Positions 1 through 64,000 of a stretch of DNA of 64,000 bases are shown here, in pieces. Each line of letters starts with the position of its first letter. The first letter of the stretch is position 1. The notes below the pieces were generated by a model. That model was not told the DNA's origin. It saw only the letters and a list, made by a program, of their open reading frames with translations, and searched no databases. Source of the DNA: Pseudidiomarina aestuarii (GTDB lineage Bacteria > Pseudomonadota > Gammaproteobacteria > Enterobacterales > Alteromonadaceae); contig NZ_PIPR01000002.1 in NCBI RefSeq assembly GCF_003987355.1, positions 1 through 64,000 on the forward strand, read 5' to 3'. The position numbers were made by a program, and so were the translations under genes.

Positions 1-170
1 ACGGCGGTGAGGCAACCGGAACGCTCACGGTCAATGTCGATGCGATTGAAGTCATTCGTGTGGATGGAAAATCCAGTGGGGGTCAGTTGAGTATCTGGCT
101 CGCCCTGATGGCTCTGGGTGGCGCGCTCTGGCGTCGTCGCCCACGGGCTCAACTGAAACGCGCTGCATAA
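1..170 (+). CDS. C-terminal end of an exported protein with a GlyGly-CTERM-like tail (partial)
   Basis: The frame is open from the window start to a TAA at 168-170 and encodes the last 55 or so residues. The tail has the order expected of a GlyGly-CTERM sorting signal: a Ser-Gly-Gly motif (SSGGQL), one hydrophobic helix (IWLALMALGGALW), then a basic cluster (RRRPR). In that family the tail is cut by a rhomboid-type protease (rhombosortase) and the protein is released through type II secretion; that is family knowledge, not shown here. The stretch before the tail has no motif I recognise. The catalytic part lies outside the window, so the function is unknown. Confidence 0.7.
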   Translation, partial: GGEATGTLTVNVDAIEVIRVDGKSSGGQLSIWLALMALGGALWRRRPRAQLKRAA

Positions 171-185
171 GCTGGCGACCCAATA

Positions 186-213
186 AAAAGGCGACCCGAA
201 GGTCGCCTTTTTT
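186..213. terminator. Bidirectional rho-independent terminator
   Basis: A 7-bp perfect stem (GGCGACC / GGTCGCC) with a CGAA loop is flanked by A residues on the left and six T on the right. It sits between the convergent ends of the GlyGly-CTERM gene (stop at 170) and typA (stop at 236), so it can end transcription from both sides. Confidence 0.9.
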
Positions 214-235
214 AATCCCATGGGATTAGCGCTAA

Positions 236-2065
236 TTAAGCGCGGCTAGCGCGCTTACGCTCGTTTTCGGTCAGCATACGCTTACGAATACGGATAGATT
301 TTGGCGTGATTTCAACCAATTCATCGTCATCGATAAACTCCAGCGCTTGCTCTAATGACATGCGAATAGGTGGAGTCAGCAATAACGCGTCATCAGTACC
401 AGCGGCACGGATGTTGGTCAACTGCTTGCCTTTCAAACAGTTCACGGTCAAGTCATTCGAACGGCTGTGAATACCAATAACCTGGCCTTCATAGACTTCC
501 TCACCATGACCCAAGAACAAACGACCACGCTCTTGCAAGTTGAACAAGGCATAGGCCAATGCTTTACCAGTGGCGTTTGAAATCAATACGCCGTTGATAC
601 GCTGACCGATAGCGCCGGCTTTAACCGGACCGTAATGGTCAAACGTGTGGTAAATCAAACCTGAACCTGAAGTCAGTGTCATGAACTCAGTTTGGAAACC
701 GATCAAGCCACGGCTTGGTACGATAAAGTCGATACGCATACGACCCTTGCCATCTGGTGTCATGTTGGTCATCTCGGCTTTACGTAAGCCAAGTTTTTCC
801 ATGACTGAGCCGCCATGTTCTTCTTCAATATCAACGGTCAGCGTTTCAAACGGCTCGTGCTTCTCACCGTCAACGTCACGCATAATAACTTCAGGGCGTG
901 ATACCGCTAATTCGAAACCTTCACGGCGCATGTTTTCAATCAAAACGCCTAAGTGCAATTCACCACGGCCTGATACGCGGAAACGATCTGGGCTTGCGGT
1001 TTCTTCAACACGCAAAGCAACGTTGTGCTTCAATTCTTGGGTCAAACGCTCCAAGATTTGGCGTGAAGTCACATATTTACCTTCTTTACCCGCAAACGGT
1101 GAAGTGTTGACTTGGAAGGTCATGGTTACCGTTGGCTCATCCACGGTCAGCGCAGGCAATGCCTCCACAGAACCGGCAGCACACACGGTGTCAGAAATTT
1201 TCAATTCGCCTAAACCAGACACCGCAACGATATCGCCAGCACTTGCTTTGTCAGTATCGATACGATCCAAACCTAAGTAGCCGAATACTTGACCGACTTT
1301 GCCGTTACGGGTGGTGCCATCAGCGCCAATAATCGTTACTTGCTGGTTCAACTTGATAGAACCACGCTTGATGCGGCCGATACCGATAATGCCTAAGTAG
1401 CTCGAGTAATCCAGCTGCGAGATCTGCATCTGTAACGGACCATCGCGGTCAGCTTCAGGTGGCGATACTTTCTCGAGAATCGTCTCGAATAATGGGGTCA
1501 TGTCTTCGCTCGGATTGTTGTAATCCAAAGTAGCAAAACCGTTTAATGCAGATGCGTAAACAATGGGGAAATCCAACTGCTCGTCGGTAGCGCCCAAGTT
1601 ATCGAACAAGTCGAATACTTGATCCACAACCCAATCAGGACGTGCGCCTGGACGGTCAATCTTGTTCACGACCACAATCGGCTTCAGGCCGTGTGAGAAT
1701 GCTTTTTGGGTTACGAAACGCGTTTGTGGCATCGGCCCATCAACGGCATCCACCAACAACAAGACCGAGTCGGCCATTGATAATACGCGCTCAACTTCAC
1801 CACCGAAATCGGCGTGTCCAGGAGTATCGAGGATGTTGATGCGGAAATCGCGGTAATTAATCGCGGTGTTTTTCGCAAGAATCGTAATGCCACGCTCTTT
1901 TTCAAGGTCATTCGAATCCATGACGCGTTCTTCGTTACCACCGCGGCTTGCCAGCGTTCCAGATTGCTGGAGGAGCTTATCAACCAGAGTTGTTTTGCCA
2001 TGGTCAACGTGCGCGATGATGGCGATATTGCGCAATTTTAAAAGTTCAGTTGCTTGGATTGTCAT
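236..2065 (-). CDS. typA: Ribosome-associated GTPase TypA/BipA
   Basis: This translational GTPase of the EF-G family binds the 70S ribosome and supports 50S assembly and growth at low temperature or under stress. The N-terminal G domain shows the P-loop [10 protein letters not shown] (about residues 15-24), switch-[16 protein letters not shown] and NKID. EF-G-like domains II, III and V and the BipA-specific C-terminal domain follow. At 609 residues it matches the usual length of about 607. A longer frame with a TTG start at 2107 exists. The ATG at 2065 is preferred because it begins the conserved MTIQ...LRNIAIIAH sequence, has an AGG upstream, and the TTG would lie almost at the predicted transcription start. 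It is monocistronic. Confidence 0.97.
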
Positions 2066-2118
2066 TAAAAAGCCTAAAAAACAGAGGTGGGAACCACGAT
2101 TGGTCAAAATAGCGGCGT

Positions 2119-2124
2119 ATTATA
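2119..2124 (-). promoter_or_regulatory. -10 element of the typA promoter
   Basis: On the minus strand this reads TATAAT, a perfect sigma-70 -10 box, and it would start a leader of about 45 nt before typA. No convincing -35 was found 16-18 bp upstream. The heptad array at 2157-2205 lies directly upstream. Confidence 0.5.
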
Positions 2125-2156
2125 CTAGCGACAACAGCAGAAAGAAAGAGAAAGCG

Positions 2157-2205
2157 CTACTAGCTGCTAGTTATTCGTTACTAGTGAGAAGTGAACAGTG
2201 AATAG
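2157..2205. repeat. Degenerate 7-bp tandem array (7 units)
   Basis: Seven contiguous heptads run in register: CTACTAG, CTGCTAG, TTATTCG, TTACTAG; then TGAGAAG, TGAACAG, TGAATAG. Every unit ends in G. The array lies upstream of typA. The last two units recur, as TGAACAG and TGAATAG, after cpxA at 13443-13456. With 2276-2303 it fills most of the 308-bp gap between typA and the efflux operon. No gene is seen in that gap. Confidence 0.8.
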
Positions 2206-2275
2206 GACAAACCCAAAAGAAAAAAGAGACGAGCATATCTGCCACTCATTAGTCTGTATTTTAGCATTACCCATG

Positions 2276-2303
2276 CGAGTAGCTAATATCTAGTAGCCAT
2301 AAG
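2276..2303. repeat. Second heptad array between typA and the RND operon
   Basis: Units are CGAGTAG, CTAATAT, CTAGTAG and CCATAAG. The reverse complement of 2276-2297 is identical over 22 bp to 25843-25864 between pyrE and rph, so the same sequence is present in two distant intergenic regions. Confidence 0.8.
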
Positions 2304-2315
2304 CGCAGTATGGGG

Positions 2316-2343
2316 TTGCCTTTATTTTAGAATCTTCTAAAAT
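2316..2343 (+). promoter_or_regulatory. Promoter with palindromic operator for the RND efflux operon
   Basis: TTGCCT (2316-2321) and TAAAAT (2338-2343), 16 bp apart, form a plausible sigma-70 promoter. A near-perfect palindrome, ATTTTAGAA-TC-TTCTAAAAT (2324-2343), covers the spacer and the -10. This is the usual arrangement for a repressor site. No regulator gene is adjacent, so the repressor is unknown. Confidence 0.6.
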
Positions 2344-2373
2344 ACGTAGAATCACCTAGATTGAGGACTTCTC

Positions 2374-3324
2374 ATGCGTCTATTTACTGTTTTATCACTC
2401 ATTCTGTTAGTCGCACCGTTGCAAGCGGCAGAAACCACAGTGCAGAAGAACACTGTTGAGAGCTTTGTGCGATTGCAAGGTATTGTGGAAGCGACGAATG
2501 CGGCAACAGTATCGGCGCAAACATCGGGTCGGGTGGAGCAAGTACTGGTCGATATTGGTGATGTCGTAGAACCCGGTGCGACCATAGTGACCATCACCTC
2601 AACCGAACAGTATCAAGCGGTCGCGCAAGCGTTGGCACAAGAATCAGCGGCGCAAGCGACTCTGGTAGCAGCGCAACGTGAGTACGACCGCATCAGTAGC
2701 ATTGTTGCCGATGGCCTATTGCCAAAAGCCGAGCTCGACCGTGTTGAGGCAGCATTGCGAAATGCTCAATCCCAAGTCAAGGCAACGCAAGCCGCAGTCA
2801 CGCGAGCACGCGAACAATTGTCGTATAGCTCAGTGAAAGCCCCGTACGGCGGCGTCGTGAGTGAGAGGCTGGTTGAGCCTGGTGAAGCGGTGCAGCCAGG
2901 TACGCCGTTGATGAGTGGATTTGATCCTACGACTCTGCGCATTCATGTGGATGTGCCAATGACACTCGCGCGCGCAGTGGGACGTTTTGCCAGCGCCCGT
3001 ATTCAAACCCAAGACGGTTGGGTCGAGCCGACTCAATTCAAATTATTTCCTACGGTAGATGCCGCCTCAGCAAGCGTGCGATTGCGGTTGACGTTACCTG
3101 CAGACCTACAATTGTTGCCCGGCCAATGGCTCGGCGTCAGTGTTAAAACCGGTGAATATCAAGGCCTGAGTGTGCCAGTGGAAGCCATCACTCAGCAGGG
3201 TGAATTGACGCTGGTTAAACTCGCTAGTGGTGACTGGCGTGCAGTACGTGTCGCTGAACCCTATAACGGTCGCGTCGAAATCTTAAGTGGTTTGAGTGCA
3301 GGTGAGGTTATCAGCTATGAGTAA
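2374..3324 (+). CDS. RND efflux periplasmic adaptor (membrane fusion protein)
   Basis: HlyD/AcrA-type adaptor linking an inner-membrane RND pump to an outer-membrane channel. An N-terminal signal peptide (residues 1 to about 19, ending LQAAE) is followed by a lipoyl half (VSAQTSGRVEQVLVDIGD), a short alpha-hairpin (about 80-145), the returning lipoyl half (SSVKAPYGGVVSERLVEPGE) and beta-barrel domains. At 316 residues it is short for the family. The start ATG has GAGG upstream. The stop overlaps the pump gene by 8 nt, so the two are translationally coupled. No TolC-like gene is adjacent, so the channel must come from elsewhere. The substrate cannot be told. Confidence 0.9.
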   Translation: MRLFTVLSLILLVAPLQAAETTVQKNTVESFVRLQGIVEATNAATVSAQTSGRVEQVLVDIGDVVEPGATIVTITSTEQYQAVAQALAQESAAQATLVAAQREYDRISSIVADGLLPKAELDRVEAALRNAQSQVKATQAAVTRAREQLSYSSVKAPYGGVVSERLVEPGEAVQPGTPLMSGFDPTTLRIHVDVPMTLARAVGRFASARIQTQDGWVEPTQFKLFPTVDAASASVRLRLTLPADLQLLPGQWLGVSVKTGEYQGLSVPVEAITQQGELTLVKLASGDWRAVRVAEPYNGRVEILSGLSAGEVISYE

Positions 3325-6300
3325 CCGTCTCGGTATTGCTGGCGGCATGGCGCAGTGGGCGCTCAACTCACGGTTAACGCCATTGCTTGCATTATTTGGC
3401 TTACTGCTGGGTATTTTTGCCGCGCTCATCACCCCGCGTGAAGAAGAGCCGCAAATTGATGTGACCATGGCAGACGTGATGGTGGCGCTGCCAGGAGCTC
3501 GCACCGAACAAGTTGAGCAACAACTGGTATTGCCGCTGGAGCAGGCATTTTCGCGTATGCAAGGCATCGAGCATGTGTACGCGGTGGCGCGTCCGGGGCA
3601 GGCTTTGATCACCGTTCAGTTTGAGGTGGGTGTTGCCCGTCAGACCGCATTGGTGGAACTCTTTGACGTGGTAGCTCAGTGGCAGTATGCCAATCCGCAA
3701 GCCAGTCCGCCTTTAGTCAAAGCTCAGGGTATTGATGATGTGCCCATTCTTGGGCTCACGCTGACGGCAGACGAGCTCGATCTCAAATCAGTAGCCGATA
3801 CTTTGGTGACGCCACTGAAAAATGTCGATGGTGTGCGCGATATCGCCATTATTGGTGCTGAGCCAGAACAAGTCACAGTGACCCTGAATCCGACCGCTTT
3901 GGCGCGTGCCGGGCTGGACATTAATACTGTGAGCCAAGCACTACAATCCTACAATCAAAGTGCGCAAGCCGGTTATCGCTTACAAGAAAGTATGCGCATT
4001 CCCATTCAAGCAGGCGGCTTTATTGATAGCCTCGCCACTTTGGAGCAATTGGTGATTGGTGTGGTTGATGGGAAGCCTCTGCGGCTTGGCCAAGTGGCTG
4101 AGCTCAGCACTGATGGCGCGCTACCCACGCGCTATGTCTGGACGCGCACTCGCGAATCAGAAGCACAGCAAGCGATTACGCTGACCGTCACTAAAAAGCC
4201 CGGCGAGAATGCTGTGGAAATAGCCGAGGCAGTGCTGACCCGTCTGAACACGTTACAGGCGCAATGGTTGCCTGCTGACGTACAGGTCGATGTAACGCGC
4301 AACTACGGCGAAACCGCCGATGCTAAAGCATCGCAACTGATTCAGAAGTTGGCGTTTGCCACCTTATCCGTAGTGCTATTGGTGCTCTTTACCTTAGGGC
4401 GCAAAGAAGCGGTGGTCGTTGGTAGTGCAGTAATCCTGACCCTAGCCACAACCTTATTTGCGTCGTGGGCTTGGGGCTTTACCCTGAACCGTGTGTCATT
4501 GTTTGCGCTGATCTTCTCTATCGGTATTTTGGTCGATGACGCCATTGTCGTAGTCGAGAATATTCATCGGCATCGCGGGCGTGGTGGCAAACTCAAAGAC
4601 ATTATTCCGCAAGCGGTTGAAGAAGTCGGTGGGCCCACTATTTTGGCAACCTTTACCGTCATCGCGGCGCTATTACCGATGGCCTTTGTCAGTGGTTTAA
4701 TGGGTCCGTACATGAGCCCAATCCCTATCAACGCCTCCTTGGGCATGCTGTTATCACTGATCATCGCGCTGACTGTCACCCCTTGGTTGGCGCAACGCCT
4801 CCTCGGCAAAACGGACTCGTCGCACACGAGCGAGCACGAACAAGATGAGAAGCTACAGCGCTTGTTCCAACGCATCATGCAACCGCTACTAAGCAGTCGC
4901 AAAAAGCGCTATACGTTGGGTTTTGGACTGATTGGGCTCATTGTGCTGGTGATGGGGCTAGCAGTGATTCAAGCCGTGGTGCTGAAGATGTTGCCGTTTG
5001 ACAACAAAAGTGAAATTCAAGTGGTGCTCGACATGCCGGAGGGGTCACCGCTGGAGCAAACCAACACTGTGTTACTGCACATGGCCGAGCGACTGGACCG
5101 CATTCCCGAAGTATCTGCAACACAAATTTACGCGGGTACCGCAGCACCTATTGGCTTCAATGGTTTGGTTCGTCAGTACTATTTGCGCAGCGATGCGCAT
5201 CAAGGCGATTTGCAAGTCACCTTGGTCGACAAGTCTGAGCGCGACCGCTCCAGTCATGAAATCGCAATCGCCATCCGCGACTTGCTACAGCCCATAGCTG
5301 CCGAGCATGGCGCGGCTTTAACCATGGCTGAAGTGCCACCTGGACCACCAGTATTGGCACCGATTGTCGCTGAGGTTTACGGTCCGTCGGCGGAGCAACG
5401 CGAAAGTGCTGCGCGAAAAGTCATGGCTGCATTAGGGCAAGTTGACGGCATTGTCGATCTCGACAGCACTTTGGTCGCGGCAACCACTGAGGAAATATGG
5501 TCGGTGAACTATGACCGAGCTGCGCTGTTGGGCGTCAATCCTGCAGAAGTGGTGCAACTCATCAGCACGGCGTTACAAGGCCAACCACTAACGTATTTGG
5601 CGCTGCCGAATCAAACCCAGTTGGTGCCGTTAGTCATGCAATTGCCTGCAACCGAGCAAGGACAGATTACACCCTTGCAGTCGGTGAGCATTCGCAATCA
5701 GCAGGGGCAAATGATTCCGCTGCACGAAGTGGTTGAGCGCCACCAAGTGCCTATGCAACAGCCACGCTATCGCAAAGATCAGCGCCCCGTGACTTATGTT
5801 ATGGCAGACATGACCGGCACTGTCGATAGTCCGCTGTACGGCTTATTCGCTGCAACTGGCAACATTGACCTACCGCAAACCTTCATCAGCCAGCCCGACC
5901 GTTGGGACACCGCTGCCGTGAAGTGGGATGGTGAGTGGCAAATTACTTATGAAACGTTCCGCGACATGGGTCTTGCCTACGCTGTCGGACTGTTACTTAT
6001 CTATTTGTTGGTGGTCGGTCACTTCGGTAGCTATATGGTGCCGCTGGTGATCATGGCGCCCATACCGCTAACGCTGATCGGCATTATGCCCGGTCACGCC
6101 TTGCTCGGTGCACAATTTACCGCCACCTCGATGATTGGCATGATTGCGTTAGCGGGCATAATCGTTCGCAACTCGATACTGCTCGTGGACTTCATCCGTG
6201 ACGCCGTGGCCAACGGCATGGCACTGAATGACGCAGTGATCAATGCCGCTGCTGTCCGCGCCAAGCCAATCATCCTGACCGGTGTCGCAGCTATGTTGGG

Positions 6301-6436
6301 AGCCTTCTTCATCCTCGACGACCCTATCTTCAATGGTCTCGCGGTGAGCTTAGTATTCGGTATTGCTGTCTCAACCCTGCTGACACTAGTGGTAATCCCA
6401 CTACTCTACGCCTCCCTTTTAAAAAGAGCGAAATGA
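3317..6436 (+). CDS. RND-family efflux pump inner-membrane subunit (AcrB-like)
   Basis: A proton-driven exporter of the resistance-nodulation-division superfamily, 1039 residues. It has the duplicated layout of one helix, a large periplasmic loop, six helices, a second loop and five helices. The paired aspartates of the AcrB proton relay are present in the helix GILVDDAIVVVEN, which points to an HAE-type multidrug pump rather than a protein-export RND. The start is taken at ATG 3317, with GGTGAGG upstream and overlapping the adaptor stop. A GTG at 3296 is less likely. Specificity is unknown. Confidence 0.92.
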   Translation: MSNRLGIAGGMAQWALNSRLTPLLALFGLLLGIFAALITPREEEPQIDVTMADVMVALPGARTEQVEQQLVLPLEQAFSRMQGIEHVYAVARPGQALITVQFEVGVARQTALVELFDVVAQWQYANPQASPPLVKAQGIDDVPILGLTLTADELDLKSVADTLVTPLKNVDGVRDIAIIGAEPEQVTVTLNPTALARAGLDINTVSQALQSYNQSAQAGYRLQESMRIPIQAGGFIDSLATLEQLVIGVVDGKPLRLGQVAELSTDGALPTRYVWTRTRESEAQQAITLTVTKKPGENAVEIAEAVLTRLNTLQAQWLPADVQVDVTRNYGETADAKASQLIQKLAFATLSVVLLVLFTLGRKEAVVVGSAVILTLATTLFASWAWGFTLNRVSLFALIFSIGILVDDAIVVVENIHRHRGRGGKLKDIIPQAVEEVGGPTILATFTVIAALLPMAFVSGLMGPYMSPIPINASLGMLLSLIIALTVTPWLAQRLLGKTDSSHTSEHEQDEKLQRLFQRIMQPLLSSRKKRYTLGFGLIGLIVLVMGLAVIQAVVLKMLPFDNKSEIQVVLDMPEGSPLEQTNTVLLHMAERLDRIPEVSATQIYAGTAAPIGFNGLVRQYYLRSDAHQGDLQVTLVDKSERDRSSHEIAIAIRDLLQPIAAEHGAALTMAEVPPGPPVLAPIVAEVYGPSAEQRESAARKVMAALGQVDGIVDLDSTLVAATTEEIWSVNYDRAALLGVNPAEVVQLISTALQGQPLTYLALPNQTQLVPLVMQLPATEQGQITPLQSVSIRNQQGQMIPLHEVVERHQVPMQQPRYRKDQRPVTYVMADMTGTVDSPLYGLFAATGNIDLPQTFISQPDRWDTAAVKWDGEWQITYETFRDMGLAYAVGLLLIYLLVVGHFGSYMVPLVIMAPIPLTLIGIMPGHALLGAQFTATSMIGMIALAGIIVRNSILLVDFIRDAVANGMALNDAVINAAAVRAKPIILTGVAAMLGAFFILDDPIFNGLAVSLVFGIAVSTLLTLVVIPLLYASLLKRAK

Positions 6437-6445
6437 TGAAGAGCG

Positions 6446-6553
6446 TTACTAGTTACTGGTTACTTGCAAAAGCGAAAAGCATAATACTAGTAGCCAGTAG
6501 CCAGTAGCCAGTAGCCAGTAGCCAGTAGCCAGTAGCCAGTAGCCAGTAGCCAA
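6446..6553. repeat. Heptad repeat with a (TAGCCAG)8 tandem expansion
   Basis: The left arm is TTACTAG, TTACTGG, TTACTTG (6446-6466). After a 24-nt spacer the right arm carries eight perfect copies of TAGCCAG from 6491 and a ninth ending in AA. The right arm is the reverse complement of CTACTGG units, so the arms are imperfect inverted repeats with one arm expanded, as slippage would produce. The array ends 3 bp before the first NtrC box of glnA. It occupies the first third of the 331-bp gap between the pump gene and glnA. The rest holds the glnA control region. Confidence 0.92.
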
Positions 6554-6556
6554 GAA

Positions 6557-6596
6557 TGCACTGGTATGGTGCATTTATTTGCACTATAATGGTGCA
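6557..6596 (+). promoter_or_regulatory. Two NtrC binding sites upstream of glnA
   Basis: TGCACTGGTATGGTGCA (6557-6573) and TGCACTATAATGGTGCA (6580-6596) closely match the NRI/NtrC consensus TGCACC-N5-GGTGCA. Their centres are 23 bp apart, about two helical turns, which favours cooperative binding. They lie about 85 bp upstream of the sigma-54 promoter, normal enhancer spacing. Confidence 0.93.
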
Positions 6597-6658
6597 ATTA
6601 GATGCGCTGCGACCCATGCCCCATCAGTAACCCATTGATATAGATGTGTTTATAAATT

Positions 6659-6675
6659 TGGCACGGGTTTTGCTA
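6659..6675 (+). promoter_or_regulatory. Sigma-54 (-24/-12) promoter of glnA
   Basis: TGGCAC-GGGTT-TTGCTA carries the invariant GG and GC with 10 bp between them, matching the RpoN consensus. With the NtrC boxes upstream and ntrBC downstream, this indicates nitrogen-limitation control of glnA as in enterics. Confidence 0.95.
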
Positions 6676-6705
6676 TATCCTGTCCAACAAGGCGCAGGCC
6701 AGCAT

Positions 6706-6719
6706 GGAGCGAAAGCTCC
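6706..6719 (+). other. Small GNRA-capped hairpin in the glnA leader
   Basis: GGAGC-GAAA-GCTCC forms a 5-bp stem capped by a GAAA tetraloop in the predicted 5' leader, about 50 nt before the start codon. A TATACT at 6723 could be part of a weak second promoter. Function is unknown. Confidence 0.4.
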
Positions 6720-6767
6720 GCTATACTGTACAAATCAATTCAGACGCATCGATTCGTGGAGGATCTC

Positions 6768-8180
6768 ATGTCTACACCGCAAGACGTAATGGCATTTATT
6801 GAAGAAAACGACGTGAAGTTTGTGGATTTACGCTTTACCGATACCAAAGGTAAAGAGCAGCACGTGACTATTCCCGTGTCACAAATTAACGAAGAATTCT
6901 TTGAAGAAGGCAAAATGTTTGACGGCTCTTCTATCAGCGGTTGGAAAGGCATTAACGAATCCGACATGGTATTGATGCCAGATTGCACCACCGTGGTGCT
7001 AGACCCGTTCACTGACGAAGTCACTATGAACGTGGTGTGTGACATTCTTGAGCCAGACACCATGCAAGGTTATGACCGTGACCCGCGTTCGATTGCCCGT
7101 CGCGCAGAAGCCTATTTGCAAGCTGCCGGTATTGCTGACACCGCATTCTTTGGTCCAGAGCCAGAATTCTTCCTGTTCAACGATGTTCGTTTCCATACCG
7201 ACATGAGCGGCTCGTTTTACAAAATCGAAGCGGAAGAAGCCAAGTGGAACTCAGGTAAAGAATACGCTGACGGTAACTTAGCGCACCGTCCAGGTGTGAA
7301 AGGCGGTTACTTCCCAGTACCACCAGTCGATTCTGCGCACGACATCCGTAGCACCATGTGTACCGTGATGGAAGATATGGGCTTGGTGGTTGAAGCTCAT
7401 CACCACGAAGTGGCAACAGCGGGTCAGAACGAAGTGGCTACACGCTTCAACACGCTGGTGAAAAAAGCAGACGAAATTCAAACGTACAAGTATGTCGTAC
7501 ACAACGTTGCGCATTCTTACGGTATGACTGCGACCTTTATGCCGAAGCCAATTGTGGGTGACAACGGTTCAGGTATGCACGTACACATGTCACTCAGCAA
7601 AGATGGTAAAAACCTGTTTGCTGGCGACCAGTACGGTGGTTTGAGTGAAACCGCGCTGTACTACATCGGCGGTATCATCAAGCACGCCCGTGCTATCAAT
7701 GCATTCGCCAACCCAAGCACCAACTCATACAAGCGTTTGGTCCCAGGTTTCGAAGCACCAGTCATGTTGGCTTACTCAGCACGTAACCGTTCTGCGTCAA
7801 TCCGTATTCCAGTAGTTGCGAGCGCGAAAGCACGTCGTATCGAAGTACGTTTCCCTGACCCATCAGCCAACCCTTATCTGTGTTTCGCAGCGTTAGTGAT
7901 GGCGGGTCTCGACGGTATCAAAAACAAGATCCATCCTGGCGATGCTATGGATAAAGACTTGTATGACTTGCCTGCAGAAGAAGCGAAAGAAATTCCAACT
8001 GTGTGTCATTCATTAGAAATGGCGCTGGAAGCGTTGGATAAAGATCGCGAATTCTTAACTGCTGGCGGTGTAATGACCGACGACATGATTGATGCGTACA
8101 TCAAGCTGAAAATGAAAGACGTTATGCAGCTGAAAATGACCACGCATCCAATTGAGTTTGACCTCTATTACTCTTGTTAA
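6768..8180 (+). CDS. glnA: Type I glutamine synthetase
   Basis: Makes glutamine from glutamate, ammonia and ATP, the main route of ammonium assimilation; a cytosolic dodecamer. At 470 residues it matches GSI-beta (469 in E. coli). Visible motifs include FDGSSISGW near residue 50, [19 protein letters not shown] and NRSASIRIP. The adenylylation tyrosine lies in [10 protein letters not shown] near residue 398, so activity is probably tuned by GlnE. The start is the ATG after GTGGAGGATCTC; an in-frame GTG 12 nt upstream lies in the ribosome binding site. It is transcribed from the NtrC/sigma-54 promoter and followed by ntrBC. Confidence 0.98.
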
Positions 8181-8207
8181 TAGACGTCACTGTATGGACT
8201 AAAGCTG

Positions 8208-8768
8208 ATGGTGCGAAACGCGCTAATTATACTGACTCTGACCCTCGCTGTGCTAAGCACGGCGCAGGGGCAGGTTTATAAAAAGTGCGACGCAGACGGA
8301 CGCTGTACCTATACCGATAAACCGATAGAGGGAGCCGAAACTGTTCAAGTGGATGCGGCTCCCACTACTGAATTTGCCAAATCGGCTCCAGTTCAGTCCC
8401 CTCAAGAACCGACTAAAGTCTTCGATCCCCTTGCCGATGTCACGGCTACGGTTGCCATTACCAGTCCGCAACAAAAAGAAGCCATCCGCGCCAACAACGG
8501 TGAGTTCAAAGTTCGCTGGCAAGCTGATGTGCAAGGTTTGCAGGGACGGCCAATCTACGAGCTTTACCTCGATACGCAGCCTATTTACAAAGGTCCACTC
8601 ACTGAAGTGACGCTACGTGATGTCTCCCGTGGTGAGAGACGTTTGCAAGTTCGTGTGTATGCGCCAGATGACACAGAATTAGCGCGCACCGACATTACCG
8701 TTGTTTATGTGCAACGTGCCTCCATACTCGCACCGCGACCACCTGCTGCAGGTGGCGGCAATGGTTGA
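8208..8768 (+). CDS. DUF4124-domain exported protein
   Basis: The 186-residue protein has a signal peptide (residues 1 to about 21, ending TAQGQ) and an N-terminal DUF4124 module: VYKKCDADGRCTYTDKP, with a Cys pair and the typical Y-x-D-P. A proline-rich linker and a beta-rich C-terminal half follow. Biochemical function is unknown. It sits between glnA and ntrB, as DUF4124 genes often do in Alteromonadales, and its last 8 nt overlap ntrB, so it is probably co-transcribed. Confidence 0.8.
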   Translation: MVRNALIILTLTLAVLSTAQGQVYKKCDADGRCTYTDKPIEGAETVQVDAAPTTEFAKSAPVQSPQEPTKVFDPLADVTATVAITSPQQKEAIRANNGEFKVRWQADVQGLQGRPIYELYLDTQPIYKGPLTEVTLRDVSRGERRLQVRVYAPDDTELARTDITVVYVQRASILAPRPPAAGGGNG

Positions 8769-9873
8769 CGATAGACACGCATTACTAGACCAACTGTTGA
8801 CGGCTGTGGTGGTTCTCGACGCACGACTCCAGATCCAATACATGAATGCCGCGGCTGAGACGTTGCTCGATGGCAGTCGCCGCCGTTTGCTTGAAGCGCC
8901 CTTTTTTAGCCTATTTGCCGATAGCTCGTTAGATGAAGCCGTGTTGCAACAAGCGCTCGCCGAACAGCAAAGCGTATCGGACAGTGAAGTGCTTCTCGTA
9001 TTTCATGATGGGCAACGCGTGACGGTGGAGTTTAGTGCGCAGCCTATGGCGAACGGGCCTACTCAAAGCGAGCACTATGCGTTACTGGAGCTGCGGCAAG
9101 TCGACCAAATTCGTAAAATTAACCAAGAGAATTCGCAGCAACAACAATTGCTAGCAGCGCAAACCATGATCCGTGGGCTGGCGCATGAAATTAAGAATCC
9201 GCTCGGCGGTTTGCGCGGTGCCGCGCAACTCCTTGCGAGTGAATTGCCTGACCCCGCGCTACGTGAATATACCGATTTAATTATGTCGCAGGCGGATCGC
9301 CTGCGTAATTTAGTGGACCGCATGTTGGGTTCGTATCGCCTGCCACAACGACAGCCGCACAATGTGCATGCAGTGCTTGAACAGGTTATCCAGTTGGCGC
9401 AATTGAGCGCCGAGCAGCAACAACAGACCGTGAAATGGCAGCGGGATTATGATCCGAGCTTGCCAGATTTAACCATGGCTGCAGAGGGGCTCGAACAGTC
9501 GCTGCTGAACATTGTAATGAATGCCATTGAAGCGCAACACAACGTCAATCAAAGCGATGGTGTGATCACGCTGCGAACGCGCATCGCGCATCAGCAAACT
9601 ATTTATGGCAAGCGCTATCGCCATTGTGCCGTTGTGAGTGTCAGTGATAACGGTCCGGGTATTCCCGCGCAACTGCGCGATACGTTGTTTTATCCCATGG
9701 TGAGCGGTCGTGCCGGTGGCACTGGGCTAGGTTTGTCGATTGCGCAAACCATCGTGCATCAGCACGCCGGTAAAATTGATCTGGAGTCCGTACCCGGACA
9801 CACCGAATTTACCGTTTATCTACCCTATATTGAAACGCGGGTACGCAATGGCCAAGCGAGGGATGTAGCATGA
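8761..9873 (+). CDS. glnL: Nitrogen-regulation sensor kinase NtrB (NRII)
   Basis: Cytoplasmic histidine kinase/phosphatase that controls NtrC according to PII and glutamine status. A PAS domain (about residues 5-115) is followed by the H-box LAHEIKNPLGGLRGA with the phospho-acceptor His near residue 142, then a HATPase domain with NIVMNAIEA (N box), DNGPGIP (G1) and GTGLGLSI (G2). It has 370 residues against 349 in E. coli. The start ATG lies inside the end of the DUF4124 gene with AGGTGG upstream. Its stop overlaps the ntrC start by 4 nt (ATGA). Confidence 0.95.
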   Translation: MVDDRHALLDQLLTAVVVLDARLQIQYMNAAAETLLDGSRRRLLEAPFFSLFADSSLDEAVLQQALAEQQSVSDSEVLLVFHDGQRVTVEFSAQPMANGPTQSEHYALLELRQVDQIRKINQENSQQQQLLAAQTMIRGLAHEIKNPLGGLRGAAQLLASELPDPALREYTDLIMSQADRLRNLVDRMLGSYRLPQRQPHNVHAVLEQVIQLAQLSAEQQQQTVKWQRDYDPSLPDLTMAAEGLEQSLLNIVMNAIEAQHNVNQSDGVITLRTRIAHQQTIYGKRYRHCAVVSVSDNGPGIPAQLRDTLFYPMVSGRAGGTGLGLSIAQTIVHQHAGKIDLESVPGHTEFTVYLPYIETRVRNGQARDVA

Positions 9874-11279
9874 GTCAACCAGCCGTTTGGATTCTCGATG
9901 ACGATAGCTCCATTCGTTGGGTACTCGAACGTGCACTGTCACGCTCAGGGCTGACTACGCAAAGCTTCAGCGGTGCCAGTGAATTGTACTCGGCGCTGGA
10001 ACAAACCGTGACTTTACCTGGTGTGCTGCTCACTGATATTCGCATGCCCGGCGAAGATGGCTTGCAGGTTCTGGCGACCATTCAGCAGCGTTATCCATCA
10101 CTCCCAGTGATTGTGATGACAGCACACTCCGATCTCGATTCGGCAGTGAATGCGTTTCAAGGGGGCGCATTTGAGTACCTCGCCAAGCCGTTTGACCTTG
10201 ATGAAGTGGTCCACACGGTAACGCGTGCGCTGGAACACCAATCGCAAGAGACAGAGACTCAGGCGGTCAGCACTGATGACGAGAGCATGTCGGGCCTCAT
10301 CGGCAATGCGCCTGCTATGCAAGATGTGTTTCGCGCCATTGGACGTTTATCGCATTCTTCTGTCACAGTTTTGCTCACTGGCGAATCTGGTACAGGTAAG
10401 GAATTAGTCGCTCGGGCTCTGCATCAGCACAGCCCGCGGCGGCAGCGTCCGTTTATTGCACTGAATATGGCTGCGATTCCCAGTGAGCTGGTCGAGTCCG
10501 AGTTGTTCGGTCATGAAAAAGGCGCGTTTACTGGGGCAACCCAGCGCCGGCGCGGACGCTTTGAACAAGCGCACAGCGGTACACTGTTTTTAGATGAAAT
10601 TGGTGATATGCCGCTGAACGTGCAAACCCGTTTATTGCGAGTGCTAGCAGAGGGACAATTCTATCCGGTGGGCAGTTATGAGCCGGTCAAAGTGGATGTC
10701 CGTATTATTGCAGCGACGCATCAGCAACTGGAGCAACGCGTCAAAGATGGATTGTTTCGTGAGGATTTATTCCATCGTTTGAACGTGATTCGGTTACAGC
10801 TGCCAACACTGGAGCAACGGCGAGAAGACATCCCGCAGTTGGCACGACACTTTTTAGAGTTGTCGGCGCGCGAACTGGGTGGTGAGCCGAAGCGGTTGAC
10901 CGCTGCTGCGGTGCAGGTGTTACAGCGCTCAGCGTGGCCGGGTAACGTCAGGCAATTAGAAAATACTTGTCGTTGGTTAACCGTCATGGCGCCCGGTGCG
11001 GTGATAGATGTTCAAGACTTGCCTGAGCATGTAACGAACGAATCATTCGGTTCGCATGTAGATGACTGGAAAGCGGCTATCGCACAAGAAATCGACCGAC
11101 GTTTGGCAGCTGGCGAAACGGATATCGTCAATACCATCGTCACCCAAGTTGAAGCACAAGCGTTAAAACAGGCGCTTGAAGCTACCGCTGGACATCGGCA
11201 GCAAGCAGCAGAACTGTTGGGTTGGGGGCGTAATACGCTCACCCGTAAGGTTCAACAACTGATGCCGGAAGCTGATTAG
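9870..11279 (+). CDS. glnG: Nitrogen-regulation response regulator NtrC (NRI)
   Basis: Sigma-54-dependent activator, 469 residues, the same length as in E. coli. The receiver domain (1 to about 120) has the phospho-acceptor Asp in [12 protein letters not shown]. The AAA+ domain has Walker A GESGTGKE, the sigma-54-contacting loop GAFTGA and Walker [11 protein letters not shown]. The C-terminal Fis-type HTH includes [18 protein letters not shown]. Its targets include the two NtrC boxes at 6557-6596. It is translationally coupled to ntrB. Confidence 0.97.
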
Positions 11280-11283
11280 TGAC

Positions 11284-11328
11284 GTAAAATTAACGTAAAT
11301 GGGCTGCCCTTTACGAAGTCTTCTTTAC
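11284..11328 (+). promoter_or_regulatory. CpxR-like GTAAA boxes upstream of cpxR
   Basis: GTAAA-N6-GTAAA (11284-11299) fits the CpxR recognition pattern of two GTAAA half-sites 4-8 bp apart. On the opposite strand a second pair, TTTAC-N9-TTTAC (11310-11328), gives two more half-sites. Four half-sites in 45 bp just before cpxR suggest autoregulation. Confidence 0.65.
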
Positions 11329-11376
11329 ATAATTAAGGTCAAGAGAAAACCTATGCAACGAGCGCAGGACAAAATG

Positions 11377-12060
11377 ATGACCAAGATACTATTAGTCGAC
11401 GATGATGCTGAATTGAGCAGCATGCTCGAACAAATATTGACCCGTGAAGGTTACGAGTTGACCTTGGCTGCTGATGGCGAAACTGGATTGCAACGCGCGC
11501 TGAGTGGGTCTTACAACCTGATCTTATTAGACGTGATGTTGCCCGGTATTGACGGCTTTCAGCTCCTCCAACGCTTACGCCAACAGGCACGCAGCACCCC
11601 AGTGTTGATGTTGACTGCACGTGGTGACGATGACGATCGTGTCGCGGGTCTAGAATTGGGCGCCGATGATTATTTGCCGAAACCCTTCTATCCAAAGGAG
11701 TTGGTGGCACGCGTGAAGGCCTTATTGCGCCGCACTCCAAATACGTCGGTAACGCCAGAGCCGTTGGAACATGCTGGTTTCCACATTGACCCAATGCAAA
11801 ATGAAGCCAAGGTCGATGATGTTGTACTCGAACTGACGCCAACGGAATTCGATATCTTGCGCGTACTGGTGCAAGGCGCTGGTCAGGTAGTGAGTAAAGA
11901 TCAGATGTCGGTTGCCGCCTTAGGTCGTCAATTGGCTCCCTTTGATCGCAGCTTGGACGTACACATCAGTAATATTCGTAAGAAAATTCATCACAATCCA
12001 GAGCGGATCCAGACGGTGCGTGGGCGTGGTTATCGCCTGATGGCACTTGCGTCAGCATAA
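11377..12060 (+). CDS. cpxR: Envelope-stress response regulator CpxR
   Basis: OmpR/PhoB-family regulator. The receiver begins MTKILLVDDDAEL, with the phospho-acceptor Asp in ILLDVMLPGIDG and the switch Lys in LPKPFYPKEL. The C-terminal winged helix ends VRGRGYRLM. It has 227 residues (E. coli CpxR 232). Starts at 11374 and 11377 (ATGATG) both follow AGGAC. A longer frame from 11299 is unlikely because it would begin inside the GTAAA boxes. It is followed by cpxA and is probably autoregulated. Confidence 0.93.
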   Translation: MTKILLVDDDAELSSMLEQILTREGYELTLAADGETGLQRALSGSYNLILLDVMLPGIDGFQLLQRLRQQARSTPVLMLTARGDDDDRVAGLELGADDYLPKPFYPKELVARVKALLRRTPNTSVTPEPLEHAGFHIDPMQNEAKVDDVVLELTPTEFDILRVLVQGAGQVVSKDQMSVAALGRQLAPFDRSLDVHISNIRKKIHHNPERIQTVRGRGYRLMALASA

Positions 12061-12070
12061 GCGAATTGAC

Positions 12071-13435
12071 GTGCGGACACGCTGGTATCAGTCGCTCAGT
12101 CTACGCCTCCTCATCCTCTTTTGGTTGTTGTTCTTTGGTGTGGCAAGCAGCAGTTACTTATTGGCCTTGTGGTTCAGCAAGCCGGTTGAACCACAACCCC
12201 TTTCCGCAAGCGTGCAAAATACCCTCACACCGCTACTGAGTGACTCACAAACTTTTGCGTCGTTAACGCCAGGTCGATTACTGGCGGGTGACTTTCGCGT
12301 GGTTGCGTCGCTGGCCCCTGAAGGGAAAGAACGCCTGCAAGTCGAACGGAACATCGGCACCAGTATGCAGCGTTTGATCATGCGGCAGTTAGAAGCTGAC
12401 CAAGCCGAGCAGATACCCTATAACAACCAAATGCTCATCGGACCCTTTTATAATAATGAGCGTCGAATTCTATTGGTGCGCCCGTTAACACTAGAAGAGC
12501 GCAGGATGCAGGTTGTGTCCGAGCAAGAAGCTCAAGAAGCGCAAACTACCGCATTGTTGATTGGGAGTGGTTTTATTTCGATTGTGCTGGGTGTGTGGTT
12601 GGTGCGGCCACTCAAGCGCTTGACCCAAGCAACCAGGCAAATTGCGGTAGGTATTGAATCACCAGAGTTACATGGTTTACCCAAAAGATCGGATGAATTG
12701 GGAGAATTGGCTCGAGCGTTATCGAATACGGCTCATGATCTCGCAGTCTCACGCGACGCACAACGCCGATTGCTCAGTGACGTGTCGCACGAGCTGCGTT
12801 CCCCGCTCGCTCGAATGCAGGTCGCTCTGACTTTGTCGCATGATGAAAATGATGATTCAATGAATCCGCACATGCAGCAAATGGGACGTGACTTAGAGCG
12901 GCTCAGTAACATTATCGAGCGTATTTTGTCCTTATCGCGGCTAGAAAACGGTCTGGTGAAATTGACGCGCGTTGATGTCGACACGCGTGAGCTGGTGGAA
13001 CAATTGGCTGCCGATTTAAGCTACGTTGATGCCGAGCAAGGTCGACGCGTGCATGTGTTACCCAAAGCCCCGGATCACGGTGACTGGCCGGTATTATCGA
13101 GTGATAGTGAGCTGCTACGTTTAGTTCTCGAAAACCTCGTCCGCAATGCGCTGCAATATACCAGCGAACTTATTGAGTTGCGCTGTGAAAAGGACGGAAA
13201 CCTCTACCATATTTTTGTGCGTGACTTTGGCGAAGGGGTGCCGGAAGAGCAACTGCAAAAGCTGTTCGAACCTTTCTTCCGTGGCGATCCATCACGGCAT
13301 CACAAGGCTGGTGTTGGCTTAGGTATGGCGCTGAGTTTGCGTGCCGCGCTCGTACTCGGCGGCAAGATTACCGCACAAAATCATCCAGATGGTGGACTCG
13401 AGGTCTGTGTATCACTGCCAAAAGATGGTAAATAG
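12071..13435 (+). CDS. cpxA: Envelope-stress sensor histidine kinase CpxA
   Basis: Inner-membrane kinase of 454 residues (E. coli 457) with one helix near residues 10-33, a periplasmic sensor region, a second helix near 165-185 and a HAMP domain. The H-box is DVSHELRSPLARMQ, and the HATPase domain has LVRNALQY, DFGEGVP and GVGLGMAL. It senses misfolded envelope proteins and phosphorylates CpxR. The start is uncertain: GTG 12071 is preferred because it places the first helix as in CpxA; a TTG at 12047 overlaps cpxR. The stop TAG abuts a heptad array. Confidence 0.92.
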   Translation: MRTRWYQSLSLRLLILFWLLFFGVASSSYLLALWFSKPVEPQPLSASVQNTLTPLLSDSQTFASLTPGRLLAGDFRVVASLAPEGKERLQVERNIGTSMQRLIMRQLEADQAEQIPYNNQMLIGPFYNNERRILLVRPLTLEERRMQVVSEQEAQEAQTTALLIGSGFISIVLGVWLVRPLKRLTQATRQIAVGIESPELHGLPKRSDELGELARALSNTAHDLAVSRDAQRRLLSDVSHELRSPLARMQVALTLSHDENDDSMNPHMQQMGRDLERLSNIIERILSLSRLENGLVKLTRVDVDTRELVEQLAADLSYVDAEQGRRVHVLPKAPDHGDWPVLSSDSELLRLVLENLVRNALQYTSELIELRCEKDGNLYHIFVRDFGEGVPEEQLQKLFEPFFRGDPSRHHKAGVGLGMALSLRAALVLGGKITAQNHPDGGLEVCVSLPKDGK

Positions 13436-13456
13436 TGAACAGTGAACAGTGAATAG
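13436..13456. repeat. Three-unit heptad array at the cpxA stop codon
   Basis: TGAACAG, TGAACAG and TGAATAG follow directly on the TAG of cpxA and run up to the ribosome binding region of the next gene. The last two units also occur at 2192-2205. Confidence 0.75.
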
Positions 13457-13466
13457 AGAGCCCCAG

Positions 13467-14459
13467 ATGCCAGAAACTAAACCGACCGACAGCGATTCGA
13501 ACTGGTCATCATTCTACGACTCGGTGATTGCACCATTTTGGTGCAATAATGTAAAACGCACCGCTATCGAGCGTCCGAACGGCATTACCCTCTACGCTTA
13601 TTATCTGACGTTGCCACAATCGAAGGGTGTGATTGTGGTCAGTCCCGGCCGGATTGAAGCTGCGATTAAATATCAAGAATTGGTGTGGGAGCTGGCGCAG
13701 GCAGGGTATTCAGTGGCGCTGCTTGATCATCGTGGACAAGGTGAGTCTGATCGCGAATCGCCCTTTCGACAGCGTGGACATATTCGTCAATTCGACACCT
13801 TTGTCAGTGACTTTGCCGCGTTTATGGACGACGTCAGTGAGCGCTTTACTGCCCAACCTATTACCTTATTGGGTCATTCCATGGGCTCAGCAATTGCCGC
13901 TCTATACCTAGCACGACACGAACACAGCGTCGCGCGGGCAGTATTGAGCTCACCAATGTTTGGTATCCGCTCCAATCCAATTCCAGCAAGCTTTGCGCTC
14001 TCAATTGCCGAGTTTGGATTACGACTCAATGAATGGCTGCAGCCCAACAAGCCATGGTATTTCCCTGCGAAAGCCGATTATCAAGACATCCCGTTTGCCC
14101 GCAATGACCTGAGCCATAGCCCAGCACGTTACGCAAAGTTCCGCCGCATCTACGAGCAGAATCCGAGTATCCAATTAGGTGGGCCGACGTTTGCGTGGGT
14201 GGTTCAAGCATTGCGCGCCTGCACGCAAGTCGAGGAAGAAGCGCCGAAAATCACTATTCCAGTGACGATTGTGCAGTCTGGTGGTGATACCGTGGTCGAC
14301 AATCAATCGCATCAGCGCATTCTTGAGTTACTACCGCAGGGACGCTTGGTTCAGGTGCCAAAAGCGCGCCACGAACTCTTTATTGAAGCCGACGAGTACC
14401 GCGAACAGGCACTCGCCGTGGTCTTAGAAGAAGCCGCGAAAGCTATTGCGGCGGATTGA
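13467..14459 (+). CDS. pldB: Alpha/beta hydrolase, lysophospholipase L2-like
   Basis: The 330-residue serine hydrolase has a core starting VIVVSPGRIEAAIKY, the segment LLDHRGQGESDR, and the nucleophile elbow GHSMGS with the catalytic Ser near residue 140. The acid and His lie near VQSGGDTVVDN and KARHELFIE. This is the pattern of PldB, which removes the acyl chain from lysophospholipids at the inner membrane. The ATG is chosen over an in-frame GTG 18 nt upstream that lies in the heptad array. Its 3' end overlaps the convergent fieF-like gene by 17 nt. Confidence 0.85.
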   Translation: MPETKPTDSDSNWSSFYDSVIAPFWCNNVKRTAIERPNGITLYAYYLTLPQSKGVIVVSPGRIEAAIKYQELVWELAQAGYSVALLDHRGQGESDRESPFRQRGHIRQFDTFVSDFAAFMDDVSERFTAQPITLLGHSMGSAIAALYLARHEHSVARAVLSSPMFGIRSNPIPASFALSIAEFGLRLNEWLQPNKPWYFPAKADYQDIPFARNDLSHSPARYAKFRRIYEQNPSIQLGGPTFAWVVQALRACTQVEEEAPKITIPVTIVQSGGDTVVDNQSHQRILELLPQGRLVQVPKARHELFIEADEYREQALAVVLEEAAKAIAAD

Positions 14460-15384
14460 TATTAAAGCGCGGTGAGCCCGTGGGTGATGGTGTGGTTGCA
14501 TCCATAATAATGCTCTGCGGATCCATATGAACCAACACATCTGTACTTTCAAATAAGTCTTGTAAGCGATGCTCTGTATCGTCAGCAATGTCATGCGCTT
14601 GCTTGAGTGTCAGATGATCCTCTAACTCGATATGACAGGAAATAAACCGGGTGGGTCCAGCTGAACGCGTACGCAAGCCATGAAAACCCTGCACACCAGC
14701 AGTTTCTCGAATGGTTTTAATAATCAGCTGCCGTTCATCCTCAGGCAGTTCCCGATCCAACAACGTATGCAGTGAGCCGCGCAGAATGGAGATGGCATTC
14801 CAGAGCAAATACATAGCAATGCCAATGGCGATCACACTATCTGCCCACCATAAATTCCAGGCGCTAAGAGCCAATGCCAGAATAACAGCTGAGTTCAATA
14901 AAAGGTCAGAGGTATAGTGCAGCTTGTCGGCGCGAATCGCGGCTGAGTTGGTATTTTCAATCGCTTTGTGCTGCAAGGTAATCAACACACTGGTGAGAAT
15001 AATGGCCAGAATAGACACGTAGATACCGGCATCGACACGCTCAACGGTTTCTGCTGCAGTCCACTGCTGCAAGCTATGGATAATCAGCAAAATGGCTGAA
15101 ATGAAAATCAAAATGGATTGAATAAAAGCAGCCAAGGCTTCTGCTTTACCGTGCCCATGGCGATGTTCTTTGTCCGCCGGAACCAGCGCATAACGTACCG
15201 CGAAAAAGGTAAACAACGAGGCTAAAGTATCGAGGGACGAATCGGTTAACGATGCCAACATGGATGCTGAACCCGTCAGCCACCATGCTGCGCCTTTGGC
15301 GATAATTAGGATCACTGCGACAGAAACCGAAGCACGAGTCGCAATTTTGACCCAAAAACTATAATCGCGAGTTGATTCTGCCAT
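14443..15384 (-). CDS. fieF: Cation diffusion facilitator, FieF-like
   Basis: Inner-membrane proton/divalent-metal antiporter (iron or zinc export), 313 residues. Six helices are followed by a cytoplasmic metallochaperone-like domain. The transport-site residues of FieF are visible: DSSLD in helix 2 (DxxxD) and HYTSD in helix 5 (HxxxD). So is the conserved loop HRHGHGKAEALA. The ATG at 15384 with CAGG upstream is chosen over a longer frame to 15435. The metal is inferred from the DD-HD signature only. Confidence 0.88.
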   Translation of the reverse strand: MAESTRDYSFWVKIATRASVSVAVILIIAKGAAWWLTGSASMLASLTDSSLDTLASLFTFFAVRYALVPADKEHRHGHGKAEALAAFIQSILIFISAILLIIHSLQQWTAAETVERVDAGIYVSILAIILTSVLITLQHKAIENTNSAAIRADKLHYTSDLLLNSAVILALALSAWNLWWADSVIAIGIAMYLLWNAISILRGSLHTLLDRELPEDERQLIIKTIRETAGVQGFHGLRTRSAGPTRFISCHIELEDHLTLKQAHDIADDTEHRLQDLFESTDVLVHMDPQSIIMDATTPSPTGSPRFNINPPQ

Positions 15385-15494
15385 GCCTGTGCTCGTGTTT
15401 TTTAAGAAGTTTGCTATTCTACTGACTCGTGTCAAAAAAGCGAAATTTCACGATCAAAAAATCGCCAAAATTAGCAACTGGAGTTGTTCATTCC

Positions 15495-15959
15495 ATGTTC
15501 CACATTGCCTTACATGAGCCGAAAATGCCTGCCAATACCGGCAATATCATTCGACTGTGCGCGAATAATGGCTGTTCACTGCACTTAATCGAACCATTGG
15601 GTTTTGATTTTGAGGAAAAAAAGCTACGCCGAGCGGGTCTCGATTATCACGATTTGAGCAATGTGAAGCGCTATCCCGATTACGCAAGTTTCAAGGCAGC
15701 TATGGGTGACCGACGTATTTTTGCTTGCACGACCAAAGGCAGCAGCTCTTATGCCGGCGCTCAGTATGCGGCTGATGATGTCTTATTATTTGGCTCTGAA
15801 ACAAGCGGCTTACCGGACTCGATTTTGGCGCAATTCACGCCGGAATTTCGCATCCGGATCCCAATGATGCCGAATAATCGCTCATTGAATTTATCCAATG
15901 CGGTGGCAGTGATTAGTTTTGAGGCGTGGCGGCAACAGCAGTTTGCGGGCGGATGCTGA
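15495..15959 (+). CDS. trmL: tRNA (cytidine(34)-2'-O)-methyltransferase TrmL
   Basis: SPOUT-class methyltransferase that 2'-O-methylates the wobble base of tRNA-Leu. The 154-residue protein (E. coli 157) begins [20 protein letters not shown]. It carries the knotted C-terminal motifs [11 protein letters not shown] and [15 protein letters not shown] that bind S-adenosylmethionine. A GGAG lies 11 nt before the ATG; an in-frame GTG at 15429 would add 22 residues unlike the family. Its last 47 nt overlap the convergent downstream gene. Confidence 0.93.
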
Positions 15960-17460
15960 GTCCAAGTTTGGAGCGCTCGAGTTCCCGCTCGTTGTATATC
16001 TCTGCAATTTCACCAGAGCTCACCAGTTCGCGAAAACGCCGGTCAAAATAATCCCGCAGCGCGCGTCCTCGCGGCGTATCTTGAAACGCCACGTGAATAG
16101 GTAAGCTGTTGTGGATCAGCAAGCGCTCATAGGGCGTGTTGTTCCAGTCAGGCAAGTTCTCACGATAGTTGATCACCGCTCCTGCACGTTTTTCATCGAG
16201 CATGGCGAAGCAGTCGAGACTGCTATTGGCGAAGTAATAGTTCAGCCCCTCAGGTAAAAACTCACCGTACTGATAGCCGGCAACATGGCAAATCGGTTTT
16301 TCTAGAGTGCCGCTGCGGACCTGTTCCATATCCGCTTCTGTGAGCGTGAACACGTATAAGGGCCGGTCATAGTCAAAGTGCAGGCGTGAGACTATGGCAT
16401 TTCTAGGTTGGTGGTGCGCATAGGTACCCACCAACATATCGAAGCGTTGATCACTAAGCCCAAAAATAGCGCGTAAATAGGTATTGGTGTTGATATTCAA
16501 ATCAGCAGTAATGGGTTCGAATACGCGGCGAATAATGTCCCAATACTTGCCGGTGCCATCCAGATCGGTGTAAGTGCGCCAATAACCTGATGTGGCACTG
16601 ACACTTTCGAAGGACAATGCTTGTTCTGCCGGCAGGCTGGTCGCAAAGGGTGTGACGCTATTGCGTCTGGAAATTCGGTCAATTTCACCGTCCAGCTGCA
16701 ACCGATTGAATTCAGCTGCGAGCAGCGGAACTAAATGTTGGTAGCTTTTGTGCAGATAATGGAACGCCTGATTCTGCCAAAGTGGCACTACAATTCGATG
16801 ACGGTCTTCGTAATAACCGAGCTGCCGTGCCTCAAAATCATTCATCAGCACCCCTTCTACGCGCTCATTTTCAAACATGAGGTGTAACTGATCGAGATCT
16901 TGAGCTGTAGCCGTTGCTTGGGTGTACTGGTAGTCCTTCAAAATAGCTTCGACGGACTGCATACCGCTGATATAGGCGATGCTATCGACTTGTTCTAAGT
17001 TGCAAATCCCACATTTGCGGCGGTCTGCAATCAGCACTATTTCAAATGAAAATAACGGAAAAGGCACCGGAATTAAGTTATTAAATTCACTTTCCAAGCC
17101 CGGTAACCGACCCAGTTCGCCGGCAATGCGACCGCTATTGGCTTCAACCAAGCTGCGCGTGCGCGGCATATCGACATAACCAACCCGAATCCCTAAATTG
17201 GCATAGGCTTTTTCGACCAGCTCGCGAACATAGTCCGTGAATGGACCATTTTCCGGTCGCCGAAAAACGACGTCGCGTACCGGCGGTACACGGCCTTGGT
17301 CAACTAAAGGCGATTCTTGGATGGGAAAGGGTGGGCGTTCGGCCTCATTCTTGAGTGGCACAAAAGGGACTTGCGCATGCGCAGGCAGGACGCTCGCGAA
17401 CCACAGCGATGCACTTATTACCCCGATAATCAGGACAAGCAACCGAGCGAAATACGACAC
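15913..17460 (-). CDS. Exported protein with two tandem solute-binding-like domains
   Basis: The 515-residue protein has a signal peptide (ending PAHAQ). It contains two modules resembling bacterial extracellular solute-binding protein family 3: residues 55-265, with [19 protein letters not shown], and about 285-500. A CxxC (KCGIC) lies in the first. Stand-alone proteins of this type are common in Alteromonadales; ligands are mostly unknown, and no ABC permease or signalling partner is adjacent. The start is GTG 17460 with GAGG 7 nt upstream, preferred to the TTG before it. It overlaps trmL tail to tail by 47 nt. Confidence 0.7.
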
Positions 17461-17484
17461 CAAACGACCTCAACCTACTGCAAT

Positions 17485-17518
17485 AAAAAAGGCGCCACAC
17501 GATTGTATGCGCGACGCC
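17485..17518 (-). terminator. Rho-independent terminator after iadA
   Basis: On the minus strand, GGCGTCGCGC and GTGTGGCGCC pair over 10 bp with some G-T wobbles around an 8-nt loop, then six T. It ends the TonB-yfcC-iadA unit just before the next minus-strand gene. Confidence 0.8.
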
Positions 17519-17555
17519 ATTATACCAACTTCAGCGGCGTTTGGATAACGAGCAG

Positions 17556-18722
17556 TTAAAAGTGACTGTCAACGATGGCTTTGCCATCCTGAACCAGTTG
17601 CCGTCCGCGGCTCCACACATGTTGGATGTTCAACTTCGCATCGGCAAGCACCAGATCCGCATCTGCGCCGACACGAATGTGTCCTTTGTGAGTTAAGCCA
17701 AGCGTTCGTGCGGCATTAGTGCTGATTGCGCGAATGACAGTGGAGATATCAATACCGCGCTGCAGGGCTTCTTGTGCCGCCTCGGTGAGGCTCATAATCC
17801 GACCCACTTGCAGGCCACGTAGCCGGCCTTGCTCATCAAAATCAGGCAAGCTGGCATGACCGTCAGAGCTGAAGCTCAACTGCGTGTCGGCAACCCCAGC
17901 ATGCTGCGCGCGCTCAAGACATTCAGCGGCACTGAGTTCACCCTGTGCTAACAATGCTGGAGTCGTGCTGGCGGTGACATCCAAGGTCATACCCTGCTCA
18001 GCGAGGCGAAAGCCAGTCTCAAGCAGACTCACATTTCGATTCAAATGGGTTGGATAGAACTGACTGAAGCGCACGTCATAATCCGCAACGGCAGTCTCAA
18101 TACATTGTAACTGCTGACGGCCTTCGCCCACATGCACAAAAGTGATCCCGCCTTTACCGGCAAGCATTCCGCCGACACGTGCCTCAGCCGCTACTTTGGC
18201 CAGCTCGTGTGCACTTGGCTGTGAAGAGCGATGGTCGGCAATCGCCACTTCACCCACACCGATAAATTTATCGATGAGAATAATGTCGTCGCGAACCGAG
18301 CCGGTAATGGTGCGGGCAGGCAGCTCATAAGAGCCGGTATAGCAATAGGTGCTCAGGCCCTCAAAGTCTAAGGCGCGAGCTTTGGCCAGCATATCGGGTA
18401 AGGTGCGGGTGGTTGCGTCGGTTCCCAATGCCGCAATGACAGTGGTCACGCCCGCCAATGAAGCATCGCTCAACCGCATGGCTGGCGTGCGCGTATGGAA
18501 ACCACCTTCGCCACCACCGCCACTAATATGCACCAGTGGGTCCACAAAACCGGGCACCAGCAGTGCGCCATCGGCATTGACTTCAAGCACATCAATGCCT
18601 TGCCCTTGCAGTGAGAGCGAACTGCCGATGGCTGCAATCTTGCCATCGGCAATCAGCACATCTTGGCGCCCCAGAGCTTCGGGCGCATACACTTGAGCGC
18701 CCTTAATTAAGGTTAGAAACAT
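17556..18722 (-). CDS. iadA: Isoaspartyl dipeptidase (beta-aspartyl-peptidase)
   Basis: Zinc amidohydrolase that splits beta-aspartyl dipeptides; 388 residues (E. coli IadA 390). The metal site differs from the common HxH form and reads VDPLVHISGGGGEGGF, as in IadA. THLNRN, FSSDGHASLP and the C-terminal amidohydrolase barrel strand (NAARTLGL) are also present. The ATG overlaps the stop of the upstream transporter gene by one base (TAATG), so the longer frame to 18812 is rejected. Beside a cyanophycinase, the likely substrate is beta-Asp-Arg, giving aspartate and arginine; this is inference. Confidence 0.93.
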   Translation of the reverse strand: MFLTLIKGAQVYAPEALGRQDVLIADGKIAAIGSSLSLQGQGIDVLEVNADGALLVPGFVDPLVHISGGGGEGGFHTRTPAMRLSDASLAGVTTVIAALGTDATTRTLPDMLAKARALDFEGLSTYCYTGSYELPARTITGSVRDDIILIDKFIGVGEVAIADHRSSQPSAHELAKVAAEARVGGMLAGKGGITFVHVGEGRQQLQCIETAVADYDVRFSQFYPTHLNRNVSLLETGFRLAEQGMTLDVTASTTPALLAQGELSAAECLERAQHAGVADTQLSFSSDGHASLPDFDEQGRLRGLQVGRIMSLTEAAQEALQRGIDISTVIRAISTNAARTLGLTHKGHIRVGADADLVLADAKLNIQHVWSRGRQLVQDGKAIVDSHF

Positions 18723-20197
18723 TAAACATATCCTATGGTTACGGCGACAACGATGGCTGCAGCGGAGAGCCCAAGCAGGCCCAACTGAAAGCGCCAAATC
18801 TGCCGCACCCACGTGCCCCAGTCCAGTTTGACTGCGCCTAAGCAGCCAATCAACGAGGCCGATGTGGGAATAATAATATTGGTCAGTCCGTCACCCAGCT
18901 GAAATGCCAACACTGAAATCTGGCGGCTGACGCCAACCAAATCAGACAACGGTGCCATCAGTGGCATGGTCAACGCGGCTTGGCCGGATCCGGATGAGAT
19001 GAAGAAGTTAAACACCGATTGAAAGACCAGCATAAACAGTGCCGCAACGCCTGCCGAGAATTCGCCAATACCATTACCGGCATGATGCAAAATGGTATTG
19101 AGCACCGACGGTGAGGTCGGGTCATCGCCACCTAAGAGCAGTACCAGACCTTTGGCAAAGCCGACAATTAAGGCAGCCGGGAGTAAATCTTTGGCCCCTT
19201 GCTTGAATGCTTCCGCAGCGTCATTGGCAGTCATGCGTTTCCCGATAATCGCCCATAAGCCGCAGACCACGCCAATCACTAAAAACTGCGTCGCAAGCTC
19301 TGGAATGTAATAAGCGCGCGTCGTCACACCCCAAATAACCCACACTAAGCCGATTAAAAAGGTCAGCAGAATCAGCGTATCCAAATGGGTGTATGGTGAT
19401 TTGGGCTCACTGTCCGCCGGTGCGTTTGTGCTCTCGTTAGCACTCGCATTGGCTGTCATCGGTTGGCGAATTCGTGCTGCATAACGCAAGGTGTAGGCTA
19501 AACCAAAGCCGGTGAATATCACCCACAGAATACCGCGATAGCCAGCACCCGAGAGTAACGGTACTTCGGCAATACCTTGGGCAATCGCGACACTGAATGG
19601 GTTCATCCAGGAGGTCGCAAACCCAATTTGTGTCGCCACATAAGTGATCAACACCGTGGTAATGGCGTCATAGCCCAGTGTTCGCAGTACTGGCAGCAGC
19701 ACCAAGCAGAAGGCAATCGCCTCCTCGCCCATGCCAAAGATGGCACCGCCCAGCGAAAACAGCACAAACATGGTGATCAAAAATACTTGATTCAGTTTTT
19801 GTGTGCGCTGAATCAAAGCCAAGATGCCATGCTCGATAGAACGTGTTTGCAAAATAATGCCAAACGCCCCACCGACAACCAGAATAAAGGCAATCACTCC
19901 AATAGCAGAGCCCCACTTACTGCCAGAGACCATGCCCTCGAACGGCGCATTGGCAATGCCCATGTCGCCACCTTCGGCGAAGATCGGGCGCTGAAATGCG
20001 TCATCGGGTGCATACTGAAAGCTCGATGGGACAATAACTTCTCGTGTTTGTGGTTCGCCATCTATGATTCGTTCGACAGACTCCGTCGTAAACTGTCCAG
20101 CTGGCACCCACCATGCGGCGAGGCCAGCAGCCAACAGAATAAAGAATAAGATGACCAGCGCGTCAGGCATCCTGACGCGCGGTTGAGTAGCGTTCAT
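18722..20197 (-). CDS. yfcC: YfcC-family membrane transporter
   Basis: Polytopic inner-membrane protein of 491 residues with 11-13 predicted helices, related to YfcC/DcuC-type carriers (short-chain carboxylate and amino-acid antiporters). The N-terminus PDALVILFFILLAAGLAAWWVPAG and the C-terminal SGSGQAALTMPLMAPL are typical of the family. It lies between the TonB receptor gene (12-nt gap) and iadA (1-nt overlap). From context it may import beta-Asp-Arg dipeptide or exchange amino acids; the substrate is not shown by sequence. Confidence 0.82.
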   Translation of the reverse strand: MNATQPRVRMPDALVILFFILLAAGLAAWWVPAGQFTTESVERIIDGEPQTREVIVPSSFQYAPDDAFQRPIFAEGGDMGIANAPFEGMVSGSKWGSAIGVIAFILVVGGAFGIILQTRSIEHGILALIQRTQKLNQVFLITMFVLFSLGGAIFGMGEEAIAFCLVLLPVLRTLGYDAITTVLITYVATQIGFATSWMNPFSVAIAQGIAEVPLLSGAGYRGILWVIFTGFGLAYTLRYAARIRQPMTANASANESTNAPADSEPKSPYTHLDTLILLTFLIGLVWVIWGVTTRAYYIPELATQFLVIGVVCGLWAIIGKRMTANDAAEAFKQGAKDLLPAALIVGFAKGLVLLLGGDDPTSPSVLNTILHHAGNGIGEFSAGVAALFMLVFQSVFNFFISSGSGQAALTMPLMAPLSDLVGVSRQISVLAFQLGDGLTNIIIPTSASLIGCLGAVKLDWGTWVRQIWRFQLGLLGLSAAAIVVAVTIGYV

Positions 20198-20209
20198 GCG
20201 CTTGCTCCG

Positions 20210-22984
20210 TTAGAACCGGTAGGTCGCACTCAAACGATAGAAGCGGCCCATGGTGTCATGATTGTAGTGATCGACATTGGCACTGGTTCCAAAAGCGGTC
20301 GGTGCTTCACGGTCGAACAAGTTTTCGATACTAAGCCGAAGCGTCAGATCGCGACTGACATCATAGCCTACATGTGCGTTCACTTTTGTCCAGCTCGGCA
20401 CTTGTCGATTGGCGCTAATTCCCAAACGGTCTAACTCGCTTTGGTTTAAGCCTTCGATATTGTCGTTGTATGCAGACGTATATTGCGCACTGACGCCACC
20501 GAACCAGTCATCACCACTCCAGCGTAAGCGACTGGTGATAATGGTATCTGGGTAACGCCAGTCACCGGCCAACTCCTCAATATCCGCTTCCTGTGATAAC
20601 TGCCGTTCAAAGCTGAACAAATGGGTGGCATCGACCGTCCAACGTAAGCTGCCCATATCGTTCATGTCGAAATAATGGGTGTAGGTTACGTCCAAACCGT
20701 CGGTTTCTTGCTTGCCGAGGTTTTGCAACTGTAGATGAATGTCACCGGCAATGCGGCTATCAATCACACCGACGCCATTGTCACATTCTTCAAAACCAAT
20801 CCCCTCGTTCAGGGTGGCTGGTAATTCACCACACTTGCGCAAGTCTGGGTCGGTTAAGCTGCGTAGCAACAAGAACTCGCCATCGACGCCAACAATGTTG
20901 TCGTGCTCAAAGCGCCAGTAATCAACGGTTAAGGTGATGTCACGCGACGCGCTCCAGGCAAAACCCGCGTTATAAGACTTCGCTTCTTCCGCTTCGAGGT
21001 TTTCATTTCCGAACACTTTGGTCAGGAAGGTGTTGTCTACATCGCCTTCAAAGCAGTAGTTGCCAATAAATTCAGGCTTACAATCCAGCACAAAGGAACT
21101 CAAGGTCACTTCAGCACCCACTTGTGAGAGTGACGGAGCGCGGAATGACTCGGCAAAGGATGCCCGTAAAATCAAGTCATCGGTCGCCGTGTAGCGGAAG
21201 GTCGCTTTCGGGTTGAAGTCGCCACCGAAGTCATCGTAATGGTCATAACGGCCGGCCAATTGCAGATCGAGCTTCTCAGTAATCGGCACAAACAGCTCAC
21301 CGAATACCGCCCATTGATCCCGCTCGGCGCTGGCACCGGTCGAACCAAAGCCAATCACACCTGGGTCATAGTTGTTCTCAAAAGTACCGCGCGCAATCGG
21401 GTCAGGCGTATCGGTAATTTCCTCGCGACGGAATTCAGCACCCCAAGCCGCAGAAACGATGCCCGCATCGACATCAAATAACTCACCCGACATTTTGAAA
21501 TCAAGACCCAACAACGTGGATTCACCGTTGCGCGGGACGCGCTCTTCAATCAAGCCGAGCACTTGTTCGTTGCCTGTTTGGCCATCGAACGGGTTAAACC
21601 AGATACCACCCTCCGATGGGCTACAGCCCAGAGAGCCATCTGCACAGAGCTCGCCTAATAGCGCAGCTTGGAACTTGTCTTCATTGATAATTCCAGCTTC
21701 AGCACGCTGCTCGGATTCGCTGCGTGAATAGCTGATTGCCGCTTCCCAGTCCCAGGCTCCGACATAACCATTCAGGCCGGTTACAATGCGATAAGCGGTA
21801 GTTTGGTTGCTGATAGTACGACCGTCGGCAAAGCGACCCCAAGTGAGAATGCGGTCATCTGGTGCGAAACCGAGATCATCGTATAAAGCGTCGTAACGAG
21901 CTTTGAGTTCGTCTGGGAAATCTGGATGGTCATAGGCCACCTCAAAGCCGCTGAACGGCGCGCCGGTTGAATTGCTGGTGGACTTGGTTTGGCCCCACAT
22001 GATTTCGGTAAACCAATTCATGGTGCCCACTTGGGTGTTCAGATTTAAGCCTGCGCCGAGTTGCTCTAGGTCAGCATAGGTCGGTACCACCGCGTTTTGA
22101 TTATACTCACAGTACTCACCAAACGAGCTGGTAGGGAAACCTTCGCGACCGTCATAACGAAGGTTGTCCGGACACGACTGTTCGACATAGTCGATGTCAT
22201 CAAAGAACAAGGTGTTAAAGCTTGGGTAGATACCTTGCTGGCTCGGGAAAAAGCTCGTGGCGGTTTGCTCGCGGTCGCGGTCATACAAGGCATTGCGTTT
22301 GTAGTAGTCCAAGTAAGCGGTGACGTTGGTATCGCCAATATTGGTGCCGCCTACGAGGTTGAGATTGACCTTGTCATCGGAGCTACTGGCTTGGGAGTTG
22401 CCGTAACCGGCATTGATTTCAAAGCCTTCGTAATCCTTTTTCAGGATGTAGTTGATAACCCCAGCAATAGCGTCTGCACCGTAGGTAGCTGAGGCGCCGT
22501 TAGCGAGTATTTCAATACGCTCAATGGCGGCAAGTGGAATGCTGTTGATATCGACAAAGTTTTCGAAGTTATTGGCAAATGAGCTGGCGCTAATACGGCG
22601 ACCATTGACCAACGTCAGTGTGCTCGATGCGCCCAGTCCGCGCAGCGAGGCCGCTGCTTGGCCCACAGGTGAATCGCCTTGCAGTGCGCCGCTGGAGCTG
22701 GTGTTGAAGCTACCGCTGCCGCCGCGTGTTTGCGCAACATACTTGAGTAGATCGCTGATGGTATCAGCCGGTGAGTTGGCAATTTCTTCGGCGTCGATGA
22801 CGGTAAGTGGTTGTGCGCCTTCTAAGTCGACGCCTTTGATTTGTGAGCCCGTAACTTGAATTCGTTCGTCTGCTTCGGTCTCGGTGGTATCCGCAGTTTC
22901 AGCTTGCAGCGCAAGTGCCACCGGTGAGAGTGCGAAGGTTGCGAGTGCCGCTAAGGTTGCGGTCGTGGTTGTGTTGATAGACAT
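20210..22984 (-). CDS. TonB-dependent outer-membrane receptor, cyanophycin-cluster associated
   Basis: The 924-residue protein has a signal peptide, a TonB-box region (ADERIQVTGSQIKG), a plug domain (LTVIDAEEI...VNGRRIS) and a 22-strand barrel ending in aromatic YRF. It is of the large type used for peptides and sugars rather than the short siderophore type. AGGG lies 6 nt before the ATG. It is first in a minus-strand operon with yfcC and iadA and diverges from the cyanophycinase gene. Import of cyanophycin-derived dipeptides or oligomers is inferred from context. Confidence 0.88.
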   Translation of the reverse strand: MSINTTTTATLAALATFALSPVALALQAETADTTETEADERIQVTGSQIKGVDLEGAQPLTVIDAEEIANSPADTISDLLKYVAQTRGGSGSFNTSSSGALQGDSPVGQAAASLRGLGASSTLTLVNGRRISASSFANNFENFVDINSIPLAAIERIEILANGASATYGADAIAGVINYILKKDYEGFEINAGYGNSQASSSDDKVNLNLVGGTNIGDTNVTAYLDYYKRNALYDRDREQTATSFFPSQQGIYPSFNTLFFDDIDYVEQSCPDNLRYDGREGFPTSSFGEYCEYNQNAVVPTYADLEQLGAGLNLNTQVGTMNWFTEIMWGQTKSTSNSTGAPFSGFEVAYDHPDFPDELKARYDALYDDLGFAPDDRILTWGRFADGRTISNQTTAYRIVTGLNGYVGAWDWEAAISYSRSESEQRAEAGIINEDKFQAALLGELCADGSLGCSPSEGGIWFNPFDGQTGNEQVLGLIEERVPRNGESTLLGLDFKMSGELFDVDAGIVSAAWGAEFRREEITDTPDPIARGTFENNYDPGVIGFGSTGASAERDQWAVFGELFVPITEKLDLQLAGRYDHYDDFGGDFNPKATFRYTATDDLILRASFAESFRAPSLSQVGAEVTLSSFVLDCKPEFIGNYCFEGDVDNTFLTKVFGNENLEAEEAKSYNAGFAWSASRDITLTVDYWRFEHDNIVGVDGEFLLLRSLTDPDLRKCGELPATLNEGIGFEECDNGVGVIDSRIAGDIHLQLQNLGKQETDGLDVTYTHYFDMNDMGSLRWTVDATHLFSFERQLSQEADIEELAGDWRYPDTIITSRLRWSGDDWFGGVSAQYTSAYNDNIEGLNQSELDRLGISANRQVPSWTKVNAHVGYDVSRDLTLRLSIENLFDREAPTAFGTSANVDHYNHDTMGRFYRLSATYRF

Positions 22985-23377
22985 AACTATCCCTCTGAAT
23001 GCTTCTTATGATTTTTATAACTCAGGCACAGCTGTCGACACGCTCTTGGCGCAACAATGTAGCTCAGCACGATGCTCTGAGGATCTGGAATCTGGAAGAA
23101 GTCGAAGACGTGAAGCCCTCGTGATAATCCCTACGGATTATCGCGAAACGCTATTCGTCCCACCATTCGGAGAGATAGAAGTTACGGTAGTGGTATGCGC
23201 TTAAGCGACATGCTTTTTTCAACATACTCTGGCCTCCGTAATTCCTGTTTTGGTGTGAATTGAGTTGTAAACTTACAGCTCGATTGGTTGTCATAAGTTG
23301 ACTGTATTAATAATTAGCATTAGGTTGTGCGGCTGTCAATTGAGCCAAAACAGAAGTAGCGGTGAAGGAGTAGGTTA
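22985..23377. promoter_or_regulatory. 393-bp divergent control region with a 26-nt palindrome
   Basis: No gene is seen here. At 23120-23145 an 11-bp inverted repeat (GATAATCC-CTAC-GGATTATC extended by CGT/GCG) could be an operator or an RNA hairpin. A TTGACT near 23300 is a possible -35 for the cyanophycinase gene without a good -10. The region separates and probably co-regulates the TonB receptor and cyanophycinase genes. Confidence 0.5.
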
Positions 23378-25084
23378 ATGAGTAACAAAGTTTGTAAGGT
23401 ACTGCAGGGTGTCGCGGGAGCGCTGGCGTGCTTGCCAATGCTGGCTATGGCGCAGTCTGCAGAGGCTGAGCGCAGTGGCCCAGACTACCAATTGTTACTT
23501 GCTGGTGGCGCACTTTCCATCTGTTCGAGTATGGCCGCAAATAATTGTGACGAGGGTGGCTGGATCGACAATGAAGTGATGCGTGTCGACCGTTACATCA
23601 ACCTTTCTGACAAATATACCAAGCCACTTCTTGATGACGACTATTGGCCGTTTAACCGTCGTGAAACACGCGATGAAGTGCGCGAAGCACTCGAAATTAT
23701 TCGTGAACGTGTGAACGAAGACATTATGCCAGAGCGCGTGTTTGTGGATGAATTTACCCGTCGTGCCACCCAATATTTATACGAGAATTTAAGTGATTCG
23801 GAGTGGAATTTAATCCTCGATCATTTGGAAATGCCAGTGCCTGCGGGCATGCAAGAACAAGTGAATGTTGCCGAGTCACTGAACAAGGAAGCGGTTGGCG
23901 TGTTTGAGGAGTTTGTGGCGCAGGCTGAAAAGGTTCGTGGCACTGTTGCTGGTGGTGAAGACAAACCACGCATTGCCGTGATTACTGCTTCTGCGCGTGA
24001 CCCTTATGACGCGGTCGATTTTTACGTGAACTTATTTGCTGAGCTTGGCGCTGAAGCGCAGTGGCTGCCGATTGATGCGGCGGTGTATGAAGCGCAGCGC
24101 AGTGGTAAATGTGATGCGATTAATGAGATCCGTGAAGAGCAGTTTGGCGCTTGGGATCGCAGCCGTGTGCATTCGGAGAAATACCAACAGCAAGTGGAAT
24201 TCTGTAAGCGTGCTGGCGCCGGAATCGAGATGATTGAGAACGTCGATGCCGTATTTATCAACGGCGGCGACCAGAACCTTACGCGCAAAGCATTGCTGAA
24301 TCCATTGAGCCAACCGTCACCCTTGTTGACCGAAATATACTCGCGGGTGAGCAGCGGTAACTTTGTGGTGGGCGGCACCAGTGCAGGTACTGCCGTGATG
24401 ACCGCGAAGTCGATGATCACCAATGGCACCTCTGCAGAAGCGTTGAAGGCGGGTGCACGAGCAGCGGAACCACCGGTACCTGGCTGTAACAACAACGATT
24501 CGTGTCCGCGTGATATGAATCAAGACACGCTCACGTACCACCCACTCGGTGGCATCGGTTTGTTCCCATACGCGATTCTGGATACCCACTTTTCTGAGCG
24601 CGGCCGGCAAGCGCGGTTAATGCGCCTCGCCGCTGAAACTTTCACGCCCATGGCGATTGGCGTCGATGAAACGACCGCGCTGCAAGTGAACGTGTTGCGC
24701 AATGAGTTTCGGGTGATTGGTGAACGCGGAGTGTTCTTTGTTGTAGGCGCACAGCAAGCGACAAACGCCGTGGCATCAACCTTTCATTATTTGACCTCAG
24801 GGGCGTCGGGCCGCATTAGCGATCAAGATATCAATGCGGTGCGCTTCGCAACGGATGGTGACATTGTTCAAACCGAACCCACCACGCGCTTCCTAGATGA
24901 CCGTGGCATGATTGATTCAATGCGGTTGCTATGTCGTGATCGCAAGCAGTTCAACTTGCTGCAGGGTGAATATCGGTTGACGGTATTAGCGGATGACAAC
25001 ACCCGCTCACAGATCTCAGGCGGCGAGTGTCAGGTCATGAATGGCCGAGTAGGGATAGCGCTGGAAACCCCAGAGAAATTCTAA
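23378..25084 (+). CDS. Secreted cyanophycinase (peptidase family S51)
   Basis: Hydrolyses cyanophycin (multi-L-arginyl-poly-L-aspartate) to beta-Asp-Arg dipeptides. It has a signal peptide ending AMAQS, so it acts outside the cytoplasm, like extracellular cyanophycinases of heterotrophs. Family motifs are ITASARDPYD, VFINGGDQ (preceding the active site) and the nucleophile elbow GGTSAGTAVM with Ser near residue 336, then LDTHFSERGR. At 568 residues it is much longer than cyanobacterial CphB (about 270) because of an N-terminal extension (30-195) I do not recognise. GGAG precedes the ATG. Confidence 0.9.
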   Translation: MSNKVCKVLQGVAGALACLPMLAMAQSAEAERSGPDYQLLLAGGALSICSSMAANNCDEGGWIDNEVMRVDRYINLSDKYTKPLLDDDYWPFNRRETRDEVREALEIIRERVNEDIMPERVFVDEFTRRATQYLYENLSDSEWNLILDHLEMPVPAGMQEQVNVAESLNKEAVGVFEEFVAQAEKVRGTVAGGEDKPRIAVITASARDPYDAVDFYVNLFAELGAEAQWLPIDAAVYEAQRSGKCDAINEIREEQFGAWDRSRVHSEKYQQQVEFCKRAGAGIEMIENVDAVFINGGDQNLTRKALLNPLSQPSPLLTEIYSRVSSGNFVVGGTSAGTAVMTAKSMITNGTSAEALKAGARAAEPPVPGCNNNDSCPRDMNQDTLTYHPLGGIGLFPYAILDTHFSERGRQARLMRLAAETFTPMAIGVDETTALQVNVLRNEFRVIGERGVFFVVGAQQATNAVASTFHYLTSGASGRISDQDINAVRFATDGDIVQTEPTTRFLDDRGMIDSMRLLCRDRKQFNLLQGEYRLTVLADDNTRSQISGGECQVMNGRVGIALETPEKF

Positions 25085-25089
25085 AGACG

Positions 25090-25165
25090 TTGTTCGTTAA
25101 TCGTTGTTCGTTGTTCGTGAGCCTCGTGGTTGTCTTGGGTTTATCGAACAACGACTAACGACCAA
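25090..25165. repeat. Heptad inverted repeat between convergent genes
   Basis: The left arm TTGTTCG, TTAATCG, TTGTTCG (plus a further TTGTTCG) faces a right arm whose reverse complement is TTGGTCG, TTAGTCG, TTGTTCG. The arms pair over 21 bp with two mismatches and flank a 27-nt spacer. The element fills the gap between the cyanophycinase and pyrE stop codons and could serve as a bidirectional terminator or mRNA 3' end, though no T-run follows. Confidence 0.85.
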
Positions 25166-25170
25166 CGCTC

Positions 25171-25818
25171 TTACGCGCTTATTCCGTACTTGGCGCGATA
25201 TGCCTCTACCGCTGGCAGATACTGCTCGAACTCCGGCTCCTGACGGACGAATTCAATCACGTCGTTCAGCGATACGATGCTGATGACCGTTGCGCCGTAA
25301 TCACGTTCCACTTCTTGAATTGCGCTTAGTTCGCCTTTGCCTTTCTCTTGTCGATCGAGGGCGATCAACACGCCCGCGAGTTGTGCGTTGTTGGCTTGCA
25401 CAATCTCCATCGACTCACGAATAGCCGTACCTGCGGTGATCACATCGTCGACCAGCATTACTCGACCTTGCAGCGGTGAACCGACTAAGTTGCCGCCTTC
25501 GCCATGGTCTTTTTTCTCTTTGCGATTAAAGCAGTACGGAACATCTTTTTGGTAGGTATCGAACAGGGCGATGGCTGCTGCAGTGGCAATGGGAATACCC
25601 TTATACGCCGGACCAAATAGCAAGTCATATTCCACACCGCTGTCTTGCAGCGCCGCAGCATAAAAGCGGCCCAGCCGCGCCAAATCAGAGCCTTGATTAA
25701 ACAATCCAGCGTTAAAAAAGTAAGGACTTACTCGCCCTGATTTCAGCGTAAATTCACCAAACTTCAGTACCCCGCGCCCCAGCGCGAACTGAATAAACTC
25801 TTTCTGATATGACTTCAT
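25171..25818 (-). CDS. pyrE: Orotate phosphoribosyltransferase
   Basis: Fifth step of pyrimidine synthesis: orotate plus PRPP gives orotidine 5'-phosphate. The 215-residue cytosolic enzyme shows the PRPP-binding motif [13 protein letters not shown] near residues 119-131, and FGPAYKGIP. The order rph-pyrE next to yicC is the common gammaproteobacterial arrangement. Here a heptad element separates rph and pyrE. Confidence 0.97.
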
Positions 25819-25842
25819 GGAAAACCTCTGAGAGCGTTACTT

Positions 25843-25940
25843 GCTACTAGATATTAGCTACTCGAAAACCGAAACCTGTCGCGACGGTGTGCAAAGGGGT
25901 TTGCTAATAGCTAATATCCAGTAGCTAGTAGCAAACCCCT
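25843..25940. repeat. Heptad inverted-repeat element between pyrE and rph
   Basis: The left arm (CTACTAG, ATATTAG, CTACTCG; 25844-25864) faces a right arm CTAATAG, CTAATAT, CCAGTAG, CTAGTAG (25904-25931). The arms are inverted copies differing by one 7-bp unit. A perfect 12-bp inverted repeat, AGGGGTTTGCTA / TAGCAAACCCCT (25895-25906 and 25929-25940), encloses the right arm and could form the rph terminator or attenuator. The left arm is identical over 22 bp to the reverse complement of 2276-2297. Confidence 0.85.
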
Positions 25941-25946
25941 CAGGCG

Positions 25947-26660
25947 CTACGCGAGAGCGGCGCGCTGCTGATCCATTAGCTCGCGAATTGCATGCCGAGC
26001 CAGCTCCAACATCTCATTCATTTCTTCGAACGAGAACGGCTCACCTTCAGCAGTGCCTTGTACTTCAATCAGTTTGCCGTCTTCGGTCATGACGACGTTC
26101 ATGTCTGTTTCCGCTTTTGAATCTTCCGGGTAATCCAGGTCAGCCACTGGCGTGCCGTTGTACATACCCACAGAAATAGCGGCGACCAAACCCTTCAACG
26201 GATTCGACTTCACCAGCTTCTCTTTGCGCATCCAGTTCAGTGCATCGACTAATGCCACGCAGGCACCGGTAATGGAGGCCGTGCGGGTGCCGCCATCGGC
26301 CTGGAGCACGTCACAGTCAATCGTGATGGTGTTTTCGCCAAGCGCCGATAGGTCAACACAGGCACGCAACGATCGGCCAATCAGGCGCTGAATTTCCACC
26401 GTGCGACCACCTTGTTTGCCGCGCGCAGCTTCACGATCCATCCGCGAATGCGTCGAGCGTGGCAGCATGCCGTACTCAGCTGTAACCCAACCCTGACCCT
26501 TGCCTTTCAAGAAGCGCGGGACACTTTTGTCGACGCTCGCCGTGCACAACACTTTGGTGTCGCCAAACTCAATCAACACCGAGCCTTCGGCGTGTCGCGT
26601 GTAATTCCGGGTAATGGTTACCGGGCGAATTTGTTGCGAAGTACGACCGCTTGGACGCAT
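25947..26660 (-). CDS. rph: Ribonuclease PH
   Basis: Phosphorolytic 3'-5' exoribonuclease that trims tRNA 3' ends; a cytosolic hexamer. The 237 residues have the family hallmarks RPSGR at the N-terminus, [21 protein letters not shown] and [19 protein letters not shown]. The length and C-terminus look intact. AAGGAG precedes the ATG. It is divergent from yicC. A TATAAT on the minus strand at 26702-26707 is a likely -10. Confidence 0.97.
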
Positions 26661-26817
26661 GCTGCGCTCCTTAACTTGTCTTGGATAATTTTCGGGCTGG
26701 CATTATATCAGAACCTTTTGCAGTTTGCGCCGCTGCACAGGTGATGTGCTTACTTTCTGTTGGTCGCGGGTTGAGGTACACTGAGCGCTGCTAAATTTGA
26801 GGTAGTGAGGGTACGAC

Positions 26818-27681
26818 ATGATTCAAAGTATGACCGGATATGCGCGGCATGAGATGAAAGCCGAGTGGGGCAATGCGGTGTGGGAAATGCGCTCGGTCAA
26901 TCAGCGCTTTTTGGAAACCTACTTCCGGTTGCCAGAGTCATTTCGTAGCCTAGAGAACAACTTGCGTGAACGTCTGCGGAAGCAATTGCAGCGTGGCAAG
27001 GTGGAATGTTCACTGCGTTTGACCATTGAACAAGGCGGACAAACCTCGCTCAACCTCAATGAAGAACTCGCCAAAAGTGTCATTTCATCCGCGAATTGGG
27101 TCGCGAATCAGTCCGCTAGTGCCGTGTTGAATCCCATTGATGTGTTGCGCTGGCCAGGTGTGGTTGCGCAGCAAGAAGACGACATGGACACCATTCAAGC
27201 CGACGTGCTCACCGCCTTTGAAACCACATTGGCAGAATTTATCGAGAACCGCGAAAGCGAAGGTGCCGCATTGCAGCGCTTGCTCGAAGAGCGACTCGAA
27301 GGCGTGTCTGAGCGTGCCGGATTTGTCCGTACCCACATGCCAGAAGTGATGAAGTGGCAGCGTGAGCGCCTCATGACGCGCCTCGAAGAAGCCAAAGTTG
27401 AACTCGACCCACAACGCCTTGAAGCCGAAATGGTCATGCTGGCGCAGAAAGTCGACGTTGCCGAAGAGCTCGACCGCCTCGATGCCCACGTCAAAGAAAC
27501 CCAAAAAATCCTCCGCAAAGGTGGCGCCTGTGGCCGCCGTCTCGACTTCATGATGCAAGAGTTCAACCGCGAAGCGAACACCCTCGGCTCCAAGTCCATC
27601 AACGCCGACATCACCGCCGCCGCCGTCGACCTCAAGGTCCTCATCGAGCAAATGCGCGAGCAGATCCAGAATGTCGAGTGA
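26818..27681 (+). CDS. yicC: YicC-family endoribonuclease / stress protein
   Basis: The 287-residue protein begins MIQSMTGYAR, the invariant YicC start, and ends with the DUF1732 region GGACGRRLDFMMQEFNREANTL and EQMREQIQNVE. E. coli YicC is an endoribonuclease implicated in sRNA turnover. Its 3' end is a known integration site for mobilizable islands. Here the last codons form the left copy of a direct repeat whose right copy, encoding QIQNIE and a stop, lies 12.7 kb away at 40319. The protein seems intact despite the insertion. Confidence 0.96.
   Translation: MIQSMTGYARHEMKAEWGNAVWEMRSVNQRFLETYFRLPESFRSLENNLRERLRKQLQRGKVECSLRLTIEQGGQTSLNLNEELAKSVISSANWVANQSASAVLNPIDVLRWPGVVAQQEDDMDTIQADVLTAFETTLAEFIENRESEGAALQRLLEERLEGVSERAGFVRTHMPEVMKWQRERLMTRLEEAKVELDPQRLEAEMVMLAQKVDVAEELDRLDAHVKETQKILRKGGACGRRLDFMMQEFNREANTLGSKSINADITAAAVDLKVLIEQMREQIQNVE
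27659..27681. other. Left attachment repeat (attL-like) at the yicC terminus
   Basis: AGCAGATCCAGAA-TG-TCGAGT-GA, where the final TGA is the yicC stop. It matches the right copy at all positions except two internal bases and the last two (19 of 23). Confidence 0.75.
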
Positions 27682-27691
27682 TTTGCAATAA

Positions 27692-27714
27692 AGCCTGACG
27701 TTTTGCGTCAGGCT
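27692..27714. terminator. Terminator hairpin after yicC
   Basis: A 9-bp stem, AGCCTGACG / CGTCAGGCT, with a TTTTG loop, lies between yicC (+) and the minus-strand lipoprotein gene. It is just inside the island, so it is probably supplied by the element; the native yicC terminator would be the one at 40370. Confidence 0.7.
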
Positions 27715-27717
27715 CTG

Positions 27718-28030
27718 TTAATTGATTTGTCGAAGAGTTCCCATCTCGGTGCGTGCAGTGTTCGGTCCGGTCATCGTGTAGCGCATTGTCATACCTTCTG
27801 CAAATTCGCTGACATAAGTTACGAGCACGTCACGACCTTCCATCTCATATTTGACTTTCTCAATGACACCAAGAGTCTCGGTTTCCCCATCGCGGAACGT
27901 TATAGTCATTGGCGCATAACCTGACATGCGCCAAGTTCCCTCCAGTGGTCCAGGGCTTGATTTTCCGCTACATGCTGAGACCGAGTAGAATGATCAAAAC
28001 AAGAATTAAGCTTTGTGCGTGATTTTTCAT
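27718..28030 (-). pseudogene. Small lipoprotein gene with a 2-nt frameshift
   Basis: From ATG 28030, with AAGGATTT upstream, the frame encodes a signal peptide, MKNHAQSLILVLIILLGLS, then hits TAG. In the next frame a lipobox context (SAC-SGK) continues into 90 or so residues (EGTWRMSGYAPMTITFRDGE...MGTLRQIN). Restoring one GC dinucleotide at AGCATGT (giving AGCGCATGT, near 27971-27977) would join them as ...LGLSAC. The mature part looks like a small lipocalin-like or beta-rich lipoprotein of unknown role. It is either a true pseudogene or a sequencing indel in a GCGC run. Confidence 0.65.
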
Positions 28031-28083
28031 GTTAAATCCTTTTGAAGTTATCCTTGGAGCTACGCTGCATTTTCAATCATATT

Positions 28084-28746
28084 CTAGTTGTATACCCGCT
28101 CAAGACATCTATTTAGAGAATCATACTCCCAAAATTCGACATCTGATGGAATGAGATGGCTATTTGTTCGCAGATAATAACTTAGCAATGTTTCATTTCG
28201 CTTCTCAGAGAAGTCTCGAAGTACCACCATAATCTTTCGGAATTTTGCTGGCGCTGCGAGGAAGTAATACATAGCTTCATTCCAAGTGGTCATTTTGGCA
28301 CTGGGTACATTATTTCCTGAAGTCCATCGGTGTGATTTGCATTCGACTAGAATGCGTTGTTCTTCACAACCAAGGTCGAATGCGTGCCCCTTTTTGGAGC
28401 CAGCGATTCCCACTTCTACAGAGACATTTTTTTGAAGGCGCATGCCGAGGTCTGCGAAGGCTTGCAAGACAGCAGACTCGAAATCCCGACCTACATGGGC
28501 ATTCGAGATAGAGCCGATTCTTTGATGTGGCTTATCCTTTGGATCTTGACGTGGCCTCAAGCTTACTTTCTTATGCCGTTCGCAAAGCGTTGCCCAGAAT
28601 AATTCATAAGGCATTACATTTTCGTGTTTCGCCTTCCAATGTGCGTCAATACCCGTCCAACCGTCGCCCATAAATACATGACCGCAAACTGGGCAATGCT
28701 TCTCATCATTGAATGGAGTGTTTTTCTCACAGCAGAAGCAAGTCAT
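28084..28746 (-). CDS. Zinc-ribbon protein with PD-(D/E)XK nuclease-like domain
   Basis: The 220-residue protein has an N-terminal Cys-rich module with two knuckles (CFCC near residue 3 and CPVCGHVF near 18), then DAHWKAKH. The C-terminal half follows the restriction-endonuclease fold order: GRDFESAVLQAF helix, HAFDLGCEEQRILVECKSHRW with the D...ExK signature (VECKSH), and a helix with NEAMYYF. A role as a DNA nuclease in defence is inferred. AGGATAT lies 8 nt before the ATG. It sits 39 bp downstream of the membrane-protein gene on the same strand, possibly the same operon. Confidence 0.65.
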   Translation of the reverse strand: MTCFCCEKNTPFNDEKHCPVCGHVFMGDGWTGIDAHWKAKHENVMPYELFWATLCERHKKVSLRPRQDPKDKPHQRIGSISNAHVGRDFESAVLQAFADLGMRLQKNVSVEVGIAGSKKGHAFDLGCEEQRILVECKSHRWTSGNNVPSAKMTTWNEAMYYFLAAPAKFRKIMVVLRDFSEKRNETLLSYYLRTNSHLIPSDVEFWEYDSLNRCLERVYN

Positions 28747-28785
28747 CCAGATATCCTATATCACTGCGCACTATGTTTGTGCTTT

Positions 28786-29742
28786 TCATTCACTTGTCGT
28801 TTTAACTAAATTGCACTCGAGAACTACATATTTTTCGCTATTTTCAGGGCGATAAGCAAGAACGTGATTTAGTGATTTATCAAGAAAAACAACACCTTTG
28901 ACTGTACTATCAAATTGACACGGATGATGGTTATTAAAATCCAATGTTGTAGCTGTTTTCTCAACTATAGTTGATATATTGGAGCCGGCAACAACACTGA
29001 TAATCAACAGTACATAGCTGCTGATAAAAAAACTAAACTGAGTAACATGTAATTCTCGGTCAGCATCCGTATGAGCAGCTAAGTTTGTAGCTTTAACCTT
29101 AGCTGAGCTTTTGGTATTTTTTTTGAGGTTGAGACTAAGAACTGAAATTACTAGCAGCACCATTGAGAGAATTAGTGTATACGGTGCTGCGACTAACGCA
29201 ACTGCAATAGGCTTAGTGTAACTGAAATGGCTTGGGTCTATCCCAAAATGTTGATTCAAAAGAATATTAGCTTGCCCGCCAAGACTGAAGACCAATAACG
29301 TCACGATTGCCGACCAAAATAGGGCGGGCTCCCACTTTTGGTTAGAAAATCTGCGAGAAAATCTATTTATTAGTGGAGTGAATGAGCAGTACAAGCATAA
29401 AGCTCCAGCTACGACGAACATCCAGAATATGCTTTTCCAAACAATTAACAACGCTAACGACAGTGAGAAGATCGTACAGCCGATAATTCCAGAAAGCTGA
29501 TGGATCTTGTATGCGTGAAAACCTCTCTTTGCAAGCATGTATAACCAGACTGTAGTCATAACAACTATAAAGCTTGTGGCCATGTAAAATTGAATGTACT
29601 GGAGGCGTTTCAAAGTGAAGTCCTCCAATTGCCACCAATTGTGTTGAGCTACCAAGATAGTTGCTGATAAACCGATAAAAGAGATTGCTATCAGTAGTGC
29701 GGTGCTAAATAGAATTTTGCGAATCAAGTTACTATGCTCCAT
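28786..29742 (-). CDS. Polytopic membrane protein of unknown function
   Basis: The 318-residue protein has seven or eight predicted helices (about residues 9-31, 48-70, 83-104, 106-124, 142-160, 178-203, 238-258). A Lys/Ala-rich cytoplasmic loop (KKNTKSSAKVKA) precedes the last helix, and the soluble C-terminal tail (about 260-318) includes HHPCQFDSTVKGVVFLDK. I recognise no family. It is among the most AT-rich genes in the window. It diverges from the restriction operon and precedes the zinc-ribbon nuclease gene, so a membrane component of a defence pair is possible but unproven. The ribosome binding site is weak. Confidence 0.55.
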   Translation of the reverse strand: MEHSNLIRKILFSTALLIAISFIGLSATILVAQHNWWQLEDFTLKRLQYIQFYMATSFIVVMTTVWLYMLAKRGFHAYKIHQLSGIIGCTIFSLSLALLIVWKSIFWMFVVAGALCLYCSFTPLINRFSRRFSNQKWEPALFWSAIVTLLVFSLGGQANILLNQHFGIDPSHFSYTKPIAVALVAAPYTLILSMVLLVISVLSLNLKKNTKSSAKVKATNLAAHTDADRELHVTQFSFFISSYVLLIISVVAGSNISTIVEKTATTLDFNNHHPCQFDSTVKGVVFLDKSLNHVLAYRPENSEKYVVLECNLVKTTSE

Positions 29743-29893
29743 CGGTACTTTGAAATTTCAGAGATCCAAATTATCAACAAACTCTGGTAATGTACGTCAT
29801 AACTTACAACTTTTAAAACCATCACGTTTCTTCAATCAAGACAGTTTGGGAAAGGTCGGGTCCGACTTGGATTAGTGAACATGGAGCACAGGG

Positions 29894-32212
29894 ATGCAGT
29901 CAGAGGCTGATACTAGGGCAAGTTATATTGACCCCGCTCTTGCGGCGGCAGATTGGAAGCCCGCGAACGTAATTCGCGAACATTATTTTACTGACGGCAG
30001 AAAGCTTGCCGGAGGTGTTCGTGGACGACGTTGCTTCGTCGATTATCTGCTTCATAAAGACAATCGCTATCTCGCCATTGTCGAGGCTAAAAAGGAGTCG
30101 GAGCATCCCACTAAAGGGCTTCAACAAGCCATAGATTATGCCAACAAACTTTTGGTGCGTTTTGTCTACTCAAGTAACGGTAAACAGACGTATGAGTTCG
30201 ACCTCGAAACGGGAAAAGGTGAGTATGTCGAGTTTTATCCGACACCTGAGGAGTTGGAGAAACGTTACGCTGGTAAAAACTCCAATCTAGGCCAAGAGCT
30301 TCGGAACGTACCTTTTCATTTAGAAGGCGCTATGCAGCCGCGATACTATCAAGAGCTTGCTGTACATGCGGCTACCGACGCAATAGGGCAAGGTAAGTCC
30401 CGAGTACTTTTGACGTTGGCTACAGGAACCGGCAAAACGTTCATCGCGTTCCAGATTGTTCACAAGCTATTTCAGTCTCGCTGGAATAAAGATGACCCGG
30501 GTTCAAGACGCCCCCGAATTTTATTCTTAGCTGATCGAAATATACTCGCTGACCAAGCAATAAATACCTTTAATCCCTACGAAAAAGATCTCATTAAAAT
30601 TAACGGAGAAGAGGTTCGTAAACGGTCAGGCGTTGTCCCAACTAATGCGCATATTTTCTTCGCGATCTATCAAGCGATTGCCGAGCGTGAAAACATTGAA
30701 GGCTATTATAAGTCATATCCAAGTGACTTTTTTGATCTCATCATGATAGATGAATGCCACCGAGGCAGCGCCAACGAGGAAGGCTCCTGGCGAGCAATTC
30801 TTGACCATTTTAGCAGTGCGGTGCATGTCGGTTTAACGGCTACCCCAAAACGTGAAGCGAACGTTGATACCTATGATTACTTCGGCAAGCCAGCGTTTGA
30901 ATATTCTCTAAAAGAAGGCATAAATGATGGCTTCTTAACGCCATACCGGGTCAAACGAATACGTACTAACCTAGATGAGCTTGTCCTGACAAAAGACGAT
31001 CAAATTCTCGAGGGTGAGTCGGGCCAAGACGTCTATGAAGTAAAAGATTATGATCGGAAAATAACCGTCGATGATAGAACAGATTTAGTCGCAAAGGCAA
31101 TCGTTGACCATATCAAGCCGCTTGATAAAACCATAGTCTTTTGCGAAGACCAGAATCATGCGCTCACGATTCGCGATATGATTAATCAGTATAAAAAAAT
31201 AAGAGACCCGCATTACTGCGTTCGAGTGACCAGCGATGAGGGAAAGGTTGGTCGGGAGCTTTTGGAGAAATTCCAAGACAACGATAAAGACATTCCAACC
31301 ATTCTCACTTCGTCACAGATGCTTACCACTGGCGTGGATGCACGTAACGTGAGGAACGTCGTTCTTGATCGTACCGTTGGGTCAATGGTTGAGTTTAAAC
31401 AAATCGTTGGTCGCGGAACCCGTGTTTTTGATGGTAAAGATTATTTCACTATTATCGATTTTCGTGGTGCGACCAATAAGTTTTATGACAAAGATTGGGA
31501 TGGCGAGCCAGAGGCTCCTGAGCCAAATGAAGCGCGTGAACCAACACCAACTCCCTACCCACCTTCAGAAGCTGACGACAGTGGTAACACATCAGATACT
31601 GAACGAAAAGAGCCCAAAACACGATTGAAGGTAAAGCTGGGCAAACACCGAGAGATTAAGGTCATTGATGTAGAGACTCGCTACATTGATGAAAACGGGA
31701 AACCTCTCACTGTACAGGAGTTTGTCGAACGCCTAATAAATCAGTTACCTGGGCTATTTAAGTCAGCTGACGAACTGAGGAGAACTTGGTCCGATCCAGA
31801 TGAACGCGAGACTTTGCTTGCGAAATTGGTGCAAGCGGGGTTCGACAAAGAGCAGTTAACTGCTCTTCGACGTATGTTTGAAGCCGAAGACTGCGACATC
31901 TTTGATTTATTAGCGTTTCTTGCTTTTGAGCAGCCCATGGAAACCAGGAAAGCACGAGCCGACAACCTACGTACTAACAGAGCTTTCTTTAGCCAATACC
32001 AGCATGAAAAAGCTCAGAAGTTTTTGCATTTTGTACTCAACCGATATGAAAAGAGCGGAAGCACAGAGCTATCTCGTGAACGGCTACCTGCGTTGATAGA
32101 ATTGTCGGGGTTGGGCACCACAAAAGATGCATCCAAAGCATTTGGCGGTAAACCAGCATACTTGCTAGCCGCTTTTAAACAATTACAGCAACAGCTTTAT
32201 GACGTGAATTAA
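29894..32212 (+). CDS. hsdR: Type I restriction enzyme, R subunit (HsdR)
   Basis: ATP-dependent translocase and nuclease of a type I restriction-modification complex, 772 residues. An N-terminal PD-(D/E)XK domain has FVDYLLHKDNRYLAIVEAKKE (D...ExK). The SF2 helicase part has Walker A LATGTGKTF, DECHRG, VGLTATP and the motif VI region QIVGRGTRV, followed by an acidic linker near 545-580 and a C-terminal domain binding the M/S core. GGAG lies 7 nt before the ATG. First gene of a seven-gene operon. The next gene starts 1 nt after its stop. Confidence 0.93.
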   Translation: MQSEADTRASYIDPALAAADWKPANVIREHYFTDGRKLAGGVRGRRCFVDYLLHKDNRYLAIVEAKKESEHPTKGLQQAIDYANKLLVRFVYSSNGKQTYEFDLETGKGEYVEFYPTPEELEKRYAGKNSNLGQELRNVPFHLEGAMQPRYYQELAVHAATDAIGQGKSRVLLTLATGTGKTFIAFQIVHKLFQSRWNKDDPGSRRPRILFLADRNILADQAINTFNPYEKDLIKINGEEVRKRSGVVPTNAHIFFAIYQAIAERENIEGYYKSYPSDFFDLIMIDECHRGSANEEGSWRAILDHFSSAVHVGLTATPKREANVDTYDYFGKPAFEYSLKEGINDGFLTPYRVKRIRTNLDELVLTKDDQILEGESGQDVYEVKDYDRKITVDDRTDLVAKAIVDHIKPLDKTIVFCEDQNHALTIRDMINQYKKIRDPHYCVRVTSDEGKVGRELLEKFQDNDKDIPTILTSSQMLTTGVDARNVRNVVLDRTVGSMVEFKQIVGRGTRVFDGKDYFTIIDFRGATNKFYDKDWDGEPEAPEPNEAREPTPTPYPPSEADDSGNTSDTERKEPKTRLKVKLGKHREIKVIDVETRYIDENGKPLTVQEFVERLINQLPGLFKSADELRRTWSDPDERETLLAKLVQAGFDKEQLTALRRMFEAEDCDIFDLLAFLAFEQPMETRKARADNLRTNRAFFSQYQHEKAQKFLHFVLNRYEKSGSTELSRERLPALIELSGLGTTKDASKAFGGKPAYLLAAFKQLQQQLYDVN

Positions 32213-32213
32213 A

Positions 32214-33995
32214 ATGGAATTAACTTTAGCCCCGAATCCACTCCACGATCAGACGCAAACTTTGACAATCGACAAAGTGGCAACGTTGATTGGTGAAAAT
32301 GGCAGCGGGAAATCAAGTATCTTACAGTCAGTCTTTGAAGATCGCATCAAAGCAGGTCGAGCTCGTGACTATCGAGTAGTCTGCTTTTCCAGTGGGCAAA
32401 ATGAGTCGTTCTCTAAAGCCTTTTCTTCGTATTTGAAGAAGTTAAAGAGAGCTGATGATGCTGAGCAGGTTTATGCGTATTTTTATGATAAATCTTGGTC
32501 CAAGATACTTATTTTCCTTGCAAGCACGTTAATGAAAACTGGTAAGGTCAGAGATTTCCTTCTCGAAAAAGGTTACACAGCGGAAAGCGAAGATGGCTAC
32601 AAAGATGATATACATTCAACTCTCTCTATTCAATTTCGCATTCAAAGCGCGTATGTGACGCAAATTCAGCAGGCACTTAAGAGAGAAGAAAAAGGTGAAA
32701 CAGACACCTTTCGTCAAACGGTATTTCATCGGAATTTAGCAAACTTTATTGAGGAGTGTATCGATGAAGAGTACGAATTCGAGGAAACCATAAGAAGTCG
32801 CACTGTGCGGCTACAATCGGGACAGATTACTCGAATACATTTCTTATCAAACCTATTTGACGACCCGACAAGAGAAGAGCCGATACCGGATGTATACAGA
32901 GAACTGCCAGCGGTTGATTTCTTTACCCAAGCAGCTAGAACAGACGATTTTATACCTAGGTCGAAAATAGGCTTAACTTTCAAAGAAGGTTTAGATTTGG
33001 ATGATTTGAGTGACGGTGAATACCAGCTCTTATTCCTATATGCATTAATCGATCTCTTTGATGCCGAAAATGCACTATTCCTTCTGGACGAAGCTGATTC
33101 GCACCTCCATTACAAGAACGTTGAAAAGCTTTGGTCCTTATTACATAGCATCCAAGGTCATGCCATTACGACAACACACTTGCTGGATTCCATTTCTGCT
33201 AAAGAAAACCGCATTGAACACCTAAAAGTTGTAGAAAATGGTCGCATCAATGAAGACAACAAAATCAAACGGCTAATTAGCCGACTCAGTGTGTTATCTC
33301 GTGCCAAATCCGTTGAGTTTGAAGTATGTGGCAAGCTGCCCAGTATTGCTTTGTTAGATGACTATAACGACTGGATTATTTTTACCAAGTTGGCAGAGCG
33401 TGCAGGCTTGGACGTAGAACGCTTATCTGATGTTCATGCCATGAAAAAGTCATCCAGCTATGCATCTGCTAGCGAGACTTTTGGTAAAGGTAAAATTGAT
33501 TGGTTACACGGCCTAAGCAAGATTGAGTCATCACTTGTAACAACAAAAGTTTTCCTGATTTGTGACAGAGATGAAGCTGCTCTCGAATGGAATGCCAATG
33601 ATGGTGTGCAGATCAATGGGCGTAGCTATCGTAAGCTACTAGCTGCAGTTCAATGGCCTCGCGGCTCGAGTGTCACACCATATTTATTAGCCTGGAAGCG
33701 CCGCGAAATTAAAAACTACTTGCTTTCATATACAGCTTTAGCGCACTACGGTGCAGTGGAACAGATCAATAACCCTGAATTGGTTAGAGCACCATACTAT
33801 CTACAAGAAAATGAACGGGGTGACAATGAAGATATTGGCCGTCTTAACGCAAAACCCGTTATAGATCCGCTGATTAACAGCGATGAAGCAGGGCTCGATT
33901 ACGAAAAACTTCAAACTTATGTCGACCTGATTCCACCTCAAGAGATCAGTGAAGACATCACAAACATGTATAATTTTATTACTGGAAAACTATAA
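32214..33995 (+). CDS. OLD-like ABC ATPase inside the type I operon
   Basis: The 593-residue protein has an SMC/OLD-type ATPase head: Walker A GENGSGKSS (near residue 28), signature LSDGEYQLLFLY, Walker B ALFLLDEADSHLH, and an H-loop in AITTTHLLDS. A C-terminal region carries FLICDRDEAALEWN, which resembles the acidic strand of a Toprim nuclease domain. The layout matches AAA_15/OLD-family proteins. Standard type I systems need only R, M and S, so this is an accessory effector or a separate module. It is 1 nt after hsdR and 3 nt before hsdM, implying co-expression. Confidence 0.75.
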   Translation: MELTLAPNPLHDQTQTLTIDKVATLIGENGSGKSSILQSVFEDRIKAGRARDYRVVCFSSGQNESFSKAFSSYLKKLKRADDAEQVYAYFYDKSWSKILIFLASTLMKTGKVRDFLLEKGYTAESEDGYKDDIHSTLSIQFRIQSAYVTQIQQALKREEKGETDTFRQTVFHRNLANFIEECIDEEYEFEETIRSRTVRLQSGQITRIHFLSNLFDDPTREEPIPDVYRELPAVDFFTQAARTDDFIPRSKIGLTFKEGLDLDDLSDGEYQLLFLYALIDLFDAENALFLLDEADSHLHYKNVEKLWSLLHSIQGHAITTTHLLDSISAKENRIEHLKVVENGRINEDNKIKRLISRLSVLSRAKSVEFEVCGKLPSIALLDDYNDWIIFTKLAERAGLDVERLSDVHAMKKSSSYASASETFGKGKIDWLHGLSKIESSLVTTKVFLICDRDEAALEWNANDGVQINGRSYRKLLAAVQWPRGSSVTPYLLAWKRREIKNYLLSYTALAHYGAVEQINNPELVRAPYYLQENERGDNEDIGRLNAKPVIDPLINSDEAGLDYEKLQTYVDLIPPQEISEDITNMYNFITGKL

Positions 33996-33998
33996 ATC

Positions 33999-35483
33999 AT
34001 GTCATTACAGCAAAAGATCGATCGTATTACCGACATATTACGTCGCGATGATGGCATCAGCGGTGCTATGCACTATACAGAGCAAACCTCATGGGTTCTG
34101 TTTTTAAAATTTCTGGATGATTATGAGTCTGAAAAAGAGGACGAGGCAGTCTTATCCGGCAAAGAGTATCAACCAGTTCTTGATTACGAGCACCGTTGGT
34201 CTAATTGGGCCTGTCCGAAAACAGACAATGGAAAACCGGATATTAATAAAGCTCGTACTGGTGATGATTTGACCAATTACGTTAATAATGAACTGTTTCC
34301 GTACTTAAAAGGATTTGCGAATGCGGCGGCGACGGGCGCAGCGGCCGACCCGAAGTCGTTTAGTTATAAAATAGGTGCCATCTTTCAGTATTTAGATAAT
34401 AAAATCGCTTCTGGTCACACGTTGCGAGAAGTGTTAGATATTGTTGATAACTTGAATTTTCAGTCAGAGACAGACCTGTTTGAACTGTCATTAGTATACG
34501 AGGGCCTTTTACAGAACATGGGCGATGCTGGAGGGTACGCGGGAGAGTTCTATACTCCCCGTCCAGTTGTCCGTGCCATGCTTCAAGTTGTTGACCCTCA
34601 GGCTGGCCAAACGATTTATGACGCTGCTGCGGGTTCTTGCGGATTCTTAGTGGAAGCCTTTGAGCACCTAAAAGCAAAGAGAAACGAGCTTTCAACTCAA
34701 GAGTGGGATTTTATTCAGCGCGATACTTTTTTTGGCTTTGAAAAGACTTCTCTAGCTTATGTTATGGGAATGATGAACATGATTTTACATGGCATCGAGT
34801 CGCCCAACCTGTTTCGTGGTAATACGCTGACTCAAAATATCCGCGATATTCAGGAAAAGGACCGTTATGACATTATTCTTGCGAATCCACCATTCGGTGG
34901 AAAAGAGAAGTCGCAAATCCAGCAAAACTTTCCTATCCAAAGCAATGCAACGGAGTTGCTGTTTTTGCAGCACTTTATGAAAACGCTGAAGAGTGGTGGT
35001 AAAGCAGCCATCATAGTCCCAGAAGGCGTACTGTTTCAAACCAACAGTGCTTTTAAACAAGTAAAACAAGAGTTGCTGGAAAATTTTAACCTGCACACCA
35101 TTTTAAGCCTGCCAGCTGGAGTATTTTTGCCGTATTCAGGCGTTAAAACCAACGTACTGTTTTTTGAGCGCAGCGGCGGTACCAGCGATGTGTGGTACTA
35201 CGAATGCGAGCCCGAGCAAAAGCTCACTAAAAACAAACCGATCACCGATGACCACCTAAAAGAGTTTGTCGAGCTGTATAGCAACCGCGAAACTACCGAA
35301 CGCTCCTGGACAATTTCAGCCAGTAAATTAGCTGAAGACTATGATCTATCTGCCAAAAACCCAGCTAAGCAAAAAGATACCGAGCACCTAGCGCCAAGCG
35401 ATATTCTCAAACAAATCCGTAATAAGGAAAAGTTGGTGTCTAGCCTCTTAGACGAAATTGAAGACCTGTTGGTGGAGAAGTAA
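33999..35483 (+). CDS. hsdM: Type I restriction-modification DNA methyltransferase (HsdM)
   Basis: N6-adenine methyltransferase of 494 residues that protects host DNA and forms the M2S core. The N-terminal helical domain (MSLQQKIDRITDILRRDDGISGAMHYTEQ) is followed by SAM motif I, DAAAGSCGFLVEAF, and catalytic motif IV NPPFGG. Spacing to the upstream ATPase gene is 3 nt and to hsdS 2 nt. Confidence 0.96.
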   Translation: MSLQQKIDRITDILRRDDGISGAMHYTEQTSWVLFLKFLDDYESEKEDEAVLSGKEYQPVLDYEHRWSNWACPKTDNGKPDINKARTGDDLTNYVNNELFPYLKGFANAAATGAAADPKSFSYKIGAIFQYLDNKIASGHTLREVLDIVDNLNFQSETDLFELSLVYEGLLQNMGDAGGYAGEFYTPRPVVRAMLQVVDPQAGQTIYDAAAGSCGFLVEAFEHLKAKRNELSTQEWDFIQRDTFFGFEKTSLAYVMGMMNMILHGIESPNLFRGNTLTQNIRDIQEKDRYDIILANPPFGGKEKSQIQQNFPIQSNATELLFLQHFMKTLKSGGKAAIIVPEGVLFQTNSAFKQVKQELLENFNLHTILSLPAGVFLPYSGVKTNVLFFERSGGTSDVWYYECEPEQKLTKNKPITDDHLKEFVELYSNRETTERSWTISASKLAEDYDLSAKNPAKQKDTEHLAPSDILKQIRNKEKLVSSLLDEIEDLLVEK

Positions 35484-35485
35484 GC

Positions 35486-36604
35486 ATGGAGCAGGTTCTA
35501 TATTCATTGCCGGATGACTGGGAATATAAGAAGCTTAAAGCACTCATAAAAATGCACTATGGCAAGGCATTGAAAGCATGTGATCGTGTTGAAGGTGAAG
35601 TGCCTGTATTTGGCTCTAATGGTGTTGTAGGAAGCCATAATGAGTGCTTGTGGTCTGAACCTACGGTTGTTATTGGTCGAAAAGGTTCAGTTGGTGAAGC
35701 AAATTTCTCTCTCACTCCTTCATGGACGATTGACACTGCGTACTATGTAGAAATTATCGACCACGACGTATTAGATCTAAAATATTTCTTTTATTTTGCA
35801 GATCGGTTCGATGCTTCGTCTATCTCCCAAAAAGGGGTTAAACCAGGTATTAACCGAAATGATTATTTGGATTTGAACCTCCCTCTGCCTCCATTCAGTG
35901 AACAAAAACGCATCGTTGAAAAACTCGATGCATTGTTCACGCGCATCGACACCGCCATAGAGCATTTGCAGGAAAACCTTGTCACATCGAAGTCGTTGTT
36001 AGCTAGTGCGTTGTTCGAGAAATTTCACCAAGAAGTTAACTCAACGCCCATTAAAGAAATTTTCAATGTTTATAACGGGCGAGCCTATAAAAAATCCGAG
36101 CTTCTTGATTCGGGAAAATACAAAGTAATACGAATTCAAAACCTTAAAGGTGGCGAAAACTACTATTACTCTGATTTAGAACTTGATGAAAGCAAATACT
36201 GCGAAAGTGGCGATTTACTTTTTTCGTGGTCAGGCACTCCTGGTACTTCTTTCGGCGCGTTTATTTGGAACGACGAAAAAGCGATTTACCATTACCACAT
36301 TTGGAAAATGGAGCCAAAAGTAGAGATAGCACCCAGATATGCTTATTGGGTACTAAAAGATATCACTGAAGAGGCAATAGCAAACGCCCGAGGCGTAGCT
36401 GGCATGCTTCATATCACTAAAGGGACAATGGAGTCATTTATTGTTTCATTACCGTCATATCAAGCCCAGCAGAAAGTTGCAAAGGAACTGGACGAACTTG
36501 CTTTGAAATCAGAGCAATTACAGACTGAAATCAGCTCAAAAATTGAATCTCTTAAGCATCTTAAAGCATCAATTCTCGATTCAGCATTTAAAGGTGAGCT
36601 CTAA
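35486..36604 (+). CDS. hsdS: Type I restriction-modification specificity subunit (HsdS)
   Basis: DNA-recognition subunit of 372 residues. Two target-recognition domains (about 1-135 and 190-320) are each followed by a conserved helical spacer, the first being LPPFSEQKRIVEKLDALFTR. Two different TRDs imply a bipartite recognition sequence that cannot be predicted by eye. It is normal in length for this subfamily. The gene ends 9 nt before the next ORF, which has its own strong GGAGG. Confidence 0.95.
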   Translation: MEQVLYSLPDDWEYKKLKALIKMHYGKALKACDRVEGEVPVFGSNGVVGSHNECLWSEPTVVIGRKGSVGEANFSLTPSWTIDTAYYVEIIDHDVLDLKYFFYFADRFDASSISQKGVKPGINRNDYLDLNLPLPPFSEQKRIVEKLDALFTRIDTAIEHLQENLVTSKSLLASALFEKFHQEVNSTPIKEIFNVYNGRAYKKSELLDSGKYKVIRIQNLKGGENYYYSDLELDESKYCESGDLLFSWSGTPGTSFGAFIWNDEKAIYHYHIWKMEPKVEIAPRYAYWVLKDITEEAIANARGVAGMLHITKGTMESFIVSLPSYQAQQKVAKELDELALKSEQLQTEISSKIESLKHLKASILDSAFKGEL

Positions 36605-36613
36605 GGAGGGAGT

Positions 36614-37741
36614 ATGAGTGGTGGTCAGACTAAAAATGCCGCGTTAACAACCGCCCTGGCCTTTCATTACCAAGTGCTGATTGGCTTGGAAAAGTGCTTT
36701 GCATTGGAAGAAGGCCAATCTATTTGGTTTGAAAAAGACGGTGATGTGAGCCTTATTTCCCCTAATACTTTAACTTCATCTCAAACGGAAGTGAAAGACT
36801 ATTCGGCAGCACTTACTGACCACCATGAAAACCTCTGGAAAACGCTTAAGAACTGGCTAGCTACCGAGTTCGATCATACCCAATATGGTGTTTTGGTACT
36901 GCATACCACACAGGCTTTTGGTTCAACAACCCAGTTGAAGGATTGGAACACTCAAACTGCTGACCAACGTTTACAAGTATTGAAAGATATTTTCTTTAGC
37001 CGTCCAGAAGATAAGAGGAATGCTGAAAATCCATCAGAAATTATCAAACTACAAAAAGCCGTGATGGCTTGTAATGAAGCTCTGCTAAAAAGTGTACTTG
37101 ATAAAGTAACCTTGTTTACCGAGGCCGATAACGCACAGGATTTAGAACAGTGTATTTTGGCTAAACCTGTAGGCATTCCTAAGAATAATTTAAGTAGTTA
37201 CCTCCAGGGGTTAGTTGGTTTTGTGTATGCACAGGCAACGCAGCATTCATGGAGTATTAGCCAGCAGGCTTTTAAGGCTAAGTGTGAAGAGTTAACAGCT
37301 CTTTTATGTAAAAGGGAATTTACTTTCCCAGTATTCTCAGGCTATGAAGCATCAGATCTTGAGGTCGAACTACATCAAGATAAACTTTTTGTTCAAAAAA
37401 TAGCTGAGATAGAGCATCACGCAATGATCCCCGATGCCATAGGTAATTGGCTAGAGTTGCAAAACTCATTTATAGAACAGCTTGATGAATACCCCTTGTA
37501 TAAAGATAAAACGGTAACTTATCAAAATCAATTGGTAAAAAAATACAAGCTTTCGTATTCAAGTGCTCAACTTGAGTCGGTTGATGCAATTAAAAGCTCA
37601 AAGTTACTTTACAACAAGACCATGCAAGAGCAGCCACTCAACATGGGTAATGATATTCCGCCAATTGAATATAAAAATGGCCTTATCCATGACGCAATGG
37701 ACGATGACGAGCGTGATTTGAAATGGAAGGTTGAGCCATGA
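36614..37741 (+). CDS. Cap4-like PD-(D/E)XK nuclease effector of an ABC-3C/Lamassu-like system
   Basis: The 375-residue protein's N-terminus follows the Cap4/DUF4297 nuclease pattern: a GLEKCFAL helix, SIWFEKDGDVSLI (Glu and Asp), SSQTEVKDYSAALTDHHENLWKTLKNW with the ExK pair in TEVKD. The remaining 270 or so residues are helical and unrecognised. A dsDNA nuclease role is inferred from this motif order. It is preceded by a near-perfect ribosome binding site (TAAGGAGGGAG) and overlaps the next gene by 4 nt (ATGA), the start of a coupled three-gene module. Confidence 0.65.
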   Translation: MSGGQTKNAALTTALAFHYQVLIGLEKCFALEEGQSIWFEKDGDVSLISPNTLTSSQTEVKDYSAALTDHHENLWKTLKNWLATEFDHTQYGVLVLHTTQAFGSTTQLKDWNTQTADQRLQVLKDIFFSRPEDKRNAENPSEIIKLQKAVMACNEALLKSVLDKVTLFTEADNAQDLEQCILAKPVGIPKNNLSSYLQGLVGFVYAQATQHSWSISQQAFKAKCEELTALLCKREFTFPVFSGYEASDLEVELHQDKLFVQKIAEIEHHAMIPDAIGNWLELQNSFIEQLDEYPLYKDKTVTYQNQLVKKYKLSYSSAQLESVDAIKSSKLLYNKTMQEQPLNMGNDIPPIEYKNGLIHDAMDDDERDLKWKVEP

Positions 37742-38190
37742 GTAGCATTATCGACGCTCTATATGAATTAAAGTACAACCCATATGAGTATGGGCCATAC
37801 TTGGCTTCTTTTTATACGGCCTTAAAGGAATCCGAGAACAATTTGTTGCTTGCCCAGTTGGTCATACCGCTTTGTAGCCATCCGATATACAGCCATAAGT
37901 TGTTAAACTCGAACAAGCGAAGCTCTATCTGGTCTGTATTTGACGACAGAACAAAACTCTATGACCTACAAGAGCGGATTGATGGGTTTCAAACCCTAAC
38001 AGAGCAGTGTATTCAATATTGTTTAGTCAACGACTGGTTATTCGTTAATGAGCAGCGGCTATGCCTAACGAAATGTGATGAGGCTGTCTCCGGCTTTATC
38101 ACTAAAAAGAGTGCAGAAAGGTTAGGCCAGTTATTTAGTGGTCACTCAGTGGTCGAGATTTATGCGTTTTTAGGAGTGAAACCGCGATGA
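37738..38190 (+). CDS. ABC-3C middle component-like small protein
   Basis: A 150-residue, mostly helical protein beginning MSSIIDALYELKYNPYEYGPYL and ending in a probable small winged helix (AERLGQLFSGHSVVEIYAFLGV). Its size, position between the effector and a DUF3732 ATPase, and ATGA overlaps on both sides match the middle component (LmuC-like) of ABC-three-component systems. Sequence motifs alone are weak; the call rests largely on context. It probably bridges the ATPase and the nuclease. Confidence 0.6.
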   Translation: MSSIIDALYELKYNPYEYGPYLASFYTALKESENNLLLAQLVIPLCSHPIYSHKLLNSNKRSSIWSVFDDRTKLYDLQERIDGFQTLTEQCIQYCLVNDWLFVNEQRLCLTKCDEAVSGFITKKSAERLGQLFSGHSVVEIYAFLGVKPR

Positions 38191-40205
38191 AAACACTTAT
38201 TCATGAAATAGGCGTGATTGACCAGCAAGGTCTTAAACACCCTGTTAATTTTCAAGCTGGGCTCAATGTGGTTACCGGTAAATCATCAACCGGTAAAAGT
38301 GCCTTAATTGAAATTTTTGATTATTGCTTTGGCAGCGATGAGAACACCATTCCAAAAGGTGTGATTACAAACAGTGCTGCAATTTACTATGTTGCGCTTG
38401 CTGTTGATGAACAAGATATGGTGATTGCCAGAGACCCCAATCTTGCAACAAAAGCATTTTTCCGTCGTGTTGACGCATTCGATTCGGAAGAGATTGATCG
38501 CGAATATTTTAGTTCTAGCTATTTTCGTCCGTTAAACGAGTTTAAGAAGCATTTAAGAGACTTTTTCCTAGATATTGATGATGTTGACGAATCTTTAGCC
38601 GCGAGAGCTAACAGGAGATTTAATCAAAAAGCACCTACACCATCGGTGCGTAGTTTTACATCTTTTATGCTTCAGCATCAAAACTTGGTTGCCAATAAGC
38701 ATGCGTTGTTTTATCGATTCGATGAAAAGGAAAAACGCGATCAGGCAATTGAACATACAAAGATATTTTTAGGACTTGTCGATCAAAAGTTCTTTCACTT
38801 ATCACAAGAAAAAGAGCGGTTAAGCACAGATGTAAAACGTTTAGAACGGCAAAAAGAAACCAATAAACGCACATCAGAAAGCTACAAACAAAAAGTCGCC
38901 CCTGTGTTAAGTCAGCTTTACGCTTTAATGGGTTTTAAAGATGAGCCTATATCTCTGACAAAGGTGCTCCAGCATCCTCAAGATGCAAAGGATCAGCTAG
39001 ATAGCATCATAGTTGCCGAGAAAATCGTTCACAGTTCCGATGCTATGACACAACGGTATGAGCAGTTGAAACTGGCGCGCAATCAAAAAACTTCTGAGTT
39101 ACGAAAGTTGCAGCGTCAAGCTGCATCTATTAATAAACACATCCAGGAAGAAGAGCTATTTGTTGAGAATGTAAAACGCTTTAACTCACCTCAGAATGTT
39201 CATATTTCCGCCACGGTTTGCCCATTCTGCCATACCGAAAAAGACAACTTGCGACAAAGTGCAGAGAAGCTTCAGCAGGCCATTACGAAAGTATCGGGGA
39301 ACCTTGCTCAAGCTCGTCCTATGAAAGCAAAGTTTCAATCATCTTTAATTGAAGTACAGCGTGATACAGAGATTGTTAGTAAGTTGCTAACCGATCTCAA
39401 TCAACAAATAGCTGAAATTGAGAAAGTAAATCAGCAGTTAGCCGAACAGAAGAGCTTGTATGAGAGCATTATAATGCAAAAAGCCAAGCTGTTTGCACTT
39501 CTTGATACCTTAAATATGGCTGATGATGCTGAACTTGATGGAGAAATCAAAAAGTTAAAGAGGAAGCTCAAGAAGATTACTGATGCACTAAAAGAATACG
39601 ATGTGCAAAAAGGTTTGGCAGCTGCATCGCTTAAGGTAAACGAATATATGGCCAGCATAGGTAGCCATTTTGAATTTGAGGCAAGCTATAAACCAGTTAA
39701 CCTCCATTTCTCATTTGAGACATTCGACCTTTATCATTTAACGCCCGAAAACGAAAAAATCTACCTTCGTTCAATGGGTAGCGGCGCAAACTGGCTTTAT
39801 TGTCATATAACGTTATTTTTGGCTTTGCATAAGTATTTCGTTGAGCTAGGTAGTAAATGCGCTATCCCTTCCATACTATTTTTGGACCAGCCGACTCAGG
39901 TGTACTTCCCTAATTTTAACCGCGATATTTCTGCTAGTTTTGACGAACAAAAGAGTCAGGAAGCAGCACAAAGGGTTGGAAATGAGCGGTCTATTGACGA
40001 AGATATCAAAGCTGTTGAAAACTTGTTCAGTAGACTGTCAATTTACTGTGAGGAGCTGCAAAGTAAATACGGCTTTAGCCCTCAGTTAATAGTTACTGAT
40101 CACGCAGATAACCTTTCTCTGTCAAACGGTGTTAAGTTTGAGTCGTTAGTTAATGGTAACCGCTGGAGAAGTCGAGGCTTGATTAACCCAGTGCCATACA
40201 GATAG
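38187..40205 (+). CDS. DUF3732/Rad50-like ABC ATPase with CxxC hook
   Basis: The 672-residue protein has Walker A TGKSSTGKSALIEIFDYCFGS near residue 31, typical of DUF3732. Two long coiled coils (about 205-335 and 360-490) flank VCPFCHTEKDN near 343, a CxxC that resembles the Rad50 zinc hook. The C-terminal half head has signature MGSGANWLYCH and Walker B ILFLDQPTQVYFP. As in Rad50/LmuB, it may sense DNA ends or foreign DNA and activate the nuclease encoded two genes upstream. Last gene of the operon; the island boundary follows 114 nt later. Confidence 0.8.
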   Translation: MKTLIHEIGVIDQQGLKHPVNFQAGLNVVTGKSSTGKSALIEIFDYCFGSDENTIPKGVITNSAAIYYVALAVDEQDMVIARDPNLATKAFFRRVDAFDSEEIDREYFSSSYFRPLNEFKKHLRDFFLDIDDVDESLAARANRRFNQKAPTPSVRSFTSFMLQHQNLVANKHALFYRFDEKEKRDQAIEHTKIFLGLVDQKFFHLSQEKERLSTDVKRLERQKETNKRTSESYKQKVAPVLSQLYALMGFKDEPISLTKVLQHPQDAKDQLDSIIVAEKIVHSSDAMTQRYEQLKLARNQKTSELRKLQRQAASINKHIQEEELFVENVKRFNSPQNVHISATVCPFCHTEKDNLRQSAEKLQQAITKVSGNLAQARPMKAKFQSSLIEVQRDTEIVSKLLTDLNQQIAEIEKVNQQLAEQKSLYESIIMQKAKLFALLDTLNMADDAELDGEIKKLKRKLKKITDALKEYDVQKGLAAASLKVNEYMASIGSHFEFEASYKPVNLHFSFETFDLYHLTPENEKIYLRSMGSGANWLYCHITLFLALHKYFVELGSKCAIPSILFLDQPTQVYFPNFNRDISASFDEQKSQEAAQRVGNERSIDEDIKAVENLFSRLSIYCEELQSKYGFSPQLIVTDHADNLSLSNGVKFESLVNGNRWRSRGLINPVPYR

Positions 40206-40318
40206 TTTTATCGATTGTTTTGCGGTACTTGGTGAGATCTTCGGTGAGGCTCATTCAATAAGCATTCAAAGTTAGTTTCAAGACGCTGATTAATCAAGAA
40301 ATTTATATTCACTCAATA

Positions 40319-40341
40319 AGCAGATCCAGAACATCGAGTAG
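40319..40341. other. Right attachment repeat (attR-like) with YicC C-terminal codons
   Basis: AGCAGATCCAGAA-CA-TCGAGT-AG. In frame it reads K-QIQNIE-stop, the usual YicC C-terminus, although no yicC body precedes it. This is the expected scar of site-specific insertion into the gene end. Confidence 0.78.
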
Positions 40342-40369
40342 GCTTATAACCCAACCCGAGAGGAAAAAT

Positions 40370-40396
40370 GAGCCGAATAATGCTGCTATTCGGCTC
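40370..40396. terminator. Hairpin terminator, probably the original yicC terminator
   Basis: A perfect 10-bp stem, GAGCCGAATA / TATTCGGCTC, with a 7-nt loop. On the minus strand it is followed by ATTTTT. It lies 28 nt after the displaced yicC end. Confidence 0.75.
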
Positions 40397-40649
40397 ACAA
40401 TTTGAGCCGATTCAACTCCAGCCAAAACTCAACCCACCATGTAAATAGTAAAATAAGTCCAATTAATTGCTAAATGGTCAAATTTTACCAATAGACCAGT
40501 CATGGTTGCGTTCAAATGGGCGAATAAGGGCTGGGTATGCACGCTGTCGATGGATTTCAGGAGCGACTTCGAAACATTATCCCTCAGCTGCCCTGATTTG
40601 GTATGCTGTGGGCACGGTAAAACATAATAAAAAACAACAGGAGCAAACC

Positions 40650-42500
40650 ATGTTTGATATGAAGCGCATTGCGCTAGCAGTGTCGTTGGCATTGGCCGCG
40701 ACCGCATGTTCGGAAGCACCGAAAACCAATGCAGCAACTGAAGCGCCGTCAGCGGCTGAGCAACAAGCGCAACAAAAAACCGAGTCGGAAAAAGCGAATC
40801 AGCTGTTTGAAGAAATCTTCATGGATGCGGTAATGCGCAGTCCTATGTATCAGTCTTACTTGGGCATCAAAGATGACCAAGACAAGTGGGATGATATTTC
40901 GGATGCTAAATCAGCCGAAGAGCTCGACATCGCGAAAGTGAATTTGGAAAAAGTTTTGGCTATTGATGAGAGCCAACTGGACGAGCAAACCTATTTAAGC
41001 TGGCAGCTCATGAAACAAGAGCTGGAACAAGAAATTGCTGACTACAAATGGCGTCACCATAACTATCCAGTCAATCAAATGTTCGGCATGCACTCGAGCG
41101 TGGCGTCACTGTTGATTAACCAACATCGCATTAGCTCGGTCGATGACGCTGAAGATTACATCAGCCGTTTGAACGGTCTACCAGAGCTGTTCGAGCAGTT
41201 GACTGAGAACCTGAAAATTCGTGCTGAGAAAGGCATTATTGCACCGAAGTTTGTTTACCCTTACGTCATTAGTGACAGCCAAAACATCATCACCGGTGCG
41301 CCTTTTGATGATGGTGAGCCGAGTGTTTTACTGGAAGACTTCACCAAGAAAATCGAGAACCTCGATATTGAAGACGCTCAGTTCAATGAGCTCAAAGGTG
41401 CAGCTGAAACAGCGCTCGTTGAGTCAGTCAAGCCAGCTTATGACAATCTAATTGCGGCTGTGAAAGAGCTTGAGCAACAAGCCGATACCAAAGACGGCGC
41501 ATGGAAGTTCCCTGACGGTGAAGCCTTCTACAACAACGCGTTGCAGCGCACTACAACAACCGATCTGACCGCTGATGAAATTCATCAAATCGGTCTGGAT
41601 GAAGTTGCTCGCATTCACGAAGAAATGCGCGCCATCATGGAAGTTGTGGGTTATGAAGGCACGCTGCAAGAGTTCTTTGTTCACATGCGTAACAATCAAG
41701 ACTTCATCTATCCAGATACTGAAGAAGGTCGTCAACGCTATTTGGAAGAGGCAAAAGCCTACATCGATACCATGCGTGGCTTCTTGGATGAGCTGTTTAT
41801 TACCAAGCCTAAAGCCGACATGATTGTGAAAGCGGTTGAGCCTTTCCGTGAGAAGTCAGCGGGTAAAGCTTTCTATCAACAACCGTCTATGGATGGTTCG
41901 CGCCCAGGTGTTTACTACGCTAACTTGTACGACATGGCGTCGATGCCGACTTACCAGATGGAAGCTTTGGCTTACCATGAAGGTATTCCAGGTCACCACA
42001 TGCAAATTGCCATTCAGCAAGAGCTTGAGGGTATTCCGTCGTTCCGTAAGTTCGGTCGCTATACTGCCTACAGTGAAGGCTGGGGACTTTATACCGAAAT
42101 GCTGCCAAAAGAATATGGTTTCTACAAAGACCCATACTCAGACTTTGGTCGCTTAGCCATGGAGTTGTGGCGTGCAGTGCGCTTGGTAGTCGATACCGGT
42201 ATTCACGATAAGAAGTGGACGCGCGAAGAAGGTATTGATTTTTACGTGAGCAATACACCGAACGCAGAAGCCGATGCAGTGAAAATGGTGGAGCGTCATA
42301 TTGTGATGCCAGGCCAAGCAACGGCTTACAAAATCGGGATGTTGAAGATTCTCGAGCTACGCGAAAAAGCCAAAGCTGAACTCGGCGATGCTTTCGATAT
42401 TCGTGAGTTCCACGATACGGTATTGGCAAACGGTCCAGTACCGCTAAATATCCTTGAGCAATTCGTCAACGACTACATTGCTGACAAAAAGGCCTCGTAG
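40650..42500 (+). CDS. DUF885 family metallopeptidase-like lipoprotein
   Basis: The 616-residue protein has a lipoprotein-type signal (LALAATACSE, Cys near 20) and a long helical DUF885 domain. The zinc-peptidase-like motif YHEGIPGHHMQ (HExxxHH type) and EGWGLYTEML are conserved in the family, which includes secreted peptidases distantly related to carboxypeptidase M32. Start ATG 40650 has ACAGGAGC 6 nt upstream; a longer frame to 40467 is rejected. It is probably envelope-anchored and involved in peptide degradation. Substrate is unknown. Confidence 0.85.
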   Translation: MFDMKRIALAVSLALAATACSEAPKTNAATEAPSAAEQQAQQKTESEKANQLFEEIFMDAVMRSPMYQSYLGIKDDQDKWDDISDAKSAEELDIAKVNLEKVLAIDESQLDEQTYLSWQLMKQELEQEIADYKWRHHNYPVNQMFGMHSSVASLLINQHRISSVDDAEDYISRLNGLPELFEQLTENLKIRAEKGIIAPKFVYPYVISDSQNIITGAPFDDGEPSVLLEDFTKKIENLDIEDAQFNELKGAAETALVESVKPAYDNLIAAVKELEQQADTKDGAWKFPDGEAFYNNALQRTTTTDLTADEIHQIGLDEVARIHEEMRAIMEVVGYEGTLQEFFVHMRNNQDFIYPDTEEGRQRYLEEAKAYIDTMRGFLDELFITKPKADMIVKAVEPFREKSAGKAFYQQPSMDGSRPGVYYANLYDMASMPTYQMEALAYHEGIPGHHMQIAIQQELEGIPSFRKFGRYTAYSEGWGLYTEMLPKEYGFYKDPYSDFGRLAMELWRAVRLVVDTGIHDKKWTREEGIDFYVSNTPNAEADAVKMVERHIVMPGQATAYKIGMLKILELREKAKAELGDAFDIREFHDTVLANGPVPLNILEQFVNDYIADKKAS

Positions 42501-42513
42501 AAGAAGTCTTCGA

Positions 42514-42546
42514 GTTGACGCGCTGCGGATCAAGCAGCGCGTCAAC
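42514..42546. terminator. Strong hairpin between convergent genes
   Basis: A perfect 13-bp stem, GTTGACGCGCTGC / GCAGCGCGTCAAC, with a 7-nt loop. It covers the pmrB stop codon on the minus strand and follows the DUF885 gene. No T-run follows on either side, so it may act as an mRNA 3' stabiliser rather than a classical terminator. Confidence 0.6.
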
Positions 42547-43933
42547 CTTCAACTTTGGGTAGTTCTATTTCCACCACCAATCCACTGGGTTCAGCTTGTT
42601 TAAACGTCAGTGTTCCTTGATGCAACTCAATGACTTTTGCGACGATTGAAAGACCTAAACCAGCCCCTTCAATGTGCGAGTGCTCTTGGTGCCGATAAAA
42701 GCGATCGCCCAAATGCTGCAGAACATCGTGAGGTACGCCGCTGCCTTGATCCGTGATACTCAAAACAACCTGTGAGGCCTTCGTTTGAGCGTGAATTGCG
42801 ATGACGCTTTCAAGGGGTGAAAACTTCATGGCGTTCGTGAGCACATTGGAAATTGCGCTCGTCAGCAACAATTCATTGCCGAGAACCGTGATTTCTGGAA
42901 TATCAATATCCCACTGAAATCGTTCAACATCATTACTGGATAGACCATTAATTGCAGCCATAACAAGTTCTTTCACCTGTAGTGGCGTCGAGTTCGATAG
43001 TGCTGCAGAGCTATCCAATTTATTCAGACTAAGTAGCTGGTTTACCAAATTCGACATACGGTCAACGGATTCAATAATGGCCGCTGCCGACTGTTGGGCC
43101 TGCACCGGATCGTTAGCATGTTGGACATTCTCAGCGTGCACTTTAATCGCGCTTAAAGGTGTTCTCAGTTCATGTGAGGCGTCTGCGATAAATCGCTTTT
43201 CACGCTTAGAGAACAAGTCGACTCGTGCCAATAAAACATTCACAGCGGCACGAATAGGCTCCAGTTCTTGCGGTAAGTCCGTTGTAATAGGATGGAGTTG
43301 GTCTACCTCACGTGAGCGCAAATCTTGCGCCAATCGGTTGATCGGCTTGAGCGCAAAGTAAACGATAAACAGCACAATCAAGCTAATCGGCACCCACATC
43401 AACAACAATGGATACAACTGATCGCGAGCTAAATAACCACTGAGTTCACTACGCATATCTTCGCGTTGAAAGGTATGTACCCAAATAGATTTTGCTGCGG
43501 AGTAATAGCTGTAGACGAACCAGGTGTAGCCGCTGTGCTGTGCGTCATGATAACCCGCACGTCTGTCGGTAAAGTCAAAAGCGAGCGCCTGCTGAGTATA
43601 TGCTAGTGGTTGACCTTGTTCGGTGGTGACAAAAAAGCCGATTTTATGCTCATATTTGTGCCCACTTTGACCACGCTCTAGAGAGCCATCGTCCACTTCA
43701 CCCAAGTCATAAAAACTCGACAACGGGATTTCTTTTGGATTGGATTCAGCGAGCGCATCGACCGGATACAGAGAAGCTATCGACTTTGCGGTTTGCGCCA
43801 TTTGCGCATCAAAAACTTCATCAATTTCGTGCAGAATATCGCGATAGATATTCCACGTGGTGATCATTAACACAGCGATTACCGCCAAGTTAATGCCGAT
43901 GATTAAGGTCCGCCGTAACGACCATTTACTCAT
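42542..43933 (-). CDS. pmrB: Sensor histidine kinase, PmrB/QseC-like
   Basis: Inner-membrane kinase of 463 residues. Helix 1 (12-31), a periplasmic sensor of about 145 residues, helix 2 near 175-195 and HAMP are followed by the H-box DASHELRTPLSAIK and a HATPase domain with NVLTNAMKFS, DQGSGVP and GAGLGLSI. The start ATG overlaps the regulator's stop by 8 nt. The PmrB assignment rests on linkage to eptA and dgkA and on a PmrA box upstream of the operon; QseC-like kinases look similar, so the signal sensed is unknown. Confidence 0.85.
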   Translation of the reverse strand: MSKWSLRRTLIIGINLAVIAVLMITTWNIYRDILHEIDEVFDAQMAQTAKSIASLYPVDALAESNPKEIPLSSFYDLGEVDDGSLERGQSGHKYEHKIGFFVTTEQGQPLAYTQQALAFDFTDRRAGYHDAQHSGYTWFVYSYYSAAKSIWVHTFQREDMRSELSGYLARDQLYPLLLMWVPISLIVLFIVYFALKPINRLAQDLRSREVDQLHPITTDLPQELEPIRAAVNVLLARVDLFSKREKRFIADASHELRTPLSAIKVHAENVQHANDPVQAQQSAAAIIESVDRMSNLVNQLLSLNKLDSSAALSNSTPLQVKELVMAAINGLSSNDVERFQWDIDIPEITVLGNELLLTSAISNVLTNAMKFSPLESVIAIHAQTKASQVVLSITDQGSGVPHDVLQHLGDRFYRHQEHSHIEGAGLGLSIVAKVIELHQGTLTFKQAEPSGLVVEIELPKVEG

Positions 43934-44594
43934 GGTTTTGACTCGCAAGTCGGTAGCCTAAGCCCCGAGCAGTATGAATAATATTTGGCGGTAATTTCTT
44001 GCGCAGATGATGCAAATGTACTTCTAAGGAATTACTCTCGTTATCGCCACCCCAGCCATAACATGCGCTCTCTAGCTGCTCTTTGCTGACAATTTTACCG
44101 AGGTGAAGAGCGAGCTGTTTGATGATGAGCCACTCGAGTCGAGTGAGGTGGATCATGTGTTCACCAACACGACATTGCTGCGCGGCGAGATCAATAATCA
44201 GTTCACCACAGATCACGGTATCATTGGCTTGCTGAGTTTGGCTTCGGAGTTGTGCGCGAATACGCGCTTCTAATTCGCGCAATTCAAAGGGCTTCACAAC
44301 GTAGTCATTGGCACCCTCATTGAGTGCCGCGAGTTTATTATCAATATCATCAAATGCGGTTAGCACGATAATAGGCAAGCGATTACCGTTCTTGCGTAAA
44401 CGCTTAATGAGACTGACCGAGCGCCCGTCAGGGAGTCCCAAATCAAAAATTGCGAGATCGAATGTGTCGGTGCTCAATGCGGCGTCCGCTTGCGCAAGCG
44501 TCAGACAGTGATCGACCACATACCCCATTCGCGCAAGGCCTTGGATGATGCCTTCGGCGAGCGACTGGTGATCTTCAAGGAGTAGTATGCGCAA
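43926..44594 (-). CDS. pmrA: Response regulator, PmrA-like (OmpR family)
   Basis: The 222-residue protein has a receiver (1-115) with phospho-acceptor Asp in AIFDLGLPDG and Lys in VVKPFELREL. The winged helix includes SNSLEVHLHHLRKKL and ARGLGYRL. The start is TTG: no in-frame ATG is near, MRILLLEDH is the expected family start, and CAGGAAG lies 9 nt upstream. It overlaps eptA by 20 nt. It probably binds the PmrA box at 47220-47236 and controls its own operon. Confidence 0.88.
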   Translation of the reverse strand: MRILLLEDHQSLAEGIIQGLARMGYVVDHCLTLAQADAALSTDTFDLAIFDLGLPDGRSVSLIKRLRKNGNRLPIIVLTAFDDIDNKLAALNEGANDYVVKPFELRELEARIRAQLRSQTQQANDTVICGELIIDLAAQQCRVGEHMIHLTRLEWLIIKQLALHLGKIVSKEQLESACYGWGGDNESNSLEVHLHHLRKKLPPNIIHTARGLGYRLASQNHE

Positions 44595-46158
44595 CGTTTA
44601 CACTTCCTGTGGCATCAATTAAATCCAGCTGCTGGTTATACAACGAGGTTTCCACCTCGAAAAATCCTAATAATGTATGAGCAAGATAATCATGGCTCAC
44701 TGGTTCATGGTTGTCTATGCTCAACTTTTTAAACTGAGTTGTTGGCCACACAATCCACGGAATTTGACGCTGTTCAGCAGGCGCTAACCAATTTGGCAAA
44801 CCGTGTAAGTAAAAACCATGGTCGCCGAGTGACTCACCGTGATCAGACACATACATCATACTTGCGTCGATGTCGGTAGGCCCCTGTAATAATTCGATGA
44901 CACCGCTTATCAACCTATCGGTTACGAGTAGGCTATTGTCGTAGGCATTGACAATTTGTTCCTTGCTACATTCGGTCAAGTCAGCACTCTCGCACTCCGG
45001 TTGGAACTGTTTGAGTGACTGAGGAGAGCGCTTGTAATAAGCCGGACCATGGCTACCCATTTGGTGCAAAACAATGACACGGTCGTGCTCCGTTTGTTGT
45101 AAGAGCAAAGCTAAACGCGTCAACATATCATTATCGAAGCACTCTAGCTCTGCGCAATCCTGCTGATCGAGCAGCGTCGTTTCGATACGGTCACAGACAT
45201 TCTTACAACCAGAATTATTCTCAATCCAAGTGGCCGAAATGCCAGCCTGTTTCAACACATCGAGAACGTTACTGGACGATCGAACGGTATCGTTGTATGT
45301 CTCTGCAGTGGCGAAGCTGAACATGCAGGGCACGGATATAGCCGTGGCGGTGCCGCAGGAAATCGCGTGCGGGTAGCTGAGGATTTGTCCGCTTGCTGCC
45401 AGTCTATTCAGTTTCGGTGTAGTTAACCGAGGGTAACCATTCACCGAGAAATGGTCGGGGCGAGCGGTTTCCCCAACAATGACGACCATTACTTTAGGTT
45501 TGGATATGGATTTTCTTTGTACTGCATCCGTGCCTAAGGTCACAAATTCTGCCGGCACATCGAAGTGCTGCTTAATTACCGAAACGCTTGATGAAATGGC
45601 ATTGAAAGGAACAATTCGATATTTGATATCGCGGTGATTCCGAAATAATGATGCGAAGTCATCATAATTGGCGTACATCACAATGCTCATGACCGCCACT
45701 AGCAAAGTTGATGCTAAGACTCCTTGTCCCAGTTGAGTTGACCAGTGCGTTGTCGACGAATCAAATTTCCAAATAAGAACACTCGGTACAATGCCGAGAA
45801 GAAAGAGATGCTGAAACAGCGCGAGCGATAGCAGATCAGCGGTTTCGCCAATGTCAGTCTCGATTGTGTTCACTAACATGTCGGGGTCGATAACAACCCC
45901 ATACTGTTGCATGAAAAAACTCACTGGAGCCGCAATCATGATGAGTGCAATAGCAACGAATTTGAAGCAACCTAACGCGCGACTTAGTGACAAGAATGCT
46001 GCATAAAAAAGCCACAACAAGAGACCAATCTTGAGCTGCAGTAGTGTACCCGCCTGATATTGTTCCAGTGCGCCGAGTAATGGACTTGAGTAGGCAATCA
46101 CCAGCCACGCTGATACGGCAAGCGACCAACTGAATGATTTAGCGTTGAACACTCGCAT
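44575..46158 (-). CDS. eptA: Lipid A phosphoethanolamine transferase
   Basis: Transfers phosphoethanolamine from phosphatidylethanolamine to lipid A phosphates, lowering the negative charge and giving polymyxin resistance. The 527-residue protein has five N-terminal helices followed by a periplasmic alkaline-phosphatase-fold domain. This shows the zinc-binding VGETARPDHFS, nucleophile Thr in SCGTATAISVPCMFS, and YVSDHGESLGDHGFYLHG. The ATG at 46158 has GGAG 6 nt upstream. It overlaps the PAP2 gene by 20 nt, which supports a single operon. Confidence 0.93.
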   Translation of the reverse strand: MRVFNAKSFSWSLAVSAWLVIAYSSPLLGALEQYQAGTLLQLKIGLLLWLFYAAFLSLSRALGCFKFVAIALIMIAAPVSFFMQQYGVVIDPDMLVNTIETDIGETADLLSLALFQHLFLLGIVPSVLIWKFDSSTTHWSTQLGQGVLASTLLVAVMSIVMYANYDDFASLFRNHRDIKYRIVPFNAISSSVSVIKQHFDVPAEFVTLGTDAVQRKSISKPKVMVVIVGETARPDHFSVNGYPRLTTPKLNRLAASGQILSYPHAISCGTATAISVPCMFSFATAETYNDTVRSSSNVLDVLKQAGISATWIENNSGCKNVCDRIETTLLDQQDCAELECFDNDMLTRLALLLQQTEHDRVIVLHQMGSHGPAYYKRSPQSLKQFQPECESADLTECSKEQIVNAYDNSLLVTDRLISGVIELLQGPTDIDASMMYVSDHGESLGDHGFYLHGLPNWLAPAEQRQIPWIVWPTTQFKKLSIDNHEPVSHDYLAHTLLGFFEVETSLYNQQLDLIDATGSVNVAHTTP

Positions 46159-46828
46159 GTGCGTCTCCGATGTGAAAAATAATGGCGGGAATACACCAGC
46201 AAATAAATGCTGTTGTGACATCATCAATGAAAAAGTGCGCGCCTCTCAATTGCTGAGACAGTCCCAGGATGAAGCCGATAATAAGAGCGGTAACGAATGC
46301 TCTCCGGGCTCGGACGGGATGCCGCTGGCGCCAAAAGAAGTACAAAGCTATCCAAGCAAAGCCAATACTAGAGTGTCCTGCAGGGAAGCAGCGGCCCGCT
46401 GCTTGATCTTCCGGTCGGAACTGCCACAGTGGCACGTATGGCTGACTCCCTCCGAACTGCTGTAGATCCCACGGGCAGTCCATTCCTAGGATATATTTGA
46501 AATAGTTCACCAGCCCAAACGAAAAGAGCACTGAGATGAGCAGCAGAGCATAACGATGTTTATCCGTGGCAAACGGTCGGCCAATGTATTGGTAGACGAT
46601 CACCATCAGCAGGCCAAGCACTGCAACTATGTTTAGCCACCGGACGCTCTCGTGCAAAATGGTTTTGGTAATAAAGTGATTACGTAACGACCATTGCTCG
46701 CCTTCTAACTTGAAAAAGGTCGCCGCAATGTCGAATTTTAAACCGGAAACTTCCAGTACGAATAGGAGAGCGACGAATCCAAGCATCACAGTCAGGGGGC
46801 GCTGGAGTGAGTTTTTCAATGTGGCCAC
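46139..46828 (-). CDS. PAP2-family membrane phosphatase (LpxE/PgpB-like)
   Basis: The 229-residue integral membrane phosphatase has about six helices and the three PAP2 motifs: KYILGMDCPWDL (motif 1 variant), AGHSSIGF (PSGH-like) and QQLRGAHFFIDD (motif 3 with His and Asp). It may dephosphorylate a lipid phosphate, such as lipid A, undecaprenyl-PP or phosphatidate. Beside eptA and dgkA, lipid A or phosphatidate is most likely. The start is GTG with GGAG 10 nt upstream, overlapping dgkA by 13 nt; a TTG 15 nt further up is less likely. Confidence 0.82.
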   Translation of the reverse strand: MATLKNSLQRPLTVMLGFVALLFVLEVSGLKFDIAATFFKLEGEQWSLRNHFITKTILHESVRWLNIVAVLGLLMVIVYQYIGRPFATDKHRYALLLISVLFSFGLVNYFKYILGMDCPWDLQQFGGSQPYVPLWQFRPEDQAAGRCFPAGHSSIGFAWIALYFFWRQRHPVRARRAFVTALIIGFILGLSQQLRGAHFFIDDVTTAFICWCIPAIIFHIGDAHASVQR

Positions 46829-47178
46829 AGAATCACACTCCAAATAACCATTAATTGAGTGAGACCAATAAACACGGCTGCAGAGGCAATATCTTTTGCG
46901 CGCCCACTGAGTTCATGAAATTCAGGACCAATGCGATCCACTACCGCTTCAATCGCTGAGTTGAGTAACTCGGTCAATAAAAGCGTGAAATACGATAAGA
47001 GTAGAATTGCTCGTTCGGTAATAGTAATCGGTGCCAGTATGAGAATGGGAAATAAAACCAACCCCAGCCAAACCTCTTGACGAAAGGCAGCTTCAAAAAG
47101 CCATGCTGCTCGCAATCCTTTGAATGAATAGTGAGTCGCATGATAGATGCGCGTTAATCCTGTCTGGCCCGGTTTCAT
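46816..47178 (-). CDS. dgkA: Diacylglycerol kinase
   Basis: The 120-residue inner-membrane kinase phosphorylates diacylglycerol to phosphatidic acid. It has the three-helix DgkA layout with RAAWLFEAAFRQE and the catalytic region LLTELLNSAIEAVVDRIG. AGAGG precedes the ATG. The pairing makes sense: EptA releases diacylglycerol when it uses phosphatidylethanolamine, and DgkA recycles it. It is first in the dgkA-PAP2-eptA-pmrA-pmrB operon, downstream of the PmrA box. Confidence 0.93.
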   Translation of the reverse strand: MKPGQTGLTRIYHATHYSFKGLRAAWLFEAAFRQEVWLGLVLFPILILAPITITERAILLLSYFTLLLTELLNSAIEAVVDRIGPEFHELSGRAKDIASAAVFIGLTQLMVIWSVILWPH

Positions 47179-47219
47179 AAACTACCTCTGACAAATAAAA
47201 AGCAGTTTATTTGGGCAAT

Positions 47220-47236
47220 ATTAAGTTGACCTTAAG
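47220..47236. promoter_or_regulatory. PmrA-box-like site in the divergent dgkA / LtaS-family promoter region
   Basis: ATTAAG-TTGAC-CTTAAG matches the PmrA (BasR) pattern YTTAAK-N5-YTTAAK, with only the first base off. It lies 42 bp from the dgkA start and 49 bp from the LtaS-family start, so one site could serve both directions. Confidence 0.7.
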
Positions 47237-47284
47237 GTTCGGTGATTATGCTGGCGCCATCATAGTACGAGCGGTCAGATAACA

Positions 47285-49285
47285 ATGCGCCTTTTTCAAC
47301 AACAGAAATTGCTTTATGCAGCATATAAACCATACCAGACGTTGCTGATAGGTTATGTATTGGGTCTCGTAATTTTAAGCTTGAGCCGCGGGTTCTTGTT
47401 TATCTGGCACTGGGATCGCGTGTCGGCTGCTGGAAATGTTATTGAATTGCTCGCACTTGGGTTAAGAGCCGATGTCATTCAGATGGGCTATTTGACACTC
47501 CCTATTTTGCTCATGGCACCATTACTGACTCACAAATTCGGACAGAATTTATGGCTCAAAATTCAAGTCAGTTGGCTCGTGTTAGCGCTGAGTTTCCTTA
47601 TTTTCATGGAAGCGGCGACCCCCGCATTCATACTTCAATATGACTTACGCCCAAATCGATTGTTTATTGAATACTTAAACCATCCACAAGAAGTATTCAG
47701 TACACTTTGGGGTGGTTTTAAGTTTTGGGTGATTGCAAGCACGCTGATTCTTGCATTGAGCGTCGTACTCTTAATTAAAGTTGCCCGACATCTTCATGCG
47801 CGACAAAAGAGTAAGACTTTCAGTTTTCGGGCTGCCTTAATATTGTGGCCTTTGCTGGTTGTGTTGGAGATTGTGGGTATTCGTTCGACGCTCGCGCATC
47901 GCCCTGCGAATCCTGCTTTCTTCGCCGTAACGTCCGATGCATTGGTGAATGATCTGATTATTAACTCGGCTTATTCCGTTGAGTATGCAGTTTATAACTT
48001 ACGCCACGAGGCCGATGCAGCGGCTATTTATGGCGAGATGCCGATTGATGAAATGCTCGCGCAAGTGCGGGCGCAACCCTATTTAGCCAGCAAGCAATTT
48101 CCAAATCCAAACTATCCGACGCTTCATTTTAATCAAGCGTCAGTGATGACCCAAAAACCCAAGAACATTGTCGTTATATTAGAGGAGAGCTTGGGCGCTA
48201 CATTTGTGGAGAGTCTCGGTGGTATTCCGGTGACGCCGAACCTTGAACAACTTAAGAGTGAAGGTTGGTGGTTTACTCATCTGTATGCTACCGGCACTCG
48301 TTCTGTGCGCGGTATTGAGGCGGTTATTTCGAGTTTTATGCCAACACCTGCGCGCAGTACGGTAAAGTTGTCTTTGTCACAGCAAAATTTTTATACGGCA
48401 GCGAGTTTATTAGCTGAGCAGGGCTACTTTACTGAGTTTTTGTATGGTGGTGAAACGCATTTCGATAATATGCAGAGCTTCTTTTCGGGCAACGGGTTTC
48501 AGTCGACACTTGGCATCGAGAGCATCAAAAATCCAGAATTTGTCGGCAGTTGGGGTGCCAGCGATGGTGATTTGTTTCAACTGGCACACCAACGATTTAG
48601 TGAATTAGCCGAAACGGATTCGCCATTTTTCAGTTTAGTTTTTACGTCGTCGAATCACGAGCCTTTCGAGTTTCCGAACGGAACCATTGAACCCTACAAC
48701 CAACCGCTGCAGAGTGTTGAGAATGCCGTCAAATATGCAGACTACGCATTAGGTAAATTCATTCAGCAAGCCAAACAGAGCAACTATTGGGAAGATACGA
48801 TTTTTCTGATTGTTGCCGACCATGATACGCGTGTTTATGGTGACGAACTGGTACCTATCGACAAGTTTCATATTCCAGGATTAATTCTCGGTCACTCATT
48901 GGCTCCGCGAATAGTCGACTCGATTACCAGTCAAATTGACCTCATGCCAACGGTTATCTCACTTGCTGGCGTTTCGTCACTTACCCCAGCTCTGGGGCAA
49001 GATCTTTCGAGTGCTGAGGCGCCACCGGCAAATCGAGCGATGATGCAATTTGGCTCGAATTACGCTTGGTTAACCGATAATACATCTGTCATTTTAACGC
49101 CGAACGGTGCGATAACGGGTTACTATGATTTTGCTGAAAAGAGATTTGTGCGAGGTCAACAAGTGGAGCAATCGGCAGTTGAAAAGGCCAGAGCGCATGC
49201 ATTGCTGCCATCATGGCTCTATCGAAATAGAGCCTATGATACGGGGTGTCCGTCAGCGGTGGAAATCACCCAATCGGGTTGCTAA
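47285..49285 (+). CDS. LTA synthase family sulfatase/phosphotransferase
   Basis: The 666-residue protein has five N-terminal helices followed by an extracytoplasmic sulfatase-fold domain. Metal and nucleophile motifs are IVVILEESLG, ATGTRSVRGIEAV (Thr nucleophile), HFDNMQSFFSGNGF and IVADHDTRVYG. The family includes LtaS and phosphoglycerol or phosphoethanolamine transferases; Gram-negatives lack LTA, so the acceptor is probably an envelope glycan or lipid. Sharing the PmrA box with the eptA operon suggests an envelope-modification role. Its end overlaps the convergent bPH2 gene by 20 nt. Confidence 0.85.
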   Translation: MRLFQQQKLLYAAYKPYQTLLIGYVLGLVILSLSRGFLFIWHWDRVSAAGNVIELLALGLRADVIQMGYLTLPILLMAPLLTHKFGQNLWLKIQVSWLVLALSFLIFMEAATPAFILQYDLRPNRLFIEYLNHPQEVFSTLWGGFKFWVIASTLILALSVVLLIKVARHLHARQKSKTFSFRAALILWPLLVVLEIVGIRSTLAHRPANPAFFAVTSDALVNDLIINSAYSVEYAVYNLRHEADAAAIYGEMPIDEMLAQVRAQPYLASKQFPNPNYPTLHFNQASVMTQKPKNIVVILEESLGATFVESLGGIPVTPNLEQLKSEGWWFTHLYATGTRSVRGIEAVISSFMPTPARSTVKLSLSQQNFYTAASLLAEQGYFTEFLYGGETHFDNMQSFFSGNGFQSTLGIESIKNPEFVGSWGASDGDLFQLAHQRFSELAETDSPFFSLVFTSSNHEPFEFPNGTIEPYNQPLQSVENAVKYADYALGKFIQQAKQSNYWEDTIFLIVADHDTRVYGDELVPIDKFHIPGLILGHSLAPRIVDSITSQIDLMPTVISLAGVSSLTPALGQDLSSAEAPPANRAMMQFGSNYAWLTDNTSVILTPNGAITGYYDFAEKRFVRGQQVEQSAVEKARAHALLPSWLYRNRAYDTGCPSAVEITQSGC

Positions 49286-49676
49286 TACTCTCAATGCTCC
49301 GCTTGACGTGCAGAGGATCATCGATTTTCTTAAATTGCACATCACTAGTACCGCGACCGGTCACCCGCACCGTGCCGTAGCCAAAAATACGGCCCATGAT
49401 GCCTTGGTCAATTTCGACCGTTTCAATGGATTTCAATTTCATTTCGTCGCTCTTGCGACTGATAATGCCGAACTTATTGATCACCCGTTTATTCGTCACG
49501 CCTTGTTCAATATTTTTCAGGCGGAAGTATTCGTACAAAGCAATCAGTAAGGTTAAACCGAAGGTGACCAACGCCAACACAATCCATAAATACATCGGCA
49601 CATACGCAAACCAATGCAATTTGAACAGGTGTTCAATCTTCTCGTCCGTCGAGAGTGACTCTTCAATGTACGTCAT
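49266..49676 (-). CDS. Bacterial PH-domain (bPH2) membrane protein
   Basis: The 136-residue protein has two close helices (about 24-50) forming a hairpin, then a bPH2 domain (YEYFRLKNIEQGVTNKRVINKFGIISRKSDEMKLKSIETV and YGTVRVTGRGT in order). This is the pattern of YdbS/YdbT-like proteins of unknown function. It is monocistronic and convergent with the sulfatase gene. Confidence 0.85.
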   Translation of the reverse strand: MTYIEESLSTDEKIEHLFKLHWFAYVPMYLWIVLALVTFGLTLLIALYEYFRLKNIEQGVTNKRVINKFGIISRKSDEMKLKSIETVEIDQGIMGRIFGYGTVRVTGRGTSDVQFKKIDDPLHVKRSIESISNPIG

Positions 49677-49780
49677 TGTTGTTCCTTCAAAATACTAAAC
49701 TTAGGCATCAACTCTACCGCCAAAGCAGCACTTGAACAACTACTGGGCAGAGGTCTGATCGATCAACTATGTAATTAAAT

Positions 49781-49833
49781 TTGTAGTTCTTAAAAGGTCT
49801 ACTATACTTAAATTATAAATTTATAGCCCTTTT
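49781..49833 (+). promoter_or_regulatory. hipBA promoter with inverted-repeat operator
   Basis: TTGTAG (49781-49786) and TATACT (49803-49808), 16 bp apart, form a sigma-70 promoter. AAAAGGTCTA (49792-49801), next to the -10, and TAGCCCTTTT (49824-49833) are inverted copies with 9 of 10 matching. They are good candidates for HipB sites that would autorepress the operon. Confidence 0.65.
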
Positions 49834-49845
49834 AGGTATTTTTAT

Positions 49846-50166
49846 ATGAAGCATGAAGCGGTAGCGGAAAAGGTTGGACAGCGCCTCAAGCAGTATCGTC
49901 TCAATCAAGATTTGACGCAAGAAGCCTTAGCTGAGTTGGCTGACGTGTCGCTGAAAGCGGTTAAGAATGCGGAAAGCGGTATCAGCACGCTGAGTACCTA
50001 TATCGCAATCATGGATGCTTTGGGTCGATTAGATCAGTTGCTTGCAGCCTTCCCAGACGAGGGCGTATCACCGGTTCAATTGCTGAAAAGTAGTACACAG
50101 CAGAAACAACGCGCGAGCGGAAAAAACCGTATCAAGCGCAGCGATGATAAGGAGTTAGACTGGTAA
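49846..50166 (+). CDS. hipB: HipB-like antitoxin, XRE-family regulator
   Basis: The 106-residue protein has an N-terminal helix-turn-helix (residues 10-65, with LTQEALAELADVSLKAVKNAE) and a basic C-terminal tail. It is expected to bind the HipA kinase, neutralise it and repress the operon. The stop overlaps the hipA start by one base (TAATG), a typical antitoxin-toxin arrangement. Confidence 0.9.
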   Translation: MKHEAVAEKVGQRLKQYRLNQDLTQEALAELADVSLKAVKNAESGISTLSTYIAIMDALGRLDQLLAAFPDEGVSPVQLLKSSTQQKQRASGKNRIKRSDDKELDW

Positions 50167-51494
50167 TGGCTACCATTGAAGTACGCTATCAAGGCGATCC
50201 GGTCGGTGCGCTTAGCTATGATGAAGGTGATGCGGCTGCTCGGTTTGAGTATTTTCCTGAGTTTGTCGAGCGCGATATCCCGCTAGCGCCATTAACGATG
50301 CCGCTGGTAAAGCAGCGGATCTATTCATTCCCGGGTTTAAATTGGGACACCTTTCGCGGCTTGCCGGGCATGCTGGCAGACTCATTGCCCGATGATTTCG
50401 GTAATGCGGTCTTGAATCGTTGGCTGGCGCAACAACCGGGTCGTACTGCTGAGTTGACGCCTCTTGAGCGGCTGCAGTATACCGGCACCCGTGGCATGGG
50501 AGCGCTTGAGTACTTCCCCGTTCAGCGAGGTCGAGGTTTTCCTACCGACCAAGCGTTGCATATCGAAACGCTGGCGAAAGTGGCTCAGTCAGTATTGGAT
50601 GAGCGCAGCCAATTTGAGCAAAGCGTGCAGTTTGACGACAGCATTGCTGACAAAGAGATGATGCAAGCGTTATTAGCAGTCGGTACCAGCGCAGGTGGGG
50701 CGCGACCCAAAGCAGTGCTTGCCTTTAATGAAGACTTCTCGCAGGTTCGCTCCGGTCAGGGGGAAGTGCCCGACAACTTTAAGCATTATATTCTGAAATT
50801 TGATGGCGTACGCGAACGTGAATCATCAAAGCAAACATTTGGCGACCCTATGGGGTACGGTGCCATGGAGTATGTCTATTCGCTGCTGGCAACGGCTGCA
50901 AAAATCGACATGATGCCGTGCCGATTGTTGCCAGAGGGCAATCGGCGTCATTTTGTGACAGAGCGCTTTGACCGCGTCGGGAATCAGAAACGTCACATTC
51001 AAACCCTCACTGCGATTAAGCATGTGAACTATCAAGCCATTGGCGCTTTCTCCTATGAGGAGCTATTCAAAGTTGCCCGTGAGCTGCGATTGCCCCGTAT
51101 CGATGCCATGAATTTATTTCGGCGTATGGTGTTTAATCATGTTGCGACCAACCATGACGACCACAGTAAAAACTTTGCATTTATGCTGGTTGATAACACC
51201 TGGCGACTGGCACCTGCCTACGACGTTGCTTTTAGCTATAAAGCTGGAAATCCGTGGGTTGAGAAGCACTGGATGTCATTAAACGGGAAACGTAGCGAAC
51301 ATACTCGAGCAGACTTTTATGCGCTAGCAGACGAGCAACTGCCTCGCATTGCCAGAGCTGATATTGATGCCATGATTGATGACGTGATCGACGCTGTGGC
51401 GCTGTGGCCAAAATTAGCCAAAGAACATGACGTCCCATCCGATCTCGCCAACAGCATTGAAAAGCATTTGCGGCTGACTGCATTCACCGCATAA
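50166..51494 (+). CDS. hipA: HipA-like serine/threonine kinase toxin
   Basis: The 442-residue protein has the HipA N-terminal subdomain (GLPGMLADSLPDDFGN), the glycine-rich loop with regulatory Ser (VGTSAGGARPKAV), and the catalytic core TERFDR, NHDDHSKNFAF and PAYDVAFS. E. coli HipA phosphorylates glutamyl-tRNA synthetase and causes dormancy; targets of other homologues differ, so the target here is unknown. All catalytic residues seem present. It is followed by a strong bidirectional terminator. Confidence 0.93.
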   Translation: MATIEVRYQGDPVGALSYDEGDAAARFEYFPEFVERDIPLAPLTMPLVKQRIYSFPGLNWDTFRGLPGMLADSLPDDFGNAVLNRWLAQQPGRTAELTPLERLQYTGTRGMGALEYFPVQRGRGFPTDQALHIETLAKVAQSVLDERSQFEQSVQFDDSIADKEMMQALLAVGTSAGGARPKAVLAFNEDFSQVRSGQGEVPDNFKHYILKFDGVRERESSKQTFGDPMGYGAMEYVYSLLATAAKIDMMPCRLLPEGNRRHFVTERFDRVGNQKRHIQTLTAIKHVNYQAIGAFSYEELFKVARELRLPRIDAMNLFRRMVFNHVATNHDDHSKNFAFMLVDNTWRLAPAYDVAFSYKAGNPWVEKHWMSLNGKRSEHTRADFYALADEQLPRIARADIDAMIDDVIDAVALWPKLAKEHDVPSDLANSIEKHLRLTAFTA

Positions 51495-51496
51495 AA

Positions 51497-51528
51497 AAGC
51501 CCCGCACTCTGCAGAAGTGTGGGGCTTT
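51497..51528. terminator. Bidirectional rho-independent terminator
   Basis: AAAGCCCCGCACT and AGTGTGGGGCTTT form a 13-bp stem with one G-T wobble around a 6-nt loop. It lies between hipA (+) and the serine hydrolase gene (-). Confidence 0.9.
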
Positions 51529-51552
51529 ACTTACATCTAAGTCACACTAGAG

Positions 51553-53454
51553 TTAGTAGTAGTTCCAACCTAACAAGTTCCAATAGTAATAGAAGTACGA
51601 GAGGAACAAGCCAGCTAGCACCACCACACCATAGTAGATGTGACTTGCTACAGAAGCAGTGCCTGCTTGCAAGCGTTTCACGTAGAAGTACGCGCTGACT
51701 AAGCTCAGCAGCACGGCAATGACCGATAAGCCCAATACCAACTTCATGGCGGTTGGAATACCGCTATATAGCGAGTCAGCAAAGCCAATGGCAATCACGG
51801 CAATGAGTACGACAAACAAGAAGTGTACTAAGCTCATCCACAGCGAGCTATAGACTAACTTGCGATTCGGACCTTCCAACGTTTTGTAATGTTTGCGACG
51901 GTAGAACCAGCTCACAATCACTTGCAAGAACAACAGCAGTGAGAAGCCAGGAATCAACCATTTGAATAGGCTTGATTCAAAGCCTGGCGTGCGTTGTATG
52001 CCCATAAATGGCAGACCTTCGAAATACATGGTATCGATGCCATCACCAGAGCGACTTGAGAACGCTAAACGTTCAGAGCCATCTACCTGGCGGAACAAAT
52101 GCTCACCGATTTCAACATATTGGCGTGGGCCATACAGACCCACCACCAGCAATGTATTATCTTCGGTAGGAACCACTTCAATACCACCACTCATCAAGCC
52201 AAATGCTTTCTCGATGGTGCTGACGTTTCGGCGCCAAAAGGTATAGTTCCCTGCATATTGGTCTGCACGTTCGGCGAAATCGCTCGGAGGCTCTATCTGC
52301 TCGAGTGGCTTGTCAAAGTAATGGTCGTAAATTTGACCAACAAAGTTGTTCCGTGCGGCATTGCTGTCGGTATCCATGTATGACACGAAAATACCGATGT
52401 TTTGCTCTTTATCTAACGCCATATCGGTGTGGAACTGCATGGTGTCGCCACCATGACCAATGACCACATGGCCGTTATAGGTTTTCTGATAGAAGCCGTA
52501 TGCCATACCTGTAAAGCGGTCATCACCAGCGAATAATAATGAGTGCATCAACTTCGCCGTATCTTCTTGCAAAATGCGTTGACCGTTGTATTCACCGTTA
52601 TTTAGGTGCGCTAGCATAAACTTTGCCATGGCATCGGCACTTGCTGCCATGGCACCGGCAGGACCGAATGAATTGATCATCTCAAACGGTTGCTCAGCAA
52701 ACTTACCCATTTCACGGGTATAGCCTTTGACCATGTGCTCATTCAATTCATCAGACAATGGTTCGTCAAAGCTCGCGTATTCCATGCCCAGTGGTTCGTA
52801 GATGTTCTCTACAATGTACTGGTTAAAAGGCACGCCAGAGACATTCTCAACCACTAAACCTGCCAACGCCGTAGCGTAATTTGAATAGGACGATACCTCA
52901 CCCGGCGGATTCACCCGCTTCGGAATATATTTCGCCATGGCTTCAGCCAGCTCAGGTCCTTTGTTCGGATAGTACTGAATCAAATAACCTAAACCGCCGT
53001 CTTCAAAGCCCGCGGTGTGACCGAGAATATGACGCAGTGTAATCGGCTCATCGTAGGTCGCAGGAATTTCGAAATCGAGGTAATCGTTTACATCGGCATC
53101 CAAATCAACGCGACCCTGCTCATGCAGTTGCATAACTGCGGTCCAGGTAAAGAGTTTGGACGTAGAACCAATCCGGAACAGCGATTTTTCAGCGCTGACG
53201 GGGATCCGTTTTTCCAAATCTTGATAGCCGTAACCTTTAGAAAAAATGAGCTCGCCGTTTTCCACCACCGAGACGGTGACGGCAGGAATATCTTCCAGCT
53301 TCATCTGGGCTTCAATAGTGCCGTCAATATAGGCTTCTATGTTCTCGAGCTTGCTCTGTGCCAGTGCTTGCGAACTGAGTGCAAATGAACTCAAGAGCAA
53401 GCTAAACGCTGCCATGAACAGCGTACTGCCACGAAATTTGTGACTGACCTGCAT
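51553..53454 (-). CDS. ClbP-like membrane-anchored serine beta-lactamase-family hydrolase
   Basis: The 633-residue protein has a signal peptide ending ALAQS. The class C beta-lactamase/PBP4* domain has SxxK in GSTSKLF (Ser near 97), YSN in SSYSNYATAL and HGG in IGHGGDT in place of KTG. Four or five C-terminal helices follow (about 500-633). This layout resembles ClbP, a D-amino-acid-specific periplasmic peptidase. It lies 38 bp downstream of the D-aminoacylase gene on the same strand, so a role in cutting D-residue-containing peptides is a reasonable inference. Confidence 0.82.
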   Translation of the reverse strand: MQVSHKFRGSTLFMAAFSLLLSSFALSSQALAQSKLENIEAYIDGTIEAQMKLEDIPAVTVSVVENGELIFSKGYGYQDLEKRIPVSAEKSLFRIGSTSKLFTWTAVMQLHEQGRVDLDADVNDYLDFEIPATYDEPITLRHILGHTAGFEDGGLGYLIQYYPNKGPELAEAMAKYIPKRVNPPGEVSSYSNYATALAGLVVENVSGVPFNQYIVENIYEPLGMEYASFDEPLSDELNEHMVKGYTREMGKFAEQPFEMINSFGPAGAMAASADAMAKFMLAHLNNGEYNGQRILQEDTAKLMHSLLFAGDDRFTGMAYGFYQKTYNGHVVIGHGGDTMQFHTDMALDKEQNIGIFVSYMDTDSNAARNNFVGQIYDHYFDKPLEQIEPPSDFAERADQYAGNYTFWRRNVSTIEKAFGLMSGGIEVVPTEDNTLLVVGLYGPRQYVEIGEHLFRQVDGSERLAFSSRSGDGIDTMYFEGLPFMGIQRTPGFESSLFKWLIPGFSLLLFLQVIVSWFYRRKHYKTLEGPNRKLVYSSLWMSLVHFLFVVLIAVIAIGFADSLYSGIPTAMKLVLGLSVIAVLLSLVSAYFYVKRLQAGTASVASHIYYGVVVLAGLFLSYFYYYWNLLGWNYY

Positions 53455-53471
53455 AAGTGTTCTCCTTGTTG

Positions 53472-53506
53472 TTATTCGTTATTCGTTATTCGCTAATAGC
53501 GAGTAG
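53472..53506. repeat. Heptad array overlapping the D-aminoacylase stop codon
   Basis: Three copies of TTATTCG (53472-53492) are followed by CTAATAG and CGAGTAG. The last two units lie inside the minus-strand coding sequence: they supply its TAG stop and the last codons (T-R-Y), so the repeat has written the protein's C-terminus. Confidence 0.85.
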
Positions 53507-55073
53507 CTTTAATTGGGTTATTGCGAACTGGCTGGCCCGGGAGCAAAGATTCATTCAGTTCGCCGTTATCAATCAGTGGTTGTCCGTTGACCAGCAAGTA
53601 CTTCACACCCTGCGAGAGCTGAGCAGGTTGTTCGAACGTCGCGGCGTCACGAATTTCATCGAAATCGAAGACCACGATGTCAGCATCAGCGCCTTCCTGT
53701 AAACGACCTTTGCGGCGCATTTGCGGTACATACGACTCCAAGATAGAAGCCGGGCCGTAACTGACGCGACGAATCGCTTCGGGCAAGCTAATCAAGCCGC
53801 GTTCGCGAGCATATTGGCTAATAAAGCGCATATAAGTGCCAGCGCTGCGTGGATGTGACCATGCCTCTTCAGGTAGCGGCCATACGTCGTCAGCAATGGG
53901 CTCCCCGGCAATCGTCCAATCGCCACCGTCGGAGGCAATCACGCCATCAGGAAACAGCATGGAATAGTCGAGTAGTGCTTGATCTTCCGGTTTCTCGGTA
54001 TCAAGGAAGTGAATGATGATTCCAGTGGATGGTGCTTCATTCTGCAGGCGCGTAAAGGTTTCTTCATTGAGGCGCTGGCCGTCGACGACAAAACTTTCGG
54101 CAGTAATGCCACCAATGCGTTCACGCCAGCCTTCACCACGGAACATCGCGGCACCAATGGACGTAGCACCGGCACCGTATGGATACGCTTCAGTTGAAAT
54201 CTTGGCTCCACGTTCTTGCGCACCACGAATCATCTCGCCAATCAACCGAATGTCTTTCAGGCTAATGGAGTTCATATGCACAATGTGCGCTTGTACACCG
54301 GTACTGGCAGCAACGGCCACAATTTCTTGCATGGCTTCAAACGAACTTTCAGGTTCTGCCATCGACAGGTAGCGGGCGTGAGTAAACGTCGGAGCTTTGC
54401 GTGCAGCCGCCAGTTTGCTGACGGCATAATATTCTTTGTAGCCTGATCCAGGCGCATAACCGGTCAAGAAACCGACGCCAAGACCGCCTTCATCCAAACC
54501 TTCAGCCACCCGTGCTTCAATTTCAGCCAACTGATCTGGGGTTGCTATGGAATTTTGCCAGCCTTGTCGGTTCATGGCTGCGGCAAACCAATCCGCATTG
54601 CCTTTGGGTTCCATGTCGAGCACTGCGGCTAACCGGGTACCGAGCCAATTCACTGAGGCGCCATAGTTAATCGGGCGCCCTTCAGCCGTTCGGGTGGCAT
54701 AGAAATCTGCCACTGGATAAGTACCAGATTCTAGCTCTAAGGCTGTAGTGACGCCGTCGAAGGCTTGCACCCGCCCAGACAAAATAGACTGTCCGTGCGC
54801 ATGCATATCAATAAACCCAGGACTCACCACCAAACCACGGACATCAATTATGCGCTTAGCAGTGATCGCTTCTGCAGTAATAACGGCAATGGTATTGCCT
54901 TGCATACCGACATTGCGGATCGCATCAAGCCCGGTTTCGGGATCAATCACGCGTCCACCGGTTAGCACGATGTCATAAACCGTCTCGGTTGTCTTTGCGT
55001 GCGCAAGTGGCATGAACGCCAGTGCCAGCAGCAGAGTCGTCAGCTTCAGTAGGTGCGACATAAAGTGAAACAT
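53493..55073 (-). CDS. Exported N-acyl-D-amino-acid deacylase (D-aminoacylase family)
   Basis: The 526-residue amidohydrolase has a signal peptide (ending LAHAK). A small beta domain (YDIVLTGGRVIDPETG) precedes a TIM barrel with the metal motif GFIDMHAHGQS, ELESGTYPV, HARYLS, HIVHMNS and SDGGDWT. It removes acyl or aminoacyl groups from D-amino acids. Unlike cytosolic D-aminoacylases it is exported. GGAAG lies 8 nt before the ATG at 55073; an internal ATG at 55061 is possible. The last codons come from a heptad repeat. Confidence 0.87.
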   Translation of the reverse strand: MFHFMSHLLKLTTLLLALAFMPLAHAKTTETVYDIVLTGGRVIDPETGLDAIRNVGMQGNTIAVITAEAITAKRIIDVRGLVVSPGFIDMHAHGQSILSGRVQAFDGVTTALELESGTYPVADFYATRTAEGRPINYGASVNWLGTRLAAVLDMEPKGNADWFAAAMNRQGWQNSIATPDQLAEIEARVAEGLDEGGLGVGFLTGYAPGSGYKEYYAVSKLAAARKAPTFTHARYLSMAEPESSFEAMQEIVAVAASTGVQAHIVHMNSISLKDIRLIGEMIRGAQERGAKISTEAYPYGAGATSIGAAMFRGEGWRERIGGITAESFVVDGQRLNEETFTRLQNEAPSTGIIIHFLDTEKPEDQALLDYSMLFPDGVIASDGGDWTIAGEPIADDVWPLPEEAWSHPRSAGTYMRFISQYARERGLISLPEAIRRVSYGPASILESYVPQMRRKGRLQEGADADIVVFDFDEIRDAATFEQPAQLSQGVKYLLVNGQPLIDNGELNESLLPGQPVRNNPIKATRY

Positions 55074-55125
55074 AGTTCGCTTCCGTTACTCGAATTGTTG
55101 ATTAATTAATCACACCGAAAACCTT

Positions 55126-55140
55126 TTGTACAGCTTTAAT
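55126..55140 (+). promoter_or_regulatory. Shared motif copy 1 (candidate regulator site)
   Basis: TTGTACAGCTTTAAT lies between the D-aminoacylase gene and the divergent GntR gene. A 14-of-15 match occurs at 60494-60508 between the TonB receptor gene and dgcA. The core TGTACA is palindromic. The adjacent GntR protein is the obvious candidate ligand. Confidence 0.5.
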
Positions 55141-55297
55141 TAGAGTTATGGCTGTTTTAAATGTAACATAATACAGTTAAGAGCCAAGTGAAATGAATGC
55201 TTGCCTTACCTAACGAAATCTATTTACATGCTGTTATACTCGTTCACGCACGTCAGCACGGTTTAAAGTAATAGTTAATCAAGGGAATAGTGAAGCC

Positions 55298-55969
55298 ATG
55301 ACCACACCAGATACTTCAGATCCATATGGGATCGTGATGGATGCTATCGTCACCCAGAAGTTACCACCGAGCCATAAGGTTTCGGAGAATATTCTGAGTG
55401 ACACCTTTGGTATCAGTCGCGCTATTGCTCGGAATTTGATGGAGCGACTGGTCGCACAGCATTTTCTCGTGACCTTGTCACCACGGGTTACTCAAGTAGC
55501 GCCACTGACGTTACTCGAAATCCGCCAGAATTTTATGTTGCGCCGCATGCTACTGCCTGAAGTGATTTCTATTGCTGGCGCCAAAGTTGGCTTCGACAAA
55601 ATTACCGAGCTGAACAATAAGATTGAAAAATTGATTCACTTCAAAGATGACGACACCGCACTGGAGCTGTTGAAAACCAATAAAGAACTCAACCTAACGC
55701 TGTGTGAGCCGGTAGGTTATCCATTGATGATTGACTGGATTCGGCAATTGGAAGATACCGCCATGCGCATCTACTGGTTATATGTGAAGACCAAACAGTC
55801 ATTCCCGTACTCCAGTGACCAACAAACGTTGATCATTGACGTGGTGAAAAGCGACGACAGCAAACGTATTCAAAGCTGTATTACGGACATGATTGTGCAG
55901 ACCGAAGAGCGGATTTTAAACGCGATCTTCCAGAACAAGCAGTTCTACACCCAAGACTTAATCGTTTAG
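55298..55969 (+). CDS. GntR-family transcriptional regulator
   Basis: The 223-residue protein has an N-terminal winged helix (residues 8-70, with HKVSENILSDTFGISRAIARNLMERL) and a helical FCD-type ligand-binding domain (about 75-215). It is divergent from the D-aminoacylase gene and convergent with the ykvI-like gene (12-nt overlap). The two TTGTACAGCTTTAWT copies in neighbouring promoters suggest it governs the whole D-amino-acid cluster. The effector is unknown. Confidence 0.85.
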   Translation: MTTPDTSDPYGIVMDAIVTQKLPPSHKVSENILSDTFGISRAIARNLMERLVAQHFLVTLSPRVTQVAPLTLLEIRQNFMLRRMLLPEVISIAGAKVGFDKITELNNKIEKLIHFKDDDTALELLKTNKELNLTLCEPVGYPLMIDWIRQLEDTAMRIYWLYVKTKQSFPYSSDQQTLIIDVVKSDDSKRIQSCITDMIVQTEERILNAIFQNKQFYTQDLIV

Positions 55970-57079
55970 AGCTGCGTTTTGCCGAGCGTTGACGATACGG
56001 TACAAGCCAATCGTCAACAAGGGTACGATCACCACCGCAATGTAGGCATACGACAAGTAGCCGTAGCCACTCGCAATCAAATCAATGATGCCGATTTCAT
56101 TGGCTAAGAATGTCGCAATAAACAGGAATAACAAGGCGAGCGCGCCTCGCAACCATTGTGGGAACGGTTGGCCTCGCACTTGATAAGTAGCTGCTACACG
56201 CTCGTTGACTGCATGAATTACACCGGTACCGGTTTCAATAAAGGTGCCAAACAACATGACCTTAAATACCAGCAATAACCATACAATGCTCAGTGCCGAC
56301 AATATTTCGACCACTGGAACGGGTGCATCAATCACCGCTGGATAGCCCGCCAGCAAGGTCAAAAAGACCAAAATACCCGGTGCTATCGCAACACCACCCG
56401 CTATGAATCCAGCCCCAACCGCGTGCCGTGACCGCATAAAGCGTGGTACTACAAACAACACTGCAGCTAAGGCATTTAAGTTGTAAGCGGCATAACGCAC
56501 TCCATCAACACCCCAGCCGACACGCACAGTCGCGTCGGCAAAATGCTGAGCAATATCACCACCAAAGCGAGTGTAGGTAAAGATGGCGAGCACAATATAG
56601 GTGACGAAAAGTAATGCCGACCAGCCCACAAATACCTTCTCAATGAGGGTGCTACCAAAGAAGGTCAACAAGCCGACAAAGAGCATTAAAGTAAGCACCC
56701 CATAAACCGGAGGCCAGCCCAATAGTTGACTGACAATTTCACCGGAAGCGGAGCCGAGCACTGCAAGTACCAGCAGCGCAATGAGTAGGTAGATAACCTC
56801 AAACAGCCACCAATAGCGGCCGAGCAAGGCTTGGAAAAAGGATTTGTAGTTGTAGCTTTTAGTGATGCGGGCGAACTCAAACGCAATGGCCAGCACCACG
56901 CCCCACACCACGCAAGACACTAACATGCCAAGCAAACCACCCCAGGCGCCATGCACCAAGAAGAACTCGGTGATTTCACGTCCAGTACCGTAGCCACCGC
57001 CCACAATCACCGATTGAAAGATGAGTCCAGGTACTAAATAAATACTAAACCAACGGGTCCAACGATTAGTTTCCGACAT
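55958..57079 (-). CDS. YkvI-like membrane transporter
   Basis: The 373-residue protein has ten or eleven predicted helices and begins with the family-typical LVPGLIFQSVIVGGGYGTGREI, a broken helix-1 pattern seen in LeuT/APC-fold carriers. The substrate is probably an amino acid. It overlaps dgcN by 14 nt and is last in the minus-strand operon TonB receptor-dgcN-ykvI, which makes D-glutamate or a related compound a plausible cargo. Confidence 0.75.
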   Translation of the reverse strand: MSETNRWTRWFSIYLVPGLIFQSVIVGGGYGTGREITEFFLVHGAWGGLLGMLVSCVVWGVVLAIAFEFARITKSYNYKSFFQALLGRYWWLFEVIYLLIALLVLAVLGSASGEIVSQLLGWPPVYGVLTLMLFVGLLTFFGSTLIEKVFVGWSALLFVTYIVLAIFTYTRFGGDIAQHFADATVRVGWGVDGVRYAAYNLNALAAVLFVVPRFMRSRHAVGAGFIAGGVAIAPGILVFLTLLAGYPAVIDAPVPVVEILSALSIVWLLLVFKVMLFGTFIETGTGVIHAVNERVAATYQVRGQPFPQWLRGALALLFLFIATFLANEIGIIDLIASGYGYLSYAYIAVVIVPLLTIGLYRIVNARQNAALND

Positions 57080-58118
57080 GTACCTGACCAGCTTCTTCCC
57101 TGTGAAACAGACGATTGATGTTGTCTATGATAGCTTCGCATCCGTCGATCAGTGGGTCAATACAAGGTACGCCGACTTTGCGTTCAATCTCTTGTAAATA
57201 CGCCAGTCGGTCACGCGGTGGAACGGCCAGTGTATTGACGCTCACACCAACACATTTCACGTTTGGATTCACAATGCGTGCGCATTGCAAGTGCAAGTTA
57301 ATACAGTCTTGAATATCGGGAATTGCATAGTCGGGACAAGTACTCACGGTTTTGCGTGTCGAGTCATGGCAGACAATTATCGCATCGGGTTGAGAACCAT
57401 GCAGTAGCCCCATGCTCACCGCCGAAAATGACGGATTGAAGAGGGAGCCTTGGCCTTCGATAATATCCCAGTGCGCGTCGTGGTTATCGGGCGAGATCAA
57501 CTCCGCTGCGCCACTAACAAAGTCACTGACCACACTATCAATCGGCAAGCCATTGCCCGCAATCATGATTCCAGTTTGTCCGGTGGCGCGGAAGGTGGCA
57601 TCAATGCCGGCAGCATTGAGGCCAACCGTTAAAGCAAGCGCGGTGTACTTCTTACCCACAGCGCAATCGGTTCCGACTGTGAGCAAGCGCATGCCAGTGC
57701 GTTTGCGGCCTGTAGCAATGGGCAGTTCGCTACGCACTTGACGTACGTTCACTATTTGCCCCGAACCACGCTGCTGTGCAGCCATTAACTCAGGAATTAA
57801 TGCGAGATCAGTATGTAACCCATTAACGATATCCAAGCCTTGCTCGAGCGCCGCGACAAACGTAGGCATCCAGTTCGGTTTGATGCTACCACCGACGGTT
57901 GCTACGCCAATCACAAGACTGCGAGCTCCTTGAGCAATCGCTTGCTCAAGGTCGATATCCGCTAAACCGAGGTCGACGCCACAACCGGGTAATCGCAGTT
58001 GTCCCAGAACACTATCGCCACACCACTTCGCCAACCCAGCACCGGTTTTGGCTAAGGTTTTATCCTCTATGTCACCTAGAAAGATGACATAGGGAGACTT
58101 CATTTGAAGCGTATTCAT
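57066..58118 (-). CDS. dgcN: DUF1611 protein, D-glutamate N-acetyltransferase DgcN-like
   Basis: The 350-residue protein has an N-terminal domain with GVDLGLADID and a P-loop GTDCAVGKKYTAL near residue 150, then EGQGSLFNPSFS, CHDSTRK and VSVNTLAVPP, all typical of DUF1611. In marine Proteobacteria, DgcN acetylates D-glutamate, and DgcA then converts N-acetyl-D-Glu to N-acetyl-L-Glu. A dgcA-like gene lies in the same cluster, which supports this reading. It follows the TonB receptor gene by 16 nt. Confidence 0.82.
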   Translation of the reverse strand: MNTLQMKSPYVIFLGDIEDKTLAKTGAGLAKWCGDSVLGQLRLPGCGVDLGLADIDLEQAIAQGARSLVIGVATVGGSIKPNWMPTFVAALEQGLDIVNGLHTDLALIPELMAAQQRGSGQIVNVRQVRSELPIATGRKRTGMRLLTVGTDCAVGKKYTALALTVGLNAAGIDATFRATGQTGIMIAGNGLPIDSVVSDFVSGAAELISPDNHDAHWDIIEGQGSLFNPSFSAVSMGLLHGSQPDAIIVCHDSTRKTVSTCPDYAIPDIQDCINLHLQCARIVNPNVKCVGVSVNTLAVPPRDRLAYLQEIERKVGVPCIDPLIDGCEAIIDNINRLFHREEAGQVHVGN

Positions 58119-58134
58119 GTGTTACATCAGCCTC

Positions 58135-60396
58135 TTAGAACTTGTACGAAACGGATACACCAATTTTGCGTGGCTCGAGCGGAATACCTGTAATGCTGGC
58201 TTGGTCTGTACCTGGAATCGCGCTGGCATTAAAGAAGGTATAAGCCTTTTCATTGAACAAGTTGTTTACGTACAAGGTTGCCGTCCAATTACCCCATTCA
58301 GCGCCTGTGGTGAGGCTAACTGTGGTGATGTCGTCGCTAGGAACATTGACGGTTGGGTTCAGCGGGTCGCCATTTTCAAATGATGACCGAGAGCCGTCTT
58401 TGTAACGTACGCTAGCTGTGACCCAACCAGGAATGTTGTCGCTTAACTGATAGTCATAGAATGCGGCAGCATTGGCGGTCCACTTTGGAATATTTGGGAC
58501 GCTTTGGCCTTTCAATCCGAACAACTCTGGCTCATCTTCGTTCAACGTACTGTCGCTAAATGCAGCGTTGGCACGAACTCCAAAGTTATCCGTCAGTTGA
58601 TAGTCCAGGCTACCTTCCCAACCATTCACGGTTATACCATCGCGGGCGTTACCATCGGTTGAAATACCGAAGAAGGTTACAATCGTCTGGAAGTTGTCCC
58701 AGTTGATGTAATACAAAGAGGATTCATAGCGAAGTTTGTCGTTATCGGCGGTGCCTTTAATACCTACTTCGTAGCTCCACAAGTCATCTTGCTCAACGAC
58801 GGTTTGAGACAATTGCTCGCCCGTGAAGGGATCGCTGACGCTGAGGTTTGCTGATGCAGGACGATAGCCGCTGGCGATACGTCCATAAAATGACATTTCG
58901 TTGGAAGGTCGATAGCGTGCAGTAAATAAGTAGGTTTCGACGGTCTCTTCTACTGGATCCATGATATCGACCGAGGAGCCACCGAGGAATGGGCCATCTT
59001 GTTCGAAGATTAATGCCAACTCGGTTTGTGAAACTCGTAAGCCAGCGGTTACATCAAAGTTATCGTTCAGGTAATAGGTGACGTTACCGAATGCGGCTAA
59101 CTCGTTATAGTCGCTGGGGAATCGCGCAACCAACGCGAGGAAATCTTGCGGCATACCAATCAAGCGTTGTGCATTGTCAGTCGACTCGTCGGTATAAAAC
59201 AAGCCTGCCAGCCATTCAATGTCGCCTTCCTCGGTTGAGGTTAAGCGCAATTCGTGTACGGTTTTATCAGATTCAACTTCGCGTGATAATGGCGCTTCAG
59301 TCACACTGCCTGCGGCAAAGCCACCGAGCTGCTCAATAAGTGGACCGTACAAAGAGCGAACATCCTGAGCATTGTAGCCTTCATACTTGGCTTTGCTAGT
59401 GGTGAAGTCGAGGACCATACCATCTAATTCATAACTAAAACTTGCTGAAGCAAGATCCTGAGTCAGCTCATCAATTTCAAATGAATTATCTGATTTGAAT
59501 TCACCGTAAGCTTCATCCTTATTCACAGAAGCGATGCGTACAGCAGAGCTGTAGTTATACTCAGACTCTTGCTTTAAAAGCTTCAGGCGAATATCAAGAC
59601 GATCACTGGCATTGAAATAGAGATCTGCTGAGTAGCCGTAATCCTCTGAGTCATTAGCATTCTCGAGCCTTACATTACCCGTAGCAGGGTCGACTTGGTC
59701 AACAAAGCCACCTTTATCAGAGGTAAATGCCGCGAGAGTAAGTCCTAACTTGCCCTCAATAATTGGGAAGCTATAGAAGCCGCGATACGTTTGTGAAAAG
59801 TCACCACCATTGATTTGCGAGAAATCGACGCCGAAATTACCACGCGCTTCAAACAGCTCAGGTTCGTTACTAATGTAGCGAATGGCTCCGGCAATTGCGG
59901 TCGCACCATATAAAGTACCTTGCGGTCCTTTCACGAGCTCGACTCGAGCCACGTCACCGAGCAGACCGTCAAAATATAAGCGGCCACCAGCGGCATAACC
60001 TGTACTACTCGTCAGTGGTACGTCATCTAAGTAAATAGCTGTAACCGCTGAGTCATTGCGTTGGCTAACACCACGCGCACTGATATTCCCGCGGCCTTGG
60101 TGGCCAATGGTGCTGTTAAAGCTAAAACCTGGCGCTTCGGCAATCACATCAGAGATAGAAGTCAGGCCGCGTTCTAAGAAATCATCGGGATCGACAGCGA
60201 CAACTGCAGCAGGCACATCTTGGATAGTTTGCACACGGCGGGAGGAGGTTACTTCAATGACTTCAACGTCTTCGACGTCGTTTTGTTGTGATTCTGGTTC
60301 TTCAGCTTGCTGCGCCATTGCGCTTAAGGATACGACGGACATTCCATAGACGAGCATTCGAATACTACGGGTTAAGTAATTGATTTTATGGTTCAT
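58135..60396 (-). CDS. TonB-dependent receptor, D-amino-acid cluster associated
   Basis: The 753-residue protein has a signal peptide, a TonB box region (VEVIEVTSSRR), a plug (VPAAVVAVDPDDFLERG, SARGVSQRN, VELVKGPQGTLYGA) and a barrel ending VSVSYKF. It belongs to the FecA/BtuB-like class with a short N-terminus and no signalling domain. It is first in an operon with dgcN and ykvI. The ligand may be a peptidoglycan-derived or D-residue peptide; this is inferred from neighbours only. Confidence 0.88.
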   Translation of the reverse strand: MNHKINYLTRSIRMLVYGMSVVSLSAMAQQAEEPESQQNDVEDVEVIEVTSSRRVQTIQDVPAAVVAVDPDDFLERGLTSISDVIAEAPGFSFNSTIGHQGRGNISARGVSQRNDSAVTAIYLDDVPLTSSTGYAAGGRLYFDGLLGDVARVELVKGPQGTLYGATAIAGAIRYISNEPELFEARGNFGVDFSQINGGDFSQTYRGFYSFPIIEGKLGLTLAAFTSDKGGFVDQVDPATGNVRLENANDSEDYGYSADLYFNASDRLDIRLKLLKQESEYNYSSAVRIASVNKDEAYGEFKSDNSFEIDELTQDLASASFSYELDGMVLDFTTSKAKYEGYNAQDVRSLYGPLIEQLGGFAAGSVTEAPLSREVESDKTVHELRLTSTEEGDIEWLAGLFYTDESTDNAQRLIGMPQDFLALVARFPSDYNELAAFGNVTYYLNDNFDVTAGLRVSQTELALIFEQDGPFLGGSSVDIMDPVEETVETYLFTARYRPSNEMSFYGRIASGYRPASANLSVSDPFTGEQLSQTVVEQDDLWSYEVGIKGTADNDKLRYESSLYYINWDNFQTIVTFFGISTDGNARDGITVNGWEGSLDYQLTDNFGVRANAAFSDSTLNEDEPELFGLKGQSVPNIPKWTANAAAFYDYQLSDNIPGWVTASVRYKDGSRSSFENGDPLNPTVNVPSDDITTVSLTTGAEWGNWTATLYVNNLFNEKAYTFFNASAIPGTDQASITGIPLEPRKIGVSVSYKF

Positions 60397-60493
60397 AGTA
60401 TACCCACTGTCACTAGTTGTTTGATTGTTTACGCGAGATTCTGAGGCGAATCTTCTTGTTGTGTTGGTTAAACAATAATCAACAGAAAAGTGG

Positions 60494-60528
60494 TTGTACA
60501 GCTTTATTTTTAAAAAAGACAGCTTTAT
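60494..60528 (+). promoter_or_regulatory. Shared motif copy 2 with a second half-site
   Basis: TTGTACAGCTTTATT (60494-60508) matches the copy at 55126. The inner ten bases, ACAGCTTTAT, recur at 60519-60528, exactly 21 bp on, which is two helical turns. The sites lie between the divergent TonB receptor and dgcA genes, in a 204-bp gap with no gene. Confidence 0.55.
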
Positions 60529-60600
60529 AGTGAAACAAGAATGTTTATGGCGTGCTTAATCGTTCGCGATGACGCTTATCCCTCAGTTGAAGGTAAACCT

Positions 60601-61710
60601 ATGAAGATCAGCGCAGTAAAAGTGGCAGAGTTGAATGTCGAGATGCATCACGCGATTAAGACGCCCATTGGAGATATTTCAGCGGCACGCAATGTGGTGG
60701 TCAAAATTGAGACCGACGCCGGCGTGTTCGGTTGGGGCGAGACGAGCCCAATGGCGGCCATTACCGGTGACTCGCAAGCCAGTGCTTATGCAATGGGTCT
60801 GGATATGGCAAAACTCCTGATCGGACAAGACCCGCTAGCCATTGAGACAAACCTGAGATTACTGCGCCGTTATTGCTCACAAGCCACCAGTATTTTATGT
60901 GCCTTTGATATAGCTCTATATGATCTAGCGGCGAAGCAAGCCAATATGCCGCTGTATCAGTTCTTAGGTGGTTCGCTGCGTGAGCTTGAAACTGACCATA
61001 CCATTGGGCATCAGTCGAGTGTGCTTGGTACGGTCGCGCGAGCTAAAGATCTAGTCAAACAAGGTTTCAATACCATCAAACTGAAAACTGGGCGTCCAGG
61101 GCAGGAAGATATTGAACATATTGAGGCGGTTCGGGCGGCCGTAGGCGAGACGGTGAAGCTGCGCATTGATTGTAACCAAGGTTGGGACTATCCAACCGCT
61201 GTAGCAAACATTCGTTTACTGAAAGAACTCAATATTGAGTATGTAGAGCAACCACTGGCGGCGTGGGATGTCGATGGCTTTGCTCGCTTACGTGCAAACT
61301 CAGCACTACCTATTTGTGCGGATGAAAGTGTATTTACTCACGTGGATGCATTGCGCTTAGTAAAGGCTGATGCGGTTGATTTCTTAAATATTAAATTGGT
61401 GAAGTCGGGCGGCATCAATACCGCGTTGAAGATAAGTAGCATTGCCGAAGCCGCAGGCATTCGTTGCATGATTGGCTGTTTTGGCGAGAGCCGATTGGGC
61501 TTGTCAGCAGCAGCGCATCTTGCCTCCGCATATCCAAATATCCACTTTATTGACCTTGATTCCGCGTTGCACTTTTGCCATGACCCAGTTACTGGTGGTA
61601 TCGAAATTATAGAAAATAGCGGTGGCAAAATGATCATTCCTGCTGGTATTGGTCATGGTGCAGAGCTTGATGAGGCTGAACTCGATCACATCACCTGCAT
61701 CACGGCGTAG
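60601..61710 (+). CDS. dgcA: Enolase-superfamily epimerase, DgcA-like (N-acetyl-D-Glu racemase or dipeptide epimerase)
   Basis: The 369-residue protein of the muconate-lactonizing subgroup has a capping domain, then a barrel with the catalytic Lys pair in IKLKTGRPG, metal ligands in RIDCNQGW, YVEQPL and CADES, and the second Lys in NIKLVKSGG. These fit L-Ala-D/L-Glu epimerases. With dgcN nearby, the more specific role of racemising N-acetyl-D-glutamate is favoured. GAAGG lies 8 nt before ATG 60601; a frame from 60541 lacks a ribosome binding site. DUF819 follows in an operon. Confidence 0.83.
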   Translation: MKISAVKVAELNVEMHHAIKTPIGDISAARNVVVKIETDAGVFGWGETSPMAAITGDSQASAYAMGLDMAKLLIGQDPLAIETNLRLLRRYCSQATSILCAFDIALYDLAAKQANMPLYQFLGGSLRELETDHTIGHQSSVLGTVARAKDLVKQGFNTIKLKTGRPGQEDIEHIEAVRAAVGETVKLRIDCNQGWDYPTAVANIRLLKELNIEYVEQPLAAWDVDGFARLRANSALPICADESVFTHVDALRLVKADAVDFLNIKLVKSGGINTALKISSIAEAAGIRCMIGCFGESRLGLSAAAHLASAYPNIHFIDLDSALHFCHDPVTGGIEIIENSGGKMIIPAGIGHGAELDEAELDHITCITA

Positions 61711-61718
61711 GAATAAAC

Positions 61719-62858
61719 ATGATTGATTCGCAGAATACCATGGCATTGCTCGCCTGTTTACTCTTGATTGTTTTTGTTGGCTATCAAAGTGAAAAAACGA
61801 AAGTCGGTAAGGCCATCTCGGCGCCGCTGATCATCCTATTGATCAGCTTTATTGTCGGTAACCTGGGTGTGTTGCCTATTCAAGCACCCATATATGGTGT
61901 GATTCAATCGTTGCTGGTGCCGCTTGCGATTCCTTTATTGCTGTTCGGAGCTGACCTGCGCTTAGCCTTTCGTGAAAGCCGCTTTATGGTACTCGCGTTT
62001 TTATTAGCCGTTTGTTTGACCCTGGTTGGCGCCTTTATCGGCGCCTTTTTTATTGATATGGGACCAGCCGAGAATCAAATCGTTGGCGTGCTGGTCGCCA
62101 GTTACATTGGTGGCAGCGCCAACTTTGTGGCGACCGCCGAGGCCGTGAACTTTGCCGATTCTTCTCTATATACCGCGGCATTGACCGCCGATGCCATGGG
62201 CGCGATTGTATTTTTGACCCTGCTGATGGCATTGCCTGCGGTGAAGTTTGTGTCTGCACGTTTTGCTGCGCGAGAGCGCGCAATAGAGCTGGAAACGCCT
62301 GTTGGAAAAGACATCGAACAGTCCAGCGATTCGGAGTCAGTTTCTGAAAGCGGATTGGTTTTCTCGCTACTATTGAGTGCAGTGGTCTGCACCATTGGTT
62401 TGTGGGTCGCCTCACTGTTTCCGCTAAGTGGCACCTTTATTATCGCCATTACCGTGTTGTCGCTACTGATCGCCAACTTTGCCCCGGCGCGTTTCAAAGC
62501 GTACATTCAGTTTGACTACAACATCGGCACCATCTTTATGTATGTGTTTTTCGCCACCATTGGCTTAGGCGCAGACGTCAGTGCAGTCGTCGATGTTGCC
62601 CTGCCGATTGTCGCTTTTCTGGTGATTTTGGTGGTGGTACATATTGTGTTGTTGGTGTGGCTCGGCGCGCGCTTTAAATTCAGCCTACCAGAAATGATGA
62701 TAGCCTCGAGCGCCTGTATTCTCGGCCCAGCGGCCGCTGCAGCCCTAGCTGCCAGTCGTGGCTGGCGCCACTTGGTCACCCCAGGCATGCTTGCTGGCGT
62801 ACTCGGCTATGCCATCGCCACCTTCATCGGCATCAGCCTCTCCGCCCTGCTGGGTTAA
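61719..62858 (+). CDS. DUF819 (YjcL-like) membrane protein, probable transporter
   Basis: The 379-residue protein has about ten helices in two inverted halves, with the family-typical glycine-rich VASYIGGSANFVATAEAV and a loop enriched in Ser/Glu (about 190-212). It starts 8 nt after the dgcA stop, with AGGA inside that stop codon region. It probably moves an amino acid or carboxylate linked to the DgcA reaction. No substrate is established for the family that I can apply here. Confidence 0.8.
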   Translation: MIDSQNTMALLACLLLIVFVGYQSEKTKVGKAISAPLIILLISFIVGNLGVLPIQAPIYGVIQSLLVPLAIPLLLFGADLRLAFRESRFMVLAFLLAVCLTLVGAFIGAFFIDMGPAENQIVGVLVASYIGGSANFVATAEAVNFADSSLYTAALTADAMGAIVFLTLLMALPAVKFVSARFAARERAIELETPVGKDIEQSSDSESVSESGLVFSLLLSAVVCTIGLWVASLFPLSGTFIIAITVLSLLIANFAPARFKAYIQFDYNIGTIFMYVFFATIGLGADVSAVVDVALPIVAFLVILVVVHIVLLVWLGARFKFSLPEMMIASSACILGPAAAAALAASRGWRHLVTPGMLAGVLGYAIATFIGISLSALLG

Positions 62859-62898
62859 CTACTGTAAAAACTCTAAAACTATCCTCTAATGAGAATGT

Positions 62899-63528
62899 TT
62901 AGTTATTCTCGGCAGCGCTTGCTGGTGTCGAGCTCATATACATTTCACGATTGCCATCCAGCACGTCTTCAAGGAATGTTTTTGCGTCGGTGTAAGTGCG
63001 GGCGCCGAAATTGCCATGACTACCTTCTGCACTCCAGCTTCCAAGTACTGCCAGTCTCGGATGATCGTCATGTGGAAGCGTCTTCTCGAGAGTGATGAAT
63101 TGGAACGTATCAACAGCACCTTCTACGCTCGGATTCTTGAGGATCAGGATCGAGTAGCAATGAGTAAACGACTTGGGCTCAGGAAAGTTTATGAGCACCG
63201 CTTCTTCGTTCTCGATAGCTCGAATCTCAATTGAATTGGCGTAGTTTTCACCCAAAATTTCAGTGGCAACCTCGCGAAAATATGAGTCATCGCCAGCTCT
63301 CAGTTCATCATAGAACTGACCATTAGAATGATGCGTCCATTCTGGCAGAATTCGATGCTGAAATTGATAAATGTATTTTTCGGATTCATCAGAATCTTCC
63401 GCTAGTAAGCCTGCGACTAACGCTTCGGCTTCACTTTTTGTGAGCTCCTCATCATTAACTTGTGGTGGCGCACTAGCACACCCCGCGAGAAGCAGGGTTG
63501 CCAATATCAGTGTGAGTAGCGATTTCAT
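62899..63528 (-). CDS. Lipoprotein of unknown function
   Basis: The 209-residue protein has a clear lipobox (LLLAGCASA, Cys near 17). The mature part begins with an acidic helix (NDEELTKSEAEALVAG), and a mixed alpha/beta region follows. No domain was recognised. AAGGA lies 7 nt before ATG 63528; the longer frame to 63591 is rejected. It is 22 nt downstream of the small membrane-protein gene on the same strand. Confidence 0.75.
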   Translation of the reverse strand: MKSLLTLILATLLLAGCASAPPQVNDEELTKSEAEALVAGLLAEDSDESEKYIYQFQHRILPEWTHHSNGQFYDELRAGDDSYFREVATEILGENYANSIEIRAIENEEAVLINFPEPKSFTHCYSILILKNPSVEGAVDTFQFITLEKTLPHDDHPRLAVLGSWSAEGSHGNFGARTYTDAKTFLEDVLDGNREMYMSSTPASAAENN

Positions 63529-63550
63529 GGCACGTCCTTGTGTTGTGGTC

Positions 63551-63727
63551 TTATTCTTTATTCGAGCTATTACGACTTTTCTCAATGACACCGTAGGTTA
63601 AACCCGCAGCGATGCCCAAAATCATTAACGTTGGAAATTGGTCGAAGGCAAAGGAAAACAGTGCGCCGATGATCAGACCGACAAATAGGTACTTCCAAAT
63701 CGGGTTCTCTTGCTTTTTCTCTGTCAT
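63551..63727 (-). CDS. Small membrane protein (58 aa)
   Basis: Two hydrophobic segments (WKYLFVGLIIGALFSFAF and LMILGIAAGLTYGVI) form a likely helical hairpin, with polar ends (MTEKKQENP and EKSRNSSNKE). It has the compact look of conserved hypothetical small membrane proteins. It starts 11 nt after the upstream serine hydrolase stop and precedes the lipoprotein gene, so co-transcription is likely. The function is unknown and the ribosome binding site is weak. Confidence 0.6.
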   Translation of the reverse strand: MTEKKQENPIWKYLFVGLIIGALFSFAFDQFPTLMILGIAAGLTYGVIEKSRNSSNKE

Positions 63728-63738
63728 TGTTCTGATTC

Positions 63739-64000
63739 TCATTCTTCTAAAAATAACTCGAGGAACTTCAATACTATGGGGTTTTCGTGAACTTTGGCCT
63801 CGGTAAGAGTATTGATATCATAACGCAGACCATCCGTATTGCCGAGTGCGACCAATGTCAGATTATCGTCTGGCGCTTTGACGAGCATTCCTGCGTAGGC
63901 ATCGGGCCACCAACCACTGTGCCACACCAAACGATGACCTTGCCAATTCTGGACAAACCAACCGTAAGCATAGGGCATAGGTTGTCCGTCACTATCCATT
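63739..64000 (-). CDS. Serine beta-lactamase-family hydrolase (C-terminal fragment at window edge)
   Basis: The frame is open to the end of the window and covers about 86 C-terminal residues: AYGWFVQNWQG, then WHSGWWPDAYAGMLV, where HSG stands in the KTG position of the penicillin-binding fold, and LTLVALGNTDG. This is typical of class C beta-lactamase-like esterases or peptidases. The catalytic SxxK part lies beyond the window. Confidence 0.75.
   Translation of the reverse strand, partial: MDSDGQPMPYAYGWFVQNWQGHRLVWHSGWWPDAYAGMLVKAPDDNLTLVALGNTDGLRYDINTLTEAKVHENPIVLKFLELFLEE

Follow-up and report, generated by a model that had tools for sequence, protein, structure and literature searches.

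Defence genes within type I restriction operons have already been published. In EPEC, DarTG2 lies directly after hsdS in a type I operon with RptR, and the available text of PMC12255303, in which four genomes have a different gene pair at this site, suggests the site as a possible recombination hotspot. TgvAB of V. cholerae VPI-2 is likewise a second defence system within a type I operon (PMC11411939, available part). PrrC of EcoprrI and RloC join an ABC or Rad50-like ATPase and a suicide effector to type I genes, the effector being an anticodon nuclease and not a DNA nuclease; silencing by the Hsd proteins is, in the accessible text of PMC3874168, a feature of PrrC.

In Lamassu systems studied elsewhere, which defend against phages or plasmids, the effector is freed and tetramerised upon activation (PMC12409362, available part). 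The type II Lamassu/DdmABC/ABC-3C systems of V. cholerae and Salmonella comprise LmuA, LmuC and LmuB, with a Cap4-like effector, an MC3 middle component and a DUF3732 ATPase that has a CPxC hook and a glutamine in Walker B.

Defence genes generally cluster, and whether shared transfer, shared control or cooperation is the cause is debated. Here we describe a Lamassu triad in a 64,000-nucleotide stretch of Pseudidiomarina aestuarii DNA (the window). As judged from sequence comparison, the triad probably fills a slot for exchangeable payloads, located where a mobile type I restriction operon has its 3' end. In the literature searched, we found no description of a multi-payload junction with Lamassu.

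A Lamassu triad in a seven-gene type I operon

The operon reads hsdR-AAA-hsdM-hsdS-lmuA-lmuC-lmuB and has seven genes because a 593-aa AAA ATPase gene, absent from the preliminary description, separates hsdR and hsdM. Its features, all on the plus strand, are as follows.

29894..32212, plus strand: hsdR, 772 aa, EcoAI/FtnUII-type type I restriction subunit (Pfam ResIII, EcoEI_R_C)
32214..33995, plus strand: AAA ATPase gene, 593 aa (Pfam SMC_N 4.8e-11, AAA_21 1.7e-9)
33999..35483, plus strand: hsdM, 494 aa (Pfam N6_Mtase 7.6e-63; PADLOC MTase_I 2.6e-171)
35486..36604, plus strand: hsdS, 372 aa, two Methylase_S stretches (Pfam Methylase_S 1.4e-40)
36602..36616, plus strand: slot junction, with the hsdS stop TAA (36602-36604), GGAGGGAGT (9 nt, Shine-Dalgarno-like) and the payload ATG
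36614..37741, plus strand: lmuA, 375 aa, Cap4-like PD-(D/E)XK effector
36743..36796, plus strand: predicted catalytic residues of LmuA, D44 ... E59-x-K61, from alignment invariance
37738..38190, plus strand: lmuC, 150 aa, ABC-3C middle component 3
38187..40205, plus strand: lmuB, 672 aa, DUF3732 Rad50/SMC-like ATPase

HsdR scores 903 bits against the EcoAI/FtnUII equivalog NCBIfam NF046051 (cut-off 550), and the EcoAI-type label of the system is based on this match. HsdR, HsdM and HsdS are all present as open frames of the right family, from which methylation and restriction are predicted. The AAA ATPase matches PADLOC mad3 (5.4e-14), and its comparison with solved structures returned a weak UvrA piece and nothing more. 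The coordinates, lengths, ATGA overlaps (37738-37741 for lmuA/lmuC and 38187-38190 for lmuC/lmuB) and 9-nt distance from hsdS given previously were exact on re-check. A promoter scan predicted 14 promoters against 25.5 expected from shuffles, and 24 terminator-like sites were found against 11.8 expected, those on the plus strand including two within hsdS (36229) and lmuC (37792).

By family models and a predicted structure, the triad at 36614-40205 is a complete type II Lamassu/ABC-3C system with a Cap4-like effector, in agreement with its earlier assignment: the PADLOC LmuA, LmuC and LmuB models match, LmuB fits solved Lamassu structures and the LmuA fold agrees. LmuA matches its PADLOC model at 6.2e-41 and the PDB, by sequence alone, weakly (0.031). 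A Foldseek search with its AlphaFold2 model (pLDDT 74, pTM 0.57) placed it closest to Lamassu LmuA (9hr5, 4.6e-10, TM 0.55) and then to Cap4 (6vm5, 3.2e-5). The reported TEVKD motif was located at LmuA residues 58-62, and D44, E59 and K61 are invariant across alignments of 26 and 27 sequences, although the invariance of D44 is partly built into one alignment because its loci were searched with a D44-containing pattern. LmuC matches Pfam MC3 (8.9e-43) and PADLOC LmuC (2e-18), with no credible match among solved structures in the PDB. LmuB matches PADLOC LmuB (2.1e-117) and Pfam DUF3732 (5e-54), aligns with PDB 9hqu_A (1.6e-37), and carries a Walker A motif (GKSSTGKS), the zinc-hook-like VCPFC noted before, GSGANWL and a Walker B motif (LDQP) in which Q replaces E. 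Unlike known Lamassu systems, the triad forms the 3' part of a type I operon, beginning 9 nt after hsdS with no promoter room between genes.

Several payload families share one junction

We assembled 24 operons, the window included, in which HsdM is at least 83.8% identical to the window HsdM; eight came from the LmuA search and 15 from HsdM searches. Nine of the 24 begin their payload with lmuA (seven with full LmuABC, two with stubs followed by an RloC-like gene), a share in which Lamassu is over-represented because eight operons were drawn by LmuA and the window was added; none of the 15 operons drawn by HsdM, in searches whose family draws centred on genomes of LmuA loci and re-found the genome of L042, contained Lamassu. 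At the same junction, three operons carry Shedu and a GHKL-like protein, five the GHKL-like protein alone, and seven SIR2, with HerA or decayed. Thus four families (lmuA, Shedu, GHKL-like and SIR2) start at a common junction, and a fifth, RloC-like, follows an lmuA stub. Operons L091 and L096 are cut by a stretch or contig end.

In L042 and L043, the first 229 nt of lmuA are kept and the RloC-like gene comes next. The L042 protein matches PF13166 (AAA_13) at 3.8e-124, has a zinc hook, CAFC, visible in its sequence, and is 85% identical to proteins (P0162, P0163) named 'Translation-disabling ACNase RloC'; the L043 copy is 82% identical to it. The catalytic triad of this payload was judged by eye against what we take to be the motif. 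RloC-like genes occur among the 24 operons only in these two, and the window, whose payload is LmuABC, is without an anticodon-nuclease payload of PrrC type. Neither the RloC-like nor the GHKL-like proteins had a credible match among solved structures. The GHKL-like protein has 672 aa and is without a family model. SIR2 is a decayed stub at three loci, and HerA is a fragment at L072. In L089 hsdR is broken into two frames; in L092 hsdR is cut by the contig start and the start codon at the junction is lost.

The same 15 junction bases are found in 17 of the 24 operons, the others being near variants, and the Shine-Dalgarno-like part of the 9-nt spacer is GGAGGGAG. Junction positions 0 to +12 match the majority in 22-24 of 24 operons, and the following twelve positions in 9-16. 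Where first payload genes differ, 186 of 206 pairs lose similarity at +8 to +13 past the hsdS stop (resolution about 6 nt), and the other 20 pairs all involve L069, whose junction differs; in L004 versus L094, for example, 6.8 kb at 86.6% identity ends at +12. DNA similarity between operons stops at the payload start codon. The junction of hsdS and lmuA, proposed earlier as something to look for in other genomes, recurs with identical 9-nt spacing in six (L003, L004, L005, L011, L012 and L036).

Payloads have been replaced on a conserved chassis

Median identities are 94% for HsdR, 91% for HsdM, 50% for the AAA ATPase (pairwise, 23 operons) and 30% for HsdS. By these comparisons, hsdR and hsdM form a conserved chassis, and variation is found in hsdS, in the downstream genes and in the 593-aa AAA ATPase itself. 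On an HsdR+HsdM tree of 23 operons (L012 omitted, its hsdM being partial), in which support is below 80 on 12 of 20 inner branches, payload requires 11 changes (minimum 4), and the starred branches force at least two for each of SIR2, Lamassu, GHKL and Shedu. Some clustering of payload labels is present on this tree, as low a number as 11 changes arising in seven of 200 shuffles. The lmuA stubs and the tree show payload replacement on more than one occasion; hsdR and hsdM could themselves recombine.

None of 200 bootstrap trees unites all seven LmuB+LmuC rows that are linked to hsd genes, and an AU test does not reject a single clade (p-AU 0.38), on a tree that omits seven loci (L009, L024, L033, L038, L040, L042 and L043). 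The operons with LmuABC may thus derive from one capture, and we do not claim an independent double capture of LmuABC.

Lamassu triads away from type I operons

The preliminary description had named two findings as speaking against its proposal, a triad found mostly away from type I systems with no effect on restriction, and a first protein without a structural match to Cap4 or REase folds. Of the former, the location is what we observed: in the DNA around 33 of 41 loci with triad relatives, no HsdR, HsdM or HsdS of the window type lies beside lmuA, which rejects a general tie between triad and type I systems. The latter is not, since the first protein has a Cap4/LmuA-like fold. The nearest frame of at least 80 aa ends more than 100 nt before lmuA in 26 of 32 measurable loci outside such operons. 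Among nine genes upstream of stand-alone triads, Pfam identified no Methylase_S, the domain that an hsdS of another family would show, two of the nine being without a family; the remaining stand-alone loci were assessed with phmmer, using the window proteins as the only queries. One candidate, L021, with 10 nt from an open frame to lmuA, has no hsdS upstream and is preceded by WD40-like and Phage_GPD genes. On gene content, Lamassu can exist apart from a type I operon and is one cargo among several.

A probable exchangeable slot for a second defence layer

Together, our results point to an interchangeable second-defence slot, because related operons hold other defence genes at the same spot. 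The position and the junction support the earlier suggestion that the union of both systems is not mere clustering; against the earlier proposal, the slot holds other defence genes equally tightly. In the available text of PMC12255303 DarTG2 sits between hsdS and hsdR, whereas the window operon, hsdR-AAA-hsdM-hsdS, has an open 3' end, with four families at one fixed junction. TgvAB differs in its payload, a type IV GmrSD-like enzyme and not Lamassu (PMC11411939, available part).

We then propose a model in which the payload would be co-expressed with the restriction genes. As a first layer, HsdRMS would restrict unmodified DNA. LmuBC would detect abnormal DNA, such as ends or hairpins, and then free LmuA, a nuclease that would degrade DNA and arrest or kill a cell in which the first layer has failed or been bypassed. 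On the simplest reading, the second layer would be autonomous, merely co-expressed and co-inherited; triggering by HsdR-made ends would be possible and not required.

A coupled two-step immunity, in which HsdR breaks or translocation intermediates on unmodified DNA load LmuBC and free LmuA, is in our view rather doubtful. HsdR-made ends as a trigger are, by analogy, compatible with the literature: Shedu and, on the suggestion of structural data, Lamassu are listed in a review as sensors of DNA ends (PMC12904381, available part), double-strand breaks switch on RloC (PMC3874168, accessible text), and RloC/PrrC relatives follow hsdS in some distant type I operons. However, end sensing by SIR2-HerA and the GHKL-like protein is hypothetical, the available part of PMC12409362 presents Shedu as a system of one protein, and hsd genes do not adjoin some Lamassu triads or a relative of the GHKL-like protein carried by an Acinetobacter plasmid. 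In the TgvAB case, as far as the available text of PMC11411939 goes, an HsdR mutant left the protection by the embedded system similar, and the choice of end-sensors could mirror which systems are common. If coupling were true, selection would favour effectors in the slot that sense ends or breaks. It is tempting to extend this to a restriction-licensed abortive infection whose interchangeable warheads are Lamassu, RloC, Shedu, SIR2-HerA and the GHKL-like protein: the suicide effector and the target specificity encoded by hsdS would both be exchanged at a dedicated fixed-junction bay, selection would favour effectors able to read DNA ends, and HsdR cutting would arm a second response at the level of the cell. 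We hold this proposal to be quite doubtful.

That the operon 3' end is simply a safe landing place, whose payloads neither need nor gain from the hsd genes, seems unlikely. Three decayed SIR2 stubs, the HerA fragment of L072 and the lost start codon of L092 agree with such passive clustering, as does the general clustering of defence genes (PMC11411939, available part). However, from one operon to the next the boundary falls on the payload start codon and the ribosome-binding-like sequence is preserved, a pattern that random landing would not produce. Finally, an anti-restriction alarm, in which HsdMS or HsdR keeps the payload silent until a phage anti-restriction protein releases it, has a precedent in PrrC at a type Ic hsd locus (PMC3874168, accessible text) and would fit the conserved tight linkage, but it is highly improbable, since the payload families are different proteins, which makes common docking on the Hsd complex unlikely, the same triads are also found alone and Lamassu has its own sensor, LmuB.

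The exchangeable slot, with one conserved chassis and several payload families at a common ribosome-binding-like junction, would amount to a natural swap experiment. It would allow payload exchange with all else constant, so that break-triggering of DNA-end sensors is directly testable, and the hsdS 3' end would offer a short DNA signature for finding new defence genes, the 672-aa GHKL-like protein being an example.

Relatives in distant operons, mobile elements and other genomes

Of 18 distant type I operons, 4 have an AAA_13 Rad50-like RloC/PrrC relative as the gene that follows hsdS. Between hsdM and hsdR of distant operons, all 10 unlabelled genes scanned, mostly the longer of 28 (outside the scan lay, among others, a 330-aa frame of L103 and a 382-aa frame of L110), gave defence or candidate-defence matches. 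No HsdM relative was found among IMG/VR viral contigs, and phage records held HsdM relatives only below 60% identity; phages and plasmids gave one LmuA relative each (28%). In a search for an empty site among five congener stretches, one, L136, contained yicC as well as the DUF885 gene; the two are separated by about 4 kb that includes other genes, with no match to hsd genes. In E. coli genomes, the GHKL gene had no DNA match at 1e-50 and one hsdM piece was found (66.9%); in the protein database, a protein 89% identical to the GHKL-like protein carries an E. coli name.

Lamassu genes behind a type I restriction operon

In the window, a type I restriction operon is followed directly by the three genes of a Lamassu system:

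29894-32212, +, hsdR
32214-33995, +, AAA ATPase gene, between hsdR and hsdM
33999-35483, +, hsdM
35486-36604, +, hsdS
36614-37741, +, lmuA
37738-38190, +, lmuC
38187-40205, +, lmuB

The hsdS stop and the lmuA ATG are separated by GGAGGGAGT, and ATGA overlaps join lmuA to lmuC and lmuC to lmuB. The preliminary description of triad and junction proved exact when the coordinates were checked; it left the AAA gene unmentioned. Two divergent genes lie upstream of hsdR on the minus strand (28084-28746 and 28786-29742), the first encoding 220 aa that match Mrr_cat only very weakly (0.077); for the 318-aa product of the second, no family was convincing.

The triad is matched by the PADLOC models for LmuA (6.2e-41), LmuC (2e-18) and LmuB (2.1e-117) and by Pfam MC3 (8.9e-43) and DUF3732 (5e-54); nothing notable in Pfam matched LmuA. 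Among proteins of known structure, LmuB resembles the Lamassu ATPases 9hqu, 9ny5 and 9uxl (1.6e-37 to 1.4e-33), and its Walker A, CPxC hook, GSGxNWL motif and LDQP all line up with 9hqu_A. By sequence, LmuA shows a weak likeness to a solved LmuA (0.031). Its AlphaFold2 model was built from 27 sequences (pLDDT 74, pTM 0.57, with low quality beyond about residue 230), and Foldseek with this model placed Lamassu LmuA at the top (9hr5, 4.6e-10, TM 0.55) and Cap4 from rank 12 down (6vm5, 3.2e-5). Thus, the Cap4/restriction endonuclease fold proposed for LmuA finds its structural match, as judged from a predicted model.

LmuA residues D44, E59 and K61 do not vary among the aligned relatives, D44 having been part of the pattern used for the locus search behind the alignment. 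Among 38 loci with all three genes, the D-ExK pattern and the CPxC hook each occur in 37 and the GSGxNWL motif in 34. An LDQP or LDEP pattern was found in 25, the residue being Q every time, and contig ends cut some of the 13 triads without an exact match. Q at the Walker B place is reported as general for LmuB in the available text of PMC10586767. Compared with the window, L012 (1854-5463) is 80% identical in LmuA and 95-96% in LmuC and LmuB, and L029, L031, L034, L035, L037 and L039 are 52-59% identical in LmuA versus 77-85% in LmuB. These identities suggest that within Lamassu, too, the effector may be swapped.

The segment of about 28 to 40 kb has a GC content of 0.40-0.45, the 8 kb to its left 0.50-0.54 and the 10 kb to its right 0.45-0.48, and thus the contrast is mainly one-sided. 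It is flanked by yicC and a DUF885 gene, which in L136, one of five congener stretches, are separated by about 4 kb containing other genes. The right border falls in the stretch from the lmuB stop to about 40633; it is not fixed by a match of 44 nt at 40367 in the retrieved locus L135, 6 kb from the DUF885 gene of that locus.

The junction recurs, and the triad is mostly found elsewhere

A search of genome contigs with an alignment of LmuA gave 41 loci. The same hsd genes precede a complete triad in six (L003, L004, L005, L011, L012 and L036; the L012 contig starts within the operon and has only the hsdM end and hsdS) and an lmuA stub, a leftover 5' piece, in two (L042 and L043). No such hsd genes lie upstream of lmuA in 33, over 0.25 to 10 kb of upstream DNA, and of nine upstream neighbour genes scanned, none was hsdS. 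Thus, the hsdS-lmuA junction is real and recurrent, yet the triad is mostly found elsewhere. The proposal that the joining of triad and type I operon may be functional is partly supported: the junction recurs in six further loci, and the 33 unlinked loci speak against it.

Hosts are named for five of the six linked loci and belong to five families (Ferrimonadaceae, Spongiibacteraceae, Marinobacteraceae, Moraxellaceae and Alteromonadaceae). Among 26 genomes of the window's genus, only the window's own has LmuA. L003, L004 and L036, from three genera, have two same-sized genes 3' of lmuB at equal distance and a 589-aa gene 5' of hsdR, and the L003 flanking genes matched DUF3800/PDC-M04A, PDC-M04B and DUF927. 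Because of these same-sized flanking genes, the three may share a larger mobile block.

Different payloads start at one junction

With HsdM as the bait, 3372 plasmid records matched, four above 90% identity and the rest below 60%. Lamassu is absent from all four close operons, in which the payload, the genes starting after hsdS, begins after 9 nt: Shedu and a 672-aa ATP-binding protein in L069, that protein alone in L070, a short stub in L071 and a SIR2 protein in L072. Among 369 class members, 25 matched at 1e-100; the window's own genome is the one close match, another two lie at 61-62% and the remaining 22 at 47-50%. Close matches in seven genome draws, from families and one order around the linked genomes, numbered 7/294, 3/296, 1/249, 3/163, 2/146, 1/21 and 3/394, centres and repeats counted. 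Including the earlier loci, the set comprises 24 operons whose HsdM shares at least 83.8% identity with the window's. As far as the available DNA reaches, their order is hsdR-AAA-hsdM-hsdS throughout, except for one extra gene between hsdR and AAA in L042 and a broken hsdR in L089. L042 has a YhcG-type PDDEXK gene added beside its AAA ATPase gene.

Payloads of the 24 operons
LmuABC: 7
lmuA stub and RloC-like: 2
Shedu and GHKL-like: 3
GHKL-like alone: 5 (two cut by the stretch end)
SIR2 and HerA: 3
SIR2 and HerA fragment: 1
Decayed SIR2 start: 3

Profile searches gave the families in L042 (RloC-like), L069 (Shedu, GHKL), L070 (GHKL), L095 (SIR2, HerA) and L088 (HerA); other intact copies were assigned by 77-99% protein identity to these, and decayed payloads by DNA similarity over the first 230 nt. 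Lamassu is absent from all 15 operons found with HsdM as bait; the eight found with LmuA carry Lamassu or its stub necessarily.

The 672-aa protein (L070, 14697-16715; L069, 16082-18100) has weak GHKL/HATPase similarity (0.022) and, judged by eye, a PD-(D/E)XK-like VEIKR motif near its C-terminus; PADLOC and NCBIfam gave no match, and Pfam none that was significant. Its relatives occur in 38 plasmid records (L069 and L070 included) and in many Gammaproteobacteria, and it is possibly an undescribed defence protein.

The hsdS C-terminus is mostly SILDSAFKGEL. All 15 bases of TAA-GGAGGGAGT-ATG are identical in 17 of the 24 operons and the remainder are near variants, the furthest being L069 (TAG-GGAGATAGG-ATG); L092 has AAG instead of ATG. 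The majority base is shared by 22-24 operons at positions 0 to +12 and by only 9-16 over the next twelve. Between operons differing in the first payload gene, similarity ends at +8 to +13 in 186 of 206 pairs, at a resolution of about 6 nt, and the other 20 pairs all include L069. Long DNA matches, for example L004/L094 (6.8 kb, 86.6%) and L090/L091 (6.9 kb, 80.1%), end at +12. Median identities are 94% for HsdR and 91% for HsdM, the conserved components, versus 50% for AAA and 30% for HsdS. The AAA ATPase (32214-33995 in the window) is thus a variable module itself.

Replacement of payloads

The lmuA remnant in L042 and L043 is 229 nt long (identity 97% and 95%, respectively, over 76 residues) and is followed by an 801-aa gene overlapping the end of the stub frame, and thus RloC starts behind the stub, not at the junction itself. 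The L042 protein matches AAA_13 (3.8e-124) and the PDC-S06 and PrrC models, has a CAFC hook, and has 85% identical relatives carrying the source name RloC. The decayed SIR2 starts of L071, L092 and L094 diverge from intact copies after about 230 nt, resembling the lmuA stubs in length, and the sequence that follows is common to the three.

On a tree of HsdR and HsdM from 23 operons, payload requires 11 changes, the minimum being 4. The starred branches alone require at least two changes each for SIR2, Lamassu, GHKL and Shedu, and L005 (Lamassu) has L096 (GHKL) as its sister with support of 100/99. However, support is below 80 for 12 of 20 inner branches, the payload labels cluster to some degree (7 of 200 shuffles need as few as 11 changes), and a single LmuABC capture is not rejected. 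These points weigh against too strong a replacement reading, although none of 200 bootstrap trees unites the seven LmuABC rows.

Possible coupling to restriction

Gene content, junction and payload exchange are established here, and the payload would act as a co-expressed second defence layer. In the available text of the sources, Shedu reportedly senses DNA ends, and Lamassu reportedly responds to DNA structure and, judging from solved structures, to ends as well (PMC12904381); activated LmuA forms a tetramer (PMC12409362, addendum); and double-strand breaks switch on RloC, which is “only rarely” linked to R-M, PrrC being “invariably linked” to type Ic loci (PMC3874168). Of the five payload kinds, three (all but SIR2-HerA and GHKL-like) are consistent with a slot that collects sensors of ends or breaks, a wider form of the earlier idea that HsdR breaks trigger the triad. 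HsdR activity is reported as not needed for TgvAB, itself embedded in a type I operon (PMC11411939, available text). Direct coupling of HsdR restriction to the payload seems rather unlikely.

Defence genes embedded in type I operons are already in print, and the accessible parts of these papers describe TgvAB (PMC11411939), DarTG2, whose authors regard the hsdS-hsdR site as a possible recombination hotspot (PMC12255303), and, as a further case, PrrC (PMC3874168). A literature search with little coverage of subscription papers and preprints turned up neither Lamassu behind hsdS nor this series of payloads. The pattern is sharper and more general than the preliminary description stated.

More distant type I operons

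Among 21 more distant type I operons (HsdM 45-61%), hsdR lies downstream of hsdM in 18, the exceptions being L097, L098 and L104, and in several the interval from hsdS to hsdR holds further genes. A scan of ten of the 28 unlabelled ones gave four AAA_13/PDC-S06, two RhuM, one RhuM-Fic, two Fic and one AbiD-like protein. Each of the ten had a match to a model of defence or candidate defence, and thus, by gene content, a second defence often lies beside hsdS in other type I lineages too.
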